From assembly GCA_015709205.1 (NCBI GenBank), contig JACCQO010000026.1, positions 1 through 45,006 on the forward strand: 45,006 nucleotides of DNA, written 5' to 3'. The notes beneath the pieces are model-generated. The model made no database searches and was not told the origin of the DNA. It saw only the letters and a program-made list of their open reading frames with translations. This document shows, piece after piece, positions 1 through 45,006 of the stretch. A program made the position numbers and the translations under genes. This stretch comes from Desulfovibrionaceae bacterium (lineage in GTDB: Bacteria; Desulfobacterota; Desulfovibrionia; Desulfovibrionales; Desulfovibrionaceae). Numbering within the stretch: the first letter of the stretch is position 1; every line of letters begins with the position of its first letter.

Positions 1-2272
1 CATTAGAATCGCCCCTACTTAAAAAAACTGTGTCCATGAAATCGGGGGCTTTACACAAACTCTTTTCGACTTCCTCCAGAACCCACTCAATATCCTCAAT
101 ATACCAGGTAAACGTATGGAAAAACTTTGCTGCGATGAACCCACCATCCTCCTTTGAGTTCACCCTTTCATTGATTGTTCGCATGTTATTGAAAACGACC
201 TTTCTGGCCGCCGCAGCCTCTTTCCCAGTCACGAGCGATACGATTGCCGCTTCCTCGTCGCGGGGTTCGTAGTCATGGAAAAAACTGATAATTGCACACA
301 ACTGTAAAATCCAATCCACCGACAATGCTCCGACCCCGATTTCAATCAATCGCCCGGCAACATAAATCAGTAATGAATATAAATGGCTACCTCGGTAGCG
401 GCCACTATTAAGAGCGCTTTCGATGTGGTGCAAATCAATCCGTAGAGTGAGTTCTTTCCCGAGGGCTTCCAAGCGTGCGGCATTTTCCATACGCTTAATC
501 GCGAACCCCGCCCATGATACAAAATCATGCGGCAGCGCCCCCGTTTGTTCGATGGTTACGCTGTCCACAATCTCCAAAAGTTGCCTTTCAGACATATGGA
601 GCGGATAGAGACACTCTACAGACACGCCGAGAAAGCGAGGGCTACACTCCAAATCCCCCATGATATGCGCGAGAACCTTTTGGAGTTCTTCGGCACCGGC
701 GATCACCCGCAATGTCCGCATGGCCGTGATCCGGAGTTCTTCAGCCACGGAGTCGTCCGAAAAAATATCCATGACTGCTCGGGAACACCCTGAAAGCCGA
801 GCGGCCTGGGCCACGTCAAGGCAAAGGTCCACCGAATCCTCGGGCAGCGTCCGATCCGCCAAAAGCTCGTCCAGCACGGGGACCAATTCCGGCGATCCAA
901 AGGAGGCCAGTCGGCTACGGTCAAACATTAATCCCGTGTTATTCCGGCCTGCGTACTTGCGCGCATGCGCACGAAGAATCTCGGCGCGTAGCTCAACAGG
1001 CAACTTTTGGGGATCGCCCATGTCCGGCAGCACCTCCGGCGCATGCTCGATGATATGGCGCAACAGCACCTCGCTATGCGGGGCCACCCATGCGGCGACG
1101 GCCGCAAGCGAAGGACGCAGCACCTGGTGGCCATAAACCCTAGCGAACAAGATGTCGCGGATAGCGCGCCAGTCTGCGCCCCTGGCATGACAATCACGTA
1201 GCCAGCAAGCGGCGAGGTATTCTTTCAACGTTCGCGTGTGGAACCCGACTCTACCGATAATCGGGGAGTCGAACATACCGGTGTGCAGCAGCGCCTGCAC
1301 CTCGGGAAGTTCCCAGCCCGTCAAAAGATCAAAGGGATTGAGGCCGCCTTCGTGCGCCCCCAGAGAGATCATGATATGCGGCTGCCCGCAGAGAATGGAC
1401 GCCGCCGCAAGCTTCTCTGCCCCCTGACGAAGTCTATCGGGCGGAGGGGCCTTGCCCTGGTAGGTAGGGTTGGCTTCGGACAGATGCCGCGCGACCATCT
1501 CTTCGACAAGCTCCGTCAGGTTGCCGATCCGTCCCACCCTCTTCCAATAGGCAAGCAGAGCCTCGACATCGCCCGGGCGACTCGCGAACTCCCAGGCCTT
1601 GGCCCTATCGAGCTCTGAAAAGAACACGGTGGAAACATCGGTCCCAACGGCTCGGGCGTAGAGGCGAATTCTGTGCTCGTCGAGCGGGCAGATGGTGAAG
1701 TAGGAGGGCTCGACTTCAGTACCCCCTTTTGACATGCGTGCGGCAAGGCGCAGGAGTGGCGGCTTGTCCTGCTCGTCGTCCCACGCCGACCTGCGGCAGG
1801 AAAGGCAGACCGTTACGCGCCCAAGGCGCTCAGCCTCCAAAACCATGGCAAGCCCGTCGAGCGCGCGACCGTATTTGCCTTGACGCAGCAGCTTCGATTC
1901 GTCCACCGCATCCAGCAAAAAAACGGCCGAAGAGGTCGAGCCCCACCAGGCTGCCAATCGGTCAAAATCACCTACAGCGAGAGCAAGAGCGTCGCGCGAG
2001 GGTTGAGCGCTCGCCAGTTCGTGCACTTCCGCAAAGAAAATGTCCTCTTGCCTTTCATGCCCACGCCGGATCCATTCCTTGAATTCCGTCGTCTTGCCGC
2101 TTCTGGCCTCGCCGAATACCACCGAGAGACGATTGTCCGTGAGCAGTCCGCCCAGATCGACACTACGGCCTTCACCCGTCATGGACTCGACTCTTTGCTC
2201 AACAGCGAAGTCTTCCTCTTTTTCCAAATCGGTAGCGTAGTACCGCCTATCCAACTCGATATATTTGCTCAT
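1..2272 (-). CDS. Large predicted NACHT/STAND-type P-loop NTPase (partial, C-terminus beyond left edge)
   Basis: The reading frame is open without a stop from position 2272 down to the window edge, giving 757 residues of a longer protein. Seen: Walker A GEARSGKT at residues 54-61, a Walker B-like VFLLDAVDE at 117-125, and an LSCRRSAW stretch near 157-164 that fits a sensor region. After about residue 270 the chain is long, helical-looking and repeat-like, as in STAND sensors. The order (short N-terminal lead, P-loop, Walker B, then a motif near residues 340-360 with HTRTLKEYLAACWL) matches a family of 1000-1500-residue predicted ATPases often found in defence islands; that match is from memory. 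No N-terminal effector domain is visible, so any effector would lie in the missing part or in a neighbour. An in-frame upstream ATG at 2302 is possible; neither start has a good ribosome site. Base composition near 1-600 is clearly more AT-rich than the rest of the window, which suggests transfer. Coding is well supported; the defence role is inferred. Confidence 0.8.
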   Translation of the reverse strand, partial: MSKYIELDRRYYATDLEKEEDFAVEQRVESMTGEGRSVDLGGLLTDNRLSVVFGEARSGKTTEFKEWIRRGHERQEDIFFAEVHELASAQPSRDALALAVGDFDRLAAWWGSTSSAVFLLDAVDESKLLRQGKYGRALDGLAMVLEAERLGRVTVCLSCRRSAWDDEQDKPPLLRLAARMSKGGTEVEPSYFTICPLDEHRIRLYARAVGTDVSTVFFSELDRAKAWEFASRPGDVEALLAYWKRVGRIGNLTELVEEMVARHLSEANPTYQGKAPPPDRLRQGAEKLAAASILCGQPHIMISLGAHEGGLNPFDLLTGWELPEVQALLHTGMFDSPIIGRVGFHTRTLKEYLAACWLRDCHARGADWRAIRDILFARVYGHQVLRPSLAAVAAWVAPHSEVLLRHIIEHAPEVLPDMGDPQKLPVELRAEILRAHARKYAGRNNTGLMFDRSRLASFGSPELVPVLDELLADRTLPEDSVDLCLDVAQAARLSGCSRAVMDIFSDDSVAEELRITAMRTLRVIAGAEELQKVLAHIMGDLECSPRFLGVSVECLYPLHMSERQLLEIVDSVTIEQTGALPHDFVSWAGFAIKRMENAARLEALGKELTLRIDLHHIESALNSGRYRGSHLYSLLIYVAGRLIEIGVGALSVDWILQLCAIISFFHDYEPRDEEAAIVSLVTGKEAAAARKVVFNNMRTINERVNSKEDGGFIAAKFFHTFTWYIEDIEWVLEEVEKSLCKAPDFMDTVFLSRGDSN

Positions 2273-2476
2273 GATCGCGCGCTCACATTTCGTCCGTGTC
2301 ATCAAATATAGCGCAATATACCAAACGGCCTGAAAAAAGTAGACTCAAATTTCCCCTCTTACGCCGATACCCAAGTCATCGCGCGCCCGCCAACGACTGA
2401 TGTCTTGTCCATGCCCCTTACTAGTTGCACACCCGGCTCGTACTTCCCCCTCCCGAAAAAACTCCCTCCCAAAGGG

Positions 2477-2505
2477 TTGACCAGCGGGGTACAAAGGCCT
2501 ATTTC
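2477..2505 (+). promoter_or_regulatory. Candidate sigma-70 promoter for the tetR-emrBA operon
   Basis: TTGACC at 2477-2482 and TATTTC at 2500-2505 are separated by 17 bases. The -35 is close to consensus and the -10 is weak. The expected start point falls just before or in the palindrome at 2517-2536, the usual geometry for TetR-type autorepression. Prediction by eye only. Confidence 0.45.
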
Positions 2506-2516
2506 CCTCTCTCCCT

Positions 2517-2536
2517 TACTGACTGGCCGGTCAGTA
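2517..2536. promoter_or_regulatory. Candidate TetR operator palindrome
   Basis: TACTGACTGGCCGGTCAGTA is a 20-bp inverted repeat with one mismatched pair (7 bp of perfect outer arms around a GGCC core). It lies immediately downstream of the candidate -10 box and upstream of the TetR start at 2602. Sequences with TGAC...GTCA arms around GGCC are common operators for efflux-linked TetR proteins. It argues against starting the regulator at 2425, because the palindrome would then be coding. Confidence 0.65.
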
Positions 2537-2561
2537 TTGGCGTAATGGAAATATTTCGAGA

Positions 2562-2581
2562 TGGTTACAAAATGGTAACCA
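2562..2581. repeat. Second inverted repeat upstream of tetR
   Basis: TGGTTAC and GTAACCA (7-bp perfect arms, 2562-2568 and 2575-2581) flank a 6-base spacer. The element sits between the first palindrome and the chosen tetR start. It could be a second regulator site or an mRNA hairpin in the 5' leader; nothing in the sequence decides between these. Confidence 0.45.
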
Positions 2582-2601
2582 GCCATGGGAGCAACGACGA
2601 C

Positions 2602-3183
2602 ATGCAGGTCCCGGACGCAGGAAAACGCGAAAAGATTCTCGCCGCAGCGGCGCGGCTTTTCTCGCTGCGGCCCTTCCACAAGGTGCTGCTCACGGACGTG
2701 GCCGCCGCCGCGGGCGTGGGCAAGGGCACGCTCTACCTCTACTTCCGCGACAAGGACGACCTCTACGCCGCCGTGGTCCACGACCGCTTCGCCGAAAACG
2801 TCGTGGCCCTGGAAAAACGGCTGCGCGACGGCGGGGAGGAACCCGAGGAGCAACTGCGCATCGTGGTCGAATCCCTGGTGCGCCTGTCTCACGACAACCC
2901 GGAACTCTTCCGCCTGATCCGCGAGAGCAACGCCTGCCCCGTGGACCCCAAGCGCGGCTCCGAGCTGCGCCAGCGCCTCGTGGACCAGGTCGAGGCCGTG
3001 CTGCGCCGCGGCGTGGAACAGGGCGTGTTCGTGGACCCGCGGCCGGACCTCTCCGCGCGCATGATCACCGGCCTGTCCCGCTCGGTCTACGTCTACGGCG
3101 AGGCCCCCGGCGACCCCGACGAGGTCTGCGCGCACATCCTGCACATGGTCCTGGCCGCCATAACGCCCCCGGCGAACGCCTGA
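2602..3183 (+). CDS. TetR/AcrR family transcriptional regulator of the adjacent efflux operon
   Basis: A 193-residue repressor. The N-terminus carries a TetR helix-turn-helix: KREKILAAAARLF near residues 8-20, then TDVAAAAGVGKGTLYLYF near 30-47, which is the recognition-helix signature. The rest is the helical ligand and dimer domain, whose ligand cannot be read from sequence. The start at 2602 was chosen because GGAG at 2588-2591 lies 10 bases upstream, family members usually have about 10 residues before the first helix, and the two palindromes stay outside the gene. In-frame ATGs at 2545 and 2572 are alternatives. It is followed after 79 bases by the EmrB-like transporter and then the EmrA-like adaptor, so it most likely represses this operon and is relieved by an exported compound. 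Confidence 0.9.
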   Translation: MQVPDAGKREKILAAAARLFSLRPFHKVLLTDVAAAAGVGKGTLYLYFRDKDDLYAAVVHDRFAENVVALEKRLRDGGEEPEEQLRIVVESLVRLSHDNPELFRLIRESNACPVDPKRGSELRQRLVDQVEAVLRRGVEQGVFVDPRPDLSARMITGLSRSVYVYGEAPGDPDEVCAHILHMVLAAITPPANA

Positions 3184-3262
3184 CGGCCGCCCCGGCCCGC
3201 CCGCGCCCCGAGTCCGCAACCCGCGCCATTTCCGCAACCCGCAACCTCCAGAGAACCAGACA

Positions 3263-4927
3263 ATGCCCGCCTCCACCTCCGCATCCCCGGCCGCCGAGCC
3301 CTGGAAACCGGGCGTCAGCCCCTGGCTGGTGGCCATCTCGGTCATGCTCGCGACCATCCTGGAGGTGCTGGACACGTCCGTGGCCAACGTGGCCCTGCCG
3401 CACATGGCCGGGAACCTCTCGGCCAGCAACGAGGAGGCCACCTGGGTGCTGACCAGCTACCTGGTCTCCAACGCCATCGTGCTGCCGCTTACGGGCTGGC
3501 TCTCCGTGACCTTCGGCCGCAAGCGCTTCCTGATGACCTGCGTGGGCTTGTTCGTGGCGGCCTCGGCCCTGTGCGGCGCGGCGCCCACCCTGGCCGCGCT
3601 GGTCATGGCGCGCGTGCTCCAGGGCGCGGCGGGCGGCGCGCTGCAGCCCCTGTCCCAGTCGATCATGCTGGAGAGCTTTCCGCCGGAAAAGCGCGGCGTG
3701 GCCATGGCCGTGTTCGGCATGGGCGTGGTCGTGGCCCCGATCATCGGCCCGACCCTGGGCGGCTGGATCACGGACAACTATTCCTGGCGCTGGATCTTCT
3801 ACATCAACCTGCCCATCGGCGCGCTGGCGCTGCTGCTCTGCCAGCGGTTCATCGAGGACCCGCCCTACCTGGCGGCCGCCAAGGCCAGGAACCAGGGCCG
3901 GGTGGACTACATCGGCTTCGGGCTCATGGCCCTGGGCTTGGCCGCGCTGCAGATCATCCTGGACCGCGGCCAGCAGGTGGACTGGTTCTCGGCCGTGTGG
4001 CTGCGCTGGTTCTTCGCCGTGTGCGTGGTCTGCCTGGGCGCGTTCTGCGTCTGGGAGCTGCGCGCCAAGCACCCCATCGTCAACCTGCGCATCCTCAAGG
4101 ACAACAACTTCGCCATGGGCACGGCCATGATCACGGCCGTGGGCATCGTGCTCTACAGCACCGTGGCCCTGTTGCCCCTGTTCCTCCAGGACGTGCTCGG
4201 CTACCCCGCCCTGGACAGCGGCATGGCCCTGTCCCCGCGCGGCTTCGGCGCGGTCATGGCCATGGTCCTGGTCAGCCGCCTCATCGGGCGCATCGACTCC
4301 CGCGCGCTGATCGGCATCGGGTTCTGCATCCTCAGCTATTCCGCCTGGCTGTTCAGCGGCCTGAACCTGGACATCGGCATGTCCGACGTGGTCGGGCCCA
4401 ACGTGATCATGGGCCTGGCCATGGGGCTGATCTTCGTGCCCCTGAGCACCACGTCCATGGCCCACCTGCCCGTGGAGCAGATGGGCAACGCCGCGGGCAT
4501 CTACAACCTGATGCGCAACATCGGCGGCTCCATCGGCATCTCCCTGGTCACGACCATGCTCGCGCGCGGCACCCAGGCCCACCAGGCCCTGCTCGTGGCC
4601 CACACCTCGGCCTTCGACCCCGTGTTCGTCGATCGCCACCAGGCCCTGGCCGATTCCCTGGCGCAGCACACCAACGCGGCCGAGGCCTCGCAACAGGCCT
4701 ACGTGACCCTGTACCACTCCCTGCTGCAACAGGCCGCCGTGCTGACCTACGACGACATCTTCCGCTCCCTGGCCCTGCTCTGCCTCGTGTGCGTGTTCGG
4801 CGTGGCCTTCTTCCGGCGGCCGCGCCGCGCCATGAACAGCAAGAAGGCGGCCGGGGGCACGAGCGCGCCGGAGGCCAACGCGCCGGAGAACACGACGGGC
4901 GCGCCGGCGCAGGAAGCCCACGGCTAG
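3263..4927 (+). CDS. emrB: EmrB/QacA-type (DHA2) MFS drug:H+ antiporter
   Basis: A 554-residue inner-membrane exporter of the 14-helix DHA2 branch of the major facilitator superfamily. Seen: LDTSVANVALPHM near residues 32-44 (the DHA2 TM1 signature), GRKRFLM after TM2 (motif A), and the PIIGPTLGGWITDNYSWRW stretch (motif C and the TM5-6 loop) near 160-178. The length matches EmrB-type proteins with a charged, disordered tail (the last 35 residues are A/G/E-rich). It should work with the EmrA-like periplasmic adaptor encoded 61 bases downstream and an outer-membrane TolC-type channel that is not in this window. The substrate is unknown; hydrophobic drugs, uncouplers or bile-like compounds are typical for the family. 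Confidence 0.93.
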   Translation: MPASTSASPAAEPWKPGVSPWLVAISVMLATILEVLDTSVANVALPHMAGNLSASNEEATWVLTSYLVSNAIVLPLTGWLSVTFGRKRFLMTCVGLFVAASALCGAAPTLAALVMARVLQGAAGGALQPLSQSIMLESFPPEKRGVAMAVFGMGVVVAPIIGPTLGGWITDNYSWRWIFYINLPIGALALLLCQRFIEDPPYLAAAKARNQGRVDYIGFGLMALGLAALQIILDRGQQVDWFSAVWLRWFFAVCVVCLGAFCVWELRAKHPIVNLRILKDNNFAMGTAMITAVGIVLYSTVALLPLFLQDVLGYPALDSGMALSPRGFGAVMAMVLVSRLIGRIDSRALIGIGFCILSYSAWLFSGLNLDIGMSDVVGPNVIMGLAMGLIFVPLSTTSMAHLPVEQMGNAAGIYNLMRNIGGSIGISLVTTMLARGTQAHQALLVAHTSAFDPVFVDRHQALADSLAQHTNAAEASQQAYVTLYHSLLQQAAVLTYDDIFRSLALLCLVCVFGVAFFRRPRRAMNSKKAAGGTSAPEANAPENTTGAPAQEAHG

Positions 4928-4988
4928 CCGCGGCACCATCCCAGGCACTTCAAACCGGCGCAGCGCGCCGGACGCAACGGACGACGAC

Positions 4989-6203
4989 ATGTTCAACAGA
5001 TCGAAGAAAACCTCCCCGGACGGCCCCACCTCCGCCCCCACGCGCCGGATCGCGATCCTTGTCGTGGCCCTGCTGCTCGCGGGCGCGGCGGGCGGGGCCT
5101 GGTTCTACCGCACCTGGGGCGTGGAGGAGACCGACGACGCCTACGTGGACGGGCACATCTACACCGTGACCCCGCGCGTGGACGGCTACGTGACCACCGT
5201 GCCCGTGGAGGACAACCAGCGCGTCAAGGCCGGGCAGGTGCTCGTGGAGCTGGACCCCACGGACCTGGAGGTGGCCCTGGCCCAGGCCCGCGCCGACCTC
5301 TCCACGGCCGAGAGCGAGCTCGCGGCCCAGGAGCTGGGCGTGCCCCTGGAGGTCAGCCAGACGGATTCGCGCGTGGTCCAGGCCAATTCGCAGCTGCAGT
5401 CCCAGTACAGGAACCTGGACCAGGCCGCGCAGGAGGAGGAGGTCGCGCGCCAGGCCGTGGCCAGCGCCGAGGCCCAGGAGCACCAGGCCGCCCTGGACAT
5501 GGAGCGCTACGAGGAGCTGCGTTCGCGCCAGGTGGTGGCCCAGTCCGCCTACGACACCGCGCACACGGCCCTGCTCTCGGCCCAGGCCGAGCTGCGCTCG
5601 GCGCGTGCCAACGCCGCGGCCGTGGCCCGCAAGCGCGATTCCCTGCAACAGGACGTGAACCGCCTCAAGGCCGAGATCCGCCTGGCGGCCACGGGCCACG
5701 ACCAGGCCCGCATCAAGGCCAAGGAGGCCCTGGCCCAGCGCGCCCGCGTGGAGCTGGAGCGCAGCCGCGTGAAGCAGGCCGAACTGAACCTCTCCTACAC
5801 GCGCATCACCTCGCCGGTGGACGGCTTCGTGACCAAGCGCAACGTGGAGCCGGGCCAGCAGGTCGCGGCCGGTCAAAAGCTCCTGGCCGTGGTGCCCCTG
5901 GACCCCGAGGAACTCTGGATCACCGCCAACTTCAAGGAGACGCAGTTGGAGAATGTGCGCCCGGGCCAGCGCGTGGACGTGGCCGTGGACACCTACCCGG
6001 GCAGGACCTTCCCGGGCCGGGTGGATTCGATCATGGCCGGGACCGGCTCGGCCTTCTCGCTCTTCCCGCCGGAGAATTCCTCGGGCAACTTCGTCAAGGT
6101 GGTCCAGCGCGTCCCGGTAAAGATCGTGCTCGACGCGGGCAAGGAGCCCCTGCCCGAACTGCGCGTGGGCATGAGTGTGGTGCCCGTGATCCGCACGCGC
6201 TGA
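4989..6203 (+). CDS. emrA: EmrA/HlyD-type membrane fusion protein
   Basis: A 404-residue periplasmic adaptor. One N-terminal transmembrane segment at about residues 19-39 follows a basic cytoplasmic tail. ETDDAYVDGHIYTVTPRVDGYV near 46-67 is the EmrA family signature and starts the split lipoyl domain. Residues about 100-250 form a long Ala/Glu/Gln-rich coiled-coil hairpin. The second lipoyl half and beta-barrel follow (LNLSYTRITSPVDGFV near 263-278, ELWITANFKETQL near 310-322). It connects the EmrB-like antiporter to an outer-membrane channel. It ends the operon: a strong terminator follows 18 bases after the stop. Confidence 0.93.
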   Translation: MFNRSKKTSPDGPTSAPTRRIAILVVALLLAGAAGGAWFYRTWGVEETDDAYVDGHIYTVTPRVDGYVTTVPVEDNQRVKAGQVLVELDPTDLEVALAQARADLSTAESELAAQELGVPLEVSQTDSRVVQANSQLQSQYRNLDQAAQEEEVARQAVASAEAQEHQAALDMERYEELRSRQVVAQSAYDTAHTALLSAQAELRSARANAAAVARKRDSLQQDVNRLKAEIRLAATGHDQARIKAKEALAQRARVELERSRVKQAELNLSYTRITSPVDGFVTKRNVEPGQQVAAGQKLLAVVPLDPEELWITANFKETQLENVRPGQRVDVAVDTYPGRTFPGRVDSIMAGTGSAFSLFPPENSSGNFVKVVQRVPVKIVLDAGKEPLPELRVGMSVVPVIRTR

Positions 6204-6221
6204 CGCGCGCCGTGCGCAGCG

Positions 6222-6269
6222 CGCAAAAAGCGGGGCCGCACCCTTGTGGGTGCGGCCCCGCTTTTTGCG
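6222..6269. terminator. Bidirectional intrinsic terminator after emrA
   Basis: A perfect 22-bp stem (6222-6243 with 6248-6269) closed by a TTGT tetraloop. The arms carry A5 and T5 runs, so transcripts from either side would end here. It separates the plus-strand efflux operon from the minus-strand gene ending at 6342. Confidence 0.9.
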
Positions 6270-6341
6270 TCCGCGTTCGTGCGCGCCGCGCCCGGCGCCG
6301 GGAGCGGCCGGATGTCCGCGCCGCACGCTGCGTGCGGCGCG

Positions 6342-6614
6342 TCAGGAGATGTCGAACATGCGCTCCAGGTCGTAGCGGGAGAAGACGCGGAAGGCGATGA
6401 GCGTCTCCGAGGAGACGATGCCGTCGATCTGCAGGAACTGCTCCGTGACCACCTGGGAAAGCTCCTCGTTCTCCGCGGTGCGGATCATGGCCACGATGTC
6501 GTAGCGGCCGCTCACGGAATAGACCTCGCTGATGCGCTCCAGCCCGGCGAGCTGCTGGGCCACCTCGTTGATCTTCTTGGGTTCGACCTTCATCAGGACG
6601 ATGGACGTGATCAT
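6342..6614 (-). CDS. Stand-alone Lrp/AsnC ligand-binding (RAM) domain protein
   Basis: A 90-residue protein made only of the alpha/beta ligand-binding domain of Lrp/AsnC regulators (also called RAM or dimeric alpha-beta barrel). Seen: IVLMKVEPKK at the start, the VYSVSGRYDIVAMIR stretch near 32-46, and the IDGIVSSETLIAF motif near 64-76. There is no helix-turn-helix and no room for one: the start at 6614 has AAGGAG 8 bases upstream. Such one-domain relatives bind small ligands, usually amino acids, or modulate full-length Lrp proteins; which applies here is unknown. It is the last minus-strand gene before the bidirectional terminator. Confidence 0.88.
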   Translation of the reverse strand: MITSIVLMKVEPKKINEVAQQLAGLERISEVYSVSGRYDIVAMIRTAENEELSQVVTEQFLQIDGIVSSETLIAFRVFSRYDLERMFDIS

Positions 6615-6869
6615 GGAACGGACTCCTTGCGTTGGTCGAGGCCGGGACCGTCCGGCCGTTCGCTCCGCCCGGCGGGCGGCGTGCCTGTCCAAGGGATACG
6701 GGGGGTGCGGCCCGGCGTCAAGGAAGCCCGGACCGCAGGCAAAGCCAAGAGGAGGAAGGCGAAGACGAGGGGTGGACGCCCCGCACGGCCCGGCGGCCCC
6801 CACGGCGCGCAGGGCGCTCAGGGGAGCGGCGGCGGATCGGAACGGCAGGCCCCGCGCCCGGGCCCGGCG

Positions 6870-7883
6870 TCACTCCACCAGGGCGCGCAGGCTCCGGCAC
6901 ACGCGCGAAAAGCCCTGGCGGTCCACCAGACGCTGCCCGGCCTCGTGCAGGGCGCGCCGCACGGCCGGGTCCATGAGCCGGTCCACGGCCGCGCGCAGCC
7001 GTTCGGGCGAGGCCGCGTCGTCCCAGCGGCCCACGTCGGCGAAGCCCGCCTCGCGGGCGAAGAACGCGGCCTCCTCCTCCTCGTGCTCGATGGACGGAAG
7101 CATGACCGCCGGGCGGCCCAGGGCCGCGCATTCGTACAGGGTCTGGCCGCAGGCCGTAACCACCACGTCCGCGCGCGAGAGCAGCCCCACGAAATCCTCG
7201 GGGCACTCGTGCACCAGGACCAGGCCCTCGGCGTCGTGGGCCGCGACCTTCACGCGGACCGTGTCCGCATAGGCCGGGCCCAGGACCACGTGCAGGGCAA
7301 AGGGCAGCGGCCGCGCGGCCAGGGCGCGCAGGGCGCGCAGGGTCAGCCCGGCCGGGTCGGACCCGCCGCAGGTCAGGAGCACGTTGGAGACCGTCTCGTG
7401 CACGGGCTGCACCTCGGGCACGTCGCGCAGCACGTGGTAGGCCGGGCCCGTGAGCCGCGCCGTGGACGCGGGCAGGTCCGGATAGGCCGTGAACGAGGGC
7501 ACGGCCGAGGAGTTGATCACCAGGTCCGGCGCGCCCGTGAGGTCGCCCCGAATGTCGAAGGCCGCCGTGGGCACGTCCAGCTCGCGGCAGCGGTCGAAAA
7601 TGCGCGCGCCGTCCAGGCTCGGCAGGTCCGTGACCACCAGGGCCGGACGCAGCCGCTCCACGTGCGGCAGGAGGATGGCCGCGTCGGCCTTGTCCGCCGG
7701 GGCCTCGAGCACCTGGAACCCGCTGGAGCGCACAAAGGCCACGCCCTCGGGATAGTCGCGCATGAGGAAGTAGACCAGGTGGTCCACCAGAAAATGCAGG
7801 CCCACGGTCATGGCGCGCATGGCGTGGCCCATGGACACGCCCCAGCGCCGCCCCGCGTCCACGCGGAAGAGCACGGACCTCAC
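6870..7883 (-). CDS. PseG/SpsG-like UDP-sugar hydrolase (pseudaminic acid-type pathway)
   Basis: A 337-residue protein with a GT-B-like fold of the PseG/SpsG family. In pseudaminic acid synthesis PseG removes UDP from UDP-2,4-diacetamido-2,4,6-trideoxy-altrose. Seen: an N-terminal RVDAGRRWGVSMGHAMRA motif, the counterpart of the family's RVDAS..IG.GHxxR; LLTCGGSDPAGLT near the domain boundary; and TACGQTLYECAALGRPAVM in the C-terminal nucleotide-binding half. The start is taken as GTG at 7883 because homology begins there and the ATG 54 codons further up would add an Arg/Pro-rich tail. No other pseudaminic acid genes (pseB, C, F, H, I) lie nearby, so the exact substrate is uncertain. Confidence 0.75.
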   Translation of the reverse strand: MRSVLFRVDAGRRWGVSMGHAMRAMTVGLHFLVDHLVYFLMRDYPEGVAFVRSSGFQVLEAPADKADAAILLPHVERLRPALVVTDLPSLDGARIFDRCRELDVPTAAFDIRGDLTGAPDLVINSSAVPSFTAYPDLPASTARLTGPAYHVLRDVPEVQPVHETVSNVLLTCGGSDPAGLTLRALRALAARPLPFALHVVLGPAYADTVRVKVAAHDAEGLVLVHECPEDFVGLLSRADVVVTACGQTLYECAALGRPAVMLPSIEHEEEEAAFFAREAGFADVGRWDDAASPERLRAAVDRLMDPAVRRALHEAGQRLVDRQGFSRVCRSLRALVE

Positions 7884-8306
7884 CGGCCCCCGCCCTTTGC
7901 GCGCCGCACGGGCCGCATCGCGCGACGCCGCGCCCCCGGCCGTCCGCCGGGGCCGTTCGGGGTCCTGGTTAACCCATGGGGGGTGCTCCGCCTGCCGTTC
8001 ATGAGCGCTCCACGGCCGACCCGGACGCCTCGCGCGCCGGGACAAGGCCCTTCGCCCGCCGCCCGAAGGACGGCGCTGCGCATTGCCGCGCGCCCCGGCC
8101 GAACGGCCGGGCAGCGCGAAATCACGGTATCAGATAGGGTATTTTCCGGGCCACGTACAGGGTTCGGCGCCCAGGTCGGCGAATTATCCCGGGAAATCGC
8201 CGCGAACGGAGTACGGCGGCGCACTCCGGGGCGTCCGAAAACCCTGCGGAGAACGGCGCGGGACGCCCGGGCGCAGGTCCACGCCGCAGGCGACGCACGG
8301 AACGGG
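7884..8306. other. 423-base intergenic region with no convincing gene
   Basis: This gap lies between the start of the PseG-like gene and the stop of the moeA-PBP gene, both on the minus strand. Open frames here are Arg/Pro/Gly-rich and without family features. Seen: a GC hairpin CCCGGCC-GAAC-GGCCGGG at 8094-8111 with no T run, and a slightly more AT-rich patch around 8120-8200 that could hold a minus-strand promoter. No clear -35/-10 pair was found. Confidence 0.5.
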
Positions 8307-10259
8307 CTACCCGTCGGCCAGGCCCATGCCCGGGGCCATGACGCGCCCCGTGAGCGTGGTCTCGTAGCCGCCCATGGCCCGGATCTCGGCCTGGAAATCC
8401 GGGCTGCGCACGATGCCGAGCAGGGCCGCCACGCGCGCGTCGGCCAGGGCCGCCGCGGGGATGATCAGGTCGTAGCGCTCGCGGGCCATGGGCACGAAGC
8501 CCAGCTCCAGGGCCGCGGCTGCGGACAGGATCCCCAGGCCGCAGTCCGCCGCGCCGGTCTTCACGTTCACGGCCACGCCCATGTGCGTGACCTCCTCGTC
8601 GCCGTAGCCGCGCACGGCCGAGGGATCGATGTGCGCCAGGGCCAGATGGTGATCCAGGAGGATGCGCGTGCCCGCGCCGCGCTGGCGGTTGACGAAGCGC
8701 ACGTCCGCGCGCGCCAGGTCGGCCACGCCCCGGATGGACTTGGGATTGGACGGGGCCACGATGAGCCCCTGGTGGCGGATGGCCAAGTTGATCACGGTCA
8801 CGTCCACGCCGGGCAGGTGCCGTTCCAGGAAGGGGAAATTGAAGTCGCCCGTGGCCGGGTCGAAAAGGTGGCAGCCCGCGAAGAGTGCGGTGCCCTGGGC
8901 CAGGGCCGCGAGCCCGCCCATGGACCCGACGTGGGCCGAGACCAGGACGAGCGGCGTCTCCAACCCCATGAGCCGGTCGGCGATGCGGTCCAGGGTGTTG
9001 TCGTGGCTGCCCACGTGCATGAGCACGCGCTCCACGTCCGACGGCGCGCCCAGCAGATCCACCTCGACGACCTCGCCCGCCTCGCGGCCCTCGAGGTTTT
9101 CCGGGATGCGCAGCACGGCCTGGGCGCGCGTGAGCGTGGTGATCATCCCCGCGCCGCGGCCCAGGGGCGCGCCGGAAAGCTCGCCGCCCACGCGGCCCAC
9201 GGCCAGGCGCACGCGCTCCTCCAGCCCCAGGCGCGAGGGCGTGCGCCGCGCCAGGCGCACCCGCGCGCGCGGCCGCTCCGGCGCAACGGTGTGCGCCAGC
9301 CACGCGGCCAGGGGCGCGACCACGTCCTCGTAGCAGACCACGGCGCTGACCGGGTAGCCCGGCGCGCCCACGAGCAGCCGCCCGCGCGCCGCGCCCACGA
9401 TGGTGGGCTTGCCGGGCATCACGCGGATGCCGTGAGCCAGGACGCGCCCCACGCGCTCGAACACGGCGCGCGAAAAGTCGCGGCTGCCCGCCGAGGAGCC
9501 CGCGCCCAGGACCACGATGTGCGCGCCCGCGTCCAGCGCCGCCTCCACGGCCGCGGCCAGGGCCTCGGGCTCGTCGGCCACCGGGGGCCCCGCGACCACC
9601 TCCACGCCCCAGGTCCAGCCCTTGGCCAGGGAGACGAGCACCTGGGAGTTGGACTCCACGGCCTCGCCGGGCGCGGGCGCGGGCCGGTCGCGGAAGTCCA
9701 GCACCTCGTCGCCCGAGGGGATGCAGTGGATGCGCACGCGCTCGCGGACCGCGACCTCCCAGATGCCCGCGGCCAGCAGCGCGCCCACGTCGTAGGGCGA
9801 AAGGCGGTGGTTGCGGGGCAGGAGCAGCTCCGTGGCCACGATGTCCTCGCCGATGCGGCGCACGTGGCTCCAGGGAAAGGCCGGGGCCTCGATGCACGCC
9901 GTGTCCGCGTCCACCTGCTCCACGTGCTCGACCATGATCACGGCGTCCATGCCGGGGGGCAACGGCTGGCCGGTGTTCACGGGCTCGTAGTCCGCGCCCC
10001 GGCGCAGGGCCAGGGGCCGCCCCGCGCGCGCGGCAAAGGTCGTTGCGGCGCGCACGGCGATGCCGTCCATGGCCGCGGCGTGAAAGGTGGGCGAGGAGTA
10101 GCGCGCAAAGACCGGCGCGGCCGTGACGCGGCCCGCGGCCTCGTGCGCCGGCACGGTCTCCACGCCCAGGATCGCGGCGCGGTCCACCGCGCCCTTGGCC
10201 AGGTCCAGGGCCTCGGCCAGGGCCACGGTCCTCAGGTAGATGTTGCGGTCCTCGCTCAT
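8307..10259 (-). CDS. moeA: MoeA-type molybdenumtransferase fused to a C-terminal periplasmic-binding-like domain
   Basis: 650 residues. Residues 1 to about 410 are MoeA, the enzyme that inserts molybdate or tungstate into adenylated molybdopterin: AMDGIAVR near 62-69, NTGQPLPPGMDAVIMVEH near 93-110, IPSGDEVL, LGAGSSAGSRDFSRAV, and PGKPTIVGAARG. Residues about 430-650 are the PBP-like domain found on some MoeA and ModE relatives: SAHVGSMGGLAAL, the RHQGLIVAPSNPKSI stretch, VNRQRGAGTRILLDHHLAL, and GAADCGLGI. The PBP half probably binds an oxyanion or related ligand; this is inferred. A second, single-domain MoeA is encoded just upstream, so this copy may be specialised, for example for tungsten versus molybdenum. 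The gap to that gene is 79 bases, consistent with one transcript. GAGGAG lies very close to the ATG. Confidence 0.92.
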   Translation of the reverse strand: MSEDRNIYLRTVALAEALDLAKGAVDRAAILGVETVPAHEAAGRVTAAPVFARYSSPTFHAAAMDGIAVRAATTFAARAGRPLALRRGADYEPVNTGQPLPPGMDAVIMVEHVEQVDADTACIEAPAFPWSHVRRIGEDIVATELLLPRNHRLSPYDVGALLAAGIWEVAVRERVRIHCIPSGDEVLDFRDRPAPAPGEAVESNSQVLVSLAKGWTWGVEVVAGPPVADEPEALAAAVEAALDAGAHIVVLGAGSSAGSRDFSRAVFERVGRVLAHGIRVMPGKPTIVGAARGRLLVGAPGYPVSAVVCYEDVVAPLAAWLAHTVAPERPRARVRLARRTPSRLGLEERVRLAVGRVGGELSGAPLGRGAGMITTLTRAQAVLRIPENLEGREAGEVVEVDLLGAPSDVERVLMHVGSHDNTLDRIADRLMGLETPLVLVSAHVGSMGGLAALAQGTALFAGCHLFDPATGDFNFPFLERHLPGVDVTVINLAIRHQGLIVAPSNPKSIRGVADLARADVRFVNRQRGAGTRILLDHHLALAHIDPSAVRGYGDEEVTHMGVAVNVKTGAADCGLGILSAAAALELGFVPMARERYDLIIPAAALADARVAALLGIVRSPDFQAEIRAMGGYETTLTGRVMAPGMGLADG

Positions 10260-10338
10260 GCGCTCCTCGGCTCGCCCTATCGGGATTGCGGTACGGCGGC
10301 CCCGGTGGGCCGCCCCGGTCGTGAAACGCGCGCCCCGG

Positions 10339-11610
10339 TCACAGGAGCAGCACGTCCACCTCCTGGCCCGCGTACGCGCCCTCGTCCCCCGCCGGGATCA
10401 CGGCCAGCCCGTCGGCGGCCACCAGGGTGCGCAGCAGGCCCGAGGGGCCGGGCAGCGGATGCGCCAGAGGCAGGCCGCCGGGCCGCGCTTCCAGGCGCAC
10501 GCGCACGAATTCCTCGCGGCCCTGGCGCGCGGCGGCGTTGCGCGCCAGCACGGCGCGCAGTTCGGGCCGCGCCCCGTGCTCCAGCGCACCGGCCTCGCCG
10601 CCCAGGTGGCGCAGCAGGGGCACGCCCAGCACGCGCATGACCACCAGGGCCGCGCCGACCTGGCCGGGCAGGCCGAGCACGGGCCTGTCCCCGCGCCGGG
10701 CCAGGATCGCGGGCTTGCCCGGGGACATGCTCACGCCGTGGACCAGGATCTCCGCGTCCGCGAACCCCTCCAGCGCGCGCACCGCGAGGTCGCGCGCGCC
10801 CACGGAGCTGCCGCCCGAGAGCAGCACCGCGTCGCACTCGCGCCAGGCCGCGTCCAGGGTTTCGGCCAGGGCCTCGCGGTCGTCGCGCACGATGCCGAAG
10901 GACACGGGCTCGGCCCCGGCGCGCCGGGCCAGGAGCGCGACGGTCAGGGAGTTGACGTCGCGCACGCGGCCCGGCTCGGGCGGCGCGCCGCGCGGGGTCA
11001 GCTCGTCGCCCGTGGAGAGCACGGCCACGCGCGGCCGGGCGGCCGCGAGCACGGATTCCCGGCCCAGCGCGGCCAGGAGCCCGGCGTCGGCCACGCGCAG
11101 CCGCCGCCCGGCGGGCACGGCCAGCGCGCCCTCGGCCAGGTCCTCGCCGCGCTCCATGACGTTTTCGCCCGGGGCCACGGCCCGGCGCACCTCGATGGTG
11201 CCCGCGGGCCCGCCGGTTCCCGCAATGCCCCTGACCAGCTCCCCGGTGTGCTCGACCATGACCACGGCGTCGGCCCCGGCGGGCAGGCAACCGCCCGTGG
11301 GGATGCGCGCGCAGCGCCCCGGAGTCAGGGAAAAGGCCGGAAACCCGCTCACGCCGACGGCCCCCGCGCACTCCAGGTACTGCGGCTCGGCCTCGGCGGC
11401 CCCGAAGGTATCCGCCGCGCGCACCGCGAAGCCGTCCATGGAAGAGCGCGCGGCCAGGGGCAGGGCCTCGGGCCCGCGCACGTCCTCCGCGGCCACGCGG
11501 CCCACGCACTCCTCCAGCCCGACCCGCTCCGCGCCCGCCACGGGCGCGAACCCCGCGGCCAGCTCCAGCACGCGCGCGCGGCCCACCACGCGGAAAAAGC
11601 CGCCCTGCAT
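10339..11610 (-). CDS. moeA: Molybdopterin molybdenumtransferase MoeA (single-domain copy)
   Basis: 423 residues, the normal MoeA length. Seen: SSMDGFAVRAADTFG near 56-70, PTGGCLPAGADAVVMVEHT near 102-120, the LSTGDELTPRG loop, RDVNSLTVALLARR, LSGGSSVGARDLAVRAL, and PGKPAILARRGDRPVLGLPG, covering the four MoeA subdomains in order. It ligates molybdate or tungstate to the pterin dithiolene in the cytoplasm. Its ATG overlaps the stop of the upstream mobB gene by one base (TGATG), so the two are translationally coupled. The downstream gene encodes a second MoeA with a PBP domain. Confidence 0.95.
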   Translation of the reverse strand: MQGGFFRVVGRARVLELAAGFAPVAGAERVGLEECVGRVAAEDVRGPEALPLAARSSMDGFAVRAADTFGAAEAEPQYLECAGAVGVSGFPAFSLTPGRCARIPTGGCLPAGADAVVMVEHTGELVRGIAGTGGPAGTIEVRRAVAPGENVMERGEDLAEGALAVPAGRRLRVADAGLLAALGRESVLAAARPRVAVLSTGDELTPRGAPPEPGRVRDVNSLTVALLARRAGAEPVSFGIVRDDREALAETLDAAWRECDAVLLSGGSSVGARDLAVRALEGFADAEILVHGVSMSPGKPAILARRGDRPVLGLPGQVGAALVVMRVLGVPLLRHLGGEAGALEHGARPELRAVLARNAAARQGREEFVRVRLEARPGGLPLAHPLPGPSGLLRTLVAADGLAVIPAGDEGAYAGQEVDVLLL

Positions 11611-12320
11611 CAGCCGTCCAGCTCAATGCGCACCGGCCCGGGCTCGAACCCCTTGAGTTCGCCGAGCATGCCCAGGATGGTCGCGCGGATGATGCGCTCG
11701 ACAAAGGGATTGGCGGCGATGGCCCGGCCGTTGGCCGTGATGCGCAGCGCGGCGCCCGACGTGGGACAGTCGCCGGGCGCGGCGCGGCCGGCCACGATGT
11801 CCGCGGCCATGGCCCGGCAGTCGTCGCGGCCGCAGGCCCCGCAGTCCAGCCCCGGCAGCAGGAACCCGCGCTCGGCCGCCAGCGCGGCCAGCGCGTCCGG
11901 GTCCTCCACGCGCGGCACGCCGGGCAGGTCGCAGCCCACGGTCGCCAGGGCCAGCTCGGGGGCCAGGTCCCCGGGCCCGCCGTCGCCCGCGCCCTCGGCG
12001 CTGCCCATAATGATGCGCGGCGCCACGAACCGGTCGCGGCCGCCCTCGACGACCACGACGTCCGCACCCAGGAGCGGCGCGAGCACGTCCAGCCCGCGCT
12101 CGCGCGGCCAGGCCGCGAAGGTCTCCTCCGGGCCCACCCCGCAGACGCAGGCGCAGTGCTCCATGTAGCGCGCCGTGTCGCGGTCCGCGCGGTCGAACCC
12201 GTGCGAGGCGTGCTTCACGGCCGCGACGCGCAGCCCGCGCCGCGCCAGAGCCTCGACCAGGGCCAGGCCCAGGGTGGTCTTGCCCGATTTCTTCCAGCCG
12301 ACGATGGCGATGGCCCGCAT
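11610..12320 (-). CDS. mobB: MobB-type GTPase with an appended Fe-S (PF04060-like) and C-terminal extension
   Basis: 236 residues. The N-terminal two-thirds is MobB: AIVGWKKSGKTTLGLALVEAL (Walker A, residues 4-24), KHASHGFDRADRDTARY near 47-63 and VVVEGGRDRFVAPRI near 95-109. MobB binds GTP and helps late molybdenum cofactor steps such as guanine dinucleotide attachment. After it comes LPGLDCGACGRDDCRAMA followed by APGDCP, a CxxCxxxxC...C pattern like the PF04060 4Fe-4S domain of RnfB and corrinoid proteins. This addition is not in classical MobB of about 170 residues. The start at 12320 has AAGGAG 6 bases upstream; an in-frame ATG at 12368 would add 16 residues before the Walker strand. It overlaps moeA by one base. 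Confidence 0.88.
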   Translation of the reverse strand: MRAIAIVGWKKSGKTTLGLALVEALARRGLRVAAVKHASHGFDRADRDTARYMEHCACVCGVGPEETFAAWPRERGLDVLAPLLGADVVVVEGGRDRFVAPRIIMGSAEGAGDGGPGDLAPELALATVGCDLPGVPRVEDPDALAALAAERGFLLPGLDCGACGRDDCRAMAADIVAGRAAPGDCPTSGAALRITANGRAIAANPFVERIIRATILGMLGELKGFEPGPVRIELDG

Positions 12321-12372
12321 GGCTTCTCCTTGTTTCGGGTTGCGGCGCACGGTGCCCACGACGCGCAAGGCG

Positions 12373-13299
12373 CTAGGCCGCGCAGTCCGCCGGGTCGCCC
12401 TGGAGCTTGTCCAGGGCGTGCTCCACCGCGGGCAGCACGGCCACCAGGTTCTCGGCCACGGCCTTGGGGCTGCCCGGCAGGGCCACGAGGATGGACCCGC
12501 CCACGGTGCCCGCCACGGCGCGGGAGATGGCCGCGCGCGGGGTCTTGGCCAACGAGGCGGCCATCATGGCCTGCTCGAAGCCCGGCAGCCGCCGCTCCAG
12601 GAGCGGGGCCACGGCCTCGGGCGTGCCGTCGCGCGGGGCCAGCCCGGTGCCGCCCGTGGTCACAATGAGGTCGAAGCCCTCCACCCAGGCCAGGCGCGCC
12701 ACCAGCGCGCGCAGGGCCGCGGGCTCGTCGGGCAGCAGGAAGCCGCGCGCCAGGCTCACGGCGATGTCCTTGCGGCAGGCGGCCTCCACGGCCGGGCCGC
12801 TCTTGTCCGCGCGCAGCCCGGCCGCGCCCTTGTCCGAAAGCGTGATCCAGGCCACGCTGACCCCGGCGCGCCACAGCTCCAGGCCGAAGCGCCCGGCGGA
12901 AAGCTCCACGCGGTCCAGGGCACGCAGCACGGGCCAGCGCGATGCGCCCGCGCACGGGCCCGCGCCCTGGTCGGTGGCCTGGTCGGCGGCCGCGTCGAAG
13001 GGCGCGGGACCGGTCCCGCCCGGCGCGCACGGGGCCAGGAGCACGCCCTCCACCTGCAGGAGCGCGTCCCGCGCGGCCGGGGTCTTGTCCTCGGGTCCGG
13101 CGAGGTCCGCCGCGCCCAGGTACATGCCCGCGCGCGCCACCGGTCCGGCCGGACCGGGTCCACCGTGACCGGACCCGCCGTGGCCGGGACGAACGACCAG
13201 GAACGGCCCGGCCCAGGCCCACGGCCGCCCGGGTCCCAGGGCCACGCCCTGGCCCTTTTCCAGCACCAACGGCTCGTTCAACTCCACATCCAGTCGCAT
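12373..13299 (-). CDS. mogA: MogA/MoaB-type molybdopterin adenylyltransferase with an unidentified N-terminal domain
   Basis: 308 residues. Residues about 145-300 are the MogA/MoaB domain that adenylates molybdopterin: [13 protein letters not shown] near 146-158, [21 protein letters not shown] (the GGTG loop and following), and [27 protein letters not shown]. Residues 1-140 form a separate part rich in Gly, Pro and Ala that starts [22 protein letters not shown] do not recognise it, and it might be a diverged MOSC-like or beta-barrel domain. The start is supported by GAGGTG about 6 bases upstream. It lies 52 bases upstream of mobB on the same strand and is divergent from moaC. Confidence 0.85.
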
Positions 13300-13544
13300 G
13301 CCTGCACCTCGCTCGGTCTGCCGGGCGGTCGCGGCGCGCAGCGCGCCGCAAGGGCCCGTGGACTAGGGGGACGTCCGCCACGCCGGCCGCATCGGCCGCA
13401 CCGGGCGCACCGGGCGTGCCGGGCCCGACGGTTGCCGGGACGGGCCGCACGCGTGTACACTCGGCCGCGCGGCCCGCGGACGCAATCCGCCTTCCCGGCG
13501 GAACGGCCAAAAGGCCTTCAAAAAGAATCCCAAAAAGGACCCAC

Positions 13545-14024
13545 ATGGACGAAAAACTCACGCACATCACGGACGAGGGCCGCCCGCGCATGGTCGACGT
13601 GGGCGCCAAGGCCGACACGCAACGCCGCGCCGTGGCGCGCTGCACCGTGCGCCTGGCCCCGCGCACCTTCGGGCTGCTCACGCGCGGCGAACTGCCCAAG
13701 GGCGACGCCTTCACCGTGGCCCAGGTGGCGGGCATCCAGGCCGCCAAGCGCACCCACGAGCTCATTCCCCTGTGCCACCCGCTCTTCCTGCGCTTCGTGG
13801 ACGTGACCTTTGCGGCCGACGCGGCCGGGCACGCCATCCACGTCACGGGCGAGGCCCGCACCGAGGGCAAGACCGGCGTGGAAATGGAGGCCCTGGTGGC
13901 CGCGCAGGTGGCCGCCCTGGCCATCTACGACATGTGCAAGGCCGTGCAGAAGGACATCGTGATCACCGACTGCCGACTGGTGCACAAGAGCGGCGGCAAG
14001 AGCGGGACGTTCGAGGCCGAGTGA
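13545..14024 (+). CDS. moaC: Cyclic pyranopterin monophosphate synthase MoaC
   Basis: 159 residues, the standard length. Seen: [18 protein letters not shown] near residues 16-33, [28 protein letters not shown] near 52-79 (the active-site stretch, with the conserved KRT and CHPL), [15 protein letters not shown] near 106-120, and [13 protein letters not shown] near 126-138, then an HKSGGKSG tail. MoaC turns the MoaA product into cyclic pyranopterin monophosphate. moaA is not in the window. An AAGGAC site lies 6 bases before the ATG. The gene is divergent from the mogA-type gene across 245 bases and runs into the moaE-like gene tail to tail, 15 bases apart. Confidence 0.97.
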
Positions 14025-14039
14025 GCCCCGCCGCCGGCG

Positions 14040-14411
14040 CTAGTCCGCGCCGGCCAGTTCCTCGCGCTTGGCCACGGCCTCGGACTTGATGCGGTCCAGC
14101 AGCTCGGCCAGTGCGGCCTTGACGTTTTCGCGGATGTCGCCCGCGACCACGATCCAGAGCAGGTCGTCGCCGGGTTCGAGAACCCCGCCGCGCGCCTCGG
14201 CCAGGGCGCGGAAGATGCCCGGCCGCGCCGAATACTCGGCGCAGAGCTCGGCGATGCGCGCGTGGTCCGGGCGCACGTCCACGCGCGCCACGGGTTCGCC
14301 CGTGCCGCGCCGGGTGCCGCGCACCACGCCGTTGTGCACCAGAATCATGCCCACCTTTTCCGCAAAGCCGGGCTCGGCCTTGAGCGCGGCGATGGTCGCA
14401 TCGATGTCCAT
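14040..14411 (-). CDS. MoaE-like molybdopterin synthase catalytic subunit homologue
   Basis: A 123-residue protein. VGMILVHNGVVRGTRRGT near residues 20-37 corresponds to the MoaE hairpin with the conserved HxGxVR, and the C-terminal LLDRIKSEAVAKREEL resembles the MoaE end where an IKxxxPIWKxE motif normally carries the catalytic lysine. Here the W is missing and the spacing differs, so the protein is a divergent MoaE or a relative that has lost synthase activity. No moaD is adjacent. AAGGAG lies 10 bases before the ATG. It sits between moaC (convergent) and tupA on the same strand, which keeps it in the cofactor locus. Confidence 0.72.
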   Translation of the reverse strand: MDIDATIAALKAEPGFAEKVGMILVHNGVVRGTRRGTGEPVARVDVRPDHARIAELCAEYSARPGIFRALAEARGGVLEPGDDLLWIVVAGDIRENVKAALAELLDRIKSEAVAKREELAGAD

Positions 14412-14589
14412 GCGTCTTCGACTCCTTTGCCCCCGAACGGTTGCCGCCTCCGCCCGCCCCCCGGGCGGTCCCCTGCCTCGGCGGATGCTACGCGGGCCCG
14501 CCCCGTCCGTCCAGACCGTTGCGGCCGGAAAGGCCGCGAACCCCTTCCCGGCCCCGGGCCGAAGGCCCGGAGGAATCCCGGGAGAGCGC

Positions 14590-14627
14590 AAAAAAAGGGC
14601 GCGCGGGGCGAAAAGCCCCGCGCGCCC
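14590..14627 (-). terminator. Intrinsic terminator of tupA
   Basis: A 13-bp perfect GC stem (14597-14609 with 14615-14627) with a GAAAA loop. On the minus strand it is followed by seven T residues. It begins 13 bases after the tupA stop codon and separates tupA from the moaE-like gene. Confidence 0.92.
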
Positions 14628-14640
14628 AAAACCCGTCGTC

Positions 14641-15462
14641 CTACTTGGCGTTGGCCGTGAACAACTCCTTGCCCATCAGCTTGAAGTCCTCGATCCGCTG
14701 CTGCGTGGCCGGGGAGGCCATCCAGGCGCGGAAGGTCGAGGCCAGGTCGTAGCGGGCCCCGGTGCAGCGCTGCGGGTTGACCGCGACCACGCTGTACTGG
14801 TCCACGAGCTCCTCGCCGCCCTCCAGCAGGATCCGCAGGGGCGGATTGCCGCCGTGCTTGGACTCGTACCTGATCCAGGTGCGCCGGTCGGCCACGGCGT
14901 AGCCGCCCCTTTCCGCGGCGGCATCCATGGTCGCGAGCATGCCCCGGCCGGTCTCCACATACCAGCGCGAGCGCTCGGGAATGGGCAGGTGCGCCTCCCG
15001 CCACAGGGACTGCTCCTTCTTGTTCGTGACGGAGTTGTCGCCCTGGCTGCAGAACGGGGCCTTGGCCCCGGCGATGGCCTTCATGGCCGCGACCACGCCC
15101 TTGCCCGCGATGCGCGCCGGGTCCGAGGCCGGGCCCACGATCACGAAGTCGTTGTACAGGACCTCGGTGCGGTCCACGCCGAGGCCCTCGTCCACGTAGT
15201 TCCTCTCCGCGGCCGGAACGTGCATCAGCAGCACGTCCGCCTCGCAGCGCTCGCCCATCTTCAGGACCCGGCCCGTGGTCACGGCGGTCCAGCGCAGCTC
15301 GATGCCCGTATCCCTGGCGAGCTCGGGCGCGAGCAGGTCCAGCAGCCCGCTGTTGTCCATGGAGGTGGTGGTGGCCATCGTCAACACGTTCCCGGCCTGA
15401 ACGGACGTTGCCGACAGCAGGCATAGGGCGGCGATCAATCCGCCCATAATGCGACATTTCAT
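14641..15462 (-). CDS. tupA: Tungstate ABC transporter substrate-binding protein TupA
   Basis: 273 residues. A type I signal peptide covers residues 1-23 (basic start, LIAALCLLSATS core, cleavage likely after VQA). The mature protein starts with TMATTTSMDNSGLLDLLAP, the TupA oxyanion-binding signature. Further conserved parts are the ADVLLMHVPAAE stretch, the NDFVIVGPASDP stretch and FCSQGDNSVTNKKE, all typical of TupA rather than ModA. TupA binds tungstate with very high affinity in the periplasm and hands it to TupB/TupC, neither of which is in the window. A GAGG site lies 8 bases upstream of the ATG. Its place next to the pterin cofactor genes fits supply of tungsten for W-formate dehydrogenase and similar enzymes. 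Confidence 0.95.
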   Translation of the reverse strand: MKCRIMGGLIAALCLLSATSVQAGNVLTMATTTSMDNSGLLDLLAPELARDTGIELRWTAVTTGRVLKMGERCEADVLLMHVPAAERNYVDEGLGVDRTEVLYNDFVIVGPASDPARIAGKGVVAAMKAIAGAKAPFCSQGDNSVTNKKEQSLWREAHLPIPERSRWYVETGRGMLATMDAAAERGGYAVADRRTWIRYESKHGGNPPLRILLEGGEELVDQYSVVAVNPQRCTGARYDLASTFRAWMASPATQQRIEDFKLMGKELFTANAK

Positions 15463-15783
15463 TGGACAATCCTCATCATCTGATCTTGCGCGAACGCCGC
15501 AGCGCAGGCCTGGCGGGCGTTCATCGTGTTTCCCGGAGCATGTCCCCGCCCGCCACCTACCGGGGGGAAAAACGAAACGCAAGCACAAAAAACGCAACCG
15601 GCCTTGACCAGCGAACAAAGGGACGGAAGGCGCCCGGCCGACCTCCCCGGTGCCCCCGGCCTCCCGCGCCGTGATTATAATGGCCCCCGCCCGCCCGGTT
15701 CCGTAGCCTTCAGAATGCCGTTCCCCGGCGGCCGCCCGCCACCGGAAAAAGCCGTCCGGCGCAGTTCGGACCAAGGTCAGGCC
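15463..15783. other. 321-base divergent intergenic region (tupA / histidine kinase)
   Basis: The region must contain the promoters of tupA (minus) and of the kinase (plus). An A-rich stretch at about 15568-15600 is the most promoter-like part. No molybdenum-cofactor riboswitch fold and no clear ModE- or TunR-type palindrome could be recognised by eye. The kinase frame is open from 15526, but the first part is Pro/Arg-rich and not like the family. Confidence 0.4.
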
Positions 15784-18198
15784 ATGGCGTCCAAAACCCT
15801 GCACAACTCAGTGCTCCTGCCGCTGCTCGCGGCGGCCGTGTTCGGCGCGGTCCTGCTCCTGCACCACGCCCAGTTCTTCAACTTCCTGCTCTTCCACACC
15901 TTGGTGGAGCTGGCGGCCATCGCCGTGGGCGCGGCCATCTTTCTGGTCTTCTGGAACGCCCGCCAACTGGTGGACAACCCGCTGTTCATCGTGGTCGGCG
16001 TCTCCTTCCTGGGCGTGAACCTCCTCGACCTGCTGCACGTGCTCGCCTACAAGGGCATGCACGTCTTTGCCGTGGACAGCGCCAATCCGCCCACCCAGTA
16101 CTGGATGGCCGCGCGCTTCCTGCAGAGCGGCGCGCTGCTGGCCGCGCTGCTGCTCTCCGGCCGCCGCGTGGCGCCCGCCACGGCCATGGCCGCGGTCCTG
16201 GGGACCACGGCGCTGCTCGTCTTCGCCATCGTCACGGGCCTGTTCCCGGACTGCTACGTGGCGGGCAGCGGACTGACGGCCTTCAAGATCGGCGGCGAAT
16301 ACGCGGTCATCGCCGCGTTCCTGGCGTGCCTGGCGCTGCTGCCCCGCTTCCGGCCCGCCCCGGCCCCGGCCGTGCGCAACAACCTCATGGCCGCGATCCT
16401 CTTCCTGGCCGCGCAGGAGGCGCTGTTCACCATCTACGTGGGGGTCTACGACCTCTCCAACATCCTGGGCCACGCAGCCAAGCTGGCCGCCACCTACGCC
16501 CTGTACCGCGCCTTCGTGGTCAGTTGCCTGCAGAACCCCACGGCCAACCTCTTCACCCGCCTGAACCGGGCCCGCGAGGCCTACGAGCAGATGTTCCGGA
16601 ACGCGCCCCTGCCCTACCTCGCCCTGGGCGAGGACGGCCGGGTGCTCCATGTGAACGACGAGTGGCTGGAGAAGACGGGCCATGCGCGCGAAAAGGTGCT
16701 CGGCGCGTGGTTCGGCGACTTCCTGCACCCCGACGACCTGGGCGGCCTGCGGTCCGGCGCGCCCCTGCCGCGCGACGCAGCGTCCCTCGACGGCCGCGAG
16801 TTCCGCCTGCTCCGCGCAGACGGGAGCTGGCTGCAGGCGCTCTTCAGCGCCCGCACGCAACGCGACGACCGCGGGGGCTTCGTGCGTGCGCACTGCATCT
16901 TCCAGGACGTGACCGCGCAGCGCGAAGTCGAGCGCGAACTGGTGGCGGCCAAGGAGCAGGCCGAAAGCGCCAGCCGGGCCAAGAGCGAGTTCCTGGCGAA
17001 CATGAGCCACGAACTGCGCACGCCCATCAACGGCGTGCTGGGCATGCTCCAGCTCCTGCAGGGCACGGACCTGGCCGGGGAGCAGCGCACCTTCGTGGAC
17101 CGGGCCCGCCAGTCGGCCCGGACCCTGACCCAGCTCATCAACGACCTCCTGGACCTCTCCCTGGTGGAGGCCGGGCGGCTGAACCTCTTCGAGGACACCT
17201 TCCGCCCGCGCGAACTCCTGGACTCGGTCCGCGAGACTTTTCAGTTCACGGTGCGCGACAAGGGCGTGGTCCTGGACGCGCACGTGCACGAAACCGTGCC
17301 CGAGCGGCTCCAGGGCGACGCGGCCCGGCTGCGCCAAGTGCTCTTCAACCTCGTGGGCAACGCGCTCAAGTTCACGGAGCACGGCGGGGTGCGCGTCGAG
17401 GTCTATCCCTTGCCCGCCCTGGTCCCGGACCGGCCGCGCCTGCTCTTCACGGTGGCGGACACGGGCATCGGCATCCCCGACGACAGGCTTGACGACGTGT
17501 TCGAGCCCTTCGTGCAGGTGGACGGCTCCTACCAGCGCCGCTTCAAGGGCGCGGGGCTGGGGCTGCAGATCGTCAAGCGCCTGGTCACGCTCATGGGCGG
17601 CAGCGTGGCCGTGGACAGCGACCTGGGCAGGGGCACGACCATGTACTTCTGCGCCACGTTCGCCGCGGCCGAGGATCAGGAGCCCGTGATGGAGAAGGAG
17701 GCGGAAGACGCGGGCCGGGCGGCCGCCCGCGCCCAGGAGTCGCCCGTCGCGCCAGAAACGCCCAGCCTGCGCGTGCTCCTGGCCGAGGACGACCCGGTCA
17801 ACCGGCTGGCCGCCTCCAAGATGCTGGAACGGATGGGCCATGCGGTCGTGGACGTGGAGGACGGCCTACAGGCCGTCCAACGGCTGGGCGTGGAGGACTT
17901 CGACCTTGTGCTCATGGACGTGCAGATGCCCGTGCTGGACGGCCTGGCGGCCACGCGGCGGCTGCGCGAGGACCCGGCCTGCGCGCGCAACGCCCGCGCG
18001 CCCGTGGTCGCGCTCACGGCCTACGCCATGGCCGGGGACCGCGAGCGGTTCCTGGCCGCGGGCATGGACCACTACCTGGCCAAGCCCCTGGCCATGGAAC
18101 AACTGCGGGAAATGGTGGAACGCGTTGCCACCCCGGCGCGGGACGCGGCAACGGGGACCGGAACGGAAACGGTGGGGACCGGCGCGGCCCCGGGCTAG
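15784..18198 (+). CDS. Hybrid sensor histidine kinase: MASE3-PAS-HisKA-HATPase-REC
   Basis: 804 residues. The first 250 or so residues contain about seven hydrophobic segments with [25 protein letters not shown] and [10 protein letters not shown], the hallmarks of the MASE3 membrane sensor domain. A PAS domain follows (about 275-390). The kinase core has NMSHELRTP with phospho-acceptor His409, then N, G1 and G2 boxes ([32 protein letters not shown]). A receiver domain comes last with phospho-acceptor Asp712 in [12 protein letters not shown] and a late KPL lysine. The ATG at 15784 has an AAGGTCAGG site and is where family similarity starts. No response regulator or HPt gene is adjacent, so output would go through the REC domain to an unlinked HPt or by interaction. 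The stop overlaps the convergent epimerase stop by 3 bases. Confidence 0.93.
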
Positions 18199-19175
18199 GC
18201 CCGGGCCGCGCGAACCTGGTCCGCGATCCAGGCGTAGGTGGCGGCCAGCCCCTCGGCCAGGGGCCGGGTCGGCCGCCAGCCGAGCTTCTCGAAGACCAGC
18301 CGGTTGTCCGAGTTGCGCCCGCGCACGCCCAGGGGGCCGTCCACGTGGCGCAGGGCAAGCGGCTTGCCCGCGGCGGCCATGATGATCCCGGCCAGCTGGT
18401 CGATGCTGACCATCTCGTCCGAACCAATGTTCACCGGGCCGGAAAAATCCGAACGCATCAGCCGGATGGAGCCTTCCAGGCACTCGTCGATGTACAGGAA
18501 CGAGCGCGTCTGCAGCCCGTCGCCCCAGATCTCGATCTCCCCGCCGTCCTCGGCCTCGGCCACCTTGCGGCACAGCGCGGCCGGGGACTTTTCGCGCCCG
18601 TCGTTCCAAGAGCCCTCGGGCCCGAAGATGTTGTGGTAGCGCGCGATGCGGACCTGCAGGCCCGTGTTCCGGGCGTAGGCCAGGTAGAGGCGCTCGCTGA
18701 AGAGCTTTTCCCAGCCGTAGTCGCTGTCCGGGCTGGCCGGGTAGGCCGTACCCTCGGCGCAGTCCGGGGTGTCCGGGTCCATCTGGTTGCGCAGGGGATA
18801 GATGCAGGCCGAGGAGGAGTAGAAGATGCGCCCGACCTTGGCCGCGGCGGCCGCGTCCACGGCGTTGAGGTTGATGGTCGCGGAGTTGTGCATGATCGCG
18901 GCGTCGTGCTCGCCCACGAAGACGTAGCCCGCGCCGCCCATGTCCGCGGCGAGCTGGTAGACCTCGTCGAAGGGCGCGCCCTGGGGCGCGGCCATGACCT
19001 CGCGGCAGAGCACGGGATCGCGCAGGTCGCCGACCACGAAGTCGTCGGCCGCGGTGGGCGCGAAGGGCGGGTGCTTCAGGTCCACGCCGCGGACCCAGAA
19101 GCCCTCGGCCTTGAGCCTGCGCACCAGGTGCGCGCCGATGAATCCCCCCGCTCCCAGGACCAGTGCCTTGTGCAT
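18195..19175 (-). CDS. NAD-dependent epimerase, GDP-mannose 3,5-epimerase-like
   Basis: 326 residues of the extended short-chain dehydrogenase family. GAGGFIG at residues 8-14 binds NAD; catalytic Tyr153 and Lys157 are in [13 protein letters not shown] at about 120-127 holds the catalytic Ser. [10 protein letters not shown], the [18 protein letters not shown] stretch, [16 protein letters not shown] and GVRGRNSDN are conserved in GDP-mannose 3,5-epimerases, so this is closer to GME than to GalE or RmlB. Bacterial members serve surface polysaccharides and some may act on other NDP-sugars. GAGGTGA lies just before the ATG. It is the downstream member of a minus-strand run with the aminotransferase and fused dehydrogenase genes, but a strong hairpin at 19317-19349 lies between. 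Confidence 0.88.
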
Positions 19176-19316
19176 GTCTCACCTCTTGGTTTGCGGCCGC
19201 CCCCGCGGCGCGGCCCGTCAGGGACGCAGCCGGTCAGGGACGCGGCGACATTTGCCGCGCGGCCCGGGCGCAGCAGGATTCGTGCCTGTCCGGCGGCATC
19301 CGGCCGCCGCACGCGC

Positions 19317-19349
19317 GGACGCCGGGCGGGCAGGCCCCGCCCGGCGTCC
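19317..19349. repeat. Strong intergenic hairpin between aminotransferase and epimerase genes
   Basis: A perfect 14-bp stem (19317-19330 with 19336-19349) with a 5-base loop, all GC-rich. No T run follows on either strand, so it is more likely an mRNA-stability or attenuating structure than a normal intrinsic terminator. Confidence 0.6.
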
Positions 19350-19417
19350 CCCGGCGCGCGATGTCAAGATTCGTCAAGCGGCGCGACGGCGCGCGCGCCG
19401 CCCCGGCCCGCCCCCGG

Positions 19418-20578
19418 CTAGGCCACGGCCTGGGCCACGGCCCGGCAGATCGTGCCGATCTGCGCCTCCTCCAGATAGGGATGCATGGGCACGTGCACGA
19501 TGCGCCGCGAGAGGTCCTCGCACACGGGCAGCGAGCCCGCCGCATAGCCCAGCGGGGCGTACGCGGTCTGCAGGTGCAGGGGCCGCGGGTAGTACACGGC
19601 CGTGGGCACGCCTTCCTGCTTCAGCGCGGCCTGCACGGCCTCGCGTCCGCCGGGCAGCAGCACGGAGAACTGCGCCCAGGCCGAGGCGCAGCCCTCGGGC
19701 ACGCGCTGCACGGCCACGCCCTCCACGTCGGCCAGCCCGGCCGCGTAGCGCTCGGCCACGGCCTGGCGCTGCGCGATCTCGGCCGGGAAGGCCGCGAACT
19801 TGGGCAGCAGGATGGCGGCCTGCAGGGTATCCAACCGGCCGTTCACGCCGGTGCGCACGTTGTCGTACTTTTCCGAGCCCTTGCCGTGCACGCGGATGGA
19901 GTCCAGCAGCTCGGCCAGGTCGGCGTCGTCCGTGAACAGGGCCCCGCCGTCGCCGTAGCAGCCCAGGGGCTTGGCCGGAAAGAAGGAGGTGCAGCCGATG
20001 CGCCCGAAGGAGCAGGTCCGCGCGCCCTTGTAGGTCGCGCCGAAGGACTGGGCCGCGTCCTCCACCACCCACAGCCCGTGCTCGGCGGCCACGGCGTCGA
20101 TGGCGTCGTAGTCGCAGGGCAGGCCGAAGATGTCCACCGGGATGATCCCGCGCGGGGTCAGCGCCTCGTACCCGGCGGGCAGCGGATGGGCGGCGGGGTC
20201 CTTGGCCTTGAGCGCGCCCACGGCGCGCGCCAGGGCCGCGGGGTCCAGGTTGAAGGTCTGCGGGTCCACGTCCACGAACACCGGCGTGGCCCCGAGCAGG
20301 GTCACGACCTCGGCCGTGGCGATGAAGGTGAAGGGCGAGGTGAAGACCGCATCGCCCGGGCCCACGCCCAGGGCCATGAGGGCCATGAGCAGGGCGTCGG
20401 TGCCGCTGCCGCAGCCCACGGCGTGCTTGGCGCCCACGAAGGCCGCCAGCTTCTCCTCCAGCTCGCCGACCTCCGGACCCATGATGTAGCGCCCGTGCGC
20501 CAGCACCGCGTCCATGCGCGCGCGGATGTCCTTCTCCAGCAGGCCGAACTGCTTCTTCAAGTCCACAAAGGGAATCAT
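19418..20578 (-). CDS. DegT/DnrJ/EryC1-family sugar aminotransferase (WbpE-like)
   Basis: 386 residues, a PLP-dependent sugar-nucleotide aminotransferase. Seen: IPFVDLKKQF at the start, GCGSGTDALLMALMAL near 56-71 (phosphate-binding), PVDIFGLPCDYDAI, VVEDAAQSFGATYKG (PLP Asp), and SFFPAKPLGCYGDGG with the Schiff-base Lys. The closest remembered type is WbpE/WlbC, which makes UDP-2-acetamido-3-amino-glucuronate. That assignment gains support from the fused dehydrogenase/acetyltransferase encoded 37 bases upstream, which would provide the 3-keto substrate and then acetylate the product. GGAGAAGG precedes the ATG. Confidence 0.88.
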   Translation of the reverse strand: MIPFVDLKKQFGLLEKDIRARMDAVLAHGRYIMGPEVGELEEKLAAFVGAKHAVGCGSGTDALLMALMALGVGPGDAVFTSPFTFIATAEVVTLLGATPVFVDVDPQTFNLDPAALARAVGALKAKDPAAHPLPAGYEALTPRGIIPVDIFGLPCDYDAIDAVAAEHGLWVVEDAAQSFGATYKGARTCSFGRIGCTSFFPAKPLGCYGDGGALFTDDADLAELLDSIRVHGKGSEKYDNVRTGVNGRLDTLQAAILLPKFAAFPAEIAQRQAVAERYAAGLADVEGVAVQRVPEGCASAWAQFSVLLPGGREAVQAALKQEGVPTAVYYPRPLHLQTAYAPLGYAAGSLPVCEDLSRRIVHVPMHPYLEEAQIGTICRAVAQAVA

Positions 20579-20615
20579 GGATGCCTTCTCCTGTACGGGC
20601 CGGGTCTTCCGGCCG

Positions 20616-22181
20616 TTAGCCCCTGCGCACCAGCCCGGTGCCGGATTCCTCGTAGGCCAGCCCGCAGCTCGGGCACAGCAGGGATTCTTCCAGGGTCACG
20701 CCGCATTCGCACATCCAGCCGATGCGCCGGGCCGGGTTGCCCGCGACCACGGTGTGGTCGGGCACGTCGTGGGTGACCACCGCGCCCGCGCCCACAAAGG
20801 CGTAGCGCCCGACGGTGTGGCCGCAGACGATGGTGCAGTTGGCCCCCAGCGAGGCGCCCTTGCGCACCAGGGTCGGCCGCGCCTCGTCCATGCGCCGCAC
20901 GGTGGCGCGCGGGTTGTGCACGTTGGTGAAGACCATGCTCGGCCCGCAGAACACGTCGTCCTCCAGGGTCACGCCCTTGTACACCGAGACGTTGTTCTGG
21001 ATCTTGCAGTTGTTGCCGACGGCCACGTCCGGGCCGATGACCACGTTCTGGCCGATGTTGCAGCCCGTGCCGATGCGCGAGCCCGAGAGCACGTGGGAAA
21101 AGTGCCAGATCTTGGTGCCCGCGCCGATCTGCACGCCCTCGTCCAGCACCGCGGTCTCGTGGGCGAAGACCCCGGCCGGGACCACGGCTCCGGCCGCGCG
21201 GGGCCTGCCGCCGTCCAGGCTGCGCTGGCTGCGGTTGAGCACGCCGAGCACGCGCACGCCCTCCTCGCCGTCCGTGAGCGGGGCGGCGCGGTCGGCCACG
21301 CGGTCGAGAAAATGTTGGCATTCGAGCTTGAGCGGCTCGTCCTGGACCACGTCCACGCGCTCGGCCGCGCCCTTGACGGGCACGGGCATGTTGTTCTCCC
21401 AGCGGATGGAGTGCGGGTAGATGAGCAGCTTGTCGGCCCAGGGCAGGGTGTCGTCGAACACGGCCATCTTCTTCTCGCCCACGACCACGAGCTTCTGTTC
21501 CTTGAAGGGATGCAGCCAGGAGACGAAGATGTGCGCGCCCATGCCCGAGGGGAACTTCAGATGCGTGGTGGTCACGTCGGCGATGCGGCTGTGCAGGAAG
21601 CAGCCGCCCGTGGCCTGGACCGAATCCGGCTCCTCGCCGGCCAGGGCCAGGATCATGGAGATGTCGTGCGGGGCGAAGGACCAGAGGATGTTCTCCTCGC
21701 GGCGGATCTTGCCCAGGTTCAGGCGGTGGGAATAGATGTAGTCGATGCGCCCCAGTTCGCCCTCGCGCACCAGTTCCTTGAGGCGCACGAAGACCGGGTG
21801 GTACTGCAGCAGGTGGCCGACCATGAGCACGCGGCCGTCCTTTTTGGCGATGCGCACCAGCTCCTCGCCCTGGGCCCGCTCCAGGGCCAGGGGTTTTTCC
21901 ACGAGCACGTCCTTGCCCGCGAGCAGGGCCTCGCGCGCCAGGGAGAAGTGCGCCTCGGCCGGGGCCGCGATGACCACGCCGTCCACGGCGTCGTCCGCGA
22001 GCACGTCGCCGAAGGCCGCGCAGGTGCGCACGCCCGGATAGTCGGTGCGGAACTTCTCCAGCGTGCTCTCGTCCCTGTCGCAGATCAGCTCCAGCGCCCC
22101 GAGGGCGTGGAAGTTGCGGACCAGATTCTTGCCCCAGTACCCGGCCCCGATCAGGGCCACGCGCGGTCGCTTGGCGTTCAT
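20616..22181 (-). CDS. Fused Gfo/Idh/MocA dehydrogenase and hexapeptide acetyltransferase (WbpB-WbpD-like)
   Basis: 521 residues. Residues 1 to about 325 are a Gfo/Idh/MocA oxidoreductase: [16 protein letters not shown] (Rossmann motif, 9-24) and [10 protein letters not shown] with the conserved EKP lysine. WbpB/WlbA members oxidise the 3-OH of UDP-GlcNAcA. Residues about 340-500 are a left-handed beta-helix acetyltransferase with [20 protein letters not shown] repeats and [13 protein letters not shown] carrying a candidate catalytic His, as in WbpD/WlbB. The tail has a CxC-x9-CxxC set (C491, C493, C503, C506), probably a small zinc knuckle. In Pseudomonas and Bordetella these activities are on separate proteins. 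The start at 22181 follows a GGAAGGAAC site; the in-frame ATG 14 codons up lacks one. The aminotransferase for the middle step is next in the operon. Confidence 0.9.
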
Positions 22182-22241
22182 GTTCCTTCCGTGGCGGTTG
22201 TTGGTGATGGTTTGTGGTGACATCGTGCGGGTTTGGTTTCG

Positions 22242-22270
22242 CGTCTACCGCAGGCAAAATCAAATGTCAC
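22242..22270 (-). promoter_or_regulatory. Candidate promoter of the sugar-nucleotide operon
   Basis: On the minus strand GTGACA (22270-22265) and TAGACG (22247-22242) are 17 bases apart, about 60 bases before the ATG at 22181. The -10 is weak. Prediction by eye. Confidence 0.3.
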
Positions 22271-22400
22271 GACGTTTGTCCGGGGCGCCTCCCCGCCCGC
22301 GCGGCCCGCTGCCGCGCGCCCCACTTGCGCGCTATCGGCCGCGCGCGCCGCGTCTTTACCCGTAGGCGGATTCTTTCAACGCCCGCTCCCGACGGCCCCG

Positions 22401-22428
22401 AAAAAACGCGCCGGGCCCGGGCGGCGCG
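22401..22428 (-). terminator. Intrinsic terminator of the pseudopilin gene
   Basis: On the minus strand a 7-bp GC stem (22428-22422 with 22413-22407), whose loop is also GC-rich, is followed by six T residues at 22406-22401. It starts directly after the stop codon at 22429. Confidence 0.8.
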
Positions 22429-23088
22429 TCAGGGGTCGAAACGCACGTAGAAATCGGTCTTGGAGCCGCGGCGCTGCGTCCAGCCCGCCCGGCCCGAGGC
22501 CGAACGGCCGTCGTCGATCTCGCGGTCCATGTACTTGGCGAACCAGACCGGGCAGTCCTCGACCACCAGGTAGTGTCCGCCCGAGGCGTGGCCCAGGAAG
22601 GGCCCGTCCATCCAGTAGAAGGCCACGGGAAAACCGAGCAGCAGGGGCGGATTCGTGGGCGCGAGCCTGGCCTCGTAGAGCTGTTCCAGGGCCGTGTCGC
22701 GCTCCGTGTGCCGGTCCACGCGGCCGTTGCCGTCGCCGCCCGGGCCCCGGGCCGTGGCCCGGGGGTCGTCGCCGGGCAGGCGGCCGGTGCGGTCCAGGTA
22801 GAGGCGCACCGCGCCCTTGAGCTCCTCCAGCCGCTGCGCGGCGTAGAACAGGCGCGCCTTGAGGAACAGCCCGCGGCCCTCCTCCAGGCCCAGGTCGTTC
22901 ATGGTCACCAGCCCCATGACCAGCATCAGGGCCAGGGCCACGATGGTCAGCCCGACCAGGGCCTCGATGTGGGAGATGCCGCGCCGCGCACGGGCCCAAA
23001 CGCCAGGGCGGACGCGGGAGCGGGCGCCGTCGCGGGGACGGACGCGGAGGGGGAGACGGGGGGAGGGCGACGGGATTCGGGTGCGCAT
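22429..23088 (-). CDS. Orphan type IV pilin-like / type II secretion pseudopilin
   Basis: 219 residues. A basic 36-residue leader ends in RARRG, then ISHIEALVGLTIVALALMLVMG begins. This is the class III prepilin signal: cleavage after Gly, Glu at mature position 5, then a 20-residue hydrophobic helix. The C-terminal domain (about 150 residues) has PPLLLGFPVAFYWMDGPF and other aromatic stretches that I do not recognise. No prepilin peptidase, ATPase or other pilin gene is nearby, so it must use machinery encoded elsewhere. The true start could be a few codons downstream of 23088. A terminator follows directly. Confidence 0.78.
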   Translation of the reverse strand: MRTRIPSPSPRLPLRVRPRDGARSRVRPGVWARARRGISHIEALVGLTIVALALMLVMGLVTMNDLGLEEGRGLFLKARLFYAAQRLEELKGAVRLYLDRTGRLPGDDPRATARGPGGDGNGRVDRHTERDTALEQLYEARLAPTNPPLLLGFPVAFYWMDGPFLGHASGGHYLVVEDCPVWFAKYMDREIDDGRSASGRAGWTQRRGSKTDFYVRFDP

Positions 23089-23203
23089 GGTCTGCGGACG
23101 GCCGGGGCCGCGACGGCGCGACCGGGTCCATGGTTTGCGGCACGATACCGGCTTTGCCCACGCCGCGCCAGCCCAAAACCGTCCGGCGGGCGAGGGCGAC
23201 GGG

Positions 23204-24112
23204 CTACGCCTCCACGCGCATGCGCGCAGCCTCGTCCGCCGGGCTGTTGCCGAAGAAGCGCTTGAACTCGCGGCTGAACTGCGACGGGCTCAGATAGCCC
23301 ACGCGGTAGGCGGCCGTGCTGGCGTTGAGCCCCTCCTGGACCATGAGCGTGCGCGCGCGGTGCAGCCGGATGCTCTTGACGTACTGCAGGGGCGAGGTGG
23401 AGGTCACGGCCTTGAACTTGTGGTGGAAGGTGGAGACGGACATGTTCGCCTCGCGCGCCAGGGATTCCACGTCGATGTCCTGCTGGTAGGTCTCGTGGAG
23501 GTTGCGCAGCACCCGGGCGATCTGGCTGAAATGCCCGTTGCGGGCCACCAGGGCGCGCAGGGCTCCGCCCTGCTCGCCGCAGAGCACGCGGTAGGTGATC
23601 TCGCGCAGCAGTTGCGGGCCGAGCACGCGGCTGTCCATGGGCGAACGCAGGCATTCCAGCAGGCGCACGGCGCAATCGGTCAGCCCCGGGGTCATGGCCG
23701 TGGCGTAGAGCCCGCGCACCGTGCCCTCCACGGGCCGGTCGTCCTCCATCTCCATGAGCAGTTCGGCGACCACGGCGGGATCCACCTTGACGCCGAAGGC
23801 CAGGAGCGGCTCCTCGGGCGTGGCCTCGGTGGCGCACTCCACGGGCAGGGGCACCGAGAGCACCAGATAGTTGTAGGCGTCGTAGGTGATGACCTGGCCG
23901 CCCAGGTGCACGTGCTTGCGGCCCTGGGCCACGAAGATGATGCTCGGTTCGTAGACGATGGGCCGACGCGGCGTGGGCGCGCTGGAGCGCGAAAAACGCA
24001 CCTGGGGCAGGGACGCGGGCGTCACGCCCTCGTTCGCGGCCAGTTCGTTCAGCAGTTCCGCCAGCCGCCGCCGGCCGCAGCGGCCGCCCGTGATCGCGGT
24101 CGTCTCTTGCAT
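23204..24112 (-). CDS. AraC-family transcriptional regulator (YqhC-like, N-terminal AraC_N domain)
   Basis: 302 residues. The N-terminal domain has IIFVAQGRKHVHLGGQVITYDAYNYLVLSVPLPVE near 56-90, a cupin-like ligand domain of the AraC_N type seen in YqhC and relatives. The C-terminal 100 residues contain two helix-turn-helices: DVESLAREANMSVSTFHHKFKA and STAAYRVGYLSPSQFSREFKRFFG, the second being the AraC signature. The start at 24112 is preferred because GGGAG lies 9 bases upstream; the ATG at 24142 lacks a site. It is divergent from an aldo/keto reductase, the same arrangement as yqhC-yqhD (aldehyde response), so it probably activates that gene. Confidence 0.9.
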   Translation of the reverse strand: MQETTAITGGRCGRRRLAELLNELAANEGVTPASLPQVRFSRSSAPTPRRPIVYEPSIIFVAQGRKHVHLGGQVITYDAYNYLVLSVPLPVECATEATPEEPLLAFGVKVDPAVVAELLMEMEDDRPVEGTVRGLYATAMTPGLTDCAVRLLECLRSPMDSRVLGPQLLREITYRVLCGEQGGALRALVARNGHFSQIARVLRNLHETYQQDIDVESLAREANMSVSTFHHKFKAVTSTSPLQYVKSIRLHRARTLMVQEGLNASTAAYRVGYLSPSQFSREFKRFFGNSPADEAARMRVEA

Positions 24113-24237
24113 GGTCGTCGCTCCCGTATTGCCTTTTGGCATTTTCCGGAAAAAGGATGTAGCAAGGTTTCGTCACAAAAGTCTTCCGTTTTTCCGCCAT
24201 TCGACAGAATCGGGCAACCCTTCCGCAGGAATGGGTA

Positions 24238-24265
24238 TTGAGCTTCCGGGCCCAGGCCCTATGCT
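24238..24265 (+). promoter_or_regulatory. Candidate sigma-70 promoter for the aldo/keto reductase gene
   Basis: TTGAGC at 24238-24243 and TATGCT at 24260-24265 are separated by 16 bases and lie about 110 bases before the ATG. The divergent AraC gene begins at 24112, so the regulator could bind between. Confidence 0.45.
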
Positions 24266-24375
24266 CTTGCGCAGGCGTTCGCCCGGCCCGCGCGCGATGC
24301 GGCGGGCCTGGAGAACATTCCCCGGAAATCGAGGGCGGGGCTCCGCGCGCCCGCCTAAGCCCAAGGAGAGACCTC

Positions 24376-25581
24376 ATGCTCTACAGAAAGATGCCCAAGA
24401 CCGGCGACGTCCTGTCCATCCTCGGATTCGGCTGCATGCGGCTGCCCATGCAGGGCGGCGCCATCGACGAGCCCCGCGCCGTGGCCCAGATCCGCTCGGC
24501 CATCGACCGCGGCGTGAACTACGTGGACACGGCCTGGCCCTACCACGGCGGGGAGAGCGAACCGCTCCTGGGCAAGGCCCTGCGGGACGGCTACCGCGAC
24601 GAGGTCCGCCTGGCCACCAAGCTGCCTTCCTGGCTGATCAAGAGCCGCGAGGACATGGACCGCTACCTGGCCGAGCAGTTGCGGCGGCTGGGCACGGACC
24701 GCATCGACTACTACCTGGTGCACGCGCTCAACGGGCCGATCTGGGACAAGCTCGCGGGCCTCGGCGTGATGGAATTCCTGGACCAGGCCCGACGGGACGG
24801 GCGCATCGGCAACGCCGGGTTCTCCTTCCACGGCCTGCTGCCGGACTTCAAACGCATCATCGACGCCTACCCCTGGGTCTTCTGCCAGATCCAGTACAAC
24901 TACCTGGACCGCGAGCACCAGGCCGGGCTCGAGGGCTTGCGCTACGCGGCGGCCCGGAACATCGGCGTGATCATCATGGAGCCCCTGCGCGGCGGCAGCC
25001 TGGCCATGCCCACCCCGCCGCCCGCCGTGGCCGCCATCTGGAACGAGGCCCCGACCAGACGCAGCCCGGCCGAATGGGGGCTGCGCTGGCTCTGGAACCA
25101 CCCCGAGGTCACGGTGGTGCTCTCGGGCATGAACGACGAAGCCCAGGTGGCGGAGAACCTCTCCATCGCGGACAGCGGCCAGTCGAACTCGCTGAGCGCC
25201 GAGGAGCTGGCCCTGGTGGACCGGGCCGATCGCACGTACAAGAAGCTGATGCAGGTCGGGTGCACGGGCTGCGGCTACTGCATGCCCTGCCCCTCCGGGG
25301 TGATGATCCCCTCCTGCTTCGAGGAGTTCAACAAGATGCACCTCTTCGGCAACCCCGAGGAGGCCAAGTTCTATTACGCCATGCGCCTTTCCGGCGACCT
25401 GGCCGACGGGGCCGCGGGCTACGCCTCGCAGTGCGTGGAGTGCGGCGAGTGCATGGCCAAGTGTCCGCAGCAGCTGCGCATCCCCGAATTCCTGGCCCGC
25501 GTGGCCGAGGAGATGGAGGACGCGCACATGGCCGAACGGTTGGCCACGGCCAGAAAGCTGTTCCGCAAGGGGCTGGACTAG
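24376..25581 (+). CDS. Aldo/keto reductase with C-terminal two-cluster ferredoxin domain
   Basis: 401 residues. Residues 1 to about 285 are an AKR barrel: GFGCMRLP near 17-24, DTAWPYHGGESE near 53-64 (catalytic Asp and Tyr), TKLPSW (Lys) and YLVHALNG (His), so the tetrad is intact. The C-terminal part has two cysteine sets, C296/C299/C302/C305 and C353/C356/C359/C363, the second followed by Pro, which should hold one or two 4Fe-4S clusters. This domain order is common in anaerobes, where reductant may come from ferredoxin-like transfer rather than NADPH. The natural substrate is unknown. AAGGAG lies 8 bases before the ATG. The divergent AraC gene and the following MFS gene suggest a stress or efflux response unit. 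Confidence 0.92.
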   Translation: MLYRKMPKTGDVLSILGFGCMRLPMQGGAIDEPRAVAQIRSAIDRGVNYVDTAWPYHGGESEPLLGKALRDGYRDEVRLATKLPSWLIKSREDMDRYLAEQLRRLGTDRIDYYLVHALNGPIWDKLAGLGVMEFLDQARRDGRIGNAGFSFHGLLPDFKRIIDAYPWVFCQIQYNYLDREHQAGLEGLRYAAARNIGVIIMEPLRGGSLAMPTPPPAVAAIWNEAPTRRSPAEWGLRWLWNHPEVTVVLSGMNDEAQVAENLSIADSGQSNSLSAEELALVDRADRTYKKLMQVGCTGCGYCMPCPSGVMIPSCFEEFNKMHLFGNPEEAKFYYAMRLSGDLADGAAGYASQCVECGECMAKCPQQLRIPEFLARVAEEMEDAHMAERLATARKLFRKGLD

Positions 25582-25680
25582 CCCCGGACGACCGGGCGAG
25601 CGACGCCGTCCGCGCCGCCCGCCCGGCCCGAAAACCTCAACCGACGCTCCCTCGCCGCATCCCCATCAGGACACGCGCCC

Positions 25681-26964
25681 ATGCCGCAGACCGACGTTCG
25701 CCCCCGTGCCGGGGCCTCTTCCTCCACCGCCGGCGTCGTCGCCAAGGCCGACGACGCGCCGACGCTCACGCGTGGCGCGATTCTCCTGATGGCCACGGCC
25801 ACCGGGCTGTTCGTGGCCGCCATCTACTACAACCAGCCCATCCTCGGCATCCTGGCCGAGGCCTTCGGCACGGGCGCGGACGGCATCTCCATGGTGCCCG
25901 TGGCCACGCAGGTGGGCTACGCCGCCGGACTTCTCTTCCTGGCCTCCCTGGGCGACCGCTTCGAGCGGCGCGGGCTCATCGTGCTGACCGCCGCGGCCCT
26001 GGCCGCATCCCTGGCCGCCTCGGCCCTGGCGCCCGGGCTGGGCCTGCTGACCCTGGCCAGCCTGGCCACCGGCGCGCTGGCCACCGTGGCCCAGCAGGTG
26101 GTGCCCATGGCCGCGCACCTGGCCCCGGAGGACAAGCGCGGCCAGGTGGTGGGCACGGTCATGGCCGGGCTGCTCACGGGCATCCTCCTGGCGCGCACGG
26201 TCAGCGGCTTTCTCTCGGAATTCCTGGGCTGGCGCGCCATGTTCGGCCTGGCCGCCGGGGCCACGCTGCTCATGGGCGGCGTGCTGGCCGCGCGGTTGCC
26301 GCGCGTTCCGCCCACCTCGCGGCTGTCCTACGCGCGCACCCTGGGCTCCATGGCCGCCCTGCTGCGCGACCACCCCACCTTGCGCCGCGCCGGGATGGTC
26401 CAGGCCCTGCTCTTCGGCTCCTTCGTGGCCTTCTGGGCCAACGTGGCCCTGTTCCTGGAACAGCCGCCCTTTTCCCAGGGCGCGGCCGTGGCCGGGCTGC
26501 TGGGGCTGCTGGGCGCGGCGGGCGTGCTGGCCGCCCCCACGGCCGGAAGGCTGGCCGACCGCGCCGGGCGGCGGGGCCGGGGCAAGGACGACGGAAAGGC
26601 CAAAAGCAACCGCCTCGTGGTCGCCGGCGCCGGGGCCGTGGCCGTGGCCTTCGCCCTCTTCGGCCTGTTTCCGGCGTCCTGGACCGCACTGCTCGGCGGC
26701 ATCGTGCTCATGGACGTGGGCCTGCAGGCGGCCATGATTTCCAACCAGTCGCGCGTCTACGCCCTTGACGCCGCGGCCAGAAGCAGGTTGAACACGGTGT
26801 ACATGACGATCATGTTCACGGGCGGCGCGCTGGGCGCGGCCGCGGGCGCGCAGGCCTTCGCCCGCTGGGGCTGGCCCGGGCTGTGCGCCATGGGCGCGGC
26901 GGCCGCGGCCCTGGCCCTGGTCCTGGAGGCCGCCCCTCGAGGCCGCCCGCGCCGCCAGGAGTGA
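25681..26964 (+). CDS. 12-TM MFS transporter (DHA1-like efflux type)
   Basis: 427 residues with about 12 hydrophobic segments. YYNQPILGILAEAFG near residues 49-63 and the GDRFERRGLIV loop near 90-100 (motif A) are typical of the YgaY/YbcL group of proton-driven exporters. The middle loop is a run of basic residues (about 295-310). The first 30 residues are polar and probably cytoplasmic. The substrate is unknown. It follows the aldo/keto reductase after 99 bases on the same strand and may share its transcript. Confidence 0.85.
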   Translation: MPQTDVRPRAGASSSTAGVVAKADDAPTLTRGAILLMATATGLFVAAIYYNQPILGILAEAFGTGADGISMVPVATQVGYAAGLLFLASLGDRFERRGLIVLTAAALAASLAASALAPGLGLLTLASLATGALATVAQQVVPMAAHLAPEDKRGQVVGTVMAGLLTGILLARTVSGFLSEFLGWRAMFGLAAGATLLMGGVLAARLPRVPPTSRLSYARTLGSMAALLRDHPTLRRAGMVQALLFGSFVAFWANVALFLEQPPFSQGAAVAGLLGLLGAAGVLAAPTAGRLADRAGRRGRGKDDGKAKSNRLVVAGAGAVAVAFALFGLFPASWTALLGGIVLMDVGLQAAMISNQSRVYALDAAARSRLNTVYMTIMFTGGALGAAAGAQAFARWGWPGLCAMGAAAAALALVLEAAPRGRPRRQE

Positions 26965-27088
26965 CGTCGGACCGCGCGTCCGCCCGGTCCGGAATACGCG
27001 CAACGAAGGATGCGCCCCACCAAGGATGTCCCCCGAAAGGCACCTTCCCCAGACGCATCCACAGACACACCCCACAAGGAACCTTGCC

Positions 27089-28513
27089 ATGTCCATCCTG
27101 TATTACGACTGCGCCGCAGGCATCAGCGGCGACATGAACCTCGCCGCCATGCTCGACCTGGGCGTGGACCCGGACCACCTGCGCGCCGAACTCTCCAGGC
27201 TGGGCCTGGACCACGAATTCGAACTGCGCGTGAGCCGCGACGCGCGCAAGGGCATCCACGGCACGCGCGTGGACGTGATCCTCGCGCCCGACGATCACGA
27301 TCACGACCATGAGCATGATCACTGCCACGGGCTTGACCATGAGCATGGGCATGAGCATGATCACGAACACGCGCATGGGCATGATCACGAACACGCGCAT
27401 GGGCATGACCATGAACACGCGCATGAACATGAAGACGAGCACGAGCATGGCCATGAGCATGGACATGACCATGACCACGATCATGAACATGCCCATGACC
27501 ACGGCCATCCCGCCCATGCGCCGCACCGCACCTTTGCGGACATCGAGCGGATCATCGAGTCCAGCGGACTGGCCCCGGAGGTGCGGCGCACCAGCCTGGC
27601 CATCTTCCGCCGCCTGGCCGAGGCCGAGGCCAAGGTGCACGCCAAGCCCGTGCGCGAGGTGCATTTTCACGAGGTCGGGGCCACGGACGCCATCGTGGAC
27701 ATCGTGGGCGCGGCCATCTGCTTCCACAGCCTGGGCGTGGACGCCGTCTGGAGTTCGCCCGTGGAGCTGGGCGGCGGGTTCGTGCGCTGCGCCCACGGGC
27801 TGATGCCCGTGCCCGCCCCGGCCACGGCGGAGATCCTGGCGGGCGTGCCGACCACGCGCGGCGCCACGGACACGGAGACCGCCACGCCCACGGGCGCGGC
27901 CATCCTGAAGACCCTGGCCGACGCCTTTCCCGCGAGCCCGGCCATGATCCTCGAAAAGACCGCCTACGGCATCGGCCACCGCGACACCGGGATTCCCAAC
28001 GCGCTGCGCGTGCACCTGGCCCGCCCTGCGGAACAGGCCGCCCCCCACATCTCCGGACGCGCCGCCGCGGGGCCCGGGACCATGCAGGCCGCCCGCCTGC
28101 TGCAGTGCAACATCGACGACATGACCGGCGAGGCCCTGGGCGCGGCCCTGGACCTGCTCATGGAGGAAGGGGCCATGGACGTGCACTTCACGCCCATCGT
28201 GATGAAGAAGAACCGCCCGGCCACGTGCGTCTCGCTCCTGTGCGCGCCCCGGGACGAGGCGCGCTTCAAGGAGCTGCTCTTCCGGCACACCACGACCCTG
28301 GGGGTGAAGAGCTTCGCCCTGGAGAAGACCGTGCTGGACACGACCGTGGAAACCGTGGAGACCCCGCTGGGCGCGGTGCGCGTGAAGCACGCCCTGCTGC
28401 GCGGCGAGGTGCTGCGCTCCAAGCCGGAGCTGGAGGACTGCCGCGCCCTGGCCAAGCGCCACGGCGTGCCCCTGGCCGAGGTCCAGGCCCTGGCGGCCCG
28501 GCAGGGAAAATAA
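27089..28513 (+). CDS. larC: Nickel-pincer cofactor biosynthesis protein LarC with a long His-rich insert
   Basis: 474 residues. LarC inserts nickel into the pincer cofactor used by LarA-type racemases and epimerases. The start YYDCAAGISGDMNLAAML is the LarC1 signature; VHFHEVGATDAIVDIVGAA, ETATPTGAAILKTL and CNIDDMTGEALGAALDLL are also conserved. In Lactobacillus larC1 and larC2 are joined by a programmed frameshift; here the gene is one continuous frame. Between residues about 69 and 148 sits a run of roughly 36 histidines alternating with Asp, Glu, Gly and Ala, far longer than the short His loops usually seen. It probably stores or buffers nickel. A CAAGGA site precedes the ATG. larB follows after 67 bases; larE and larA are absent from the window. 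Confidence 0.95.
   Translation: MSILYYDCAAGISGDMNLAAMLDLGVDPDHLRAELSRLGLDHEFELRVSRDARKGIHGTRVDVILAPDDHDHDHEHDHCHGLDHEHGHEHDHEHAHGHDHEHAHGHDHEHAHEHEDEHEHGHEHGHDHDHDHEHAHDHGHPAHAPHRTFADIERIIESSGLAPEVRRTSLAIFRRLAEAEAKVHAKPVREVHFHEVGATDAIVDIVGAAICFHSLGVDAVWSSPVELGGGFVRCAHGLMPVPAPATAEILAGVPTTRGATDTETATPTGAAILKTLADAFPASPAMILEKTAYGIGHRDTGIPNALRVHLARPAEQAAPHISGRAAAGPGTMQAARLLQCNIDDMTGEALGAALDLLMEEGAMDVHFTPIVMKKNRPATCVSLLCAPRDEARFKELLFRHTTTLGVKSFALEKTVLDTTVETVETPLGAVRVKHALLRGEVLRSKPELEDCRALAKRHGVPLAEVQALAARQGK
27294..27512 (+). repeat. Hexamer-based DNA repeat encoding the LarC His-rich tract
   Basis: CAYGAN-type hexamers repeat across about 220 bases. The clearest unit is a 24-mer starting CACGAACACGCGCATGGGCA, present at 27362-27385 and again at 27386-27409 with slight change. 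The tract lies inside larC and stays in frame. Such arrays expand and contract by slippage. Confidence 0.85.
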
Positions 28514-28520
28514 GCCCCTG

Positions 28521-28550
28521 CGCGCCCGGCCACTGGTCCGGCCGGGCGCG
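28521..28550. repeat. Hairpin between larC and larB
   Basis: An 11-bp perfect GC stem (28521-28531 with 28540-28550) with an 8-base loop, not followed by a T run. It lies in the larC-larB gap and may protect the larC mRNA or tune larB expression. Confidence 0.55.
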
Positions 28551-28580
28551 CCTGAACGGAAAAAAAGGAACACGAGCAAC

Positions 28581-29345
28581 ATGGATCAGGATGCATTGAG
28601 AAAACTGCTCGCCGCCGTGCGCAGCGGCGAGGTGGACGTGGAGCAGGGCCTGGAACGATTGCGCGCCCTGCCCTTCCTGGAGATCGGCAGCCACACCACG
28701 ATCGACCTGCACCGGCCGTTGCGCAACGGCTTTCCCGAGGTCATCTACGCCGAGGGCAAGACCCCGGAGCAGGTGGCCGAGATCTTCGCGCGCATGGCCG
28801 AGCACGGCCCCGTGCTGGCCACGCGCGCTTCGGCCGAGACGGCCGAACGCGTGCTCGGCGCGTGCCCCGGGGCATGCCACAACCCGCTGGCGCGCACGCT
28901 GACCATCGGCGAGGAGGCCGTGGCCGCTCGTCCCGGCGAGATCGCCATCGTCACGGCGGGCACGTCGGACCTGCCCGTGGCCGAGGAGGCGCGCGTGACC
29001 TGCGCCATGTTCGGCCACCCCGCGCGGCTGATCAGCGACGTGGGCGTGGCCGGCGTGCACCGGCTCTTCCACCGGCTGGACGAGTTGCGCGGGGCACGCG
29101 TGGTCGTGGTGGTCGCGGGCATGGAGGGCGCGCTGGCCAGCGTGGTCGGCGGGCTGGTGCCCCAGCCGGTCATCGCGGTGCCCACCTCGGTGGGCTACGG
29201 CGCGTCGTTCCACGGGTTGTCGGCCCTGCTGGGCATGCTCACCTCCTGCGCCGGGGGCGTGTCCGTGGTGAACATCGACAACGGCTTCGGCGCGGCCTGC
29301 GCCGCCTGCCGCATCGCCAACCTGCCCGATTCCCCTTCCGAGTGA
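28581..29345 (+). CDS. larB: Pyridinium-3,5-biscarboxylate mononucleotide synthase LarB
   Basis: 254 residues. LarB carboxylates nicotinic acid adenine dinucleotide and hydrolyses it, the first step of nickel-pincer cofactor synthesis. Seen: HTTIDLHRPLRNGFPEVIYAEGKT near 38-61, VTAGTSDLPVAEEA near 132-145, and the AIR-carboxylase-like core GMEGALASVVGGLVPQPVIAVPTSVGYGA near 179-207, which also includes the STSVGYG-type loop, then SVVNIDNGFGAA. AAAGGAA lies about 11 bases upstream of the ATG. It completes a larC-larB pair. Confidence 0.96.
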   Translation: MDQDALRKLLAAVRSGEVDVEQGLERLRALPFLEIGSHTTIDLHRPLRNGFPEVIYAEGKTPEQVAEIFARMAEHGPVLATRASAETAERVLGACPGACHNPLARTLTIGEEAVAARPGEIAIVTAGTSDLPVAEEARVTCAMFGHPARLISDVGVAGVHRLFHRLDELRGARVVVVVAGMEGALASVVGGLVPQPVIAVPTSVGYGASFHGLSALLGMLTSCAGGVSVVNIDNGFGAACAACRIANLPDSPSE

Positions 29346-29403
29346 CCTTGCCGCGCAACGTTGCCGCATGACCTTGCCGCCGCCCGTCCGGGCGGCGGCC
29401 GTC

Positions 29404-29420
29404 GCGTTATACTATAACGC
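29404..29420. promoter_or_regulatory. Candidate operator palindrome overlapping a -10 box upstream of hemerythrin 1
   Basis: GCGTTATACTATAACGC is a perfect 8-bp inverted repeat around one central base. It contains TATACT (29408-29413), a good -10 hexamer, about 120 bases before the hemerythrin ATG, although no good -35 is visible. An operator on the -10 suggests repression. A 10-bp GC hairpin at 29376-29399 lies just upstream and may end larB transcripts. Confidence 0.5.
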
Positions 29421-29541
29421 CCTTCCGCATTCCTCCCGCTCTGCTATGCAGGCACGAGCCGCCCGTTCCGGCCGAGGGGACCGGATACGGTCGCCCGGGC
29501 CCAGCGCCCAGTACGCCAACGCATCCCGAGGGAGGAAGACC

Positions 29542-29949
29542 ATGCCGATGATGGAATGGAACGATCGCCTGTCCGTGAACATCCGCGACATCGACAGCCA
29601 GCACAAGCAGCTCGTGGCCATGCTCAACCGGCTGCACGACGCCATGAAGGCGGGCAGCACCGGCGCGGTGATCGCGCAGATCGTCAGCGAGATGAAGCGT
29701 TATTCCGTGAGCCACTTCACCACCGAGGAGGGGTACATGAAGAAGCACGGCTACCCGGACTACACGGCGCACAAGGCCGAGCACGAGAAATTCGTGGCCA
29801 AGGTGGCCCAGGTCGAGCGCGACCTCCAGGCCGGAGCCGGCGCCATGTCCATGGACATCCTGAACTTCCTGTCCAACTGGATGATCACGCACATCCGCGG
29901 CACGGACAAGAAATACACCCCGTTCCTGAACGCGGCCGGGGTGCAGTAG
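29542..29949 (+). CDS. Bacteriohemerythrin 1
   Basis: 135 residues, a single four-helix hemerythrin domain that binds O2 (or related ligands) at a non-heme diiron site. All seven expected ligands are present: His21, His58, Glu62, His77, His81, His117 and Asp122. The N-terminus MPMMEWNDRLSVNIRDIDSQH and the end THIRGTDKKYTPFL match the stand-alone bacterial type. There is no signal peptide, so it is cytoplasmic. A GGAGG site precedes the ATG. It is transcribed alone: a perfect palindromic terminator follows 49 bases after the stop. Its closest relative is the second copy at 30327. Confidence 0.95.
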   Translation: MPMMEWNDRLSVNIRDIDSQHKQLVAMLNRLHDAMKAGSTGAVIAQIVSEMKRYSVSHFTTEEGYMKKHGYPDYTAHKAEHEKFVAKVAQVERDLQAGAGAMSMDILNFLSNWMITHIRGTDKKYTPFLNAAGVQ

Positions 29950-29998
29950 GGCCGCCCTTGCATGCGGCGCGGCGGCAGCCGCCGCCGCACCGCACGCG

Positions 29999-30036
29999 AA
30001 ACAAGAGGCCGGGCAGCGCTGCCCGGCCTCTTGTTT
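29999..30036. terminator. Bidirectional intrinsic terminator after hemerythrin 1
   Basis: A perfect 38-base palindrome (29999-30017 with 30018-30036) with no spacer, beginning AAACAAGAGG and ending in TTGTTT. It would end transcription from hemerythrin 1 and from the opposite strand, where the tRNA-like fragment lies. Confidence 0.88.
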
Positions 30037-30039
30037 CTC

Positions 30040-30089
30040 TGGCTTCCAAGGAGAGACTCGAGCTCCCGACCTGGCGGATTGCCGCCGCC
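30040..30089 (-). pseudogene. tRNA-like fragment (CCA end, T arm and anticodon-like arm)
   Basis: On the minus strand 30067-30040 reads as a T stem, T loop, 3' acceptor strand and CCA. It matches 24 of 28 bases of the same part of the tRNA-Asn gene at 33734-33761. The next bases upstream (30089-30073) form a 5-bp stem with a 7-base loop, CGGCAAT, at the place of the anticodon arm. The T loop starts with C instead of T, position 33 would be G, and no partner for the acceptor strand exists in the flanking 60 bases. It is therefore a broken tRNA or recombination relic. It lies next to a terminator, as the real tRNA does. Confidence 0.5.
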
Positions 30090-30183
30090 CGCTGCGTTCG
30101 CACGCAGCACGTCTCCCGAGCCTTCGCCACGCTACCTCCTCCCTCCTCCTTTCGCCGCCCCCGCCCACACTTCCCGCCTCCCT

Positions 30184-30326
30184 AGGATCGCCGATCCTGG
30201 TTTCGCAATTCCGTCAGTTGGGTTTCAATTTTGTACTTGCCGACCGTTATAAAACGAGATAAGTTATCGTTAGCTTTATCGTATAGTTGTATTTCCATGA
30301 AAATATAACCATATACGGAGGCAGAC
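30184..30326 (+). promoter_or_regulatory. AT-rich upstream region of the hemerythrin 2 - MCP operon
   Basis: About 120 bases here are far more AT-rich than their surroundings. Seen: TTCAAT (30224-30229) and TTATAA (30247-30252) 17 bases apart as a possible promoter, a GATAAGTTATC partial palindrome (about 30257-30267) and an AGGATC-GCC-GATCCT inverted repeat (30184-30198). A purine-rich ribosome site (CGGAGG) precedes the ATG at 30327. The rest of 30090-30183 is pyrimidine-rich and shows no gene. Confidence 0.4.
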
Positions 30327-30734
30327 ATGGCACTGATGGAATGGAGCGATCGCTTGTCGGTGAACATCAAGGAAATCGACGGCCAGCACCAGAAGCTGGT
30401 GGACATGGTCAATCGGCTGCACGACGCCATGAAGGAGGGCAAGGCCGACGACATCGTCATGCAGATCGTCGCGGAGATGAAGAAGTACGCCGCCAGCCAC
30501 TTCGCCACCGAGGAGCGGCACATGAAGACGCACAGCTACCCCGACTACCCGGCGCACAAGAACGAGCACGACAAGTTCGTGGCCAAGGTCGTGCAGGTGG
30601 AAAAGGACCTCAAGACCGGGAAGTGTGCCATGTCCATGGACATCCTGAACTTCCTGTCCAACTGGCTGGTCAACCACATCAAGGGCACGGACAAGAAGTA
30701 CAGCCCCTTCCTCAACGCGGCCGGAGTCCATTAG
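30327..30734 (+). CDS. Bacteriohemerythrin 2, first gene of a chemotaxis operon
   Basis: 135 residues, aligned without gaps to hemerythrin 1 and with the same seven ligands (His21, His58, Glu62, His77, His81, His117, Asp122). Differences are mainly conservative surface changes. The MCP gene begins 6 bases after the stop, so the two are surely co-transcribed. In Desulfovibrio vulgaris DcrH a hemerythrin domain is fused to an MCP; here the same partners are separate. A role as soluble O2 or redox sensor feeding that MCP is inferred. Confidence 0.95.
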   Translation: MALMEWSDRLSVNIKEIDGQHQKLVDMVNRLHDAMKEGKADDIVMQIVAEMKKYAASHFATEERHMKTHSYPDYPAHKNEHDKFVAKVVQVEKDLKTGKCAMSMDILNFLSNWLVNHIKGTDKKYSPFLNAAGVH

Positions 30735-30740
30735 ACGGCC

Positions 30741-32267
30741 ATGCGCTACGGACTCCCCCTCTACGCGACGACCGCGGCCATCCTCATGGTCCTGACCACC
30801 GGCGCGCTCGCCGCGCTCGGCGGCGCCTGGGTCAAGGCGGCCCCGGTGCTCATCGCGGCCTGCGTAGCGGCCATCCTGGCCAGTTGGGCCGCCGGCCGGC
30901 GGGCCATGGCCAACCTCCTCGCCCGACTCCAGGCCCTGCTGCCCAACGAGGACCGGACCAGGCAGCCCGCCCCCCAAGAGCTGCTGCTGAGTCTGGACCG
31001 CCAGCTCGCCGCCGCGCGCGAGGAGCGCAACCGCGCCCGCAACATCCTGGAGCGGCTGCCCCTGCCGTGCATGACGGTGGTGCGGGCCGGGACGCTGGGC
31101 TGGTGCAACGGCCCCATGTCCTCGCTTCTGGGCGCGGAGAACGCACGGACGGCGGGCAACGGGCCGCAGCGGCCCGCAACCCCCAATCCGGTGGACGCCT
31201 TCTGCGCCCGGACCAGCGCGGCCACGTGGGAAAACCTGTGCGCCGGGCGCTGGGAAGGCCCCCTGCTGCGCCTCGACCGCCCCGACGGCGGCGAGGCCCG
31301 GTTGCGGGTGAACCTGGTGGAGGTCGGCAGCGCCGAGGACTGCTGGCTCTGCCTGTTCCAGGATGTGACCGAGCAGTGTTGCGACATGGCGCGGCTCGAG
31401 GAGCGCCGCGCCGCGGTCGAACGGCTCAACACCCGGGTCGGCGAGGCCGCCGCGGCCCTCGAGGACCTGACCCGGGACGTCGGCGCGGCCCTGACGGACC
31501 TGGTCGGCTCCATGCACGACTCCAAGGACCAGGCCCGCCAGGTGGCCCAGGCCATGCAGGAGATGACCGACAACGTGCGCATGATGGCGACCCTGGCCGC
31601 GGAAACCGCACAGACCGCGGGCGGCGCCGAGCAGCAGGCCCGCGAGGGCGGAGAGACGGTCCAGCTCACCGCGGAGGTCACGCACAAGGTCGTGGCCTCC
31701 TACGACCAGCTCCAGGCCATCCTTTCGCAACTGGTGGAAAAGGCCGGGCGGATCGGCGGCGTGCTCGGGATCATCTCCGACATCGCGGACCAGACCAACC
31801 TGCTGGCGCTCAACGCGGCCATCGAGGCGGCGCGCGCGGGCGAGGCCGGGCGCGGCTTCGCCGTTGTCGCCGACGAGGTCCGCAAGCTGGCGGAAAAGAC
31901 CCTGAAGACCACCAAGGAGGTGCATGAGGCCGTGCGGGGCATCGAGGACTGCTCGCATCGGGCGGTGGAGGCCATGGCCGCCACCAACCAGGACATCCGC
32001 ACCTCCTCGGACCTGGTCCTTTCCGTGGAGGACCGCTTCTCGACCATCGCCGAGGCCATGGTCTCGGCCTCGCGCGGCATCGACGACATCGCCCGCCGGG
32101 CCGAGAAGCAGTGCGCGTCCAGCTTCGAGATCAACATGTGCGCCATGAACGTCACGGACAATTCCCAGGACGTCTACGACGAGGTAGAACGCGCCAGCAG
32201 GGACCTGGAGCGCCTTGTGGAGCAGGTCGCCGGAGTGCGCCGACTGGCCGCCGAGAACCCGGCCTGA
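30741..32267 (+). CDS. Methyl-accepting chemotaxis protein with minimal periplasmic region
   Basis: 508 residues. Two hydrophobic helices (about residues 7-30 and 33-51) are joined by almost no periplasmic loop, so no external ligand domain exists. A PAS-like segment with a Cys-rich patch ([19 protein letters not shown]) spans about 100-215. The signalling domain has the conserved hairpin [45 protein letters not shown] near 345-389, and flanking methylation helices. It talks to CheA/CheW, encoded elsewhere. Being 6 bases downstream of hemerythrin 2, it probably senses an internal signal such as O2 through that partner. An intrinsic terminator closes the operon. Confidence 0.93.
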
Positions 32268-32293
32268 CGCGTCGCGCCACCCCGGAACTGCGG

Positions 32294-32327
32294 AAAGCCC
32301 CGGGCCCCCACGGCCGGGGCTTTTTTT
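32294..32327 (+). terminator. Intrinsic terminator of the hemerythrin-MCP operon
   Basis: A 10-bp stem (AAAGCCCCGG, 32294-32303, with 32314-32323) and a 10-base loop, with the right arm running into seven T residues at 32321-32327. It starts 27 bases after the MCP stop. Confidence 0.92.
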
Positions 32328-32358
32328 CGGCCCGCGGGGCGGCCGGTGCGCGGCTTTC

Positions 32359-32405
32359 CGTTGACTTCGCAACGGCACTCGGGCATATTTGTTGCGAAGT
32401 CAACG
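32359..32405. promoter_or_regulatory. Promoter and perfect inverted-repeat operator of the marR operon
   Basis: Two 15-base arms (32359-32373 and 32391-32405, CGTTGACTTCGCAAC and its complement) are perfectly inverted around a 17-base spacer. The left arm contains TTGACT (32361-32366), and CATATT (32384-32389) follows at 17 bases, so the arms bracket the -10 box of a good promoter. Each arm is itself partly symmetrical (GTTG...CAAC), as expected for a dimer site. The ribosome site AAAGGAG follows directly. Binding by the encoded MarR protein would block its own promoter. Confidence 0.75.
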
Positions 32406-32417
32406 AAAGGAGCGAAC

Positions 32418-32900
32418 ATGGAACGCAAGGGAAGGCAGACGATCGGCCGGTTCGTCGCCCTGCTGCACAGGATGGCCGCCGTGTACCTGGGGCGGGAGCT
32501 GTCCGCGCTGGGCGTGGGCACGGGGCAGTACATCTTTCTGGCGGAGCTCTACGACGAGGAGGGCCAGACCCAGGAGGAACTGACGCGCCGGGCGTGCGTG
32601 GACAAGGCCAACACGGCGCGGGCCCTGCGCAGGCTCGAGGACGCCGGCTACGTGCGCCGGGTGCCCGACGCGCAGGACGGACGGGTGAAGCGCGTCCTGC
32701 TGCAGCCCGCGGCGCGGGAGATCGAGGACGAGTTCTGGCGCATCCTCACGCGCTGGAGCGGGATCATCGCCGGGGACATGGACGCGGAGCGGCGCGACCG
32801 GCTGCTGGAGGACCTCAAGGAACTGACGGACAACGCCGCCGCGGACCTGCAGCGCTACGGCCCCGATCCGCACGATCCGCAGGAGGGAGGAAGGCCATGA
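32418..32900 (+). CDS. MarR-family transcriptional regulator
   Basis: 160 residues, a winged-helix dimeric repressor. The DNA-binding part runs over QTQEELTRRACVDKANTARALRRLEDAGYVRRVPDAQDGRVKRVLLQ (about 51-97): recognition helix, then the wing with the DGRVKR turn. Helices at both ends form the dimer. The start at 32418 has AAAGGAG 7 bases upstream and lies just after a perfect inverted-repeat operator, so autoregulation is likely. Its stop overlaps the start of the flavodoxin-fold gene (ATGA), making a two-gene regulator/reductase operon; the effector may be an oxidant or a quinone-like compound, by analogy. Confidence 0.92.
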   Translation: MERKGRQTIGRFVALLHRMAAVYLGRELSALGVGTGQYIFLAELYDEEGQTQEELTRRACVDKANTARALRRLEDAGYVRRVPDAQDGRVKRVLLQPAAREIEDEFWRILTRWSGIIAGDMDAERRDRLLEDLKELTDNAAADLQRYGPDPHDPQEGGRP

Positions 32901-33640
32901 ACGAGGCACGCACGCTGCTGGCGATCAACGGCAGCCACCGCCGCGGGGAGGGATTCACCGCCAGGGCGCTCGACGCGTTCCTGCGCGGGGCCGCGGCGGC
33001 CGGAGCACGGCACGAGGTGCTGTATCCGGCCCGGCTGAGGATCGCGCCCTGTTCGGCCTGCGGCAAGTGCCTGTTCGAGACGCCGGGCGCGTGCCGCCAC
33101 GACGACGCCATGGGGGAGGTCATCGCCCGGCTGGAGGCGGCGGACCTGCTCGTGCTCGCCAGCCCGGTCCATTTCGACGGCCTGCCGAGCGCCCTGCAGA
33201 AAATGGTCGAGCGGCTGCGGGTGCTCCTCGGCGCACGGTTCGAGTACCGCGACGGCCGGACGCACCATCTCCGGCGCGCGCCCGGCGCACGGCGCCGGCG
33301 GGCCGTGGTGCTCTGCACGGCGGGCAACCCGGAGCGGGAGTCCTTCGTCACCATCCGCCGGGCCTTGCGACGGATTCTCGGGGCCATGGAGTGGGAGCCC
33401 GCCGGGGAGTTCCTGTTCCCGGCCTCGCACCTGCTCGCGGCCGAGCCCGATCTCCTAGCCGGTCAGCTGCACGCGCTGGAGCGGGCGGGCGAGGCCTTCG
33501 CCGCCACGGGCTCGATCGGTCCGGACCTGCTGGCCGCGGCCAACCGGGAGTACGTGGACGACCCGGCGGCCGTTCTCCGGCAGATGACGGAAACGATCCT
33601 GCGCATCCGCGACGAACGCCGCCGCGCGCGCGAGGCGTGA
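32897..33640 (+). CDS. NAD(P)H-dependent FMN reductase / flavodoxin-fold protein
   Basis: 247 residues. The flavodoxin-like core has AINGSHRRGEGFTARAL near 9-25 (FMN phosphate loop), PCSACGKCLFETPGACRHDDAM near 51-72 (the CxxCxxC cluster of iron-sulfur flavoprotein relatives, here with four Cys), and LVLASPVHFDGLPSALQKMVER near 84-105 (the YFGSVPxxLKxxxDR counterpart). The C-terminal 110 residues are less typical. The substrate is unknown; family members reduce FMN, quinones or aromatic compounds, and some bind a 4Fe-4S cluster through the cysteines. It overlaps marR by 4 bases and has a strong AGGAGGGAGGAAGG site, so it is probably induced when MarR is released. Confidence 0.88.
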   Translation: MNEARTLLAINGSHRRGEGFTARALDAFLRGAAAAGARHEVLYPARLRIAPCSACGKCLFETPGACRHDDAMGEVIARLEAADLLVLASPVHFDGLPSALQKMVERLRVLLGARFEYRDGRTHHLRRAPGARRRRAVVLCTAGNPERESFVTIRRALRRILGAMEWEPAGEFLFPASHLLAAEPDLLAGQLHALERAGEAFAATGSIGPDLLAAANREYVDDPAAVLRQMTETILRIRDERRRAREA

Positions 33641-33693
33641 CGCGCCCGGCGGAATCCGGCGAATCGGGCGAATCGAGCGGAATCCGGCGCACG

Positions 33694-33725
33694 AAAAAGG
33701 GTCCGACCGGAACGGTCGGACCCTT
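33694..33725. terminator. Bidirectional intrinsic terminator between the reductase gene and tRNA-Asn
   Basis: A perfect 13-bp stem (33697-33709 with 33713-33725) with a 3-base loop. The minus-strand transcript ends in a T run (complement of A5 at 33694-33698), so it serves the tRNA gene, and it lies about 55 bases after the plus-strand reductase gene. Confidence 0.9.
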
Positions 33726-33733
33726 GTATCTTC

Positions 33734-33809
33734 TGGCTCCCCGGGAGAGACTCGAACTCCCAACCTAGTGGTTAACAGCCACCCGCTCTGCCGATTGAGC
33801 TACCGGGGA
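33734..33809 (-). tRNA. tRNA-Asn (anticodon GTT)
   Basis: 76 bases on the minus strand starting TCCCCGG and ending in an encoded CCA. The acceptor strands pair perfectly over 7 bp (TCCCCGG with CCGGGGA, discriminator G). The D arm reads GCTC...GAGC, the anticodon arm GTGGC-TGTTAAC-type loop with GTT, and the T arm GGGAG-TTCGAGT-CTCTC. All parts are intact. Confidence 0.98.
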
Positions 33810-33845
33810 TCACGGCTCCACGGTCGTACGATCGCGGAGGGGCAC

Positions 33846-33875
33846 TATTTAGTGAACATGGGCCTCCTTCGTCAA
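33846..33875 (-). promoter_or_regulatory. Promoter of tRNA-Asn
   Basis: On the minus strand TTGACG (33875-33870) and TAAATA (33851-33846) are 18 bases apart. The predicted start is about 30 bases before the tRNA 5' end. The -35 box lies in a 9-bp inverted repeat (33868-33876 with 33889-33897) whose other arm also contains TTGACG facing lysS. Confidence 0.7.
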
Positions 33876-33996
33876 GGGGAATTTCCCGCTTGACGAAAAA
33901 AAGATTCCCGGCCACACCTCCTCCCTGCGCAGCCGCACGGGCACGCCCCGCGCGCGCCTTCCGGACGCCGGCGCGGCCCGCAAGGCGCGCCCTTGC

Positions 33997-34026
33997 TTGA
34001 CGGGGCCCGCCATTAGGGAATACACC
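33997..34026 (+). promoter_or_regulatory. Candidate promoter of the lysS operon
   Basis: TTGACG (33997-34002) is followed 18 bases later by TACACC (34021-34026), or 17 bases later by ATACAC. The -35 is good and the -10 is weak. It lies about 40 bases before the TTG start codon at 34068. Confidence 0.4.
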
Positions 34027-34067
34027 TCTTCGATTCACGGCTTACGAAGCACCATGGAGCATCCGGC

Positions 34068-35651
<1,584 letters not shown>

Positions 35652-35662
35652 GGCCCGGCGCA

Positions 35663-35683
35663 GCGGGCGGCGGGTCCGCCCGC
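35663..35683. repeat. Hairpin after lysS, no T run
   Basis: An 8-bp GC stem (35663-35670 with 35676-35683) with a 5-base loop, 12 bases after the lysS stop. It is not followed by T residues. In the same 197-base gap GGACCGGAACG (35726-35736) recurs 30 bases later with one change (35756-35766). Read-through into lolC is likely. Confidence 0.45.
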
Positions 35684-35848
35684 CGCGGCGCGGACCGGGG
35701 CCCGGGCGCCCGGCAAGAGCGCCCCGGACCGGAACGCCCGGGATCGAGACGATCCGGACCGAAACGATCCGACTATCGGCCAAAACCGAGCAGGACGGAG
35801 CACCCAGGAACCAGGCAGCCCCCGAGCCCCAAGGACCACGCCCACAGC

Positions 35849-37082
35849 ATGCGTTTCGAACTCTTCGTCGCCCTGCGCTACCTCCTGGCGCGCCGCAAGC
35901 AGACCTTCATCAGCGTCATCTCGCTCATTTCCGTGCTCGGCGTGGCCCTGGGCGTGGCCTCGCTCATCGTGGTCATCGGGGTGATGAACGGCTTCACCAC
36001 CCAGCTGCGCGAAAAACTCCTCTCCGTCACCTCCCATGTGGTCGTGCTGAACATCGACCGCTCCCTGGACAACTACGACGAGGTCGCGTCCACGGTGCGC
36101 GCCGTGGACGGCGTCACGGGCGTGACGCCCTTCACCTACGCCGAGGTGATGATCTCCAGCGGCAACCGGGTCAAGGGACTGGTGCTGCGCGGCCTGGACC
36201 CGGCCACCTCCGGCACGGTCATCGGCCTGGACAAGGAGATGGTCCACGGCCACGTGGCCGACCTGGGCTCCGAAGGCCCGGTGGGCGACACCACGCCCGG
36301 GCTCATCGTCGGCGCGGAGCTGGCCAAGAACATGGGGCTTTCCGTGGGCAGCCGGGTCAACCTGCTCTCCCCGGCGGGCCGGCGCACCGCGGCCGGGTTC
36401 GCCCCGCGCATCCTGGCCTTCCGCGTGGTCGGCATCTTCAAGACCGGGCTCTATGAATACGACTCCACCCTGGGCTACGTGACCCTGGCCCAGGCCGGCG
36501 CGCTCATGGGCATGCCCAAGGGCCGCGTCACCGGCCTGGAGGTGCGCGTGGCCGACGTCTTCGCCGCGGACCGCATCGCCGGGCGCATCGTGGACGCCCT
36601 GGGCGGGTTCCCCTATTCGGCCCGCGACTGGATCGAGATGAACGCCAACCTCTTCGCCGCACTGCAGTTGGAAAAGACGGCCATGTTCGTCATCCTCACC
36701 CTGATCGTGCTCGTGGGCTCGTTCTCGATCATCACCACGCTGATCATGCTCGTGATGGAAAAGACGCGCGACATCGCCATCCTCATGTCCATGGGCGCGA
36801 CCGCGCGCACCATCCGGCGCATCTTCATGCTCCAGGGCACGATCATCGGCCTGCTGGGCACCACCCTGGGCTACGGCCTGGGCATCGGCGCGAGTTTGCT
36901 TCTGAAGCGATATCAGTTTATCAAGCTTCCCGAAGGGGTCTACCCCATGGACCGGCTGCCCGTGCTCCTGGAGTGGCCGGACCTGGCGCTCATCGGCGGC
37001 GCGGCCATGCTGCTGTGCTTTTTGGCCACCCTCTACCCCGCGCGGCAGGCCGCCGGACTTGAGCCGGCGGAGGCGCTCCGTT

Positions 37083-37090
<8 letters not shown>
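35849..37090 (+). CDS. lolC: Lipoprotein-releasing ABC transporter permease LolC/LolE
   Basis: 413 residues. It starts FELFVALRYLLARRKQTFISVISLISVLGVALGVASLIVVI, the typical LolC/E first helix and its amphipathic lead. A periplasmic MacB-like domain follows (about 48-265), then FtsX-type helices with MLVMEKTRDIAILMSMGATARTIRRIF (coupling helix to the ATPase) and a last helix before LYPARQAAGLEPAEALRYE, the family's C-terminal motif. It extracts lipoproteins from the inner membrane together with LolD. Only one permease gene is present, so it probably forms a homodimer, as in many bacteria outside gammaproteobacteria. The lolD start overlaps its end by 8 bases. Confidence 0.96.
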
Positions 37091-37764
<674 letters not shown>

Positions 37765-37781
<17 letters not shown>

Positions 37782-40440
37782 TGCCCTGCCGGCGCTGGCC
37801 CTGCTCTTGCTCCTCCTGCTCCTGCCGGGCCGCGCCCTGTGCGCGCAGGGCGACGCGGTGAAGGTCGCCGTGCTCCCCTTCGAGGTCAACGCCGGACCGG
37901 ATCTGGAATACCTCAAGGACAGCCTGCCCCAGCTCGTTTCCGACAAGCTCACCGAACTGGGCTTCGCCCCGGTGCCGCAGGAACGGCTGCTCTCCCTGCT
38001 CACCCAGCAGAACGTGGAATTTCTCGACCTTGCCGTGGCCAAGGACATGGCCCTGCTCTCGGGCGCGGCCTACGCGGTCTACGGAAGCTTTTCCCAGGTG
38101 GGCGAAACGCTCTCCCTGGACGTGCGCCTGGTGGACGCCTTCGGCGTGAAACCCGCCAAGCCCATCTTCGTGGTCAAGGAAGGGCTCATCAACATCCTGC
38201 CCGCGGTGGACGAACTGGCCGCCAAGATCAAGAACGAACTGCAGCGCAAGGAAGTGGTCGCCGAGCTCTCCGTGACCGGCACCAAGGTCCTGGACAAGGA
38301 AGTCGTGCTCATGCGCCTGAAGACGCAGAAGGGCGACGTCTACGATCCCAAGACCATCAACGACGACATGAAGCGCGTCTTCGAACTGGGCTACTTCAAG
38401 GACCTCCGCGTGCACGTGGACGACCTGCCCGAGGGCAAGCGCGTGGTCTTCGAGGTCGAGGAGAAGCCGCGCATCAAGGCCATCAGCGTCCTGGGCGCGG
38501 ACGCCCTGAACGAAGAGGACATCGTCGGCGTCATGAGCACGCGCACCGGCGGCGTCATGAACGAGAAGGTCCTCTCCGACGACCTGAACAAGATCCGCGA
38601 GCTCTACCGCAAGGACGGCTACTACCTGGCCAAGGTCACCTACGAGCTGGAGCAGGATTCCGACACCCAGGCCCGGCTGAACCTCGTGGTCCAGGAGGGC
38701 GAGAAGCTCTACATCGAGAAGATCATCATCGAGGGCGCCGAGCAGATCGACCCCGACGAGCTCAAGGACCAACTGGCCCTGTCCGAGCGCGGCATCATCT
38801 CCTGGATCACCGGTTCCGGCGTGCTCAAGGAGGAACTGCTGGAGCGCGACGCCGCGGCCCTGGAGGCCTACTACGCCAACCGCGGCTTCGTGGACGCCAA
38901 GGTCGGCCAGCCGTCGGTGGAGTTCAAGGACGACGGCATCTACATCACCTTCAAGCTCTCCGAGGGCGACCGCTACAAGATCGGCGCCATCCAGTTCGCC
39001 GGCGACCTGCTGGAGCCCGAACCCAAGCTCCTGGAGCAGACCGCCCTGGACGACATCGCGCGCGAGGACGGCTACTTCGACCGCTCCGTGCTGCGCGAGG
39101 ACGCCAACAAGCTCTCGGCCTACTACGCGGACTACGGCTACGCCTTTGCCGAAGCCGACTACACCCTGAAGAAGCGCACCGAGGAAAAGCGCCTGGACGT
39201 GACCTACTCCCTGTCCAAGCGCCAGAAGGTCTACATCCGCCGCGTCAACCTGGAAGGCAACTCGCGCACCCGCGACAACGTCATCCGCCGCGAGATGCGG
39301 TTGGCCGACGGCGACCTGTTCAGCGGCTCCAAGCTGCGCCGTTCCACCGAGCGCCTCAACAAGCTCGGCTACTTCGAGGTCGCCGACGTGGAGACCATGC
39401 CCACGGGCAACCCGGACCAGCTCGACCTCAAGGTCAAGGTCAAGGAAAAGGCCACCGGCCTGATCACCGGCGGCGTGGGCTACTCGACCTACTCGCACTT
39501 CGGCGTCACGGGCAAGATCGAGGAGAAGAACCTCTTCGGCAAGGGCTACGTCACGGGCGCCCAGGCCTCCATCAGCGGCAAGAGCACCCGCTTCGGCGTC
39601 GGCTTCACCAACCCCAGCTACGACGACACCAAGCTCGGCGTGGGCGCGGACCTCTACCGGACCCGCTACGAGGCCATCGACTACGACCGCGTGGTCCTGG
39701 GCGGCCGCCTGCGCTTCAGCTACCCCCTGGGCGAGTACACCAAGCTCTACTGGTCCTACCGCCTGGATCGCTACGACATCTACAATCTCGACGACGACAC
39801 CGCGCAGCTCATCCGCGACAAGGAAGGCGTGAACTGGGCCAGCGTCATCTCGGTCAGCGCCCTGCGCGACACCACGGACGATGCCGTCAACCCGACCAAG
39901 GGCTCGCTCAACTCCCTGACCCTGGAGAACGGCGGCGCCATCCTCGCGGGCGACGACAACTTCTTCAAGGGCGTGGCCGACAGCCACTGGTTCTTCCCGG
40001 TCATCTGGGACACGGTCTTCCACTGGCACGGCCAGTTGGGCTTCGTGGTGGAGAACGCCGACGACGAGATCCCGGTCTTCGAACGCTTCCACCTGGGCGG
40101 CCTGAACACCATCCGCGGCTACTCCACGGGCAAGGTCTCGCCGCGCGACGAGGCCACCGGCGACTACATCGGCGGCAACAAGGAATTCTACACCAACTTC
40201 GAATACATCTTCCCGTTGGACAAGGACTTCGGCCTCATGGGTCTGACCTTCTTCGACGCGGGCAATTCCTGGGACGAAGGCGACTGGGACCTGGGCGACA
40301 TCAAGAAGAGCGTGGGCGCGGGCCTGCGCTGGTACTCGCCCATGGGGCCGCTGCGCCTGGAATACGGCTACGCGCTGGACTCCATCACCGACCAGGGCAG
40401 CCCGCACAAGATCGAATTCTCCATGGGCACGAACTTCTAG
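37765..40440 (+). CDS. bamA: Outer membrane protein assembly factor BamA with an extra N-terminal TolB-like domain
   Basis: 891 residues, about 80 longer than E. coli BamA. A signal peptide covers residues 1-27 ([12 protein letters not shown] core). Residues about 31-160 ([19 protein letters not shown]...[16 protein letters not shown]) resemble the TolB N-terminal / FlgO-like fold, not a POTRA. Five POTRA-type repeats follow (about 165-560): each has the VxGN-like start and a GYF/GYY turn. The beta-barrel begins near 570 ([25 protein letters not shown]), includes NTIRGYSTG (the L6 VRGF-type motif) and ends in F as in the beta-signal. It inserts barrel proteins into the outer membrane. A lolD overlap and an AGGAG site support the start. 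Confidence 0.96.
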
Positions 40441-40547
40441 CGCGGTCCGCACAACGCCGGACGCACGCCTAACCCGTCAACACCCGCGGCGCGCCGCCGG
40501 GAAATCCCCGGCCCGCGCCGCAATGCATCCCAAAGGAGACCCCCCTT

Positions 40548-41072
40548 ATGCGCAACATCATGCTCATGATCCTGGCCCTGCTCATCCTGCTGCCGAGCAC
40601 CGCCATGGCCGAGACGAAATTCGCCGTCATCGACATGGAAACGGTCATCCGCACCTGCGAGCCCGGGCAGAAGGCCCTGGACACCCTCAAGCAGCGCTTC
40701 CAGACCATGAAGGCCGACCTGGACAAGGAGCAGGGCGAGATCCAGGCCATGCGCGAGGAGCTCAACAAGCAGAGCCTGGTGCTCTCGGCCGAGGCCAAGC
40801 AGGACAAGGAGATCGAGTTCAAGCGGCGCGTGCGCGACTATCAGGACATGCTCCAGAACTACCAGCGCAAGATCAAGACCGAGGAGAGCCGCCTGTCCAA
40901 GCCCATCGTGGAGATGGTCGTCAAGGCCATCAAGGAGTACGGCAAGGCCAACGGCTACACCGCCATCGTGGACGCGCACAACTCCGGCATCGTCTATTTC
41001 TCCGAGGCCGCGGACATCACCAAACTGATCATCGTGGAAATCAACCGCAACACGCGCGCCGGCAAGAAGTAA
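40548..41072 (+). CDS. skp: Periplasmic OmpH/Skp-family chaperone
   Basis: 174 residues. A signal peptide covers residues 1-21 ([15 protein letters not shown] core, cut after AMA). The mature chain starts [20 protein letters not shown] and continues as long charged helices (about 40-130) forming the coiled-coil tentacles. It ends in a short beta segment, [17 protein letters not shown], where the family packs into a trimer. Skp keeps unfolded outer-membrane proteins soluble and delivers them to BamA, the upstream gene. An AAAGGAG site precedes the ATG. The stop overlaps the lpxD start by one base (TAATG). Confidence 0.94.
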
Positions 41073-42118
41073 TGGAACTGACCCTCTCCGCCCTCGCCGA
41101 AAACCTCGGGCTCACGCTGCGCGGCGACGACGCCGTGATCCGCGGCCTGAACACCCTGGAGGCGGCCGGAGACGACGAGGTCAGCTTCCTGGCCAACCCC
41201 AGGTACGCGGACCTGCTGGCCACCACGCGCGCCGCGGCCGTGATCGTGGACGAGGCCCACGCGGACCGCGCTCCGCGCGCCGCGCTCGTCAGCGCCAGCC
41301 CCTACCTGGACTTCGCCCGCGCCGTGCAACTCTTCGCCAAGCCCCAGGGCTGCCTTTCCGGCATCAGCGAGCTGGCCTACGTGCACCCCGAGGCCCGACT
41401 CGGCGAGGGCTGCACCGTGTACCCCTTCGCCTTCATCGGCGCGCGCGCCGTACTGGGCAAGGGCGCGCAGGTCTTCCCCGGCGCCTACGTAGGCGAGGAC
41501 TGTCGGCTGGGCGAGGCCTGCATCCTCTACCCCAACTGCACGCTCATGGCCGCCACCGTGCTCGGCGACCGCTGCATCGTGCATGCGGGCGCGGTGCTCG
41601 GCAGCGACGGCTTCGGCTTCGCGCCCACCCCGGTCGGACTGCAGAAGATCCCGCAGATCGGCATCGTGCGCGTGGGCGACGACGTGGAGGTCGGCGCGAA
41701 CACCGCCGTGGACCGCGCCGTGCTCCAGGCCACGGCCATCGGCTCGGGCACCAAGATCGACAACCTCGTGCAGATCGGCCACAACGTGGAAATGGGGGCC
41801 AACTGCCTGATCGTCTCCCAGGTGGGCATCTCCGGCTCCACCAAGGTCGGCGACCGCGTGACCATGGCCGGCCAGGTGGGCGTGGCCGGCCACCTGACCA
41901 TCGGCGACGGCGCGACCCTGGGCCCCAAGAGCGGCGTGCCCAAGGACGTGCCCGCGGGCGCGACCATGGGCGGCATCCCGGCCGTGGACAAGTCCACCTA
42001 CATGCGCACCCTGGCGCTCATGCCCAGCTTCCCGGACATGGCCAGGCGGCTCAAGAAACTGGAAAAGGAGCTCGCGGCCCTCACGGCGCGGCTCGATCAG
42101 GGAGGCCCCGATGCCTGA
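41072..42118 (+). CDS. lpxD: UDP-3-O-(3-hydroxyacyl)glucosamine N-acyltransferase LpxD
   Basis: 348 residues, third step of lipid A synthesis. The N-terminal uridine-binding domain spans about 1-98 ([23 protein letters not shown]). The left-handed beta-helix with hexapeptide repeats runs about 105-310, with GSDGFGFAP near 186-194 and the catalytic His in QIGHNVEMG near 231-239. The C-terminal helix has [20 protein letters not shown]. Its ATG overlaps the skp stop by one base and its stop overlaps the fabZ start by 8 bases, so expression is coupled through the operon. Confidence 0.97.
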
Positions 42119-42572
42119 CGAACTTTCCTCGATCCGCATCCAGCAGATCATGCAGATGCTGCCGCACCGCTACCCCTTCCTGCTGGTGGACCGCGTGACC
42201 GCCTACACGCCCGGCGACAGCCTGGAAGCCTACAAGAACGTGACCTTCAACGAGCCGTTCTTCCAGGGCCACTTCCCGGGGCTGCCGGTCATGCCCGGCG
42301 TGCTCATCCTCGAGGCCCTGGCCCAGGCCGGCGGGCTGCTCGTCTCGGTCAGCTCGCCCGAACCGCTCGACGGCAAGGTCTTCCTGTTCACCGGCATGGA
42401 CAAGGTGCGCTTCCGCCGCCCCGTGGTGCCCGGCGACAAGCTGGAAATGCGCGCCCACGACGTGCGCGCCAAATTCAAACTCTGGAAAATGAACGGCACC
42501 GCAACGGTCAACGGCGACGTGGTCGCCGAGGCCGTGCTCACCGCCGCCGTCATCGATCGGGAGGACGTCTAG
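42111..42572 (+). CDS. fabZ: 3-hydroxyacyl-ACP dehydratase FabZ
   Basis: 153 residues, a hotdog-fold dehydratase. [13 protein letters not shown] near 17-29 and [23 protein letters not shown] near 52-74 hold the active-site His and Glu. It removes water from 3-hydroxyacyl-ACP in fatty-acid elongation and so competes with LpxA and LpxD for the same substrate, which explains its place between them. It overlaps lpxD by 8 bases and touches lpxA (TAG directly followed by ATG). Confidence 0.97.
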
Positions 42573-43385
42573 ATGCCCAGCCAGATCCATCCCACGGCCA
42601 TCGTCGATCCCGGCGCCCAGCTCGGCGAAGACGTCGTCGTGGGGCCCTACGCCATCATCGAGGACAAGACCGTCATCGGCGACCGCTGCCGCATCGACCC
42701 CTTCGCCAAGATCCTGCCCTACACCTTCATGGGCTCCGACAACCACGTGCACTCCAACGCCCTGGTCGGCGGCGCGCCGCAGGACCTCAAGTTCCACGGC
42801 GAGGAATCCACGTTGGAGATCGGCAACGGCAACACCATCCGCGAGTTCGCCACCGTGCACCGCGGCACCGAGGGCGGCGGCGGCGTGACCCGGGTGGGCA
42901 ACGGCTGCCTGCTCATGGCCTACACGCACACCGCGCACGACTGCATCCTCGGCGACGGCGTGATCATGTCCAACGCCGCCTCCCTGGCCGGCCACGTCAT
43001 CGTGGGCGATCAGGCCATCATCGGCGGCATGAGCGGCGTGCACCAGTTCGTGCGCATCGGCGAACACGCCTTCGTGGGCGCCATGAGCGGCCTGGCCCAG
43101 GACCTGCCGCCCTTCATGCTCGCCTCGGGCAACCGCGCCCAGATGCACGGCCCCAACAGCGTGGGCCTGCGGCGCATGCGCGCCTCGCAGATCGAAATCC
43201 GCGCCCTGCGCACGGCCTACAAGCGCCTCTTCCGTTCCGACCTGTCCATCGCCGAGGCCATCGAGGAAGTGGAATACGAACTCGGCGACCACGAAACCGT
43301 CAAGACCCTGGTCAGGTTCCTGCGCGTCAAGAGCAACCGGGGCGTCACCTCGGCCGCCCTCAAGACCGAAAACATCGAGGACTAG
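42573..43385 (+). CDS. lpxA: UDP-N-acetylglucosamine acyltransferase LpxA
   Basis: 270 residues, first step of lipid A synthesis. The beta-helix starts IHPTAIVDPGAQLGEDVVVGPYAII; GGAPQDLKF near 67-75 and TVHRGTEGGGGVTRVG near 92-107 are diagnostic, as is AYTHTAHDC with the catalytic His (near 121-127). The C-terminal helical part has LRRMRASQIEIRALRTAYKRLFR. It directly follows the fabZ stop codon. lpxI comes 45 bases later. Confidence 0.97.
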   Translation: MPSQIHPTAIVDPGAQLGEDVVVGPYAIIEDKTVIGDRCRIDPFAKILPYTFMGSDNHVHSNALVGGAPQDLKFHGEESTLEIGNGNTIREFATVHRGTEGGGGVTRVGNGCLLMAYTHTAHDCILGDGVIMSNAASLAGHVIVGDQAIIGGMSGVHQFVRIGEHAFVGAMSGLAQDLPPFMLASGNRAQMHGPNSVGLRRMRASQIEIRALRTAYKRLFRSDLSIAEAIEEVEYELGDHETVKTLVRFLRVKSNRGVTSAALKTENIED

Positions 43386-43430
43386 CCGCATGCGCGCCCA
43401 CGGGCACGCCACCTCGGCCGGGAGCACCGC

Positions 43431-44282
43431 ATGAGCGCCGCTCCCGGCCGGCCCACGACCATCGGACTCATCGCCGGACGCGGCCAGTTCCCCGCACTCG
43501 CCGCACGCGGCGCGCAAACCCTCGGCCACCGCGTCGCGGCCGTGGGCTTCAAGGGCTTCACCGACCCCGCCCTGGAAAACGAGGTCCACGCCTGGACCCT
43601 CCTCGGCCTCGGCCAGATCAACAGGCTCGTCCGCTTCTTCCACGGCCAGAAGGCCACCCACCTCTGCTTCGCCGGGGCCATCGACAAGCCCAAGGCCCTG
43701 GACCTGCGCCCGGACCTGCGCGCCCTCCGGCTCCTGGGCCGCCTGCGCGGCAAGGGCGACGACGCCCTGCTACGCGCCCTGATCGGCGAACTCGAAAGCG
43801 AAGGCTTCCAGGTCATCCAGGCCGCCGACCTCGTGCCGGACCTGCGCGGCCCCGCAGGCGTGCTCTCCACCCGCAAGCCCGACCCCGAGGAATGGGACGA
43901 CCTGCGCTTCGCCTACGCCACGGCCAAGGACGTCGGCCGCCTGGACATCGGCCAGTGCATCGTGGTCAAACGCGGCATCGTGGCCGCCGTGGAAGCCATG
44001 GAAGGCACCGACGAAACCCTGCGGCGCGGCGGAAAACTCGCGCGCGGCAACGCCGTGGCCGTCAAGACCCTCAAGCCCGGACAGGAAGAACGCATCGACC
44101 TGCCCGCCCTGGGCACCGGCACCGTGGATTCCTGCATCGCCGCAAACATCTCCTGCCTCGGGTTCGAGGCCGGGAAGGCCCTGTTCTTCGACCTGGAGGA
44201 AAGCCTGCGCCGCGCCGACGCCGCCGGTCTCGCCATCGTCGGCATCACGCCGGAACTCCTGGCCGCGCCTTGCAAGAACTGA
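43431..44282 (+). CDS. lpxI: UDP-2,3-diacylglucosamine diphosphatase LpxI
   Basis: 283 residues, fourth step of lipid A synthesis in bacteria without LpxH. The start IGLIAGRGQFPALAARGAQTLGHRVAAVGFKGF near 10-43 is the LpxI N-terminal domain. GLGQINRLVRFFHGQKATHLCFAGAIDKP near 58-87 and the KPGQEERIDLPALGTGTVD stretch in the C-terminal catalytic domain are also conserved; the latter and the downstream SCLGFEAGKALFFD include metal- and substrate-binding residues. It has no similarity to LpxH. It is the last clear lipid A gene in the operon; a small regulator-like gene follows after 91 bases. Confidence 0.95.
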   Translation: MSAAPGRPTTIGLIAGRGQFPALAARGAQTLGHRVAAVGFKGFTDPALENEVHAWTLLGLGQINRLVRFFHGQKATHLCFAGAIDKPKALDLRPDLRALRLLGRLRGKGDDALLRALIGELESEGFQVIQAADLVPDLRGPAGVLSTRKPDPEEWDDLRFAYATAKDVGRLDIGQCIVVKRGIVAAVEAMEGTDETLRRGGKLARGNAVAVKTLKPGQEERIDLPALGTGTVDSCIAANISCLGFEAGKALFFDLEESLRRADAAGLAIVGITPELLAAPCKN

Positions 44283-44373
44283 TATCCAGGACATCATACC
44301 GGCGCCGCCTTGCGGCAATCCGGTATATTTCATGACAGCCGTCCCCAACCCCCCGGAAACCCGGAGCCCGGCC

Positions 44374-44925
44374 ATGAACCTCGACAGCACGCACATCAAG
44401 ATCCTCAAGGACATCAAGTCGTTCACGAAAGTCAAAAAATACCGAGGGATGTTGCCCTCGAAGCTGGCCCTGTTCAACCAGGACCGCAAGTTCGACGAAC
44501 TGCTCGAAGCCGGGCTCGTGCAACGCCTCTACGTGACCACCGCCTGCGGCAGCGAATCCCTGTACTTCAAACTGACCGACAACGGACACGGCTTCCTCGA
44601 CAGCCTCTCGCCCGAAGAACTCTGCGCCGACGAGTGCCCGCGCGAATACGGCGACGAGGAAGACGACTACCTGACCACCGACCAGGCCTCCATCCTCAAC
44701 GACATCTACCACTACTCGAAAATCACCAAACACGGCGGCATCATGCCCACCGAACTGCTGGGCGAATTCGACTCGCGGATCATCAACGCCCTGTTCTCCA
44801 AAGGCTGCCTCATCCGCGTCAAGGCCGACATGGGCCGCTCGCGCAAACGCAAAGGCCTCATGCTCTCCGAAAAAGGCCTGCGCCTGCTCCTGTTCTTCAC
44901 CCACGACCGCGAACCCGCGTCCTAG
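44374..44925 (+). CDS. Unknown protein with two tandem winged-helix-like repeats
   Basis: 183 residues. I do not recognise the family. Two halves resemble each other: ILKDIKSFTKVKKYRGMLPSKL near 10-31 and ILNDIYHYSKITKHGGIMPTEL near 108-129, each followed by a short helix, a KLTDNG or MLSEKG turn and a final hydrophobic segment. Each half looks like a small winged helix (helices then a beta-hairpin with a Lys/Thr- or Ser-rich turn). A strongly acidic linker (CPREYGDEEDDYL, about 88-100) joins them. Cytoplasmic; a DNA- or RNA-binding role is inferred. The start at 44374 has GGAG about 8 bases upstream; an ATG at 44332 is an alternative. It is probably the last gene of the envelope operon. Confidence 0.8.
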   Translation: MNLDSTHIKILKDIKSFTKVKKYRGMLPSKLALFNQDRKFDELLEAGLVQRLYVTTACGSESLYFKLTDNGHGFLDSLSPEELCADECPREYGDEEDDYLTTDQASILNDIYHYSKITKHGGIMPTELLGEFDSRIINALFSKGCLIRVKADMGRSRKRKGLMLSEKGLRLLLFFTHDREPAS

Positions 44926-44966
44926 GCGCGGGAGGGGCGGGAGAGAAGAAGCGGGGGGAGGCGGGG

Positions 44967-45006
44967 AGGGGAGGACCCTTTTTCGGCGAAAAAAGGGTCC
45001 TCCCCT
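44967..45006. terminator. Intrinsic terminator at the right edge
   Basis: A perfect 17-bp stem (44967-44983 with 44990-45006) with a 6-base loop. The T5 and A6 runs are inside the arms, so it can work in both directions. It begins 41 bases after the last stop codon and may continue past the window. Confidence 0.85.

Follow-up and report, generated by a model that had tools for sequence, protein, structure and literature searches.

A NACHT frame at a contig edge of a Desulfovibrionaceae genome: front half of a probably interrupted, divergent relative of the antiphage protein HyoA

The analysed stretch of DNA (hereafter the window) had a length of 45006 bases and corresponded to the entire contig C13 of genome G000, an assembly of 120 contigs. 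At its left edge, we found a minus-strand open reading frame at positions 2–2305, which had 768 codons when counted from a TTG and 757 codons when started at the ATG at 2272 (2–2272). Because the window was the whole contig, the frame was truncated by the contig end. Its G+C content was 0.569 (59–2272), compared with 0.701 for the window from position 2501 onward. The frame contained a Walker A motif and a Walker B motif with the D-x-x-D-E continuation, the motif pair of NACHT/STAND NTPases (Table 1). In the alignment of relatives described below, the P-loop lysine and threonine were present in 79 and 77 of 80 rows, respectively, and the Walker B residues D, D, and E in 80, 79, and 80 of 80 rows. 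A sequence-only reading of this DNA had described the 757-codon frame, both Walker motifs and the lower G+C, and all of these were confirmed, as was its view that an N-terminal effector is absent, the P-loop being reached already at residue 54.

Table 1 Coordinates of the features of the HyoA-like gene (window positions unless a contig is named).
Feature	Position	Strand	Basis or remark
HyoA-like NACHT protein, N-terminal half (739 codons)	56..2272	-	NF058534 match; from ATG 2272 to the probable insertion point
Walker A / P-loop, GEARSGKT	2090..2113	-	residue 54 from ATG 2272; window coordinates derived by hand
Walker B with the acidic residues after it, LLDAVDE	1898..1918	-	residue 119 from ATG 2272; coordinates derived by hand
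55 family-foreign bases, probably one end of an IS3-like element	1..55	.	outside the HyoA match; inference
HyoA-like C-terminal half	G000:C73:12013-13957	-	HyoA model 760-1429, 363.6 bits

The N-terminal half matched the NCBIfam model NF058534, named 'NACHT domain-containing antiphage protein' HyoA, with residues 18–748 of the 768-codon frame aligned to model positions 1–757 of 1430 (437.5 bits). With an E-value of 1.1e-130 for this match, the left-edge frame is, judged by its sequence, genuine coding sequence and not a chance frame. The second-best model was EruA (NF058535), matched at positions 68–672 (E 4.8e-27, 94.6 bits). For this part of the protein, Pfam returned only weak generic AAA matches (E 0.16 and 0.19), and the Pfam NACHT model PF05729 gave no match to the window protein; the relative P0006 scored 17.7 bits against this model, compared with a gathering cut-off of 26.7. 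No PADLOC family was matched in either half of the gene. A literature search covering few subscription papers found no reports of HyoA or EruA as antiphage proteins.

The contigs of the same genome were searched with two full-length plasmid relatives as queries, and exactly one N-terminal and one C-terminal half were found, each at a contig end. The C-terminal half was located on contig C73, in a minus-strand frame of 665 codons (12013–14010) running off the 14012-base contig. The two halves covered the 1430 positions of the HyoA model nearly end to end, with a gap of two positions; the C half also matched EruA at model positions 1056–1268 (E 8e-08, 30.9 bits). We consider the two frames to be, in all likelihood, halves of a single gene encoding approximately 1,400 residues. 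The curated whole-protein cut-off of HyoA, 1200 bits, was not reached, as the halves, each scored apart, summed to 801.1 bits, and the window copy is hence a divergent relative rather than a filed HyoA member; 11 relatives scored 1230–1723.6 bits against the same model. Mean identity to the 80 aligned rows was 22–23%, with best values of 29% for the N half and 27% for the C half. All twelve motif residues tested in the two halves were kept. Of the strongly conserved positions of the alignment (at least 90% one residue), 111 out of 188 were retained, so the signal sensed by the window protein may differ from that of its relatives. On profile evidence, the window gene is thus real and belongs, as a divergent member, to an already known type of immune protein, in support of the NACHT/STAND-type anti-phage assignment made from the sequence alone.

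Within the C-terminal domain, residues E71, D81, E96, K98, Q115, and Y120 did not vary across 50 relatives, which had been selected by length out of 73, and all six were kept in the C half of this genome and in 75–77 of the 80 alignment rows. The C half thereby carries the D..ExK active-site pattern, as part of an E..D..ExK..Q..Y tail that we take to be that of a PD-(D/E)XK nuclease with a Q..Y motif. Pfam nuclease models matched this domain neither in the 50 relatives nor in the C half of this genome, and no credible match to it was obtained among solved structures. We read the tail as a PD-(D/E)XK-type nuclease, the predicted effector of the window gene. Structure matches to alpha-repeat proteins were compatible with a helical-repeat middle part, but were largely to designed proteins. 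Matches to stomatin and ETS factors were judged to be due to chance. Of the two signalling routes offered by the sequence-only reading, a C-terminal effector is favoured by the nuclease-like tail, and a partner gene to the left was not seen.

Extension to the left, as that reading had advised, led along C73 through the rest of the gene to a tRNA-Arg (11853–11929), which lay 83 bases from the stop of the HyoA-like gene, and then to a folC-like gene, whose Mur-ligase match was weak and under the cut-off, and selA (504 bits, Pfam). On the window side, the frame was followed to the right by TetR and MFS genes (Pfam). The earlier proposal that the frame marks the edge of a defence island did not hold for these four nearest flanking genes, none of which is a defence gene; the Pfam scan was confined to them and, in the window, to about the first 6 kb. 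Of 120 genomes from the family Desulfovibrionaceae, 119 gave a match to a folC–tRNA-Arg query, mostly via the tRNA. In 18 stretches from the same family (L066–L083), chosen because folC and tRNA-Arg lie close together, the 3' side of the tRNA varied by eye among stretches and genera, with AT-richer genes in several of them. The TetR, MFS, and HlyD-like proteins of the window had no match in these 18 stretches, and an empty site was not recovered. No duplicated tRNA end that could serve as an attachment site was found on the window side, the best candidate having 3 mismatches in 14. The 3' side of the tRNA-Arg is a possible integration site.

The junction between the two halves pointed to an interruption of the gene. 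The HyoA match stops ~20 residues before the end of the N half and leaves out 19 residues at the start of the C half, and these overhangs fell partly on the same family columns. A 4-base direct repeat was present at both junctions and, counted from it, approximately 55 bases at each contig end were foreign to the family. Read from the gene towards the gap, the C13 and C73 ends both begin with TG and carry ATGGACACA at nearly equal distance. The C73 tail opens a frame with M-Q-R-R, which resembles the starts of IS3 OrfA proteins. Around position 138041 of contig C15 (L033), the same genome carries what appears to be a complete IS3-like element, with two transposase frames and an end layout resembling that of the C13 and C73 ends. 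Based on these foreign, IS3-like ends and the 4-base repeat, an insertion element probably splits the HyoA-like gene between C13 and C73, and the window copy is probably silenced in this genome. The sequence-only reading had not foreseen an interruption.

The end-alignment statistics for the insertion were modest, partly negative, and weak taken alone. In an ungapped test of inverted ends, the score was reached in 80 of 500 shuffles, and in a local alignment of the inverted C13 and C73 ends in 209 of 2000. Local alignment with the C15 element gave 456/2000 and 153/2000 for the C13 end, and 68/2000 and 60/2000 for the C73 end. For an anchored end alignment, 21 of 5000 shuffles reached the observed score, but so did 417 of 5000 pairs drawn at random from the GC-rich contigs. 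Neither end sequence occurred elsewhere in the assembly at up to 2 mismatches, and the contigs with the genome's three integrase-core (rve) matches did not bear these ends. With up to 3 mismatches allowed, the C13 end was not recovered from 297 other Desulfovibrionales genomes; the plasmid search produced a single match to it, at chance level, and no match to the C73 end.

The lack of further copies of either end in the assembly and of rve matches on contigs with these ends, together with the mere two model positions missing between the halves, would suit an intact gene whose parts on C13 and C73 are separated by nothing but an assembly gap. We regard that as unlikely, given the foreign bases at each end, which overlap on the same family columns, and the shared TG starts, internal motif and direct repeat, even if the latter resemblance is weak alone. 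A different account of the two contigs, that they hold two separate decayed copies brought to contig ends by coincidence, draws on the fact that no contig covers the junction; it appears highly improbable in view of the complementary model coverage, the presence of just one of each half and the matching 4-base repeat.

That the frame might belong to a housekeeping AAA+ ATPase or regulator with no defence role could be argued from the weak generic AAA matches, which are all that Pfam gave for the N half. The strength of the HyoA match, the low G+C, the 59 plasmid records and the occurrence in few genomes (see below) argue against it so clearly that we give it scarcely any weight. Just as remote is a classic Avs-like system with a separate effector gene to the left: an overlapping partner gene is indeed found in three relatives (L156, L157, and L158), but here a nuclease-like tail is part of the C half itself, beyond which lie tRNA-Arg, folC-like gene and selA, and PADLOC recognized neither half.

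Our preferred reading remains that the window frame encodes the first half of a NACHT–sensor–nuclease immune protein made by a single gene, with an IS3-like element between the halves. Jointly with the order of parts and the mechanism outlined here, and judged by sequence and by analogy, we put its probability at roughly 78%. In the predicted order, the protein opens directly with the NACHT NTPase, continues with a long, repeat-like middle part and closes with a nuclease domain of PD-(D/E)XK type. By comparison with the family and with other NACHT proteins, the middle part would sense a phage-made signal, upon which the NACHT domain would bind ATP and oligomerise. The oligomer would switch on the C-terminal nuclease, which would cut DNA, so that the infected cell would no longer feed the phage. 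With the IS3-like element between its halves, the copy of this genome would probably be off.

Relatives of the gene were distributed patchily. Among the 298 Desulfovibrionales genomes sampled, 8, including this one, contained a match to the N half, a patchy presence that fits the sequence-only reading, which had named uniform presence among close relatives as speaking against a defence role. It also matched 59 plasmid records, 22 of them from Burkholderia, and full-length relatives on four named plasmids had 1,425–1,468 residues; an intact copy is carried by a Niveispirillum plasmid. Two phage records, both of Acinetobacter phages (CAKLQH020000024.1 and CAKLQF020000015.1), contained a related NACHT gene. 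On genome contigs, relatives were encoded in 262 of 297 pattern stretches, and the best 80 of these 262 were kept as loci. The 80-row alignment used throughout comprised 73 of the loci (frame of at least 1340 residues; 7 of the 80 were left out), four plasmid proteins and three further genome proteins; one included row, L156, was a mis-picked helicase.

Among these best 80 of 262 loci, no neighbour within 5 kb recurred in more than 4, and the HyoA-like gene thus seems to be a lone worker as a rule. In a PADLOC scan at E 1e-8, 129 proteins from the nearest ORFs of the loci matched 260 model families, compared with 52 families for 98 proteins from distant ORFs of these loci, a contrast that is suggestive only, as redundant models and not genes were counted. 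In L088 (9778–10716), L112, and L115, a DUF3800 gene, identified by Pfam in L088, begins ~3 bases after the HyoA-type gene and is a possible accessory gene.

The nuclease pattern was present in the picked frame of 68 of the same best 80 loci. In four loci (L094, L101, L106, and L140), the frame was broken but the nuclease part or the tail of the family could still be recognized, and in three (L096, L145, and L162) the frame stopped at or near a contig end. The pattern was absent in L118, L119, L156, L157, and L158; of these, L118, L156, and L157 exceeded the HyoA cut-off. In L118 (3125–7678), the HyoA model was matched to its end, the ExK was gone and, by eye and by hydropathy, hydrophobic stretches came last, which makes this tail a possible membrane effector. 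In the Rhizobium loci L156 and L158 (6712–7899 and 7896–11615), the ATG of a nuclease-less NACHT gene shares an ATGA overlap with the stop codon of a Fic gene lying upstream, and the Fic protein is a possible effector. In L157 (Pseudomonas; 7992–11816 and 11776–14118), the end of the nuclease-less NACHT gene is overlapped by a gene for an AAA_21 PtuA-like ATPase with two CxxC pairs, which scored 97.3 of the 500 bits required for PtuA and is thus below cut-off. L119 (7122–11045) was nuclease-less with no evident partner, and by eye it was followed by ribosomal-protein and GTPase-like frames. Likewise, a fifth relative on a plasmid, that of Burkholderia glumae, had no nuclease tail and no clear replacement, and a transposase gene came after it. 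The replacement of the nuclease by a hydrophobic tail or by an overlapping Fic or PtuA-like gene in four loci supports a C-terminal effector module. There is perhaps an even chance that the HyoA-like proteins form an inverted NLR platform, with a fixed NACHT switch and sensor and an exchangeable C-terminal output, of which the window copy would be a divergent, probably IS-silenced branch. Being probably broken, the window copy itself matters little, and the effector exchange among its relatives is the more interesting part.

Compared with known systems, the window gene is closest to HyoA, with which it shares the order of parts and the motif residues; it differs in its subthreshold score, its best identities of 27–29% and its probable interruption. 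EruA, likewise named 'NACHT domain-containing antiphage protein' by NCBIfam, is far weaker as a match (94.6 + 30.9 bits vs a cut-off of 1000). Avs/AVAST STAND NTPases similarly have an NTPase followed by a long repeat-like part, whereas the window gene has no N-terminal effector and no PADLOC match. According to the excerpted text of PMC13092281, the new systems validated with DefensePredictor include ones with NACHT domains and ones with PD-(D/E)XK domains, but only 1 of 24 units picked through remote homology alone was protective; homology alone is hence a weak guide to defence function. The portion of PMC12169576 consulted describes bacterial NACHT proteins with a C-terminal sensor and an N-terminal effector, among them bNACHT25, which degrades DNA on infection through an N-terminal PD-(D/E)XK domain. 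The window gene resembles bNACHT25 and bNACHT32, as described there, in combining a NACHT switch with a predicted DNase effector of PD-(D/E)XK type, but the nuclease is N-terminal in those proteins, whereas here the NACHT domain comes first and the nuclease-like part last. The HyoA-like genes would thus represent a NACHT family that is widespread and carries its effector at the end opposite to that of the proteins in this part of PMC12169576, and its relatives, pointing to natural effector exchange at the C-terminal end, raise the question of whether one sensor core can drive different killing outputs.
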